Source of the DNA: a virus
DNA: 27,672 nucleotides
Virus record (IMG/VR): IMGVR_UViG_3300011126_000115
Location: 1-27,672 of that record
Direction: 5' to 3' (one strand)
Numbering within the stretch: position 1 is the first letter of the stretch; the number at the start of each line of letters is the position of its first letter. The notes beneath the pieces were generated by a model. It did no database searches. It was given only the letters and a program-made list of their open reading frames with translations, and was not told the origin of the DNA. Below are positions 1 through 27,672 of the stretch, piece by piece. Made by a program: the position numbers and the translations under genes.

Positions 1-27
1 GTCGAGCATGTCGAGGAGTTCACTCAT
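1..27 (-). CDS. Start of next gene, presumably terminase large subunit (partial)
   Basis: An ATG at 27 opens a frame that runs off the left edge of the window and reads MSELLDMLD. It overlaps the end of the small terminase gene by 8 bases, the tight coupling seen throughout this operon. Nine residues identify nothing. The assignment to large terminase (the packaging ATPase/nuclease) is inferred only from position directly after the small subunit, the usual order in tailed phages. Confidence 0.45.
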
Positions 28-529
28 CGTTATCCGCCGCCAGTCGTTTCGCGTTGATGGCTTGGAGGAACTTGACCTCGTCCGCGGTGAGCGTCTTCAA
101 GAAGTCCGCCTCGTCGCGCTTCGCCTTGTGCTCGTCGAGGGCGACGGTGTCGCGGTCGCCCCACTCGTCGGGGAACTGCCGAGCGAGGAGTCGCTCGTTC
201 GCGCGTAGCGCCTGCGGGGATTCGCCTTCCGCGATGCGCTCGATGTTCTCCGCCCACTTCGACTTGTGGAGGTTGCGCGACTGCGCGACTTCGAGGGCGA
301 AGTGCGAGTAGTCGGGGTGCCCTCCGCGCCCGAGGGAAATCCAGCGCGTGAGGGTCGAGTAGGCGATGCCGCACTGCGCGGCGACGGTTTGAATCGACGC
401 CTCGTTCTTGAACGCCTTCACGATAAGGGCGTGCGTGTGCGCGGTGAGACCGCACGGTCGACCCCTTTTCAGGGGGGCCGACTTGCCCGTCTTCACGTCC
501 GTCGCGGTTCCTATGATGTCGTCCTTCAT
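20..529 (-). CDS. Terminase small subunit (HTH DNA-recognition protein)
   Basis: This 169-residue protein probably recognises phage DNA and recruits the large terminase for packaging. Residues about 30 to 65 read as a helix-turn-helix of the terminase small-subunit/resolvase type, with AAQCGIAYSTLTRWISLGR as the turn and recognition helix. A charged helical region follows, including FALEVAQSRNLHKSKWAENIERIAEG, shown here as two joined pieces FALEVAQSRN and LHKSKW. The C-terminus is rich in Lys, Glu and Asp, as expected for a part that oligomerises or contacts the large subunit. The ATG at 529 overlaps the TGA of the upstream gene (ATGA), which decides the start. It is the last complete gene of the early-type operon. 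A different HTH regulator is possible, but the position argues for terminase. Confidence 0.72.
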   Translation of the reverse strand: MKDDIIGTATDVKTGKSAPLKRGRPCGLTAHTHALIVKAFKNEASIQTVAAQCGIAYSTLTRWISLGRGGHPDYSHFALEVAQSRNLHKSKWAENIERIAEGESPQALRANERLLARQFPDEWGDRDTVALDEHKAKRDEADFLKTLTADEVKFLQAINAKRLAADNDE

Positions 530-864
530 CGGGAGAAGTTGTCGGAGTCCGCGTGTACCGTCCGCCCCTTCGCGTTCGCGGAGTTGTTGCCGATGACGCC
601 TTCGCCGTTCGAGATGTAGAGTTGTTCGCCGTAGGCGCCCGAGCCCGTCGAGTCCCATCCGGGGGAGAAGCGGAGCGCGCCCTGCGCCCACTTGGTCGGG
701 CACTTCGTCACGGTCCTGCCGTCGGCGTAGAACTTCGCGCGCGCGACGTCACGCCACGAGGTCGCGGGTTGCATGTCGGGGAGTGCGCTCTTCTCCTCTT
801 CGGTGAAGGGCTCGTTGCGGGTTGCGAGGATGTCGCGGCTCGTGGTCTTCTTGAACTTATACAT
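526..864 (-). CDS. Hypothetical protein, 112 aa
   Basis: I do not recognise this protein. It begins MYKFKKTTSRDILATRN. The N-terminal third is acidic (FTEEEKSALPDM) and the middle is basic and aromatic. The C-terminal half is rich in Gly, Ser and Asn (LYISNGEGVIGNNSANAKG), so it may be a small beta or partly disordered protein. No signal peptide or membrane segment is visible. The ATG at 864 has an AAGGAG ribosome site just upstream and overlaps the end of the preceding gene by 8 bases. The stop overlaps the start of the small terminase gene as ATGA, so the two are translationally coupled. Confidence 0.75.
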   Translation of the reverse strand: MYKFKKTTSRDILATRNEPFTEEEKSALPDMQPATSWRDVARAKFYADGRTVTKCPTKWAQGALRFSPGWDSTGSGAYGEQLYISNGEGVIGNNSANAKGRTVHADSDNFSR

Positions 865-1399
865 GGGGTGCTCCTTGGTTGTTGGTTTTGAGGAGACGGT
901 CGGAGACCGTCGTCGGGGTAGCTTGCTCGCGGAGGTAGCGCGCGCAGTGCTGCGGGAGGAAGACGGTCGACGGTTTTCCGTCGGCCATATACTCGACCGC
1001 AGTGTAGAGGAAGGCACACAAGTCGCGCACGTTCTCCGGGGGTAGCCCGTGGTCGTCGAGGACGAAGGGAAAGTGATGCTGCGCGAGGGCGAGGATGTCG
1101 GCGTTGACTTCCTCGTCGTCGGGGAACACGACGTAGCCGCGCCCACTGCGAGCCTTGCGAGCCTCGCCGAGGACGAGGTCGCATTTCGTGTCTTGCCAAC
1201 AAGCCCACGCATCGAGCGAGCCACACGCACACGCGCGGGGCTTGTCCGAATCGCGGACGGGTTCCGCGTCGAAGAACTTGTCGAGGCGAATGGTCTCGAC
1301 GGTGGTCGAGTCGTCGCCCTTCGTGTAGCCGTTACGTCGCTCGGTCTCGAAGGAGCCGGGGTCGGTCGCGTCCCACATGGCGTCGAAGACTTTGCACAT
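857..1399 (-). CDS. Hypothetical protein with a cysteine cluster, 180 aa
   Basis: The family is not recognised. The protein starts MCKVFDAMWDATDPG and has four cysteines close together at residues 57, 59, 67 and 73 (ACACGSLDAWACWQDTKC), a spacing that could hold a metal ion. The C-terminal half looks helical and globular (ADILALAQHHFPFVL, DLCAFLYTAVEYMADGK). There is no signal peptide or membrane segment, so it is probably cytoplasmic. The ATG overlaps the TAA of the gene before it (TAATG). It sits among small genes next to packaging genes; a role in host takeover or DNA metabolism is possible, but nothing in the sequence shows one. Confidence 0.75.
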   Translation of the reverse strand: MCKVFDAMWDATDPGSFETERRNGYTKGDDSTTVETIRLDKFFDAEPVRDSDKPRACACGSLDAWACWQDTKCDLVLGEARKARSGRGYVVFPDDEEVNADILALAQHHFPFVLDDHGLPPENVRDLCAFLYTAVEYMADGKPSTVFLPQHCARYLREQATPTTVSDRLLKTNNQGAPHV

Positions 1400-1587
1400 T
1401 AGTTGTCGCTCCCCTGCGGAACGACCGAGGAGTAGACCTCGCGCTCGTTGCGTGCTTCGTCTTCGAACTCGTGGCGGATGTCCGCCGCGTCGAGGGTGAC
1501 GGTCTCGCCCGTGCGTCGCGCGCGAATCTTGCGCCATTCGACGCCGCCTGCTTCGGGTCCTGCGATGGAGTTGCTTTTGCTTGTCAT
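1399..1587 (-). CDS. Small acidic hypothetical protein, 62 aa
   Basis: This is a short soluble protein of unknown family, starting MTSKSNSIAGPEAGG. It has a basic stretch (RKIRARRTGE) followed by a strongly acidic helix (DIRHEFEDEARNEREV). An AAGGA sequence lies about 8 bases before the ATG. Its stop overlaps the next start as TAATG. That coupling, together with G/C-ending codons matching its neighbours, is the main reason to accept it as a gene. Confidence 0.65.
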   Translation of the reverse strand: MTSKSNSIAGPEAGGVEWRKIRARRTGETVTLDAADIRHEFEDEARNEREVYSSVVPQGSDN

Positions 1588-1615
1588 GATGTGGTCCTTG
1601 GTTTGGGGTTGGGTC

Positions 1616-1828
1616 TCAGCAAACGCCGCGAGGCGCGAACTTGTACTCGTCTGAAAAGTCTACCATGCCGAAGGCGTTGCCGCCCGTGAACTGATAGAAG
1701 GCGAGCCACTTCGCCGTCGAGGGCGAAAAGGCGTGGGTTTCAATCCAGTAGACCCACAATCCCTCGTAGTCGAGGTCGTTGCCGAGGGTCTTGGGGGCTT
1801 CGTTCTTCGTCGTCATCGTGTTCTCCAC
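1616..1828 (-). CDS. Small hypothetical protein, 70 aa
   Basis: The family is not recognised. The protein is rich in aromatic residues in the middle (YEGLWVYWIETHAFSPST, KWLAFYQFTGGNAF) and ends FAPRGVC. The start could be Met1 or Met5 (MENTMTTKN). A GTAAGGAGTGGAGAACACG leader gives Met1 a good AGGAG ribosome site. A compact G/C hairpin lies in the 48-base gap upstream. It is probably a cytoplasmic early protein. Confidence 0.65.
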   Translation of the reverse strand: MENTMTTKNEAPKTLGNDLDYEGLWVYWIETHAFSPSTAKWLAFYQFTGGNAFGMVDFSDEYKFAPRGVC

Positions 1829-1848
1829 TCCTTACATGGCACGAGTCC

Positions 1849-1863
1849 ACCCCCTTCGGGGGT
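1849..1863 (-). other. G/C hairpin in gap between early genes
   Basis: In the minus-strand RNA this reads ACCCCC GAA GGGGGU, a perfect 6-bp stem with a 3-base loop. It has no U tract, so it is not a typical intrinsic terminator. It is followed by GGACTCGT, the same 8 bases that follow the G/C hairpin upstream of the gene starting at 4032. It could act in mRNA processing or stability. Confidence 0.45.
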
Positions 1864-1876
1864 TTCCTCAATGCTT

Positions 1877-2104
1877 TCAAATGGTTGACTCCGTGATGGG
1901 GAGGACGACGCGACGGGTGTCTTCGTCATCGTCGGCTCGGATGGCGTCGTAGAGGGCGAGGAACTCGAAGGTCTCCTCGGGGGTGAGACCGCACTCCGAG
2001 AGGATGGCGCGGTCGCAGGGGCAGTCCAAGTCGAGCTTGATGCCTGCGTCGTCGATGGCGTCGCGGACCTTCCACGCGAGTTCGTAGTATCGTTCGGTTC
2101 TCAT
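1877..2104 (-). CDS. Small acidic hypothetical protein, 75 aa
   Basis: This is an unrecognised soluble protein beginning MRTERYYELAWKVRDAID. It contains three cysteines (LDLDCPCDRAILSECGL) in a CxC...C pattern, then an acidic helical part (ETFEFLALYDAIRADDDED). The pattern is too sparse for a confident zinc site. The ATG overlaps the preceding stop as ATGA, so the start is well supported. It is part of a coupled run of three genes (2319, 2101, 1877). Confidence 0.7.
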   Translation of the reverse strand: MRTERYYELAWKVRDAIDDAGIKLDLDCPCDRAILSECGLTPEETFEFLALYDAIRADDDEDTRRVVLPITESTI

Positions 2105-2322
2105 GGTGCAAGCCTTTCGAGGTGGATGGGTTGGAACTGGATTGTATAGCCTCGCCCCTGCGGGGCGAACTCGAAGTCGACTTCGAAGACGACGCCGATG
2201 ATGCCGAAGGCATCGTAGAACTTGCGGGTCACGACTCGCCCCTCGTCGCCAAGGTGCTCCCCGACGAGGACCTTGACGCGGTCGCCGACGGAGATGTCGC
2301 AGGTGTGGACGTCGGAGGTCAT
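2101..2322 (-). CDS. Small KOW/SH3-like beta protein, 73 aa
   Basis: The opening part, SVGDRVKVLVGEHLGDEGRV, resembles a KOW or SH3-like barrel start, in which a short strand is followed by GD..V.V..G...G..G.V. It continues with alternating hydrophobic strands (GIIGVVFEVDFEFAPQG, YTIQFQPIHLERL). Such folds bind nucleic acid or protein in ribosomal proteins and NusG, but the resemblance is short and I do not claim a function. Both ends overlap neighbours as ATGA. Confidence 0.7.
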   Translation of the reverse strand: MTSDVHTCDISVGDRVKVLVGEHLGDEGRVVTRKFYDAFGIIGVVFEVDFEFAPQGRGYTIQFQPIHLERLAP

Positions 2323-2573
2323 CGGAAGTCGCCCGCCGCGATGACCGCGTTCTCGTACTCGTCGAGCGCCCGGTAGACGTCGCCGAGACGGTTGAAGGGG
2401 GGCACGGTGCGAAGGTCCTCGACCGCGTTCACGAGGGCGCGGAGCGTGAAGTCGCGCTCGTCCTTCGTGGTCGGGGGCGAGAAGACGCGGAGGGTGTCGC
2501 CCTGCGCGACGTCCTTCGCGAAGCCGAGGCTCCTCGTGTAGTCGGTCTTGTCGTTGTCCTTGAAGTTTTTCAT
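2319..2573 (-). CDS. Hypothetical protein, 84 aa; first gene after a promoter candidate
   Basis: The family is not recognised. It begins MKNFKDNDKTDYTRSLGF and has a helical C-terminal half (FTLRALVNAVEDLRT, DVYRALDEYENAVIAAG). An AAGGAG ribosome site lies 9 bases before the ATG. It is the first gene downstream of the promoter candidate at 2593-2622 and is coupled to the next gene by an ATGA overlap, so it probably leads a small transcription unit. Confidence 0.7.
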   Translation of the reverse strand: MKNFKDNDKTDYTRSLGFAKDVAQGDTLRVFSPPTTKDERDFTLRALVNAVEDLRTVPPFNRLGDVYRALDEYENAVIAAGDFR

Positions 2574-2592
2574 CGTCGTCTCCTTGTCCTAT

Positions 2593-2622
2593 ATCCTAGC
2601 TGGAATGGTTTGCGGTTGTCAA
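2593..2622 (-). promoter_or_regulatory. Sigma70-like promoter candidate
   Basis: On the minus strand a perfect TTGACA (2622-2617) is followed after 18 bases by TAGGAT (2598-2593), 4 of 6 matches to TATAAT. The -10 box overlaps the TAG stop of the upstream gene. The motif GGATATAGGA here resembles the GATATAGGA of the candidate upstream of the gene starting at 3569. Confidence 0.5.
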
Positions 2623-2874
2623 GTCGACCCACTTCTTGAAGCCGAAGCGGGGGGTGATGGTGAACTGCCGATTGCGCCCGAAGGCTTCGGTCACGCCCGC
2701 GCCCGCGTAGCCCTTCGCCTTCGCCGCCGCCTTGATTGCCTTGTGCGCCTCGGTGAGCGCCGTCTCGTAGAGGAAGAACTCCCCGTCGAGTTCGACCTCG
2801 TAGCCCGGCTCGCAGGCGCGGACCTTGACGATGGTGAACTCGTGGGTCCGCTCGACTCGGTCGACGCCTATCAC
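2596..2874 (-). CDS. Hypothetical protein, 92 aa, GTG start
   Basis: I chose the GTG at 2874 because GGAGG lies 5 bases upstream and the GTG overlaps the preceding TGA as GTGA, the coupling used by its neighbours. Translation in the same frame further upstream is Arg/His-rich and looks non-coding. The 92-residue product starts MIGVDRVERTHEFTIVKVRA and has a strand-rich first half. A Lys/Ala helix follows (EAHKAIKAAAKAKGYAG), and the end is basic (FTITPRFGFKKWVDL). It is soluble and of unknown family. Confidence 0.65.
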   Translation of the reverse strand: MIGVDRVERTHEFTIVKVRACEPGYEVELDGEFFLYETALTEAHKAIKAAAKAKGYAGAGVTEAFGRNRQFTITPRFGFKKWVDLTTANHSS

Positions 2875-3110
2875 GACGCCCTCCGAAACGAGACGCCGAT
2901 GGTGTCGAGGGTGTCGACGACCGCGTCCTCGTGAGCCGAGGCGAAGTGGAAGGTGCCGTCGAGGATGACGGAGTAGAACCACACGCACTTCGAGTTGACG
3001 GTCTCCTCGTGGTAGGTCACGACGGCGAGCCCGTGGGGGGTGGCGAGCGCGACGGGTCCCGATTGCTCGGCATCGTCGAGGACGGTTAGAAGGTGTTCGC
3101 GGTTTGTCAT
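2871..3110 (-). CDS. Hypothetical protein, 79 aa
   Basis: The family is not recognised. The protein starts MTNREHLLTVLDDAEQSG and has beta-like segments (GPVALATPHGLAVVTYHEE, CVWFYSVILDGTFHFA). There is no signal peptide. AAGGAG lies 8 bases before the ATG. The gap before it carries a G/C hairpin and a possible TTGACC box. It is coupled to the next gene by a GTGA overlap. Confidence 0.7.
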   Translation of the reverse strand: MTNREHLLTVLDDAEQSGPVALATPHGLAVVTYHEETVNSKCVWFYSVILDGTFHFASAHEDAVVDTLDTIGVSFRRAS

Positions 3111-3132
3111 GGTGTGCTCCTTGGTTGAAGTA

Positions 3133-3150
3133 GACCCCCCGAGGGGGGTC
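3133..3150 (-). other. G/C palindrome in gap between early genes
   Basis: The bases GACCCCCC-GA-GGGGGGTC form an 18-base near-perfect inverted repeat (a 7-bp stem with a CGAG or CTCG loop). On the minus strand it sits exactly between TTGACC (a possible -35) and TACTTC, so it could be an operator inside a weak promoter. It could equally be an RNA hairpin like the one at 1849. It has no U tract. Confidence 0.4.
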
Positions 3151-3158
3151 GGTCAAGT

Positions 3159-3569
3159 TTAGATTTCGAGGGTGCGGAGGATGGCCTGCTTCTCGGAGAC
3201 GACGAAGGTGTCGCGCTCCTTGCCGTAGGGCTCGACCGTGAGTTCGTACTCGTTGCCGCGTTCGTCGGTGTGCCATGCGTCGAGACCGACGACCTCCGCG
3301 ACGTGCGCGCCGTAGTAGATGACGTCGCCGCATCGGACGTCCGACGGGTGAACCTCTTCGCAGTCGACGTCGTAGTCGCCCGCATACTCGGTGATGGTCT
3401 CGCGGAGACGGTGCGGGTCGCTCGCCTCGTCGAGTTGCTCGATGAGTTCGGCGATGAGTTGCGCCTCGGCGGAGTCGGTGGGGAACTTGTTCTCGAAGAC
3501 CGAGAGTTCGCCGCGTGCGTCTTGGAGGATTGCCTCGGTGCGTTCGATTGTTTTGTTTAGTTCGTTCAT
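3159..3569 (-). CDS. Hypothetical acidic protein, 136 aa
   Basis: The family is not recognised. The N-terminal half is a predicted coiled or helical segment (MNELNKTIERTEAILQDARG, then EAQLIAELIEQLDEA). The C-terminal half looks like a small beta domain (DVRCGDVIYYGAHVAEVVG, YELTVEPYGKERDTFVV). An AGGAGAAGACG leader gives a strong ribosome site. It follows the best promoter candidate in the window (3589-3617), so it is probably well expressed early. No enzyme motif is visible. Confidence 0.72.
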   Translation of the reverse strand: MNELNKTIERTEAILQDARGELSVFENKFPTDSAEAQLIAELIEQLDEASDPHRLRETITEYAGDYDVDCEEVHPSDVRCGDVIYYGAHVAEVVGLDAWHTDERGNEYELTVEPYGKERDTFVVSEKQAILRTLEI

Positions 3570-3588
3570 CGTCTTCTCCTATATCTAC

Positions 3589-3617
3589 AGGGTAGCAGTT
3601 GAAATCTACAATGTCAA
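3589..3617 (-). promoter_or_regulatory. Sigma70-like promoter candidate
   Basis: A perfect TTGACA (3617-3612) is followed after 17 bases by TACCCT (3594-3589), a 3 of 6 match to TATAAT. TAGATA a few bases on is an alternative -10. It lies in the gap before a gene with a strong AGGAG ribosome site. The -35 overlaps the end of the upstream reading frame. Confidence 0.45.
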
Positions 3618-3860
3618 ATCGCGTCGGTGTCGTAGAGGTCGACGAGAACGTCGAGGATGGCGCAGTCGTTCCCGCGCGCGCACGAGTTCGTCGGTGTCGC
3701 CGAAGCGCACTTCGTACTCGTCGACGTCGGCGAGGTAGCGGACCTCGATGTCGCCGTAGGCTGCGTGGTTGATGGTGACGAGCCCGAGCGTCTCGGCTGC
3801 GGCGAGGTCGCCTTCGGCTTCGTCGCGGGTCGTGATGGTTTCGATTTCGATGATGTTCAT
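3614..3860 (-). pseudogene. Small acidic protein with apparent frame break, about 81 aa if restored
   Basis: From the ATG at 3860 the frame reads MNIIEIETITTRDEAEG and stays protein-like to GDTDELVRAR. It then turns into Arg-rich non-coding-looking text that stops at 3606. One base shifted, the same DNA continues as NDCAILDVLVDLYDTDAI and stops at 3614, with natural codon use. The change falls in an alternating GC run ending in GGG (3671-3682), a typical indel site. I infer a 1-base insertion, either real or a sequence error. The restored protein would be an acidic soluble protein of about 81 residues and unknown family. Confidence 0.55.
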
Positions 3861-3861
3861 G

Positions 3862-4032
3862 TTAGTCGTTCCCGTGGTGGTGGAGCATGTGACACTCGTC
3901 GCCGCAGAAGTAGTCGGCGTCGAAGTCGATGTCGTTGTGATACTCGACGATGGTCGCGTCCGCCATCGGGTCAACGTCGGCGCCGCACTTGGGGCACTCT
4001 TGAATCTCCGAGAGGTTTGGGTTCGTCGTCAT
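3862..4032 (-). CDS. Small zinc-ribbon-like protein, 56 aa
   Basis: The protein has the pattern CPKCG at residues 13-17 and CGDEC at 43-47, followed by His48 and an HHH run near the C-terminus. That is the CxxC...CxxxC(H) layout of a small zinc ribbon. Such proteins often bind nucleic acid or another protein; the partner here is unknown. The ATG at 4032 has AGGA 7 bases upstream. It is the first gene after the late-operon terminators and so probably the first gene of the early-type unit. Confidence 0.68.
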   Translation of the reverse strand: MTTNPNLSEIQECPKCGADVDPMADATIVEYHNDIDFDADYFCGDECHMLHHHGND

Positions 4033-4038
4033 GTCTAT

Positions 4039-4067
4039 ATCCTGCTACCTAACGAGTCCCCGCGCAA
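4039..4067 (-). promoter_or_regulatory. Weak promoter candidate upstream of the early-type operon
   Basis: TTGCGC (4067-4062), 17 bases, then CAGGAT (4044-4039) on the minus strand. The boxes are poor matches. I list it because the GGATATAG that follows is shared with the candidate at 2593, and because some promoter is expected between the terminators and this gene. Its -35 overlaps a G/C hairpin loop (CCCC at 4058-4061 with GGGG at 4068-4071). Confidence 0.25.
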
Positions 4068-4089
4068 GGGGGGTTGTTTAGTTTAGGGC

Positions 4090-4122
4090 AAAAAAAATCC
4101 CAAGTGACCGAAATCACTTAGG
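4090..4122 (-). terminator. Intrinsic terminator ending the late operon
   Basis: In minus-strand RNA the sequence is CCUAAGUGA UUUCGG UCACUUGGG, a 9-bp stem with one G-U pair and a 6-base loop, followed by A and eight U residues (complement of 4090-4097). This is a classic rho-independent terminator for minus-strand transcription. It lies beyond the last lysis-block gene and before the early-type genes. Confidence 0.85.
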
Positions 4123-4163
4123 AAAAAAATGGTCGGGAGGAGCGACGTCGAGCCGCTCCTCCC
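4123..4163 (-). terminator. Second terminator hairpin in tandem
   Basis: A perfect 10-bp stem, GGGAGGAGCG with CGCTCCTCCC (4135-4144 and 4154-4163) around a 9-base loop, is followed on the minus strand by GACC and then AUUUUUUU. With the hairpin at 4090 it makes a tandem terminator. A third, shorter stem, CCGACG with CGTCGG (4169-4174 and 4180-4185), lies just upstream. The whole gap 4091-4215 holds no gene. Confidence 0.75.
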
Positions 4164-4215
4164 TCCCTCCGACGTCAAGCGTCGGGTGCCGATAGCCCTC
4201 CGAGGGGAGAGCGAA

Positions 4216-4398
4216 CTAGTTGAACTTGTCGTCCGCCTTCTTGTCTGCGTCGGCCTTCGCCTTCGCGGAGTCGGTCGGCTCGGACGGTCCGCCGAGGATG
4301 TCGTCCGCGCGCTTCGGTGGGTTCTTCCGATTCGCGAAGAGGTTCGAGACGAGCCCGAGTAGGGCGGGGATGGCTTGCAGTAGTGCGCCGAAGTTCAT
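4216..4398 (-). CDS. Small protein with one hydrophobic helix, 60 aa
   Basis: Residues 2 to 22 (NFGALLQAIPALLGLVSNLF) form a hydrophobic or amphipathic helix. A basic stretch (ANRKNPPKRADD) and a highly charged, Lys/Asp/Ala-rich disordered tail follow. That plan, one N-terminal helix and a charged tail, fits a pinholin or antiholin-like protein or a short membrane-active peptide. No family is recognised. It is the last gene before the tandem terminators and follows the lipoprotein gene by 4 bases. Confidence 0.65.
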   Translation of the reverse strand: MNFGALLQAIPALLGLVSNLFANRKNPPKRADDILGGPSEPTDSAKAKADADKKADDKFN

Positions 4399-4402
4399 GG
4401 TG

Positions 4403-4891
4403 CTATGCTCCCACGGTACAGGCGAAGGAGCCCGTGCCGAAAAGGTTGTCGATGTATTCGAGCCCGTGGTCGAGTGCGGGTGCGCGGACGTCGAGTTCGG
4501 TTAGGAGTGCTTGGAGTTCCGCGAGCGCCTGCGCGAAACATGCCGCGGCGCCGAGGAGGTTGTTCTGCCCGTTGGGGCTTCCGGCTTCCCAAGTGTCGAG
4601 GGAGTTCTCGACGATGAGGAGGGAGTGCTTCATCGTGACGACTGCGGCGACGGTCTTGTCCCATCGTCGCAACTTGTTCCGATAGCAAGTTCGAGTTTCG
4701 CAGGCGACGAGTGCCGCGTCCGCTTCGGTGCGGTAGAGGGTGGCGACCTCCGCGTCGACGAGGTCGACGGTCATGGCTGCGACCTCGACCGCCTTGCGTG
4801 CCGCGTTGAGTGCGCGGGTCTCGCGCGGGCATCCCGACGCCGCGATGACGCAGGCGGCGAGGACGGAGAAGAGGAAGATTTTCGCGTTCAT
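4403..4891 (-). CDS. Predicted lipoprotein of the lysis block, 162 aa
   Basis: The N-terminus is a lipoprotein signal, MNAKIFLFSVLAACVIAASG followed by Cys21, so the mature protein should be anchored in a membrane through that cysteine. The mature part is mostly helical (VEVAAMTVDLVDAEVATLY, NNLLGAAACFAQALAELQAL) and has several further cysteines. Phage lipoproteins in this position are often outer-membrane spanin subunits that fuse membranes at lysis. This one is longer than typical o-spanins and has no partner I can identify, so spanin is only a possibility. It lies 1 base after the holin-like gene. A Gram-negative host would fit. Confidence 0.72.
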   Translation of the reverse strand: MNAKIFLFSVLAACVIAASGCPRETRALNAARKAVEVAAMTVDLVDAEVATLYRTEADAALVACETRTCYRNKLRRWDKTVAAVVTMKHSLLIVENSLDTWEAGSPNGQNNLLGAAACFAQALAELQALLTELDVRAPALDHGLEYIDNLFGTGSFACTVGA

Positions 4892-4892
4892 G

Positions 4893-5078
4893 TTACTCGC
4901 CGCCCATCTTGTCGATGGCGTCTTCGACCTCGTCGCCGTGGTCGGCGATGAACTCGTCGTCCTTGGTCGACTTCGTGAAGGGTGCGACGAACTTGAAGAA
5001 CGCCCATCCGCCGCCGAGTAGTGCGGCGAGTGCGGCGAGTGCCGCGGGGATGTGTTCGATGACTGCGTTGATGTCCAT
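4893..5078 (-). CDS. Holin-like small membrane protein, 61 aa
   Basis: The start is MDINAVIEHIPAALAALAAL. Residues about 10 to 32 form one hydrophobic transmembrane helix ending in GGGWAFFKFVAPF. A Lys-containing and then strongly acidic cytoplasmic-type tail follows (DDEFIADHGDEVEDAIDKM). The size and single-helix plan fit a class III-like holin, and it is next to a lipoprotein gene. No holin family signature is certain. Translation in the same frame further upstream is His/Arg-rich shadow, so the ATG at 5078 with nearby AAGGAACC is preferred. Confidence 0.65.
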   Translation of the reverse strand: MDINAVIEHIPAALAALAALLGGGWAFFKFVAPFTKSTKDDEFIADHGDEVEDAIDKMGGE

Positions 5079-5086
5079 GAGGTTCC

Positions 5087-5461
5087 TTATGCGAGGGGGA
5101 TGGGGTCGCCGGAGTAGAGGACGAGGAAGGTCGTCTTGCTCTCGATGACGGGGGAGTAGATGTCGAAGGCGTCGGAGACGCCGATGAAGAGACCGTTGCC
5201 GATGACGACTTGGTCGAGGATGGGGGGAGAGGTGAAGACGGAGTCCGCGCGCGGGGGGAGGTGGATGCGTCCGACCGGCTGCGTGCCGGGGGGCGGTGCT
5301 TGGTCCCAGTCGAAGACGAAGAGCCATCGAGGTTGAACGTGCGAGTTGTGCGCGAGGATGTAGTAGACGTGGTTGACTTCTCGAACCGAGAGGAGGACCG
5401 AGTCCTCCGCCGTCTCCGAGATGTAGACGGTGATGGCGTTGCGATTGTAGACGGTGGGCAT
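5087..5461 (-). CDS. Beta-rich hypothetical protein, 124 aa
   Basis: The family is not recognised. The protein alternates short hydrophobic strands and turns (NAITVYISETAEDSVLLSVR, HVYYILAHNS, WLFVFDWDQ, TTFLVLYSGDPIPLA), with proline-rich loops in the middle. That suggests a compact beta-sandwich, such as a small virion or fibre-associated protein. There is no signal peptide. AAGGAAAGCT precedes the ATG. It lies between the protease and the holin-like gene, with a 68-base gap upstream that shows nothing notable. Confidence 0.7.
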   Translation of the reverse strand: MPTVYNRNAITVYISETAEDSVLLSVREVNHVYYILAHNSHVQPRWLFVFDWDQAPPPGTQPVGRIHLPPRADSVFTSPPILDQVVIGNGLFIGVSDAFDIYSPVIESKTTFLVLYSGDPIPLA

Positions 5462-5529
5462 AGCTTTCCTTGTCCGCGGTCCTTATGGGTTGCGGGTTGG
5501 TTCAAGAGAAGCTATAGGGTGGGGTCCTG

Positions 5530-6201
5530 TTAGGAGAGAGAAGCGAGAAGCGAGGAGACGCTCTCGAAGTGCGCCGCGCCCGAGATGTGCGTGCGGGTGC
5601 GGATGGCGGAGCAATCGAAATCGCAGTAGGCGCGACCGAGTATTCCGAAGGAGGTGAGACCGACGAGGCGCCCGTGCTTATTCATCACGGGGCCGCCCGA
5701 GTTGCCGCCGATGGAGCCCGCGTCGTGCTGCATCCACACCATCGAGGGGAAGAGCCCGTCGAGTCGGCGAGGGTGCGAGACGATGCCGCGGGTGAGCGAG
5801 TAGTCGAGGAAGCCCTGCGAGTGCCCGAGGACGAAGACCTCGGCGCCGTAGCCGGGGGCCTTGCGCGCGAGGGGGATGCCCTTGCCGAGCTTCGTGCCGT
5901 CCGTGGTCTTCAACGCTGCGACGTCCTGCGTGGCGTCTACGGCGACGACGCGGAGGAGGAGGTGCTCGCCCGCGTGCGTCCGTGCGTGGACGTAGAAGGC
6001 ATCGTCGACGCAGTGAGCCGCCGTTACGACGTAGCCCTCCGAGACGAACGCGGAGCAGAAGACGCGACCGTTCGCCGTGGTGAGCGAGAGGGTCGAGTCG
6101 AGCGCCCGGTCCATCGAGGAGCGGGGTCGCGCTTCGACGGTGGTCGCCGTCGCGCACGATGCGGCGAGGGCGAAGAGTAGCGGAAGGATGAATCGTTTCA
6201 T
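5530..6201 (-). CDS. Exported trypsin-like serine protease, 223 aa
   Basis: This is a chymotrypsin-fold serine endopeptidase (peptidase family S1 type). The triad is visible: His63 in VVTAAHCVDD, Asp93 in VDATQDVAALK, and Ser168 in GSIGGNSGGPVMN, with the oxyanion Gly before it. Cys49 and Cys64 flank the His loop and could form the usual disulfide; Cys193 and Cys197 are a second likely pair. The N-terminus (MKRFILPLLFALAAS then Cys16) is a signal peptide; Cys16 could be a weak lipobox, otherwise cleavage would fall near residues 22-25. The protein therefore acts outside the cytoplasm, in the periplasm or medium. It sits between tail and holin-like genes. An exported protease here could help lysis, degrade surface or superinfection receptors, or be virion-associated. 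Confidence 0.88.
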   Translation of the reverse strand: MKRFILPLLFALAASCATATTVEARPRSSMDRALDSTLSLTTANGRVFCSAFVSEGYVVTAAHCVDDAFYVHARTHAGEHLLLRVVAVDATQDVAALKTTDGTKLGKGIPLARKAPGYGAEVFVLGHSQGFLDYSLTRGIVSHPRRLDGLFPSMVWMQHDAGSIGGNSGGPVMNKHGRLVGLTSFGILGRAYCDFDCSAIRTRTHISGAAHFESVSSLLASLS

Positions 6202-6208
6202 GGGCTCC

Positions 6209-6424
6209 TTAGATGAAGTTGATGAGAAGGTTCGCCGCCGTTACTGCGACCGAGAGAATGGTCCCGATGAGTGCGGTGCGTGTGTTGATGGTCGTCTTGT
6301 GGATGACGAAGTCGACGCGGAGGTCCTCGAAGGCTCGGTGTTGGTCCTTTGCAATCGCCTCAAGTTGTTCGAGACGGTGAATAAGCATAAGTTCGAAGCG
6401 TGAAAAATCATGTTCGTCGTTCAT
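6209..6424 (-). CDS. Small coiled-coil plus C-terminal membrane anchor protein, 71 aa
   Basis: The N-terminal 45 residues are helical and charged (FSRFELMLIHRLEQLEAIAK). Residues about 50 to 71 form a hydrophobic segment (ALIGTILSVAVTAANLLINF) ending at the C-terminus. This tail-anchored plan resembles haemolysin XhlA-like phage proteins, which have a helix and a C-terminal transmembrane segment and often sit in lysis cassettes. I suggest that as the closest match. It overlaps the end of the preceding small gene by 17 bases and is followed closely by the protease. Confidence 0.68.
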   Translation of the reverse strand: MNDEHDFSRFELMLIHRLEQLEAIAKDQHRAFEDLRVDFVIHKTTINTRTALIGTILSVAVTAANLLINFI

Positions 6425-6578
6425 GAACTCCTCGTGTGCTCTTGACTGAGTCTAACGTGCGTCGCGTTTCGCGGACAAGGCACTCCATCTCGGCTTGAAT
6501 GGTTGCGAACTTGTCGAGTATAGCCGCCTGCGCTTCGGTGAGCGGTGGCGTCGTGTCCGGTGTCTTCTTGGAGGTCAT
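6408..6578 (-). CDS. Small helical hypothetical protein, 56 aa
   Basis: It begins MTSKKTPDTTPPLTEAQAAI and continues as an amphipathic helix (LDKFATIQAEMECLVRETRR), ending in the first bases of the next gene. The ATG is 4 bases after the stop of the receptor-binding gene. A GGGGG run lies about 7 bases upstream, which is only a weak ribosome site. It is below the size most gene finders trust. Codon use and position between two tight neighbours support it. Function unknown. Confidence 0.55.
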   Translation of the reverse strand: MTSKKTPDTTPPLTEAQAAILDKFATIQAEMECLVRETRRTLDSVKSTRGVHERRT

Positions 6579-6582
6579 GGCA

Positions 6583-8904
6583 CTAGACCCCCGGACCGTA
6601 GACGGAGACGACTAGTTCGTCGAAGGAGCCGTGCGTGAAGATGAGCTTGCCTTGCCCGCCTTCCCACGTTGCGTCGGAGTCCCAGTAGTTCGAGGGTAGC
6701 ATACTCCACTTGCCGAGCCGTGCCATCGTGAAGCTAGTCCTCGAATAGGCGGGGGAGACGAACGCAAGGCACTCGCCGGTCGACTTCTCGTAGGCGAGCG
6801 TCAACTCCGGGGTCACGAACATCGCGTAGACGTCGAGCCCGGTGTTCTCCCAGTGTTGGCCGGTCTCCGAGAAGTAGAGGTCCTCCGACACGGTGGTCGC
6901 GATGAAGAGTTCAAGGGTCGCGCTCCATGCGGTTTGTATTAGGTAGGCTGCGGGGTCGGTGATGGTCGACGACCATGTTCCGTCGGCGTCCGAGGCGAAG
7001 TAGTTCTCGGTCGAGAGGTCGGTCGTCACGCATCCGCCGCCCGCGGGGGTGATACTTATCGAGACGATGCGGTTCGAGACGCCGCCGCCGATGGCGTTCG
7101 TCCATGTGGTTCCGTCGCTCGACTTTTCAATCCAGCCGAAGCCGGTGCCCGTGTCTTCGCCCACTGCGAACCACTGCCCGGAGACGGCGTCGTAGACGAG
7201 GTCGGTCACTTCGTCGATGTTATTGAACGTCGAGGTCGGCGAGACGGGGATGTCGGAGATGGAGTTGCTCGTCGAGAGGTGGAAGCCGTCGTCGAGCGCG
7301 ATGCCGACGTAGGTGCCATTCGACCGAAGCGGGGTCATGAGATGGTCGGCGGTGCATGTGCGAACGACTGCGACGCTCCACGTCCCATCGAGCCCGGTCG
7401 GGGAGGAGTATAGTTCGGCGTTGCCCGAGCGGTAGGTCGCGAAGTACCACATATCCGCGAGGGGGTCGTAGGTCATGTGGGTAGCGGTGAGCGCCGACGC
7501 GCCGAAGGTCTCGGTCAACTCTTGGTCGACGTTCGCGTAGGCTATGTCGGCTGCGTTTAGTTCGTAGTTGAACTTCGACCATGCCGCGAGGTTGTTTAGG
7601 ATGTAGTTCGTCGAGGCGTTGAAGTCGGTCTTCTCGCCGACGACGTGCCCGAGCGAGGGCGAAGCCGGGATAGTCTTGTCCGCGCCGCCGTCCGTCGCCC
7701 ACTCTGCGACGTGCGTCGGGGGAGTGATGGGGTCGTTGATTGCCATTATGATGCTCCGTAGCGCGCGATGGCGAGGTAGTTGGTAAGAGGGGTCGTAGGT
7801 GTAGAGGAGCTTGCCTTGCCCGCCTTGAATCTCGCAGAGTTTGAAGGTCGCGTTGATGACGGGGATGTCCTCCCCCGACATGGCGCCGAGGATGGTGTAG
7901 CCGTGATAGGATTGCTTCGGGTGCATCACGAAGACGTTGTCGGTCGTGTCGATGAGCCATGTGAACTCGGCGGTCGTGAAGATGTATTGCACTTGGTAGC
8001 CGGTGTCGGTCCACGTCACGCCGTCGGGTGTCGACCATAGGTTGTCCGAGATGTCGGTGCACAAGAACCTTTTGAGGGAGGGCGCCCAAATCGCGCGGTC
8101 GACTCGTGCGCTCGGGGAGACGGTTGCCGAGACCCACGAGACCGAGTTCGTCGAGACCTGCATCCCGTTCGCTTGGTCGTTGCCTGCGACGGAGATGCCG
8201 GTGTCGGGGTCAATCGCGAGGCTCATCACCTCGTCGTTTGTGTCGGTGTCCTTGATTGTCCAAGTCCCCGCGGGGTCGGTCGCGGTTGCGATGTGGCCGT
8301 CGACCCCGGCTCCCAAGCCAACGCAAATCCACAACTTCTCGATGGGGTCGTAGGCGAGTTCGTTGATAGTCGTGAGGGTCGCGACGTCGACGCCGACGAT
8401 GTTCATGTTCGCGATGGTGTTATCGGTCGAGACATAAACCTTGTCTTCGACGCCTACCACGAGTTGACCGCCGCCGACGACGGGGCGAGTCACGGGTGTA
8501 GAGAAGCCGACGTCCGTGTTGAGCGGAGCCGGTAGTTCGTTCCAAGTGATGCCGTCCTCGGAGTCGTAGACGTAGACCTCGTAGGGGGCGCCGATGCCGT
8601 CGCGAAGAACGGCGTACCATCTATTCACGACCTCGTCGTAGCGGAGGTAGAAGCCCGCGTTGTCGTCGTGCAAGGGGGTCGCGCCGGTTCGGTCGATGTT
8701 CCCGAAGGCGATGCGCCCGGCGAGAACCTGCGAGGCGAAGGAGCCCCACCCCGCCGCGGAGTGCATCACGTAGTTGAAGTGCGCGGGGGCGGGTGCGTCG
8801 CCGACGGTCCATCCGTCCGCGTTCAAGGTTGTGCCGGGGTCCGCCGAAAGTGCTTCGGTGTTCGTCGCCCATTCGAGGAGCTTGTCGGGGGGAGTGATTG
8901 CCAT
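6583..8904 (-). CDS. Receptor-binding/tail fibre protein made of two tandem propeller modules, 773 aa as read
   Basis: As written, one frame encodes two homologous units of about 386 residues. Unit 1 starts MAITPPDKLLEWATNTEAL and unit 2 starts MAINDPITPPTHVAEWATDG (residue 387). Each has a short N-terminal attachment part and then repeated beta strands with Asp-box-like motifs (SEDGITWNEL, TPDGVTWTDTG, SSDGTTWTN), as in sialidase-type beta-propellers. Each unit ends near GGQGKL. They are probably distal tail or baseplate adhesins that bind host surface glycan. The gene follows the baseplate genes, with a TAATG overlap at 8904. A one-base shift would end unit 1 separately at 7746 (see the junction entry), so this may really be two genes, 7746-8904 and 6583-7746. 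Confidence 0.75.
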   Translation of the reverse strand: MAITPPDKLLEWATNTEALSADPGTTLNADGWTVGDAPAPAHFNYVMHSAAGWGSFASQVLAGRIAFGNIDRTGATPLHDDNAGFYLRYDEVVNRWYAVLRDGIGAPYEVYVYDSEDGITWNELPAPLNTDVGFSTPVTRPVVGGGQLVVGVEDKVYVSTDNTIANMNIVGVDVATLTTINELAYDPIEKLWICVGLGAGVDGHIATATDPAGTWTIKDTDTNDEVMSLAIDPDTGISVAGNDQANGMQVSTNSVSWVSATVSPSARVDRAIWAPSLKRFLCTDISDNLWSTPDGVTWTDTGYQVQYIFTTAEFTWLIDTTDNVFVMHPKQSYHGYTILGAMSGEDIPVINATFKLCEIQGGQGKLLYTYDPSYQLPRHRALRSIIMAINDPITPPTHVAEWATDGGADKTIPASPSLGHVVGEKTDFNASTNYILNNLAAWSKFNYELNAADIAYANVDQELTETFGASALTATHMTYDPLADMWYFATYRSGNAELYSSPTGLDGTWSVAVVRTCTADHLMTPLRSNGTYVGIALDDGFHLSTSNSISDIPVSPTSTFNNIDEVTDLVYDAVSGQWFAVGEDTGTGFGWIEKSSDGTTWTNAIGGGVSNRIVSISITPAGGGCVTTDLSTENYFASDADGTWSSTITDPAAYLIQTAWSATLELFIATTVSEDLYFSETGQHWENTGLDVYAMFVTPELTLAYEKSTGECLAFVSPAYSRTSFTMARLGKWSMLPSNYWDSDATWEGGQGKLIFTHGSFDELVVSVYGPGV
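7744..7791 (-). other. Frame junction between the two receptor-binding units
   Basis: Unit 1 is read through into unit 2 as YDPSYQLPRHRALRSIIMAI. If one base is skipped at GACCCCTCT (about 7786-7791), unit 1 instead ends YDPLTNYLAIARYGAS with TAA at 7748-7746. That TAA overlaps the ATG of unit 2 as TAATG, the junction used by many genes here. The alternative end aligns with the end of unit 2 (FDELVVSVYGPGV) and gives unit lengths of 385 and 387 residues. The cause may be a sequence error, a real fusion, or a +1 slip at CCC-T. Confidence 0.7.
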
Positions 8905-9506
8905 TATGCCGTGCCTGCGAGGGAGCCGTTCTCGGTGCCATAAGTGGCACTCGACTCGGTGGTCTCCGCACTAGCGGAGAACTTGAAGACGTTCGCGTCG
9001 TCGCTCTCGGTGAGCGAGTAGACGTAGTGGACCTCGGTGCCCGCGGGGGCCGCACGGCGAAGGAGTGCCGCCGAGATAGCTTGGTCGGCGACGGTGCCCG
9101 AGACGGCGTGGTCGATGACGCGGACGAAGGAGGTCTTCGGGAAGAACTCGTAGTAGGCGACGTTCGTCGACGAGGGTGCCGCGGTGAGGAGTTGAATCAC
9201 GCGGACGAGGTCATACCATGTTCCGATGCTCGTGAGGATTGCAATCTCCGCGCGTAGCCGGAGACGGTAGGGTTCGTCGGTGAGCCCGCTGCGAGGAACG
9301 AGGAAGATTTGCCCGATGCGGTCGAGCCGGTCTTCCGTGGCGGTCTCGATGTCCCACTGCGAGTAGAGAGGAAACGCTGCGTCTTCGAGTTCTTGGGCTC
9401 GGTCGACGTAGGCTGCGACGAGGGCTTCGGTCTTCGCGCCGCCTTGAAGCGTGGTAAGTAGGCGGTCGAGTCCCTCGGAGGTGTAGTCGGTTTTGTTCGT
9501 GCTCAT
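8904..9506 (-). CDS. Baseplate protein, DUF2612/gpI-like, 200 aa
   Basis: The protein has the pattern of phage baseplate proteins related to DUF2612 and P2 gpI. An N-terminal helical part (ALVAAYVDRAQELEDAAFPL) is followed by TEDRLDRIGQIFLVPRSGLTD, where LDRIG..F...R is the family hallmark. Then come YRLRLRAEI and a helical segment IGTWYDLVRVIQLLTAAPSS. The last 40 residues are rich in Ser, Thr and Ala. In these phages it connects the J-like wedge ring with fibres. It follows the J-like gene by 3 bases and its stop overlaps the next ATG as TAATG. Confidence 0.72.
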   Translation of the reverse strand: MSTNKTDYTSEGLDRLLTTLQGGAKTEALVAAYVDRAQELEDAAFPLYSQWDIETATEDRLDRIGQIFLVPRSGLTDEPYRLRLRAEIAILTSIGTWYDLVRVIQLLTAAPSSTNVAYYEFFPKTSFVRVIDHAVSGTVADQAISAALLRRAAPAGTEVHYVYSLTESDDANVFKFSASAETTESSATYGTENGSLAGTA

Positions 9507-9509
9507 GCT

Positions 9510-10715
9510 TTAGACAATCGTGATGTCGCAGTCGGTCGCTGCGTCGAGGGTTGCGATTTGACGTTCAGTGATGACGAGGGGGTCGGTGGTCGAGGTCGGG
9601 GTGATGTCGTCGACCTCGACGGTGGAGGGGATGACGTTCGTGATGCCTGCGACCGTCATCGCTTGCTCGATTATCATCGCGGCGTAGACGTCCTCGCCGA
9701 GGGTGAGGTCCGAGAGTGCCCACGCCGAGAGAACCGTGTGAACTGCGAGCTTCGCCGCTGCGTCGTCTGCGAAGACTTCCGAGTCGTAGGACATGCTCAT
9801 CTCGATGTAGAGGCGAACGTCCGCGGCGGTCGAGTAGTTGATGGTGTGGTTGTTTCCCGCGGAGTCTTCCGCGACGCCGGAGGTGCCGCCGTAGGTCTCG
9901 GTGCCCGCGGGCTTCCCAGTCCAGATAGCGTCGACGACGTCTTGCGCCGCCCATGCCGGAGCCGTCTGCGAGTGAACCAAGCACTCGACGGCATACGGGG
10001 GGACGCCGTTCGCGTCGGTGTAGGCGGTCGGGTTCTCGAAGACGAACGCCGCGTCGACGCCTGCGACAAGGAGAAGGTCGGAGCGCATCGCCTCGGCGGT
10101 CGCCGAGCCGGGTCGTGCTATCTCCGCCTCGCGTCGGGTGCGGAGGTCCGCGTCGGTCTCTTCATCGGAGCCGAGGGTCGAGTCGCCGTAGGCGACGGTC
10201 TCGACTGCGGTGATGCCGGTCGGGGGGTTGGGCATCGTGAGGTTTTCGCCCTCGGACGTGAGGACGTAGGACGAGGAGCCGGGGGTCACGGTCTCGGTTG
10301 CGATGTTCGCGAACGTGGTCGTCAAGGTCGTCTCGACGGTCGTGCGGAAGACGGAGCCGGGGCGACCGTTGGGGTAGTACTCGGTGTGCAGGGGAACGAC
10401 GTCGTCGATGGCGCCGAAGAAGCGTGCGGTGTGCGTGCCGCGTGTCGCGACCTCGCGGATGGTTCCGGTGAGCGCGCAGATATAACTCAACGCCTGCCCG
10501 GTCGCCGTGTCGACGTAGCCGCCTTGGTAGAGGTCTTCGAGGAGTTCCCAAAGTTCCGCGAGCGCCGCCGCGTAGATGGCGTTGAGTTGCCCGATGAGTG
10601 CGTCCGCTTCCGTGTTCAACGTCGGCGAGATGTTCGCGAGTTCGTCGGCGACGATTGACGCGAGGAGCGTTTCAAGGGTTTCGATTGTGATGCCGGTAGC
10701 GGTCAAGCCTGCCAT
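9510..10715 (-). CDS. Baseplate J-like (wedge) protein, 401 aa
   Basis: This is the baseplate wedge protein of the Baseplate_J/T4 gp6 family, which forms the ring of the contractile baseplate. The features seen are an N-terminal helical part (ADALIGQLNAIYAAALAELW, then LLEDLY) and the sequence GYVDTATGQALSYICALTG, a hallmark with large-ring glycine turns. Next are a beta region with long Thr runs, SDEETDADLRTRREAEIARP and GSATAEAMRSDLLLVAGVDA, the core motif (R.R......G.A....i...l..v.GV). A C-terminal alpha/beta domain completes it. It lies between gp25-like and DUF2612-like genes, the canonical order. Confidence 0.9.
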   Translation of the reverse strand: MAGLTATGITIETLETLLASIVADELANISPTLNTEADALIGQLNAIYAAALAELWELLEDLYQGGYVDTATGQALSYICALTGTIREVATRGTHTARFFGAIDDVVPLHTEYYPNGRPGSVFRTTVETTLTTTFANIATETVTPGSSSYVLTSEGENLTMPNPPTGITAVETVAYGDSTLGSDEETDADLRTRREAEIARPGSATAEAMRSDLLLVAGVDAAFVFENPTAYTDANGVPPYAVECLVHSQTAPAWAAQDVVDAIWTGKPAGTETYGGTSGVAEDSAGNNHTINYSTAADVRLYIEMSMSYDSEVFADDAAAKLAVHTVLSAWALSDLTLGEDVYAAMIIEQAMTVAGITNVIPSTVEVDDITPTSTTDPLVITERQIATLDAATDCDITIV

Positions 10716-10716
10716 G

Positions 10717-11091
10717 TTATAGCTCCAAGACGAATGGGTCGTAGGTGAGGGTCCCGCCGTCGAGCATCGTCGCGACGAAGGTGATGTTTAGGGTGCGGGT
10801 CGGTGCGTCGATGACGACGTCCATGAAGTCGACCGACTCGATGCCGGGGGTCGTTCGAACTGCTTCGGAGAAGATGCTGCGGAGGAGCCGCGTGTTCGGG
10901 TTCTTCGTGAAGACCTCGCGGAAGAACGGGATGCCTTGCCTCGTGTCGAGGAAGTGTTCGCCGAGGAAGAACTTCAAGCGGAGCCGGAGTTGTTGGTCGA
11001 TTGCTTCTTCACCTTCCGCGAGGACTAGAGTATTGTTGCGGATGGTGAGGTCGGGTTGTTGCCCGACGAAGGAGAGATGAAGGTCGGTCAT
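10717..11091 (-). CDS. Baseplate wedge protein, gp25/gpW-like, 124 aa
   Basis: This small baseplate protein belongs to the GPW/gp25 lysozyme-like fold family. The order of motifs fits: a beta hairpin with an internal acidic turn (NNTLVLAEGEEAIDQQLRLR), LKFFLGEHFLDTRQGIPFF, and then PNTRLLRSIFSEAVRTTPGI. The sequence FLGE.FLD...G.P.....F is a good match for the family. It closes with two strands (RTLNITFVATMLDGG). The ATG at 11091 overlaps the upstream stop as ATGA. It triggers or supports sheath assembly with the J-like protein encoded 1 base after it. Confidence 0.87.
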   Translation of the reverse strand: MTDLHLSFVGQQPDLTIRNNTLVLAEGEEAIDQQLRLRLKFFLGEHFLDTRQGIPFFREVFTKNPNTRLLRSIFSEAVRTTPGIESVDFMDVVIDAPTRTLNITFVATMLDGGTLTYDPFVLEL

Positions 11092-11456
11092 TTGATTCTC
11101 GCGTAACTCGCGCCGGAGCCGTCGAGGGCTGCGTCGCCGTAGGTTGATTCGCCGGGGGCGAGGTTGTCGGGGGCGAAGGAGGTGGGGTTGAAGTCGTCGG
11201 TGCCCGTTCCGAAGTCGTCGGGGTAGCTTACAGGCCCCTCGGAGGTGCCGGTCATGCCGAGACGCCGCCGAGCTTGAAACGCCCACACGGGGTCGATGGC
11301 GTCCGCGAGCGCGTCGAGGAGTTCGATGTCGACCTCGTTGTCTTGGAGGACCGCCTGCGCGCGTGCGTTGCCTTCCGCGCAGAAGTCTAGCTCCATGAGG
11401 GTTCGAGCCGAGACCTTCGCCGGGGGCGGGTCTCTTAGGGGGTCTCGTCGGCCCAC
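11088..11456 (-). CDS. Hypothetical baseplate-region protein, about 122 aa
   Basis: The family is not recognised. The middle is helical (MELDFCAEGNARAQAVLQDN, VDIELLDALADAIDPVWAFQ, ARRRLG). The last 50 residues are rich in Gly, Asp, Ser and Pro and look disordered. Two starts compete. I prefer the GTG at 11456, which has GGGAG 8 bases upstream and overlaps the preceding gene by 22 bases. The ATG at 11396 lacks a ribosome site and would give 102 residues. The stop overlaps the gp25-like start as ATGA, so it is part of the baseplate operon. Confidence 0.62.
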   Translation of the reverse strand: MGRRDPLRDPPPAKVSARTLMELDFCAEGNARAQAVLQDNEVDIELLDALADAIDPVWAFQARRRLGMTGTSEGPVSYPDDFGTGTDDFNPTSFAPDNLAPGESTYGDAALDGSGASYARIK

Positions 11457-11731
11457 GGTGCCAACTCCCACGCAGCCGCCGCCTCTAGCGTACACGCTAC
11501 GACCCCTGAGACGCCATATAAGGTCAAGGAGGGAACTGCCGGTCCGATTCTACATGCGGGTCCGGGGCCGCCGCTAGCGAGCCCCAGGAAGCCTCGAACG
11601 CCCATGTCCCAGTAGACCGCGTTGCGTGCCGACTGTAGGGTGATGTGTGCCGGTGATGCGTCGTCGCCGGGGGTTGCGAGGTAGCCGAAGAAGACTCCGC
11701 GCGCGTGGGTCGTGATGAGGACGGGGTCCAT
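11435..11731 (-). CDS. DUF6948-like phage protein, 98 aa
   Basis: The sequence SPAHITLQSARNAVYWDMG, then VRGFLGLASGGPGPACRIGP, then a strand TLYGVSGVVACTLEAAAAW, matches from memory a small family found in baseplate regions (the LxxARNxVYW...RGF.GLA..GP pattern). I believe this is DUF6948. It is a small beta-rich protein without signal or membrane segment; its role in the baseplate is not known to me. It is encoded 1 base after the spike gene. Confidence 0.65.
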   Translation of the reverse strand: MDPVLITTHARGVFFGYLATPGDDASPAHITLQSARNAVYWDMGVRGFLGLASGGPGPACRIGPAVPSLTLYGVSGVVACTLEAAAAWELAPWADETP

Positions 11732-11732
11732 G

Positions 11733-12413
11733 TTACTCTACTTTCGTTTTTGTCGAGGCGACCGAGGTCGCCGTGTAGCCGTGCGCGGCGGAGGGTCCGC
11801 CCGAGGCGCCCGTGACTGCGTCGCCGCCTGCGGCGAAGGTGCCGGGGAGGTGCGTGTGCGCGTCGTATTTGTCGAGCGCCGCCTTGATTTCGTCGAGTTC
11901 GGTTTTGACCTTCGCCGCGAGTGCGATGAAGTCGGTCGCGCCTGCGATGCCGAGGTAGATGTAGGCGTCGCCGTCGCCGCCCGAGGAGTCGAGTGCGTCG
12001 TCGTCGGGGGTCACGTTGACGGGGAAGAAGACGGAGCCGCTCATCGCGAAGGCTTCGAGGTCGCCGGGGTCCGCTTGCCCGCCGTTCTCTCGGAAGCGGT
12101 CGAGGCTATACTTCGTGCAGACGACGAGCCCGGTGTCGCCGGGGGCGATGGGGTACGTCATGCGGTAGGAGCCCGAGCGGGGGAAGGCGACGAGGACGTT
12201 CTCGACGTAGGTGTCCTCGGTGTTCTCGATGGTCTCGGTGATGCGGTCGTTGTTCGTGTCGCGCCATGCCTCGATGAAGAGAGGCATCACGGTCGCGGTC
12301 GACGTTGTGGCATCGTACTCGATGACCTCGGCGGGGTACGCCGTTTGCATTTGCCGAAGGCGTTGGTCGATGAGTTCGTTCACCATCGCTTCGAGTGTAG
12401 GGGTCGCGGCCAT
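11733..12413 (-). CDS. Baseplate spike protein, gpV/Gp138-like, 226 aa
   Basis: The central spike pierces the cell envelope when the tail contracts. The N-terminal part (YPAEVIEYDATTSTATVMPL) and the segment YPIAPGDTGLVVCTKYSLDR match the Gp138-type OB-fold collar. GDTG is the tight turn before the strand that faces the hub. A helical linker (FIALAAKVKTELDEIKAALD) leads to HTHLPG and a Gly/Ala/Thr/Ser-rich end, the type of C-terminus that forms the spike needle and metal-bound tip. The start at 12413 overlaps the hub stop as TAATG. Confidence 0.85.
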   Translation of the reverse strand: MAATPTLEAMVNELIDQRLRQMQTAYPAEVIEYDATTSTATVMPLFIEAWRDTNNDRITETIENTEDTYVENVLVAFPRSGSYRMTYPIAPGDTGLVVCTKYSLDRFRENGGQADPGDLEAFAMSGSVFFPVNVTPDDDALDSSGGDGDAYIYLGIAGATDFIALAAKVKTELDEIKAALDKYDAHTHLPGTFAAGGDAVTGASGGPSAAHGYTATSVASTKTKVE

Positions 12414-13251
12414 TATTCGATTTCCTTGCCCTCGACTTCGATGCCGAAGTCGGAGCCGAAGACCGAGCCGGTGTAGTCGGCGCGGAGTACTTTGAAGGAG
12501 CCGTCGACGAACTCGCTCTTTACGTCGAGTTGCGCGCCGGGGAAGATGTCGGGGAGGAGGAGAGTCGAGCAACTCATCACGCCCTCGTTGTCGATGGTGG
12601 GGGAGCCGAGGAGCCCGGTCGTCGAGCCTGCGACTGGCGATGGGGGATGCCGCCTTTGAAGTCGCCGATGGGGAGGAACTGCGCTTCGCCGTCTTGAACC
12701 GAGAAGTCGATGCCGCGGCTCTTCGCGAGTTCAGAGAGTTCGTCGAGCGCGTAGCCTCGAACGTGCATCCCTGCGCGAATCTCGTCGGGGAGTCCGTTGG
12801 TCTCTTCAATGGCGAGACCTTCTTCGAGGTTGCCCGTTCCTATTTCCGCCTTCGTGAGAAGGTAGTCGAAGATTGTTCGGATGCTCGTGTTCTTGGGAAA
12901 CCACTTCCGCGCCCAGTTGCGCGAGCCCCGTTCGCCGTCGCCTGCTTCGAGGTCGGTCGCGATGTCCGCGCCGTCTCGTCGGTGACGAACAACCCGGAGG
13001 TCGCCCTTGAACAAGTTGTGAAGCTCGCCCCCATATCCCGCACTCAACGTGAGGATGATGCGGTCGGGGGCTTCGAGCTTCGAGCGGGTCTCCTCCGAGA
13101 GATTGTAGACTGTAGCTCGGAGGGTTGAAGGTTCCTTTTCTAGTGTACGAGTGACCTCGAACTCCACTTGAAGGCGTTCGATGGTCGTTGTCTCTTCTTG
13201 GTCGAGGTTCTCCGCGGTGAGTCGAACCGCTCGTTGGAATAGCTGCGACAT
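12413..13251 (-). pseudogene. Baseplate hub protein with apparent frame break, 279 aa if restored
   Basis: This is the hub that joins tail tube and spike (T4 gp27/phage protein D type). From MSQLFQRAVRLTAENLDQEE the frame is natural to GEAQFLPIGDFKGG, with TLSAGYGGELHNLFKGDLR and a helical RTIFDYLLTKAEIG. It then becomes non-coding and stops at 12577. In the frame one base on it continues TTGLLGSPTIDNEGVM and LLLPDIFPGAQLDVKSEF to a TAA overlapping the spike ATG. The segment TGL.GSP......G.......LLP.I.PG is the known C-terminal hub signature, so this end is real. The break falls at CCCCC (12642-12646); a sixth C would restore 279 residues. Confidence 0.82.
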
Positions 13252-13255
13252 GGTG

Positions 13256-13567
13256 TTAGCTTTCGACGTAGAAGAGGAAGGAGTTGCCGATAGTTTCTAG
13301 GGTTGGGTCGTCGTCTCCCGCGGCGTAGAGGGTGCCGGGGGGAACATAGGAGAAGGTGTTGGGGATGGTGCGAAGGAGGTCGGTGCCGACTGCGAGGATT
13401 GCCCCGTCGAGGATGCGAGTGCCGTCACTGTTGACGATGGAGATGCTCCATCGGTCCGTTCGCGAGTTCCAGTTGAACTCGAAGGTATAGGTTTGTCCTT
13501 CGAGTTGGGTCGACTGTACGAGATGGGGCTCGTCGGAAGTCGGGAGGGGGAGGGAGAGTTGCGCCAT
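13256..13567 (-). CDS. Phage baseplate plug protein, 103 aa
   Basis: The ATG at 13567 starts MAQLSLPLPTSDEPHLVQST and overlaps the preceding stop as TAATG. A tryptophan-centred core follows, YTFEFNWNSRTDRWSISIVN, SDGTRILDG, and VGTDLLRTIPN with a closing P..TLYAAGDDD. The layout (Y.F...WN.r...W.i.i.d..G..il.G) is that of the small phage baseplate plug family (DUF6983), which sits in the centre of contractile baseplates next to hub and Dit-like proteins. No signal or membrane segment is present. Confidence 0.78.
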   Translation of the reverse strand: MAQLSLPLPTSDEPHLVQSTQLEGQTYTFEFNWNSRTDRWSISIVNSDGTRILDGAILAVGTDLLRTIPNTFSYVPPGTLYAAGDDDPTLETIGNSFLFYVES

Positions 13568-14301
13568 TATGAAGGATACCTTTTCCCGTTCGCCTTCGCC
13601 CACGCGATAGCGTCGGAGTCGGTGTTCGTGCCGGAGCGGTTGCCCGCGTCGTTCTTGGGCTTGTGCTTCGCGTCGGTGGGTTCGGCGGTGCCCTCGGTCT
13701 TCGAGTCGGCGAAGGAGACTTGAAGCATGTCGATGGTGAACGTGAGGGTCGAGCCGCTCGATGCGTCGCGCGGTGTGCGGACGTTCGTGATAACCATGTT
13801 CGCGAACTCTTGGTCGCCGAAGAGTTGCACGTCGATGAGTTGGCCCTCGGTCATGAGTGCGTCGAGCGCCTTGAAGACGTCGACGGTGCGGGTCACGAAG
13901 CCGTCGAACACGAGGACGGAGACGGTGCGCTTCTTCGGGAAGCGTGAAGCGTTCGCCGTTACCATGCGCGCGCCGAGGATGCCGGTCACGGGTTCTTTAT
14001 GCGGGGGAAGGTTCAAGCCCTTCTTCCGCACTCGTCCGCTCGGGGTGGTGACTGCGTCCGTCATGCCGTCGCGGGTATAGGGCTCGCGCGCGGGGGTGTC
14101 GGAGACCTGCACTTCGAGAGTGATGGCGCGGGGCTGCGGCTGGTAGTGGTCCGAGAGGACGGAGCCATTCTCGACGGGGTAGCTTGTGACGTCCGCCGCG
14201 CGCGAGAACTCTTCGAGGAGCGTCGCGTCGAAGTCGAGATATTTGACGGGGCCGGTCTTCGCGCCCTTCGGGTCTCGCTTCTGCCATGTGAGGAGTGCCA
14301 T
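13567..14301 (-). CDS. Dit-like baseplate/tail protein, 244 aa
   Basis: The N-terminal region contains VTSYPVENGSVLSDHYQPQP and RAITLEVQVSDTPA, the typical start of phage Dit-like distal tail domains (T..PVE.G...aDH....P..i.l...vsdtp). The middle (TVSVLVFDGFVTRTVDVFKA, LDALMTEGQLIDVQLF) and NMVITNVRTPRDASSGSTLT are strands of the ring fold. The last 45 residues are charged and probably disordered. It lies between tape measure and plug genes with TAATG overlaps at both ends, the normal place for a distal tail/baseplate adaptor. Confidence 0.75.
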   Translation of the reverse strand: MALLTWQKRDPKGAKTGPVKYLDFDATLLEEFSRAADVTSYPVENGSVLSDHYQPQPRAITLEVQVSDTPAREPYTRDGMTDAVTTPSGRVRKKGLNLPPHKEPVTGILGARMVTANASRFPKKRTVSVLVFDGFVTRTVDVFKALDALMTEGQLIDVQLFGDQEFANMVITNVRTPRDASSGSTLTFTIDMLQVSFADSKTEGTAEPTDAKHKPKNDAGNRSGTNTDSDAIAWAKANGKRYPS

Positions 14302-15536
14302 TATTTACCCTTGCCGCGGAGCGCCTTCTGCTCCTGTTGCTTGATGAGCGCCTGCACTTGCGCGGGGGTCATGCCGCGCGCGTCGACGTTCACGGTAGTC
14401 GAGGAGGTTGATGCCGCGCCGCCGCCGAACGCGGAGCGTCCCTTCGTGGGCGCGCGTCCCATCGAGTCGGCGTGTTGCTTGTCGGAGCCGAAGCCCATGA
14501 AGCCGAGAACTTGCCCGCCGAACTCGGTGAGCTTGTCCATGATGGGGCCGGAGACGTCGCCGAAGTCGCGGATGGCGATGCCGAGGTCGTCCCAGTATAT
14601 CGCGAGCGTCGCGAGCCCTGCGCCCACTGCGACGACTGCGCCCGAGATTGCTAGCATGGTGAGGGAGATGGGGGCGATGGCAATCATGAGCGCGATGCCC
14701 GCGGTAGCGGCTGCGCCCATCGCGGTCGCGATGAGGAAGACGCCGCTCGCTACGATGGGTCCCATCATGCCGGTCTTCTGCAACCACACGAAGAACTTCT
14801 CCGCGCCTTCCGCCGCCTTGATGAAGGTCGGACCGATGGCCTTGAAGACTTGGTCGGAGATGCCGCGCTTCGCCTGCTCGACGTTCGCCTTGACGTCCTC
14901 GAAGGTCTCGGCGAGTGCGCCGCCCTCCGCGGTGAGTCCGCCTAGCTCGCGTCGCTTGTCGATGAGTGCGGTGAACTCCTCGGACGATGCCGCGAAGACT
15001 GCGCGGTTCTTGTTCCATCCGCGCCCGAGGATGTCGCCCATCGCCGCCGCCTGCTCGGTCGTCTTGTTCGACTTCGACCATGCGCGGTGAATCGCGAGGA
15101 CCTTCTCTTCCTGCTTCAACTCGCCGAACTCTTGTGCGTTGATGTTCAACAAGTCGAAGAGGTCGGTGTACTCCTTCGAGCCGCTCATCGCTTCCGCGGT
15201 CGCCTTCTCTAGCGACTTGAACATCTTCGTCATCGTGCCGACGGAGCCGTCCCCGCCGAGTCGCTTGAAGACGAACTGCACGTCTTCGAGGAAGGCGAAG
15301 GAGACTTCGAGACCCTTCGCCGCCTTTGCCATCGAGTCTAGCTCTTTGCTTATCTCGTTGATTTTGCGCGAGACTGCATGGAGGGCGACCGCGCCGATGA
15401 CGAGGACGGCTGCGGACACGAGCCCGACCGCCTTCTTCACGCGCGCGAGACCCTTCTCCGCCTTCTTCATTCCGGCGTTGAAGCGTTTCGTCTGCGCGAC
15501 GATTTGAACGTAAACAACTTTTGCTGCGCCTGCCAT
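14301..15536 (-). CDS. Tail tape measure protein, 411 aa
   Basis: The protein is helical from end to end, with a positively charged start (QTKRFNAGMKKAEKGLARVK) and a hydrophobic stretch (VGLVSAAVLVIGAVALHAVS). Two longer membrane-like segments lie at about residues 255 to 320 (GPIVASGVFLIATAMGAAAT, ALMIAIAPISLTMLAISGAV), and an Ala/Gly/Thr tail follows. This is the normal plan of a tape measure that fills the tail tube, sets its length and helps DNA passage through the membrane. At 411 residues it is short for the family; at the usual 1.5 angstrom per residue it implies a tail tube of about 60 nm. It follows the chaperone genes, as expected. Confidence 0.87.
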   Translation of the reverse strand: MAGAAKVVYVQIVAQTKRFNAGMKKAEKGLARVKKAVGLVSAAVLVIGAVALHAVSRKINEISKELDSMAKAAKGLEVSFAFLEDVQFVFKRLGGDGSVGTMTKMFKSLEKATAEAMSGSKEYTDLFDLLNINAQEFGELKQEEKVLAIHRAWSKSNKTTEQAAAMGDILGRGWNKNRAVFAASSEEFTALIDKRRELGGLTAEGGALAETFEDVKANVEQAKRGISDQVFKAIGPTFIKAAEGAEKFFVWLQKTGMMGPIVASGVFLIATAMGAAATAGIALMIAIAPISLTMLAISGAVVAVGAGLATLAIYWDDLGIAIRDFGDVSGPIMDKLTEFGGQVLGFMGFGSDKQHADSMGRAPTKGRSAFGGGAASTSSTTVNVDARGMTPAQVQALIKQQEQKALRGKGK

Positions 15537-15542
15537 GTGGGG

Positions 15543-15763
15543 TTACTTCTTTCGGTTCTGCTCTTCTTCGAGAGCTTCAAAATAGTCGAGGATGTCGTGA
15601 GCGTCGGCTGCGTCGTCGATGCTCCACTCGTCGAGGATGCCGACGAGGTGTCGTTGATGTGCTCGGAGACCGCGAGGCGCCAAACAAACCAGTTGACGTC
15701 GGGTGCTTCTACTCTGCTTCGTTCGCTCCGACTAGCTCGTCGAGGCGAAGGTCGGCTAAAAAA
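15543..15763 (-). CDS. -1 frameshift extension of tail assembly chaperone (frame-disrupted)
   Basis: After a -1 slip the chaperone frame continues as FFSRPSPRRASRSERSRVEA and then the clearly protein-like DVNWFVWRLAVSEH. Past about 15655 that frame becomes Ser/Thr-rich text that runs to 15467 inside the tape measure gene. Two bases on, the natural sequence resumes as RHLVGILDEWSIDDAADAHD and ILDYFEALEEEQNRKK, ending at TAA 15545-15543, just before the tape measure start. No ATG, GTG or TTG exists in the -1 frame here, so expression must come through frameshifting. It resembles small W..R......L.EWS..D..DA...LD proteins (DUF6889 from memory) often placed here. Deleting two bases, or adding one, near 15650-15662 restores it. 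Confidence 0.6.
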
Positions 15764-16101
15764 TCGGAGAAGTTCCACATGATGCACTTGCCGAGGAGAT
15801 GTAGCATCGAACCGAGGTGCCCTGCGAAGTGTTGTTCTACGAGTGCCTTCCCCATTGGGACCCAGTTGCCCGACTCGTTCAAGCGGAGACAATGCTCGCC
15901 GAACATACGGTCGCGGAAGAAGTTGATGTCTTCAACGCGGAGCCGCGAGGGGAGGGTCGCGAGGATGTTCTCGGAGATGCCCTCGGCGGAGCCGAGGAGG
16001 GAGAGGAGCTTGACGAGGACCTCTTGCGATTTCGCGAGGGGGAGTTGCTTGATGCAGAAGGTGTCGTCGCCGAGTTCGAGTTCGAGTTCTTTTAGTGCCA
16101 T
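15709..16101 (-). CDS. Tail assembly chaperone, 130 aa
   Basis: This protein of the late tail cluster is expected to coat the tape measure before tube assembly, as lambda gpG does. It starts MALKELELELGDDTFCIKQL and has helical segments (AKSQEVLVKLLSLLGSAEGI, LVEQHFAGHLGSMLHLLGK). It sits between tube and tape measure, the standard place for chaperones. It carries a slippery heptamer at 15757-15763 and so would be made in two forms: the 130-residue form and a minor -1 form of roughly 185 residues. The ribosome site AGGAACCAC lies just before the ATG. The family is assigned from position and the frameshift site more than from sequence. Confidence 0.8.
   Translation of the reverse strand: MALKELELELGDDTFCIKQLPLAKSQEVLVKLLSLLGSAEGISENILATLPSRLRVEDINFFRDRMFGEHCLRLNESGNWVPMGKALVEQHFAGHLGSMLHLLGKCIMWNFSDFLADLRLDELVGANEAE
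15757..15763 (-). promoter_or_regulatory. -1 programmed ribosomal frameshift site (TTTTTTA)
   Basis: The coding strand reads GA T TTT TTA GCC in the chaperone frame, so codons TTT and TTA are exactly in the XXY YYZ position. This is the canonical -1 slippery heptamer. Xu, Hendrix and Duda described conserved -1 shifts of this kind in tail assembly chaperones of double-stranded DNA phages. The -1 frame stays open past the chaperone stop. Confidence 0.82.
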
Positions 16102-16125
16102 GTGGTTCCTTGTATGTCATCCGCT

Positions 16126-16257
16126 ACATGTCGCTCTTCGAGACGCTGTAGGTAGCTTCCGACATGTCGCTCTTCGAGATGGTGTAGGTAGCTTCCGACA
16201 TGTCTCGCTTCGAGACGGGGTAGGTAGCTTCCGACATGTCGCTCTTCGAGACGATGT
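16126..16257. repeat. 36-bp tandem direct repeats, about 3.7 copies
   Basis: Units start at 16126, 16162, 16198 and 16234 with consensus ACATGTCGCTCTTCGAGACG then NTGTAGGTAGCTTCCG. The last unit breaks off after about 24 bases. Copies differ at few positions (for example CTCTTC versus TCGCTT in unit 3). Units 2 and 4 contain the perfect 10-bp palindrome CGACATGTCG across their left edge. There are no variable spacers, so it is not CRISPR. The repeats lie in the non-coding gap between the tube and chaperone genes and look like a multi-site protein-binding array. Confidence 0.85.
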
Positions 16258-16280
16258 GGGGTGTAGTGTGTGGAGTGCGC

Positions 16281-16389
16281 CACCTACATCCGAAGCGGGA
16301 ACATTACACGAAAACACAACTTCTGCGATTTCATGTAATATTCCGACTTCGCGTTTCGGCGGGGGGTCGGGTGTGTGCCCTTGTAGGTG
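16281..16389 (-). promoter_or_regulatory. Nested inverted-repeat RNA/DNA element after the tube gene
   Basis: A 20-bp inverted repeat (16291-16310 with 16332-16351) surrounds a 21-base AT-rich loop. In minus-strand RNA 19 of 20 positions pair, three as G-U, while on the plus strand the same three would be C-A mismatches. An outer 8-bp pair, TGTAGGTG (16382-16389) with CACCTACA (16281-16288), encloses it and begins right after the tube stop codon. No U tract follows, so it is not an ordinary terminator. Function unknown. Confidence 0.7.
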
Positions 16390-16821
16390 TTACAGGTTGC
16401 CGCCCGTGAACTCGATGAGCTTGTCGACCTGCAAAGTCCACGTCCGCTCGTTGGCTTCGCGTCCGTAGGTCACGTCGGGGGCCTTCATAATCCAAGCGTT
16501 GCCCGCCGTGTAGAGGGAGGTGCCATTCAAGTCGGTCACGAGAATCGCGCCCACGCCTGCGCCGCCCGGACTATTCAAGTCTGCGACGTGAATCGCGGAG
16601 AAGAGGTCGTTCGTGGGCGAGGTGCTCATGAGGATGATTTCCACGGTAGCCCTGCGGTCGTTGGTCTTGCTACGCGAGACCTCGCCGTCGGTGCCGACGA
16701 CCGACGTGAAGGCGTCGGTCTCGTGGGAGATGGTGAGGAAGTCGCCGTCGGCGAAGCCCTGCGCGGGGACGCCTGCAAAGGCGACCTGCACTTGGTTGCT
16801 ATCATAAATGCGAGTAGTCAT
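16390..16821 (-). CDS. Tail tube protein, DUF3277-like, 143 aa
   Basis: The inner tube through which DNA passes. The sequence is close to the DUF3277 phage structural family: RIYDSNQVQVAFAGVPAQGF, then ADGDFLTISHETDAFTSVVG, TDGEVSRSKTNDRRATVEI, LMSTSPTNDLFSAIHVADL and a C-terminal REANERTWTLQVDKLIEF ending GGNL. Family members are about 140 to 150 residues, so this is full length. A GTAAGGTAAATCACA leader gives a ribosome site overlapping the sheath stop region. It follows the sheath gene by 11 bases, the usual sheath-tube pair. Confidence 0.9.
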   Translation of the reverse strand: MTTRIYDSNQVQVAFAGVPAQGFADGDFLTISHETDAFTSVVGTDGEVSRSKTNDRRATVEIILMSTSPTNDLFSAIHVADLNSPGGAGVGAILVTDLNGTSLYTAGNAWIMKAPDVTYGREANERTWTLQVDKLIEFTGGNL

Positions 16822-16832
16822 TGTGATTTACC

Positions 16833-18524
16833 TTACAGGTTGAGTTCGCCCTCGATGGCGACCTTGTGGATGGCGCCCGCGAGAACTGCGCGGAAGGTTA
16901 CATCGTTGAGGGTTCGGGATGATTTGTCCGCCGCCGAGACGTCGGTGGCGAGGGGGACGGTGCAAGTGGGCTCGGGGTCCGCTGCGATGAAGTCGCGCGC
17001 GATGCCCTGATTCAACTGCGCGAGAATCTCGCCACGCACTGCCTGGATCCCAGCGTCAGTGTAGGGGAGTTTGTCGTTGTTGAAGAGCAAAGTGTAGACG
17101 CGCTCTTGAATCCGCGCCGCGAGCCAGTCGGCCCCACGCATCACGTCAATGTATTCTCCCCCACAAGCTACGCCGTAGCGCGTTATGTTTACGCCTGCGA
17201 GTGTCGAGAGGAAGTTGACGTTCTTCGCTTCGAGGTTCGTCCGCTCGGTGGCGGTGAGAATCTGCGAAGTGACGGATGAGAGTTGCTTGTATGCCCAAGT
17301 TATGCTACCTGCATCCTCGGGGAGTGCTCGCCCTGCCATCGCTGCGCCGACCTTCTCGGTCCCGTCGCGGTGGAAGAAGAGCATGGTCCGGTCGTAGTTC
17401 GCCGCCTTCAAGTCGTAGGCGATGGAGGTCACGTCGGAAGCCGAGGAGCCCGATGCGACGAGGGAGTCTGCACTCTGCACGAGTACAATCTTCTTCGCTG
17501 CTTCGGTCCATGCCGCCGCCGCGGTGATTTCGCCCGCGCCCGTCGAGTCGACGGGGAGGAGACAATACCAGTCCGGGTCGTAGAGTTCGATGGCCGCCAT
17601 GTCGGTCGCGAGTCCGGGGTCGGCGGTGGTCTCTAGGTGAGTCCAGCCTTCGCCCGTCAACGTGATGCCGAAGTAGTCGCCCGCGGTGGTCGCGGTGATG
17701 GTGGCGACGGTGCCGCCGTCAACCAAGCCGATGAGCGAGGTGCCGTTCTGCTCTACGTCTGCGTCGAGCCATGCGATGAGGTCGCCGACTGCGTCGGCTT
17801 CGGTCACGGCTGCGGCGAAGATGTTAGTGCCTGCGGTGAAGGTCTCGGTCGTCGCGACTGCCGCGTCGGTGAAGCCCGCCTTGTGACGGAGTAGCATCGA
17901 AGTAGCCGATGCCTTGACCGCCTCGACGGTTCCGTGAATGGCTTGCCCTGCGAAGTACTCGACGCCATCGGTGCCGGTGAGGTTGATGGCCGCGACGATG
18001 AAGTCGATGCTCTCCTCGGCGGTCGAGCCGATGGTGATGTCGTTCAAAGCTGCGGGTGCCGCCTCGAAGGTGTAGACGGTCGCGCCGATTGTCATCGTGT
18101 CCGATGCCGTCGGGGTCGTGTCGAGGGTGAGGATGCCCGAGAAGCCTGCGACGAGGTCGAAGGTCTCGCCCGACGTTGCGCCGGGTCCGGTGATTTCGAG
18201 GGAGGTGGTCTCGCCTGCGATGATTGCGTCGGAGCCGGGGGTGAGGGTTACGACCTGCGTCGCGGGGAGTGCCTTGCGTCCGACCTTGAAGGACGGGGGG
18301 CTAGGATTCTGCGCGAGAAGGTCCGACGCGGCGACGTAGACCGGGGAGGTCGTGGCGAAGCCGTCATCGGTCAAGCCGGTGAGGGTGCTGTAGGTTCGAA
18401 CCCGCTCGGGGAAGATGCTCGTCGAGAAGTAGGCGAGCAGTAGCGGTGTTCCGAAACCCGCCTGAGTCGGCGTCGTCGTGTTCCGGTCAATGTTGACCGT
18501 GATGATTTGATTCAAATCTGACAT
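16833..18524 (-). CDS. Contractile tail sheath protein, DUF3383-like, 563 aa
   Basis: This gene shows that the phage has a contractile tail. The first part (MSDLNQIITVNIDRNTTTPT, QAGFGTPLLLAYFSTSIFPE, RVRTYSTL) and the C-terminal part (LFNNDKLPYTDAGIQAVRGE, ILAQLNQGIARDFIA) match DUF3383 sheath proteins. Between them, at about residues 80 to 260, lies a Thr/Ala/Gly-rich beta insertion, the protruding domain found in larger sheaths. The C-terminal FRAVLAGAIHKVAIEGELNL strand is the usual handshake arm. AAGGAATCCTAACC is the ribosome site. The 65-base gap upstream holds a 12-bp palindrome. Confidence 0.9.
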   Translation of the reverse strand: MSDLNQIITVNIDRNTTTPTQAGFGTPLLLAYFSTSIFPERVRTYSTLTGLTDDGFATTSPVYVAASDLLAQNPSPPSFKVGRKALPATQVVTLTPGSDAIIAGETTSLEITGPGATSGETFDLVAGFSGILTLDTTPTASDTMTIGATVYTFEAAPAALNDITIGSTAEESIDFIVAAINLTGTDGVEYFAGQAIHGTVEAVKASATSMLLRHKAGFTDAAVATTETFTAGTNIFAAAVTEADAVGDLIAWLDADVEQNGTSLIGLVDGGTVATITATTAGDYFGITLTGEGWTHLETTADPGLATDMAAIELYDPDWYCLLPVDSTGAGEITAAAAWTEAAKKIVLVQSADSLVASGSSASDVTSIAYDLKAANYDRTMLFFHRDGTEKVGAAMAGRALPEDAGSITWAYKQLSSVTSQILTATERTNLEAKNVNFLSTLAGVNITRYGVACGGEYIDVMRGADWLAARIQERVYTLLFNNDKLPYTDAGIQAVRGEILAQLNQGIARDFIAADPEPTCTVPLATDVSAADKSSRTLNDVTFRAVLAGAIHKVAIEGELNL

Positions 18525-18555
18525 GGTTAGGATTCCTTGGGGGAGGGTGCGGTTG

Positions 18556-18567
18556 TTGACTAGTCAA
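18556..18567. promoter_or_regulatory. 12-bp perfect palindrome TTGACTAGTCAA upstream of the sheath gene
   Basis: A perfect 12-base palindrome in the only larger gap (65 bases) between the tail fibre and sheath regions. It could be an operator or regulator site; TTGACT also resembles a -35 box, but no -10 is at the right distance. One palindrome of this size can occur by chance. Confidence 0.35.
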
Positions 18568-18589
18568 GGCGAGCGGGTGCGCGCCGGAG

Positions 18590-18946
18590 TTATTCGGGTG
18601 GGAGGGGGGTGGGCTTCGGTTCGATGGGGGTGAAGGTTCCGCCGCGGCGAGCTTGCCACACGCCTACCGCGTGAACGATGCGCGCGCGGACGGAGATGCC
18701 TCGGACCTCGACGTCGAGCCAGGGGAGCGAGGTGTCCGCGAGGAGCGCGTCTTCGAGTGCGGTCTTCGCGCCGAGCATAAGATACAACGCCCACTCGCCG
18801 GGGTACGCGGCGAAGAGGTCGTCGAGCTTCGAGCGGAGTTGCGCTTCGGTTTGTCCGAGGTCGTCCGCGAGTTGGATGAAGGTGTTCATCGGGTACGTTA
18901 GCCGCGACATGGTTGCCGACTCTTCTATGAAACTGAGGAAGTCCAT
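18590..18946 (-). CDS. Hypothetical protein, 118 aa
   Basis: The family is not recognised. It is a soluble helical protein (NTFIQLADDLGQTEAQLRSK, LDDLFAAYPGEWALYLMLGA, KTALEDALLAD). A strand-rich section follows (LPWLDVEVRGISVRARIVHA), with a proline-rich end (PIEPKPTPLPPE). The start at 18946 lies 1 base after the fibre stop with GGAG 13 bases before it; Met13 at 18910 with GAAGAG is an alternative. Between fibre and sheath genes it could be a small fibre or neck accessory. Confidence 0.65.
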   Translation of the reverse strand: MDFLSFIEESATMSRLTYPMNTFIQLADDLGQTEAQLRSKLDDLFAAYPGEWALYLMLGAKTALEDALLADTSLPWLDVEVRGISVRARIVHAVGVWQARRGGTFTPIEPKPTPLPPE

Positions 18947-18947
18947 G

Positions 18948-21900
18948 CTATAGGTAGTTCTCCAAAGGCGCCCAACGATAGTACATCATGTCGCCCGTTC
19001 CGTATTTCGGATAGCAAATCGCGCCGCCGCCCGGTGTGATTGTCATCTTCGGGCCAGTGGTTAGGAAGCCGTCCATCGAGGCGTGAGGACCCGTTCCCCC
19101 GTAGGTGTAGGAGCAGTGATTTCGACACCACTCGGTAGTCGTCTTCCCGCTCTCGTGGATGGAGTACCATACTTGGTTCGCGGTCACGGCTGCGAGGTTC
19201 GATTGAAACGCGCACTCGTCGCCCGCGATGAGCCAGTGACAGTCTTGCTTGTTGTAGAAGGTTCCCGTGTAGCTTGAACCGCGTTCGTTCATCCAAAGGT
19301 TTGGGGTGGCGTTGTCGTCGAGCCCCATCCAACAGTCGAGATGTTCGCAGTAGAAGATGCGTTCGAGTTCGTCGGTCCCGAGTTCGGTCGGGGTGTGATA
19401 AGACCACGTCGTGCTATTCGTTGTGAAGTAGAACTTTTGGTCGTAGGTTCCGCACACGACTGCGGTGTAGCCGCGCGTGTGGTCGTGCGCGATGTCGACG
19501 GGGTAGTCGCCCGAGAGGGGGTAGGTGCTGTAGACGTACCACGTCACGCCGCCATTTGTGCTGTATTCTAGTTTGGGGACCGTGCCCGCACTGTAGCCGC
19601 ACGCGATGAACTTCCCATGAATCGCGTCGAATATAATCCCGGTGCAAGTTGCGATGGAGTTGAAGGTGTGGGTCGAGAAGGAGAGGGTGGAGAGGTTCGT
19701 CGAGCGGTAGACGTTCGTCCCGTTGACGAAGAGAACCTCCTCGTCGCTCGCAGCCCATCCGCCCTGCGCGCCGACGGTGCCGGTGGTTCGGACGTTCGTC
19801 TTCGCGTTCCATGTCTTCCCGTCGGTCGAGGTCGAGGCGAAGATGTCGCCGAGGCTAACATCATACCACGACATGTAGTAGCGTTTCGCGTTACGGTCCC
19901 ATCCGATGTTCATGTTCGTGTCCGATGCACTGTAGGAAGTGATGGGTCCGTTGTTGACTTCGTAGACGCGCGCCATCGCGTGCGCTGCGTCGGAGCCCGA
20001 GAGCCGCGAGGCTTCCGAGAGGTTCTGCATCGCGCCCGTGTCGTCGGTGTGCATCCGGTCGGAGGGGGCGTTGTTGAGGACCCAGTCCTTACCTTCGCCA
20101 GCGGTTGACGTTGGTCCGGTCGCGCGCTCCTTCATGCGGACGGCTGCGGTCGCGTTCGAGAGGGAGAGTTCCCCCGAGATGTAGAGGAAGTCGGTGTTCG
20201 TGTTCATGTAGTAGCCGGTGCCCGAGACGTTCCATGTAGGGATAGCGTAGTTGGTCGGGCTTTGACTGCGGAGAACATACCAGTCGATGTCGAGGTCGTC
20301 GGTCCAGATAGGACTAGCGACTATCGCCGCCTGCGCCCACAACTCACACGAGCCCGCGATGGGGGTGTTGACGTTCGCCGCGCGTTCGGCGAAGAACGCC
20401 GCGTCTTGTTGCCGCGTGCCATCCTTGTCGACGTAGCGTGTGTGGTCGTCGTCGGCGAGTCCGCCGAGTGCGCCGTGGTCCGTGATGCCGCCCGCGAGGG
20501 TCCACACGTTCGCGTCGGTGGTCGCGTCGACGAGGGTCCACGCCTTGTCGCCGGTCGTGTCGATGTAGACGTGCCCGACGAGCTTGCCGTTACCAGTCGA
20601 GACGCCGGGGTCGCCCGAGCCCGAGAGGGCCGCGCGCGCCGTGTTCGTGACGACGTCCGCGTGGTCGGTGCCCGCCGAGGTGCGGTGGGTCGTGTTGAGT
20701 CCGACCGCGGCTGCTTCGCCCTTCAAGTCGAGCGCCGTTTGCGTCGCCGTCGAGATAGGCTTCGCCGCGTCTGAGGTGTCGTCGGCGTTGCCGAGACCGA
20801 CCTCCGCCTTCGTGACTGCGTGGGGGTTGCCCGTGACGGTGCCGCGGTGCGTGAGGTCGAGAGCGTTCGCTGCGGTGTTCGCCGCGACGTCTGCATGGTC
20901 GGAGCCGTCGCCCGCCGCGTGTGCGTCGCCTGCGCCGCCGACTTCGTCGGTGTTCTCTTCGTGGACCCAGTCCGAGCCGTCGTATAGGAGCCGGTCGTTC
21001 TTCGCGTAGTCGGTCGAGCCGTCCGCGCCGCCGAGGTCCTGCGTGCCTGCGGTGGTGACTGAGTAGGTGTCGCCCGAGGCGCCCGCGTAGGGGAGCGCCA
21101 ACGAGGGGGAGTTCGGGGTCGCGTTGTAGCCGCCCTTGAACTCTAGCGCCGAGACGGGGAGTTGCGACGAGGGGAGGAGCCCGGAGCCGTCGAGCGAGGC
21201 GTAGCCGCCCGCGATGCCCTTGTTCGCCGCGTCCTCCTTCAAGTCGAGTGCGGTTTGCTGCGCCGTCGAGACCGGCTTGTCGGCGTCGCTCGTGTCGTCT
21301 GCGGAGCCGAGCCCCACTTCGCTCTTCGTGACGGCGTGGGGGTTGCCCGTGACGGTTGTGCGGTGGTCGGAGTTGAGGGTCGCCTCGGCTTGCGATGCCG
21401 CGCCGAGGGTCGTGCGCGCGAGGGCTGCGGTGGCGTCGTCGACGAGGGTCGCCCCGAAGGCGGAGATGGTCGTGCTCGCGGGGAGGGCGAAGGTCTTCAA
21501 GTCCGCGTCGACCTCGGAGTCCATGAGGGCGCCCGCGGCGGTGACGTTCGCCGTGTCGGTCACGTCTGCGAGTGCCTCGATGCCGCCGAGCTTCGCCTTC
21601 TCCGCGTCGGTGTAGGCGTTCGTGTCGGCTTCGCCCTCGTAGGCGACCTTGATTTCCGCGCCGGTTTGGTCGGCGGTGGCGGAGTCCTCGATGGTGCCGA
21701 GCTTGGTCTTCTCCGCGTCGGTGTAGGCGTTCGTGTCGAGTTCCGCTTCGTAGGCGACCTTGATTTCCGCGCCCGTTTGGTCGGCGGTCGCCGCGGTCTC
21801 GATGCCTGCGAGCTTCGTGTTCTTCGTGTCGGTGTAGGCGTTCGGCTCGACCTCGTAGAGGGCCTTGATTTCCGCGCCCGTTTGGTCCGCGGTTGCCGAG

Positions 21901-23405
21901 GTCTCGATGGTGTCGAGCTTGGTCCCGTCGACCGAGAGGTCCCGCCCGTCGATGGTCGAGGAGGTCGCTAGCGGACCCGTGAGGGCGCGCGTGCCGTCCG
22001 CGAGGAGGTAGTGGGGGTGGTCGTCGTCGCCGAGCCCTGCGAGGTCGCCGTGGTCGGTCACGCCCTCGGACAAGAAGAGCTTGACGAACGCGGATTCGAT
22101 GGAGGTGAACGTGGTCGCGCTCTTCCGCACGACAATCTTCGCCGCGAGGATGCCGTGCCATCCGTCAATCTGCTCGGGGAGGTCGCCGGGGGGAGTCGCC
22201 GTTTGCGCCTGCGTGCCGGTGTAGTTGCCGCGCCCGTAGATGACGTAGATGTCTTGGTCCCACGGGGAGATGTAGACCCAGTGGACGCCGTAGCGGTTCG
22301 TCGAGAGGGTCGCGAGGGCGCCGGAGCCGTCGTCGTATTGGAGCGCGTCGATGGCGGTGTTCCCGCCCGAGAGGGTCCATCCGCCGACGCCGTCGCGGTA
22401 GAAGTCGAGGAAGGTCGAGGCGACCGAGGTGTCCTCCGCGGTGAAGGTGCCGCGGTTCAAGCCGAGGTAGAACTCGCCCTCGGTGAAGGCGAAGTTGAGG
22501 GTGCCCGTCTCGGAGGGTGCCGCGCCGGATGCGTGGGTCGTGCCGTCGACGTTGTAGAGTCGCCGGTTGACCTCGCGCGCGAGGTTGCTCTCGATGTAGC
22601 GGTAGGGGGTCGGGTGGAGGAAGGTGCCCGCGCGGGAGATGCCCGAGAGGAGGAGGTTCGTGTTCAGGTCCGTCGGGAGGGTGAGGGAGACCGCGACCTC
22701 GGGGGTGCCTGCGTTGTATTCGACGAAGACGTAGTTGATGGCGTTGTCGGTGAGGGCGAGCGAGGCGACCGCGGGCCAGTCGGTCGCGTAGACGCGCGAC
22801 TCGTCGGAGTCGGTTGCGCGGATGAAGCCGGAGCCCGTCGAGACCGCGACGGTGCCGTCGCCGTTATCGGTCACGAGCCCGCCGTGGTTGACGCCCACGC
22901 CGAGGGCGGTGTCGATGACCGCCTGCACGGTGTCATGGTCCGCCGCGCCGAGGGCTGCGATGTCGACCTGCGTTGCGTCGTAGTCGCCCGAGGTCGCCAC
23001 GACGTCGCCGATGCGCCCGAAGACGGAGGTCACGACCGCCGTGCCGATGGGGAGCCATACGGCTGCGCCTGCGGTCGCGTCGATGAGGACGAACGCGGAG
23101 GGGACGGTGTCGGTGTGAATCCAAAAGTCGCCGACGGAGTGCCCGTCGAGTTCGTCGTCGCCGACGGTGGGGGCGGTGCCCGAGGTGGTGACGGTTGTCA
23201 CGTTGCCGAGTTGGACCCATGTGGGGGTTGACACGTCCGCGAGGATGTGGTAGGAGTCCGCGTCGAGTTGATGCGCGAGCCGCCCGCCGTCGACCGAGGT
23301 CAAGGTGAGGGCGAGCCTCGCCGTCTCGTCCGCTACGGTCCATCGGACGAGGGAGCCGATGTCGGCGCCTGTTAGCAGGCTATGTCGTCGAGTGCCAAGT
23401 GCCAT
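18948..23405 (-). CDS. Large tail fibre protein with repeats and Asp-box propeller, 1485 aa
   Basis: The start MALGTRRHSLLTGADIGSLV overlaps the previous stop as TAATG; sequence upstream in frame is shadow. Residues about 1 to 450 are a mixed beta region. At about 500 to 615 there are three tandem repeats of 35 to 37 residues of the form ATADQTGAEIKVAYE...NAYTDAEKTKLGTIE, a shaft motif of phage fibres. Two further 46-residue repeats (TVTGNPHAVTK.EVGLG.ADD, TSDA.KP.STA.QTALDLK) are the common phage fibre repeat. From about residue 1140 the end is beta-rich with Asp-boxes (STDGKTWN, STNGGVTWY) like a sialidase-type propeller, the likely receptor-binding tip. It lies between neck and sheath genes. 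Confidence 0.88.
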   Translation of the reverse strand: MALGTRRHSLLTGADIGSLVRWTVADETARLALTLTSVDGGRLAHQLDADSYHILADVSTPTWVQLGNVTTVTTSGTAPTVGDDELDGHSVGDFWIHTDTVPSAFVLIDATAGAAVWLPIGTAVVTSVFGRIGDVVATSGDYDATQVDIAALGAADHDTVQAVIDTALGVGVNHGGLVTDNGDGTVAVSTGSGFIRATDSDESRVYATDWPAVASLALTDNAINYVFVEYNAGTPEVAVSLTLPTDLNTNLLLSGISRAGTFLHPTPYRYIESNLAREVNRRLYNVDGTTHASGAAPSETGTLNFAFTEGEFYLGLNRGTFTAEDTSVASTFLDFYRDGVGGWTLSGGNTAIDALQYDDGSGALATLSTNRYGVHWVYISPWDQDIYVIYGRGNYTGTQAQTATPPGDLPEQIDGWHGILAAKIVVRKSATTFTSIESAFVKLFLSEGVTDHGDLAGLGDDDHPHYLLADGTRALTGPLATSSTIDGRDLSVDGTKLDTIETSATADQTGAEIKALYEVEPNAYTDTKNTKLAGIETAATADQTGAEIKVAYEAELDTNAYTDAEKTKLGTIEDSATADQTGAEIKVAYEGEADTNAYTDAEKAKLGGIEALADVTDTANVTAAGALMDSEVDADLKTFALPASTTISAFGATLVDDATAALARTTLGAASQAEATLNSDHRTTVTGNPHAVTKSEVGLGSADDTSDADKPVSTAQQTALDLKEDAANKGIAGGYASLDGSGLLPSSQLPVSALEFKGGYNATPNSPSLALPYAGASGDTYSVTTAGTQDLGGADGSTDYAKNDRLLYDGSDWVHEENTDEVGGAGDAHAAGDGSDHADVAANTAANALDLTHRGTVTGNPHAVTKAEVGLGNADDTSDAAKPISTATQTALDLKGEAAAVGLNTTHRTSAGTDHADVVTNTARAALSGSGDPGVSTGNGKLVGHVYIDTTGDKAWTLVDATTDANVWTLAGGITDHGALGGLADDDHTRYVDKDGTRQQDAAFFAERAANVNTPIAGSCELWAQAAIVASPIWTDDLDIDWYVLRSQSPTNYAIPTWNVSGTGYYMNTNTDFLYISGELSLSNATAAVRMKERATGPTSTAGEGKDWVLNNAPSDRMHTDDTGAMQNLSEASRLSGSDAAHAMARVYEVNNGPITSYSASDTNMNIGWDRNAKRYYMSWYDVSLGDIFASTSTDGKTWNAKTNVRTTGTVGAQGGWAASDEEVLFVNGTNVYRSTNLSTLSFSTHTFNSIATCTGIIFDAIHGKFIACGYSAGTVPKLEYSTNGGVTWYVYSTYPLSGDYPVDIAHDHTRGYTAVVCGTYDQKFYFTTNSTTWSYHTPTELGTDELERIFYCEHLDCWMGLDDNATPNLWMNERGSSYTGTFYNKQDCHWLIAGDECAFQSNLAAVTANQVWYSIHESGKTTTEWCRNHCSYTYGGTGPHASMDGFLTTGPKMTITPGGGAICYPKYGTGDMMYYRWAPLENYL
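20725..20854 (-). repeat. Tail fibre repeat, copy 2 of 2
   Basis: This encodes TVTGNPHAVTKAEVGLGNAD then DTSDAAKPISTATQTALDLK, about 43 residues. It is the same repeat as the copy at about 21237-21366. It is the widespread phage fibre shaft repeat, not a separate element. Confidence 0.75.
21237..21366 (-). repeat. Tail fibre repeat, copy 1 of 2
   Basis: This encodes TVTGNPHAVTKSEVGLGSAD then DTSDADKPVSTAQQTALDLK. Together with the copy at 20725-20854 it forms part of the fibre shaft. Confidence 0.75.
21570..21898 (-). repeat. Three tandem 105 to 111-base repeats within the tail fibre gene
   Basis: Each encodes ATADQTGAEIK.(A/L)YE.E..NAYTD.(E/N)K(T/A)KL..IE, 35 to 37 residues. They form the coiled shaft section of the fibre. 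The near-identical DNA of units 2 and 3 (period 111) suggests recent duplication or recombination. Confidence 0.75.
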
Positions 23406-23974
23406 TAGCTCGTGATTTCCTCGTCGAGTTCGGTGCCGTCGTAGGTGAGGTCGAACTCGGAGTCGATGCCCCCGGTGTAGTTGACGTTCTTGATGTAGCT
23501 TCCGTCGTGGAGGGGGTCGGCGAAGGACGCGCGCAGTGAGATGGTGAGGGGGAGGTCCACGCGGGAGACCATACGCCCGGACCACTCGTAGTCGGAGTCG
23601 GCGAGGTCGCCCGTGTCGACGAGGGCGAGGTCCGCCGCTCGGAGGAGGTCGAAGGAGGTGGTCGAGTGCGCGAGGGTGCGGAACTCTTCCGCGTACTGAC
23701 GCGCGGAGCCGCCGAGCCGTTGGTCGAACGTGATGAAGGAGACCTGCACGGGGAGCAGTCGAACGCCTACCACACGCACGGAGGTCGTGTCGGGGCCTGC
23801 GCCGTCGTAGGTTTGGATTCGCTCGTCGTGCCCTAGCTTCGACATGTTCTCCGCCTGCGCGAGGATGAAGGCGCCCATGTGGAGCTTCTGCGGTTCGCGC
23901 TCCCACTCGACGGGGAGACTCGAAGCCGATTCAATCCAAGCGGTGAGGGCGGTTTGTACGGTGGTTAGATTCAT
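23405..23974 (-). CDS. Neck/tail terminator gp12-like protein, second paralogue, 189 aa
   Basis: The start MNLTTVQTALTAWIESASSL at 23974 overlaps the stop of the first paralogue as ATGA. The protein is similar to its neighbour over almost the full length: LPVEWEREPQKLHMGAFILA, KLGHDERIQTYDGAGPDTTS, SFITFDQRLGGSARQYAEEF, DYEWSGRMVSRVDLPLTISL and ASFADPLHDGSYI are shared with few changes. The family is the neck terminator/gp12-like proteins that cap tail or connector. The C-terminus differs (NVNYTGGIDSEFDLTYDGTE), so it may bind another partner. It is the gene before the fibre. Confidence 0.75.
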   Translation of the reverse strand: MNLTTVQTALTAWIESASSLPVEWEREPQKLHMGAFILAQAENMSKLGHDERIQTYDGAGPDTTSVRVVGVRLLPVQVSFITFDQRLGGSARQYAEEFRTLAHSTTSFDLLRAADLALVDTGDLADSDYEWSGRMVSRVDLPLTISLRASFADPLHDGSYIKNVNYTGGIDSEFDLTYDGTELDEEITS

Positions 23975-24546
23975 TCGGGGACCAAGTTGTCGGAGTTGAT
24001 GTCGAGGACGGGGACGCCGTATTCGTCGACGATGATTTCCTCGGCTTGTGGTTCGGTCACGGTGCCGATGTAGGAGCCGTCGTGCAAGGGGTCGGCGAAG
24101 GATGCGCGGAGCCCGAGGGTGGTCGAGAGTTCGACCTGCGAGACCATGCGACCGGACCACTCGTAGTCCGCCTCGACGAGGTCGGAGGTGTCGATGAGGG
24201 CGAGGTCGGAGGTGCGGAGGTAGTCGAAGGAGGAGGTCCAGTGCGCCCGCGCGCGGAAGTTCTCGGCGTACTGCCGAGCCGAGCCGCCGAGCCGTTGGTC
24301 GAACGAACGGAAGGATAGGCGGAGCGTCATGCGACGCACGCCCACGACTCGGACGGTGGTGTTATCGCCATCGTCGCCGTATGTTTGGATTCGCTCGTCG
24401 TGCCCGAGCTTGACGATGGGGCCAAGGTATGCTAGCACGAAGGGTCCGGTATGGAGTTTTTGAGGCATCCGTCCCCACTCGACGGGGAGCCCTGAGAAGG
24501 TCTCGACCCATGATGTGAGTGCGGTTTGTATGGTGCCGAGGTTCAC
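23971..24546 (-). CDS. Neck/tail terminator gp12-like protein, first paralogue, 191 aa
   Basis: This protein is probably part of the neck ring linking head and tail. The sequence contains LPVEWGRMPQKLHTGPFVLA, KLGHDERIQTYGDDGDNTTV, DQRLGGSARQYAENFRARAH and LRASFADPLHDGSYIGTVTE. That matches, from memory, the phage neck terminator gp12-like domain. The start overlaps the gp10-like gene as ATGA. Its C-terminal tail (EEIIVDEYGVPVLDINSDNL) differs from the following paralogue, while the rest aligns well, so the pair arose by tandem duplication. Confidence 0.76.
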   Translation of the reverse strand: MNLGTIQTALTSWVETFSGLPVEWGRMPQKLHTGPFVLAYLGPIVKLGHDERIQTYGDDGDNTTVRVVGVRRMTLRLSFRSFDQRLGGSARQYAENFRARAHWTSSFDYLRTSDLALIDTSDLVEADYEWSGRMVSQVELSTTLGLRASFADPLHDGSYIGTVTEPQAEEIIVDEYGVPVLDINSDNLVPE

Positions 24547-25019
24547 TTCTTCCGCCCAACTTCGTAGACGATAGCCGCGAGCATCGTCGCGGTGTCGATG
24601 AGGGGGATGTCGGAGCCCTTCGCCGCGATGGTCGACTCCGCGTTCGGCGGGGGGATGCGCGACATGATTCGCTTGATGACCGAGTTCCGGTAGACGACGC
24701 CGCGCTTCGAGAGGGCGACCTTCATGCTCTCGGACGACATGAGAACACGCAGGACGTCGGTCTCCATGTTCTTCGCGATGAGGTCGATGTTCCCCGCTAC
24801 CCAGTCATGAACGAACGACCGCGCGGGGGCGGTCATCGTGCCGTACTCGTTGAAGAAGGCGATGTCGCCGATGGTGCGCTCGTTCGAGTTCGGGTGCTCG
24901 GGGGCGCCGCTCTTCTCGGTGATGCCGAGCTTCATCTCCGTCTCGGCGATGTCGATGAGCTTGCGGTTCATCCCACGCCCCCACTTCTCGACGACCTTGT
25001 AGGTGGCTCCGACCGCCAC
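24543..25019 (-). CDS. Head-tail connector/minor head protein, HK97 gp10-like, 158 aa
   Basis: The motif IGDIAFFNEYGTMTAPARSF followed by VHDWVAG is typical of HK97 gp10-like and virion morphogenesis proteins, which contain A..NEyGt...PaRpF. An N-terminal helix (RKLIDIAETEMKLGI) and a C-terminal section (NSVIKRIMSRIPPPNAESTI, DIPLIDTATMLAAIVYEV) also fit, as these end with LidTg.L..si.yev. It completes the connector so that head and tail can join. It lies between the DUF4054 gene (TAGTG-type overlap at 25019) and the neck terminator. Confidence 0.82.
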   Translation of the reverse strand: MAVGATYKVVEKWGRGMNRKLIDIAETEMKLGITEKSGAPEHPNSNERTIGDIAFFNEYGTMTAPARSFVHDWVAGNIDLIAKNMETDVLRVLMSSESMKVALSKRGVVYRNSVIKRIMSRIPPPNAESTIAAKGSDIPLIDTATMLAAIVYEVGRKK

Positions 25020-25321
25020 TAGAGAAGCATCCCGCGCCTAGCTACTAGGGGGAGGATGTTCTGCTCGAAGGCTACGGAGTAGACGGATTCGCCGTCGCCC
25101 GAGGTGAGTTGTAGTTGCTTGCCGTAGGGGGAGAGTGCAAGGAGGTGCGCCGCCTTGTAGCCGACCGCCACGTTGTAGAGTGCGTTGCCCGCCGACTCGC
25201 CGAACGCGAGTTCGTCTAGCATGGCTTCCGCCTCGGCGAGCTTGACGTCGATGTAGGCTTCCGTCATCTCGGAGAACTCGGGAAAGTCGAGGATGAACTC
25301 CGCGTAGAGGGGGGCCGCCAT
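25019..25321 (-). CDS. DUF4054-like head-completion protein, 100 aa
   Basis: The pattern FILDFPEFSEMTEAYIDVKL then AEAEAMLDELAFGESAGNAL and VGYKAAHLLALSPYGKQL (F...FPeF......i...l..A......w.......A....aaHlla) is typical of DUF4054, a small connector/neck protein family related to HK97 gp6. It ends in ILPLVARRGMLL. The ATG overlaps the preceding stop as TAATG. Full length for the family. Confidence 0.83.
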   Translation of the reverse strand: MAAPLYAEFILDFPEFSEMTEAYIDVKLAEAEAMLDELAFGESAGNALYNVAVGYKAAHLLALSPYGKQLQLTSGDGESVYSVAFEQNILPLVARRGMLL

Positions 25322-25776
25322 TATGCCGCCGTGTGAACGATTGCGAGGACGGTGGTGTAGGCTACTTCGGCTGCGCCGATGGTGAGGTCGATGGTCTCGC
25401 CGGTCGGGTCCGCGTCGAGGGAGAGTTCGAAGACCGTGACGAGGGTCGTGGTCGCGAGGGCGAGGATGGCGTCGCTCATCACGCTAGCGTCGACGTCTGC
25501 GCCGAGGGCGAGCCCGTTGACGTAGGGACGCACGATAGCCTCGACCATAGCTTCGGTCGTAGTGCCCGTGGTGGTGATGGCGAAGGTCACTAGCTTCTCG
25601 GTGTTATCCGGGTTTGCGCGCGTGGCTGCTTCGGCGGTGCTTGCGCCCGCGGCTTTGAGGGTGTCGTAGAAGGCGACCTCGGTGGCGACGCTCGCGGAGT
25701 GCGATGCGTTTTGTAGTGCTTTGAGGTCGGCGTTCGAGTCGACGACGTAGACTGCGGTGGGGGTAGCAAATGCCAT
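25321..25776 (-). CDS. Hypothetical head-region protein, 151 aa
   Basis: The family is not recognised. The start is MAFATPTAVYVVDSNADLKA. It is an Ala/Thr-rich protein with helical parts (SVATEVAFYDTLKAAGASTA) and beta-rich parts (TEKLVTFAITTTGTTTEAMV, TTTLVTVFELSLDADPTGE). There is no membrane segment or signal peptide. AGGAG lies 9 bases before the ATG. It is the first gene after the terminator behind the major capsid gene and is coupled to the DUF4054 gene. It is a likely minor virion or head-decoration protein. Confidence 0.68.
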   Translation of the reverse strand: MAFATPTAVYVVDSNADLKALQNASHSASVATEVAFYDTLKAAGASTAEAATRANPDNTEKLVTFAITTTGTTTEAMVEAIVRPYVNGLALGADVDASVMSDAILALATTTLVTVFELSLDADPTGETIDLTIGAAEVAYTTVLAIVHTAA

Positions 25777-25858
25777 GAGGGAGAACTCCTAAAGTTGGGG
25801 GTGTGTTGGTTGTGGGGGTTGGACCTTTTCAGGGTCGCCCGGAGAACCGAGCAAGCCT

Positions 25859-25915
25859 AAAAAAGTGAAGAACGACGCGACGGAAGGACACACAAAAACC
25901 ATCGCGCCGCTCTTC
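25859..25915 (-). terminator. Strong intrinsic terminator after the major capsid gene
   Basis: In minus-strand RNA the sequence has a 17-bp stem, GAAGAGCGGCGCGAUGG with CCGUCGCGUCGUUCUUC, all 17 positions paired (three G-U), around a 15-base loop UUUUUGUGUGUCCUU. It is followed by AC and six U residues (complement of 25859-25864). It starts 15 bases past the capsid stop. It would lower transcription of downstream neck and tail genes relative to capsid. The gap 25777-25930 otherwise holds no gene. Confidence 0.9.
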
Positions 25916-25930
25916 AACTAGGAGAAGATG

Positions 25931-26914
25931 TTACGCGATTGTGATTTGACCGTAGGCCATCGCGAGGGGGTAACGGACGACGGTTCCGAAGGACGAGCCG
26001 CGAGCCTGCACGGAGTACGTGAAGCCCTTCTTGTCGGCTGCTGCCTCTTCGTACATCACGGGGAGGATGTGCTCGGCGACTGCGGAACTACGTTCCCAAC
26101 AGATAGCCAAGTCGACGCCCGCGGTGCCCGCTGCGGTGAGCGAGGTCATGCGCGAGACGCTAACGCCGGGCGAGTTCTTGCGGAAGGCTTCGAGAACGCT
26201 CTCGGCGGTTCCGTCTGCAAGACGGGTCGCGTTGATTTTGTTCCAAACGAAGGTGCTCACGAGCAACTCGGTCGGGGTGTGAAGAGCGGACGACTGGTTG
26301 ATGACCTTCTCGACCATGTCGACGAGGCACGAGTACATCGCCGCGGGGGTGATGGTGGTCCAGTCGGCATCGGTGAGGGTGGCGTCGGCCACGTTCGCGT
26401 CATTGGTGAATCCAGTGACGACGCCCGTGTCGGCGGTTCCCGAGATGGCGTGGTTGTTCAACGCCTGCGCGATTGCGCGGGCTGCCGAGCGTGCCTTGCT
26501 CGCGGTGAGGTCGAAGCCTGCACTCGCGCGCTCACGCTGTAGCACGTTGTATTTGTAGCCTGCGCCGAACTCGGTGAGTTCCTGCGAGACCTTCGCCGTG
26601 CTTGCGTCCACTGCGGGCGCGTCGGTTGCGTCGGGTCGCATCACTGCGGCGACGCCGGTCTTCGTCTCGACGAGGTAGCTGTAAGTCTGCACTGCGCGGT
26701 CAAAGCTACGGGTCGGGATGGTCGAAAGACCTTCGAGGTTCTCGGAGAACAACTCGTTGTAGATGACCTGCTCGATGGCTTCGAGTGAGCCGCGCGCGTG
26801 CACGACCTCCCCTGCATCGGCACGCAGGCCGGTGGTGGCGCAGAGTTCGCGCAGTTTGCTGTCCACGCGCGCGCTTGCGGCGGTGGCGTATGCTGATTTG
26901 ATGAGCTTGTTCAT
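25931..26914 (-). CDS. Major capsid protein, DUF2184-like, 327 aa
   Basis: This is the main shell protein. It begins MNKLIKSAYATAASARVDSK. A helical N-terminal part with EAIEQVIYNELFSENLEGLS and IPTRSFDRAVQTYSYLV fits an N-arm and E-loop. The segment ALNNHAISGTADTGVVTGFT and the end WERSSAVAEHILPVMYEEAA followed by GSSFGTVVRYPLAMAYGQI match, from memory, the DUF2184 major capsid family (HK97 fold), whose members are usually 300 to 340 residues. AAGGTAGCATC is the ribosome site. The gene follows the decoration gene and is followed by a strong terminator, typical of a highly expressed capsid gene. Confidence 0.84.
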   Translation of the reverse strand: MNKLIKSAYATAASARVDSKLRELCATTGLRADAGEVVHARGSLEAIEQVIYNELFSENLEGLSTIPTRSFDRAVQTYSYLVETKTGVAAVMRPDATDAPAVDASTAKVSQELTEFGAGYKYNVLQRERASAGFDLTASKARSAARAIAQALNNHAISGTADTGVVTGFTNDANVADATLTDADWTTITPAAMYSCLVDMVEKVINQSSALHTPTELLVSTFVWNKINATRLADGTAESVLEAFRKNSPGVSVSRMTSLTAAGTAGVDLAICWERSSAVAEHILPVMYEEAAADKKGFTYSVQARGSSFGTVVRYPLAMAYGQITIA

Positions 26915-26923
26915 GATGCTACC

Positions 26924-27403
26924 TTATGCCGAAGTCACGACGGTGGTGAAGGGACCGTTCAAGCGCACTCGAACGACTTCAGCGCCGCTCGATGCGTCCA
27001 AGAAGGCCGCGTTGTAAAGTTGGACGCCCGTGGTGCCCGAGAAGGCGCCAGTCGTGGCGGTCACGAAGACCGGACCGTTCGCCTTGACTGCTTCGGTCAC
27101 GTAGACGAAGATGTCGCCCTTGACGCAAATGCGGACGTTGTCGCCGTCGGCGTAGTTCGCCGAGTCGCGATAGGCGTCTAGCACTGAGACCCCGATGGGG
27201 AAGTGCAAGGCGCCGTTGATGTCGTCGGCTGCGTCGGGAAGACGCACGGTGGTCGTCGGGTTAGTGTCGCCAGGAGTGACGCAAATGCCCGGTGCGATGG
27301 CTTCCTCGGCAAGTCGGCTTGTGAACGATGCGCCTTCGGTGGTCGCCATCTGTCCAGCAAGGCCGACCGCGGGGGACGCGCTGATGCTAGTTTGAACTGC
27401 CAT
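26924..27403 (-). CDS. Capsid decoration/structural cement protein, DUF2190-like, 159 aa
   Basis: The start MAVQTSISASPAVGLAGQMA is typical of the structural cement proteins that bind capsid surfaces (a start of the form ....S...A..GL.G..a). A beta-rich body follows (TSRLAEEAIAPGICVTPGDT, DGDNVRICVKGDIFVYVTEA, NGPVFVTATTGAFSGTTG) with C-terminal VVRVRLNGPF. There is no signal peptide. TAGGAATATATC precedes the ATG. It lies directly upstream of the major capsid gene, the usual place. Confidence 0.78.
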   Translation of the reverse strand: MAVQTSISASPAVGLAGQMATTEGASFTSRLAEEAIAPGICVTPGDTNPTTTVRLPDAADDINGALHFPIGVSVLDAYRDSANYADGDNVRICVKGDIFVYVTEAVKANGPVFVTATTGAFSGTTGVQLYNAAFLDASSGAEVVRVRLNGPFTTVVTSA

Positions 27404-27515
27404 GATATATTCCTATGGTAGTGGGGGTGGAGGTTGTTGGTCGACGGCGAAGGTGCCGTTGAACTCGGTGGAGGATTCGTTTCGGGAGGTCGTCGCGAGA
27501 CGGTCCTCGGAAGGG

Positions 27516-27672
27516 TTAGTCGGGCTCGGATGCGAGCAGACGTTCGGCGAAGGTGTCGGGGGCTGCGGGGGTGGCTGCGGGCTTCGCCTTCACGACCTCG
27601 ACGAGCTTGGGCTCGGGGGGTGGCTCCGCGACCTTCTCGGCGAGCTTCTCGACGACCGCGGTGAGGGCTGCG
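27516..27672 (-). CDS. C-terminal end of probable protease/scaffold gene (partial)
   Basis: The reading frame enters from the right edge and ends at TAA 27518-27516. The 51 visible residues include VVEKLAEKVAEPPPEPKLVE and PAATPAAPDTFAERLLASEP. This charged, Pro/Ala-rich helical end is typical of a scaffold domain or the tail of a capsid maturation protease, and the position just before decoration and capsid genes supports that. No catalytic residue is visible in this portion. The following gap (27404-27515) shows no gene or clear hairpin. Confidence 0.6.
   Translation of the reverse strand, partial: AALTAVVEKLAEKVAEPPPEPKLVEVVKAKPAATPAAPDTFAERLLASEPD

Follow-up and report, generated by a model that had tools for sequence, protein, structure and literature searches.

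Long stems between phage genes are well known from phage T7, in which RNase III processing hairpins could equip the message on their upstream side with a stem-loop that protects it. In general, substrates of RNase III-type enzymes offer about 20 or more near-continuous base pairs. Stem-loops may also lie inside operons; for instance, the mid-operon hairpin of galE in E. coli has been tested as a block to exonucleases (PMC11925234). Other hairpins are found behind phage tail genes. In mycobacteriophage Corndog, the major tail gene is followed by a terminator (PMC4351075), while Hafnia phage Meifeng and Pantoea phage LIET2, whose tube proteins belong to the same family as the one considered here, carry terminator-like hairpins directly 3′ of the tube gene. 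A message boundary after the tube gene is thus a recurring theme, because hairpins or terminators are present there in Meifeng, LIET2 and Corndog. Here, a hairpin at the corresponding place in an uncultured phage is compared with these systems.

The window, that is, the whole stretch of DNA that was analysed, covers bases 1 to 27,672 of an IMG/VR phage record of 39,615 bases. The phage has a contractile tail, and its sheath, tube and probable chaperone genes are all on the minus strand:
16833 to 18524, minus strand: tail sheath gene, 11 bp upstream of the tube gene
16390 to 16821, minus strand: tail tube gene, before the hairpin (PHROG 280, virion structural protein)
15709 to 16101, minus strand: probable tail assembly chaperone gene, after the gap (PHROG 1613, E 7e-5)

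The related tube gene of LIET2 is annotated as a putative tail tube protein. The sheath and tube genes are presumably on the same message, and the gap between the tube and chaperone genes has 288 nt, compared with 10-42 nt to the next gene in other phages of the same tube family. Since all genes that a simple gene caller predicts in the record are on the minus strand, the minus-strand RNA is taken to be the message. In this gap, the following elements of structure are found:
16291 to 16351, minus strand: RNA hairpin with 6 + 16 + 4 pairs, two mismatches (C-C and U-U) and the 5-nt apical loop GAAGU
16298 to 16344, minus strand: uninterrupted 16-pair core helix, with two G-U pairs, and its loop
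16310 to 16327, minus strand: apical mini-hairpin CGCA/UGUG followed by UUUU, inside the 3′ arm
16281 to 16389, minus strand: possible closing stem of CACCUACA (16389-16382, the first bases past the tube stop) with UGUAGGUG (16288-16281)

On the minus-strand RNA, 16291-16351 forms 26 pairs, 22 of them Watson-Crick and four G-U, interrupted by the two mismatches; only 4 pairs of the core are G-C. The repeat was noticed by an earlier note through its 20-nt arms, GGAATATTACATGAAATCGC and GGAACATTACACGAAAACAC (the latter being the reverse complement of the other arm), and the coordinates and counts given there are exact. The arms differ at four positions, of which two T/C transitions and one G/A transition each become a G-U pair on the minus strand and the fourth is the U-U mismatch, so that 19 of 20 positions are paired. 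Beyond these arms, 6 extra pairs are formed outside the C-C mismatch and 1 inside. The earlier note also had the repeat start right after the tube gene without a U tract. It does lie 3′ of that gene, but 38 nt separate the stop codon from its start; and no U run follows the long stem, but there is one inside the 3′ arm, after the small apical hairpin. The closing stem is uncertain, as it is present in a 141-nt fold and lost when the whole 288-nt gap is folded.

When 16260-16400 is folded on both strands, the minus strand reaches -51.0 kcal/mol (z -5.1, with none of 200 shuffles as good) versus -47.4 kcal/mol on the plus strand (z -0.9, 31/200 shuffles). Equal stability of the plus strand, which would have spoken against an RNA element, is therefore not seen. 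For the hairpin alone (77 nt), the values are -33.6 kcal/mol on the coding strand (z -6.4, 0/1000 shuffles) and -20.3 kcal/mol on the opposite strand (z -4.3, 2/1000). The strand contrast is thus partial: the plus strand of the hairpin is clearly less stable, yet structured, because an inverted repeat in DNA always leaves some structure on both strands. A further argument comes from the direction of the wobbles. All four transitions in the hairpin favor the coding strand, which, taken alone, is a weak argument (two-sided p 0.125). Among the intergenic inverted repeats of a strand-neutral list, however, 13 wobbles favor the coding strand versus 1 for the other, whereas those within genes, from the same list, are split 5 to 4. 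The two-sided sign test for the intergenic set gives about 0.002, in a test that was devised post hoc, with the data already seen, and that treats the wobbles as independent.

The list was obtained by scanning the 39.6-kb record with a score that penalizes the wobbles of both strands equally. By this score, 16291-16351 is the top inverted repeat of the record, and the runner-up lies immediately 3′ of the gene for the major capsid protein. The same top score was reached in 2 of 40 shuffled genomes, so that rarity judged on length alone is modest (p about 0.05); the case beyond length is carried by placement, strand bias and conservation. A generic repeat finder did not pick up the repeat. Rfam gave no match for the hairpin region, the whole window, the relative described below or the rest of the record, except for one tRNA. 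This is a tRNA-Ala with anticodon TGC, outside the window on the minus strand (L012 3637-3709, record about 30536-30608). In addition, one hairpin arm, used as an exact DNA query, was not found in IMG/VR, and genome contigs, phage DNA and plasmid DNA gave no match.

Relatives were sought through the tube, sheath, capsid and chaperone proteins and through repeat patterns, and only the L002/L003 lineage is close. L002 and L003 share 99.3% identity with each other and are therefore treated as a single independent comparison. Candidates L013, L023 and L024 were rejected, their repeat-pattern matches being chance occurrences inside genes. In the flanking stretches, L002/L003 are about 84-88% identical to the window (blastn); both flanks align, but the alignment is interrupted precisely at the hairpin, from 16369 to 16294 of the window. 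At the break, the relatives have about 210 extra nt. In L002, this tube-chaperone gap (1198-1440) has no tRNA or Rfam match and includes a GATTCGAAC stretch resembling the T-loop region of a tRNA.

The relative nevertheless has a hairpin in the same place, ahead of a shared GATGTAGGTGG. It is less regular, with a longest uninterrupted helix of 9 pairs, and L002 folds with z -2.6 on the coding strand versus -1.0 on the other. In a MAFFT alignment, nine pairs of the window (16334-16342 with 16300-16308) can be matched to it, the rest of the stem being mostly unalignable. These nine pairs contain three compensatory double changes, two from A-U to U-A and one from A-U to G-C, and sliding the partners destroys the pairing. 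The earlier note had named a lack of compensatory changes in homologues as a reason to abandon the idea of a selected RNA structure, and such changes do occur, in one lineage. Their statistical weight is limited, as shuffling of the two alignment rows reached the covariation count in 64 of 500 cases; they come from a single independent lineage, and an alignment in so diverged a stretch may lean toward pairing.

These observations bear on whether the repeat acts as DNA, for instance as an operator or recombination site, with RNA pairing as a by-product. In favor of this, the hairpin adjoins an array of palindromes, its outer bases, CACCTACA/TGTAGGTG, resemble the units of that array, and four wobbles out of four could alone be due to chance. 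Nevertheless, the pairing is kept although the sequence is poorly conserved; the arms differ between the window and L002/L003, when an operator would require their conservation, and the coding-strand bias extends across the intergenic hairpins. The array itself shows the opposite pattern. A DNA-level role for the hairpin is hence considered highly improbable. The arrays are:
16123 to 16260, minus strand: four 30-bp imperfect palindromes with a 36-bp period, located after the hairpin and before the chaperone start
27849 to 28058 of the record (L012 950-1159), outside the window: second array with six more units, in the gap that separates the head protease gene from the next one

Both arrays end just before a gene start. 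In 14 array units, no variation is seen in the CGAAG loop or in the ACATGT run, while the pair positions are often broken: 134 of 168 are paired, 30 are mismatches, 4 are wobbles of the other strand and none is a wobble of the coding strand. The gaps that hold each array, when folded whole, are more stable on the non-coding strand. This pattern, contrary to that of the hairpin, suggests a DNA-level site, and the view of the 36-bp repeats as further RNA hairpins of this type was rejected, since their pairing is better on the non-coding strand and coding-strand wobbles are lacking. With its sequence conserved and its pairing not, the array is probably a separate DNA-level element and possibly the binding site of a phage regulator. 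Among the collections searched, the 36-bp repeats are found only in this phage group.

Other elements were observed elsewhere in the record. Past the second array, an open frame that begins with ATGTCAGAAACACCG starts at record 27814 and is interrupted downstream of two N (around 27670-27680), which is probably an assembly flaw in a scaffold-like gene. In L012, the gaps at record 33400-33592 and 36757-36924 share CTTGCC, 17 nt and then GCATGAT or GCAAGGAT shortly ahead of gene starts; these start-proximal motifs are perhaps early promoters. Two near-identical 12-pair hairpins, GACCCCTCGGGC....GCTCGGGGGGTC, are located on the minus strand at record 32416-32443 and 32778-32805 (L012), both in one long stretch without called genes.

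The runner-up of the scan provides a second case of strong coding-strand structure behind a structural gene:
25823 to 25916, minus strand: two adjoining hairpins on the coding strand, in tandem behind the major capsid gene

Here, the coding strand has z -6.4 versus z -1.5 on the other strand, and 7 of 7 wobbles favor the coding strand. The first hairpin is followed by CUUUUUU, and the same run is the 5′ arm of the second hairpin. This run is one reason to consider that the hairpin behind the tube gene could be a transcription terminator or attenuator, in which the apical mini-hairpin and its U residues would stop part of the polymerases and the RNA made by read-through would fold into the long stem. 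The relative adds to this, as its apical mini-hairpin, CUGCA/UGCGG followed by UUUUUU (CTGCAAGTTCTGCGG-TTTTTT at the aligned place), scores as terminator-like on the coding strand, and so do the terminators of Corndog and of Meifeng, the latter an intrinsic one with GGCCGCC-TACG-GGCGGTTTTTTA. In the window, however, the apical stem has just 4 pairs, one of them G-U, followed by 4 U, and a terminator scan makes no call; the long stem has no U run after it, and CCGCUUCGG follows the core. At this place, the GC-rich stem with an immediate 7-8 nt U tract that defines an intrinsic terminator is absent. True terminators do occur elsewhere in the genome, such as the tandem canonical pair at window 4033-4215, with U7 and U8 runs and conserved in relative G002, and the hairpin is therefore of another type. 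In a variant of this explanation, termination would depend on a factor and occur downstream, but the C-rich, G-poor stretches past the stem are not exceptional on the C-rich coding strand. A strong Rho loading site, which would call for C-rich, G-poor, unstructured and untranslated RNA near the 3′ end, found no particular support, such stretches being common on the strand and that of the window not among the strongest. Overall, termination is a possible but doubtful account of the hairpin, and the apical stem with UUUU and the terminator-like TTTTTT of the relative might allow partial termination within it.

Alternatively, the stem may be cut by an RNase III-type enzyme, which would separate the tube message from the chaperone message. 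The 26 pairs with two single mismatches come close to the expected substrate length, and the post-capsid stem is of similar size; the 9-pair uninterrupted helix of the relative, by contrast, is short for such an enzyme. Processing of this kind is thus judged unlikely. Still less can be said for an independent small regulatory RNA, or for a 5′ leader that controls chaperone translation. In favor of such a role, the gap of 288 nt is long, and that of the relative is longer still. Nevertheless, a sigma-70 scan found no promoter-like site, there is no Rfam match, and about 190 nt, with the array between, separate the hairpin from the chaperone start, all of which makes this role very remote.

The preferred explanation, held with about even confidence, is that the hairpin ends the sheath-tube message and protects it by blocking 3′-5′ exonucleases. 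It forms a stable stem-loop in the transcribed RNA, a short way behind a coding sequence, and its pairing is conserved by compensatory change, in one lineage and to limited depth. Selection for RNA structure in the late transcript, as proposed in the earlier note, is supported by the three compensatory changes, by a strand bias that is restricted to intergenic repeats and by the second strong hairpin system 3′ of the capsid gene. Sequence cannot decide among the three functions suggested there, of which a 3′ stabilizer or a processing site would fit best. The chief competitors of the preferred explanation are RNase III-type processing and partial termination, which sequence does not tell apart. 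The hairpin is a real RNA-level feature; as phage signals go it is of an ordinary type, and this example is well placed.

From the structure, its strand preference, its position and the pairing kept in one related lineage, we infer the following course of events for a 3′-end hairpin. The sheath-tube part of the late message is presumably highly expressed, and the hairpin, located in an untranslated gap, would end that part. After transcription, the 26-pair stem would fold and stop 3′-to-5′ exonucleases. The 3′ end itself might arise where the RNA is cut, within the stem or past it, or where transcription terminates in the 200 nt of untranslated sequence that follow. Thus, a stable 3′ end would be kept behind the tube gene, and the chaperone part would be made or kept at a lower level. 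A more elaborate proposal, which we regard as improbable, is a boundary element with two states. In this case, the apical hairpin and its U run would terminate some transcripts, and refolding upon read-through would hide the U run within the long stem that protects the message. The same design would recur in the tandem behind the capsid gene, and control of the transcription unit that comes next would fall to the 36-bp DNA arrays next to the tube and head genes.

Our general understanding of phage expression is unchanged by these observations. They do place an RNA-level hairpin and probably DNA-level palindromes side by side in one gap of this phage, and they mark likely message boundaries after two groups of structural genes, those of the capsid and of the sheath and tube. 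In addition, the pooled direction of wobbles, compared with that of repeats inside genes, can help to separate RNA-level hairpins from DNA-level palindromes, even in an uncultured phage without expression data.

Of the systems named above, the galE hairpin is one close counterpart. Both are stem-loops shortly past a stop codon inside a polycistronic message, and both are expected to fix a stable 3′ end and to cause unequal expression of the flanking genes. The galE stem has 8 pairs and was tested by mutation, while the one described here has 26 pairs in a 288-nt gap and is predicted from sequence. With the T7 hairpins it shares a long intergenic stem that could protect the upstream message. 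The stem-loop of Corndog likewise separates the major tail gene from the tail assembly chaperone gene that comes after it, but it consists of a 12-bp stem followed by TTTCT, whereas the long stem here has no following U run (PMC4351075). Meifeng and LIET2 share the tube protein family and the position of the hairpin; their stems are short and GC-rich, with T- or TC-rich tails, whereas that of the window is long. Finally, the array resembles the 17-bp dyad repeats of Cluster O (PMC4351075), as lineage-specific palindromic repeats in phage intergenic regions, and the start-associated sequences of Cluster K (PMC3203893), as lineage-specific repeats that are proximal to gene starts in such regions. 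It differs from both in having a 30-bp unit with a 36-bp period, arranged in tandem and found at two places in the record.

Follow-up and report, generated by a model that had tools for sequence, protein, structure and literature searches.

A long fibre gene following a duplicated tail terminator in a DUF3383-type myophage: a candidate neck-attached fibre

The window, i.e., the whole 27,672-nucleotide stretch analysed here, belongs to a virus record of 39,615 bases (IMGVR_UViG_3300011126_000115), and its minus strand reads as a myophage structural module (Table 1). From the head side, the genes run as cement protein (PF22758, 4.2e-19), major capsid protein (MCP; PF09950, 7.2e-24), a 151-aa gene, a DUF4054 adaptor, a neck 1/tail completion protein, two tail terminator copies (t1 and t2) and a long fibre. 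On the tail side, a 118-aa gene, a DUF3383 sheath, tube, assembly chaperone, a short tape measure (411 aa), baseplate genes and a 773-aa fibre (fib2) follow. The 1485-aa fibre is encoded by the longest ORF of the window, with no longer ORF listed elsewhere in the record, and is a real frame, confirming the original prediction that this is the largest structural gene. The predicted placement between neck and sheath holds on the neck side, where the fibre gene comes directly after t2, but it does not lie immediately before the sheath because the 118-aa ORF intervenes. No PHROG or Pfam family match was found for this small ORF; as a guess, its product could be a fibre chaperone or linker. A separate baseplate adhesin at the usual place, which had also been proposed, is present as fib2. 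We also noticed that the gene between MCP and DUF4054 encodes 151 aa here (25321-25776) and 249 aa in the relative L089 (8485-9234), where by eye the product has a doubled-domain look resembling the baseplate-J C-terminal domain. Trypsin-like serine proteases are encoded twice in this phage (window 5530-6201, minus, PF13365 4.5e-21; L001 10561-11277, minus, PF00089 3.2e-10) and once in the relative L101 (733-1542, plus, PF00089 1.1e-18), with N-termini that look signal- or lipoprotein-like by eye.

Table 1 Features of the window and departures from direct terminator-sheath adjacency in the IMG/VR survey. Coordinates of survey loci are those of the respective locus.
Feature	Coordinates	Strand	Basis or description
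DUF4054 head-tail adaptor, 100 aa	25019..25321	minus	family match
Neck 1 / tail completion protein, 158 aa	24543..25019	minus	phrog_222 1.7e-24
Tail terminator copy 1 (t1), 191 aa	23971..24546	minus	PF23961 score, survey HMM
Tail terminator copy 2 (t2), 189 aa, faster-changing	23405..23974	minus	survey HMM, predicted fold; start/stop-coupled to fibre
Fibre, 1485 aa	18948..23405	minus	ATG at 23405, stop ends 18948; tail-fibre family match
Fibre residues 1-274, N-terminal part	22584..23405	minus	appears co-inherited with neck genes; 52% identical to L089
Fibre residues 491-676, shaft, three ATADQTGAEIK repeats	21378..21935	minus	common to many other phage fibres
Fibre residues 1135-1387, tip region	19245..20003	minus	related to each half of fib2
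118-aa gene, fibre-sheath interval	18590..18946	minus	position only
Tail sheath, DUF3383, 563 aa	16833..18524	minus	DUF3383 4.9e-28; phrog_205 9e-92
Tail tube, 143 aa	16390..16821	minus	phrog_280 1.5e-39; post-sheath position; matches post-sheath gene in survey loci
Baseplate-end fibre (fib2), 773 aa	6583..8904	minus	after DUF2612 gene; N-terminus matches L101 baseplate-end fibre
L155	6070-9960		1296-aa ORF: terminator (7.6e-10) fused to two GH5 cellulase domains (2.5e-98)
L149	6720-9446		908-aa ORF: C-terminal terminator (1.2e-12), fn3 (8.8e-6); directly precedes sheath
L133			524-aa ORF: terminator (5.7e-11) and 350-aa C-terminal part
L104			5'-truncated terminator ORF, then 296-aa gene and SASA carbohydrate esterase (9.1e-25)
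L004			collagen fibre (6.5e-11) and extra sheath-like gene in slot
L141			terminator with C-terminal part; 25.1 bits vs cut-off 27 (Pfam)
L125			second sheath-like gene in slot
L106, L139			about 100-aa insertions inside terminator

The gene that had been described as a duplicated neck gene is indeed a pair, and both copies are tail terminators. t1 and t2 are 67% identical over 164 columns, and their coordinates show four-base overlaps between t1 and t2 and between t1 and the neck gene. The fibre start, in turn, overlaps the t2 stop by one base (TAATG); this start/stop and overlap coupling would fit co-production of the terminators and the fibre. Against Phage_tail_terminator_9 (PF23961), t1 scored 29.2 bits (cut-off 27) and t2 26.9 bits, just under the cut-off, and an HMM built from survey terminators, with this phage and L089 excluded, matched both (t1: E 2.8e-21; t2: E 3.5e-21). 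The predicted model of t2 (47-sequence alignment, pLDDT 88) found solved neck/gateway chains among its best matches, with VIA-align Z of 16.6 for Sf14, 16.5 for Pa193, 15.3 for E217 and 14.4 for XM1. Family score and, for t2, fold thus place the pair in the terminator class. A comparison of the terminator profile with the sequences of solved structures returned designed proteins only, which we took as chance.

With L089 as outgroup, t2 has accumulated more changes than t1 (30 t2-only vs 15 t1-only, p = 0.036). At 31 columns t1 equals t2 and both differ from L089, which fits a terminator duplication after the split from L089, and the third-position identity of the two copies (101/185) indicates that the duplication is not recent. 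In E217, the C-terminal arm of the gateway joins the sheath (PMC10329688). We dropped the idea that t2 has lost a C-terminal sheath-binding arm: the tails of t1, t2 and L089 differ, but by eye the motif is retained in t2.

A stopper ring is not recognisable at this neck. A stopper/head-closure (Hc1) HMM, which found 17 of 18 isolate regions at E ≤ 0.01, gave no match at E ≤ 1, whether in the window plus L001 or in L194 plus L095, and there is no room for a stopper between neck and terminator in the window (24543-25321) or in L089 (9234-10001). Either another neck protein has taken the role, or the gene is too diverged, or it lies outside an incomplete record. The locus therefore departs from the Felix O1/PAK_P1-type DUF3383 module, in which Hc1, terminator, sheath and tube form an unbroken row: terminator, sheath and tube are present, Hc1 was not found, and the fibre and the 118-aa gene interrupt the order.

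Shaft and repeat homology in PHROG (14 families matched; best 1.9e-31, tail fiber protein) identifies the 1485-aa product as a tail fibre; against Pfam it had no match at E ≤ 0.01. Its shaft is common to other phages, with 54% identity to podophage Lau218 over residues 491-639, 77% identity in contigs L006 and L007 over residues 523-677, and up to 88% identity in the best segments (L070). Among solved structures, there were five PDB sequence matches at E ≤ 1; the best stretch of none of them covers residues 1-500, and no solved neck spike is among the matches listed. The predicted model of residues 1-274 (pLDDT 34) was too poor for a structure search.

The two adhesins appear to share the same kind of tip on different anchors. 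fib2 is a tandem duplication inside one ORF (its halves score 301, shuffles 44 ± 7), although no off-diagonal match appeared when it was compared with itself by BLAST at E 1e-3. Fibre residues 1041-1485 score 111 and 104 against fib2 (shuffles 41 ± 7 and 47 ± 8), whereas residues 1-140 score 29 and 30, equal to shuffles (about 30). The tips are thus related while the fibre N-terminus is unlike that of fib2, which argues that the anchors differ; the first 60 residues of fib2 instead match the baseplate-end fibre of L101 (30%, 2e-7).

Synteny in relatives had been suggested as a check, and the order of terminator then fibre is kept in L089 (IMGVR_UViG_3300038552_000129), a 26.6 kb contig that ends inside the fibre. 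Its order of MCP, 249-aa extra gene, DUF4054, neck, one terminator and fibre start matches that of the window, with identities of 58.8% for cement, 66.1% for MCP, 76.8% for DUF4054, 52.3% for neck, 58.9% for t1, 52.2% for t2 and 51.6% for fibre residues 1-274. Because the gene order is the same and the fibre N-terminal part is as diverged as the neck protein, the fibre has probably long been co-inherited with the neck block. Taken with the wide sharing of the shaft, this co-divergence suggests that the N-terminal part travels with the neck genes and that the shaft is an exchanged module. The fibre arrangement does not require t2, given that a single terminator is seen in L089. L089 is the sole relative found with this neck block. 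No further members of the lineage were found by searches with t1 alone, with MCP alone, or for genome contigs with terminators and with the sheath; searches with the terminator pair, the fibre N-terminus and the MCP pair returned only L089, L094 as a weak match to the fibre, and four relatives of the MCP (L195-L198, 25-29% identity). The nearest sheaths (L002 and L126, 95% identity) are on contigs that start inside the sheath and are uninformative on the slot between terminator and sheath. The sheath of L101 (66% identity) is preceded by a trypsin-like protease and small genes, and no terminator was found in the 14 kb of L101; the sheath therefore opens the tail module there, making the slot a module boundary. 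More generally, the terminator-sheath junction may be a boundary open to insertions.

We surveyed this junction in IMG/VR with a sheath-alignment scan, taking the best 80 of 221 confirmed loci plus L004, which gave 81 loci. In 80 of these the sheath piece exceeds 200 aa, and at 90% identity these 80 form 68 clusters. We found a terminator domain ahead of the sheath in 75 of the 81 loci; five of the other six start inside or just before the sheath, and the sixth is L101. In 60/75 loci, a single complete terminator (≤220 aa) adjoins the sheath ORF, from 120 bases of overlap to 46 bases apart. Six more have truncated terminators, adjacent at the contig end in L123, L138, L140, L166 and L173 and with a 276-base gap in L147; L138 was dropped from the departures as a truncated read-through. 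The remaining nine are departures (Table 1) and include terminators covalently fused to other domains. The fused ORF of L149 also matches DUF5123 (2.6e-6, under its cut-off); its resemblance to a beta-helix is an impression by eye. The gene downstream of the L133 fusion matches Gp80, podophage GP4 fiber I (1.2e-46). The truncated terminator of L104 falls under the Pfam cut-off (0.002) and is matched by the survey HMM (1.1e-17); L104 and L141 are similar at E 0.007. A LamG/lectin identity, suggested by sequence appearance for the C-terminal parts of L141 and L133 and for the 296-aa gene of L104, was set aside, as no such Pfam/NCBIfam domain was found. L159, L162 and L163 were likewise rejected as slot cargo and left uncounted, because the terminator HMM showed that their terminator adjoins the sheath and that an Ig/TIG gene lies upstream of it; in L159, the gene in question is a 558-aa ORF (7785-9461) that combines TIG, Ig and chitobiase C-terminal domains and immediately precedes the terminator. 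Adjacent pairs of sheath-like genes were observed in L004 (9335-11456), L125 (2054-4675) and L179 (1944-4118).

Two other junctions served as controls. The sheath-tube junction showed four gaps over 400 bases and no fusion in 77 loci, and the stopper-terminator junction four such gaps in 64 loci (L149, and L159/L162/L163, which are one sheath cluster with the Ig/TIG gene). In post hoc tests, departures of any kind did not differ significantly between the slot and the sheath-tube junction (9/75 vs 4/77, Fisher P = 0.16), and fused or inserted terminators were more frequent in the slot (6/75 vs 0/77, Fisher P = 0.013). These contrasts were drawn after the cases had been seen and are only suggestive.

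Isolated phages were compared in a non-random sample of 20 regions with a tail sheath gene. PB1 was taken by its accession, and the other 19 came from similarity searches with this sheath or with the VH-8 fibre; TaPaz, AciJM_313 and D'Alembert were chosen for their match to the VH-8 fibre. In 13/20 (ctsHD2, IFTN9, Felix O1, PAK_P1, RHph_TM26, Barba14A, vB_YenM_12, Aci05, LSL4, rv5, Ro1, 683R1 and PB1), a gene of terminator size lies directly before the sheath; the terminator HMM missed rv5 among them, and PB1 was outside that run. A fibre lies between terminator and sheath in 4/20 (VH-8, TaPaz, AciJM_313 and D'Alembert), so the slot position is not unique to the present phage. In D'Alembert the slot also holds a second gene, whose annotation reads tail protein with depolymerase domain; Pfam gave no match for it. 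A 323-aa gene adjoins the sheath of 1.063.O on its upstream side, and phiA050 carries no annotation upstream of the sheath. In Aeromonas phage 2L372D (L184 2025-2942), the interval from the terminator position to the sheath holds a gene annotated 'endonuclease'. The 13 records matching the first sheath gene of VH-8 also match the VH-8 fibre, and by coordinates the fibre match precedes that sheath gene by no more than a few kilobases in all 13. In Acinetobacter phage Ab15, however, a sequence related to the N-terminus of the VH-8-type slot fibre follows the baseplate genes, at the end of that module, a counter-example that removes gene position as proof of location. Overall, the fibre-in-slot arrangement is uncommon yet recurrent across lineages. 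The other slot and fusion cases are analogies, because identity to t1/t2 is only 19-24% for the fused terminators of L155, L149 and L133, and this fibre has no similarity below E 0.6 to the six slot proteins of L004, VH-8, TaPaz, AciJM_313 and D'Alembert.

Published neck fibres offer structural precedents. In Vibrio phage XM1, six gp40 trimers sit on gp4 and the terminator gp5, a second set is on the baseplate, and gp40 has been proposed to sense and orient (PMC10457771). The present phage resembles XM1 as a myophage with a matching terminator fold and, putatively, with both neck and baseplate adhesin sets. XM1 gp40 differs from the present fibre in having 839 aa, an Ig-like anchor and a Det7-like spike body, and is numbered far from gp5/gp6. 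Since gp40 also leans on gp4, and our HMM search found no gp4-like stopper gene in the window, the anchor here would have to differ from that of XM1. Shigella phage Sf14 is likewise a myophage whose terminator fold matches. It carries neck whiskers in two sets, one chain of which touches the first sheath turn (PMC11821841); in contrast to the present locus, its whisker genes gp30/gp31 are numbered beside the portal gene and attachment is via the adapter gp37. Anabaena phage A-1(L), a myophage, has five bead-chain neck fibres (gp82-81-80) on a 15-mer neck protein, with genes far from the other structural genes, unlike here (PMC10966104). The collar of Milano is without fibres (PMC10491603). TaPaz gp58 and the fibres of VH-8, D'Alembert and AciJM_313 share the gene position between terminator and sheath. 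These slot fibres, in addition to their dissimilar sequence, are shorter (366-525 aa) than ours; collagen repeats, a further difference, were detected in AciJM_313 (43.9 bits) and scored 27.0 in TaPaz (cut-off 27.2). VH-8, TaPaz and D'Alembert also have two sheath genes each, unlike this phage. gp58 is counted as one of two fibre proteins of Acinetobacter phage TaPaz, in an article whose main text lacks the words neck and collar (PMC8228797), and the available text on D'Alembert does not place the fibre in the virion (PMC9331655). Within the entries listed by our searches of the open-access literature, neither terminator fusions nor a fibre in the terminator-sheath slot was described.

Taken together, we lean towards reading the 1485-aa protein as a fibre attached to the terminator or neck, which partly supports the original prediction by favouring its neck or collar branch. 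Start/stop coupling to t2 and the L089 gene order link it genetically to neck proteins, and co-inheritance in L089, terminator fusions, isolate slot fibres and the published necks of XM1 and Sf14 all point the same way. A covalent link between terminator and cargo occurs in other phages only; these fusions make the neck the better bet. Gene position is indirect evidence, and the neck reading is weakened by XM1 (from its gene numbers) and A-1(L), where neck-fibre genes are remote from terminator and sheath. We infer that the long fibre, probably a trimer, would use its N-terminal part to dock onto the tail-terminator ring at the neck, with the derived copy t2 as the probable site. From there it would project outward or down the tail and present a second host-contacting tip, related to that of fib2. 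It might act as proposed for XM1 gp40, making early surface contact to orient the particle before the baseplate commits and reinforcing the head-tail joint. A broader idea is more speculative, and we advance it only tentatively: the terminator ring of DUF3383-type myophages could be a neck display platform, repeatedly equipped with fibres, spikes or glycoside hydrolases through slot genes or fusions, with t2 serving here as an anchor specialised for the fibre, at a neck where no stopper ring is recognisable.

The main alternative, possible but in our view rather unlikely, is an ordinary long tail fibre on the baseplate, whose gene merely occupies a cargo-tolerant junction between head/neck and tail modules, so that its position is uninformative. 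Such a junction can be a module boundary, as in L101, the slot of 2L372D holds a non-fibre gene, and those of L125 and L004 hold second sheath-like genes; the relative of a VH-8-type slot fibre at the baseplate end in Ab15 and the kinship of the fibre tip with the baseplate-end fibre tip also fit a baseplate fibre. This is countered by the covalent fusion of cargo to the terminator in L155, L149 and L133, by the fibre's apparent co-inheritance with the neck genes, and by an N-terminus unlike that of fib2, the one that does match the L101 baseplate-end fibre.

We consider it improbable that the fibre decorates the sheath, head-proximal tail or capsid rather than the terminator ring. The gene does lie just ahead of the sheath, with one 118-aa gene intervening, and one Sf14 whisker chain contacts the first sheath turn (PMC11821841); yet no sheath-fused fibre appeared among the survey departures read, and what look like sheath genes in the slots of L125 and L004 are additional copies of the sheath. 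The other branch of the original prediction, a gene insertion, fared worse. Recent insertion was rejected on co-divergence with L089 and codon composition, although the junction may tolerate cargo, and an accidental, recently acquired foreign fibre gene with no virion role is very improbable. The shaft common to other phages and a GC of 0.57-0.61 over the last third of the gene would fit it, but the 1485-aa frame is intact and start/stop-coupled, its GC3 (0.87) falls within the 0.80-0.93 seen for the other measured genes, and the fibre is in the same place in L089 at about 52% identity.

If the neck-attached reading is true, the neck, in addition to the baseplate, could bear host-contacting fibres and enzymes that cut polysaccharides, with consequences for host range and for the way a particle comes to rest on a capsule. 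In annotation, the slot fibres described here are entered as ordinary tail fibres; under this reading, gene position together with fusions could instead predict neck display across phages, and the L155 and L149 fusions make the idea of neck display directly testable.
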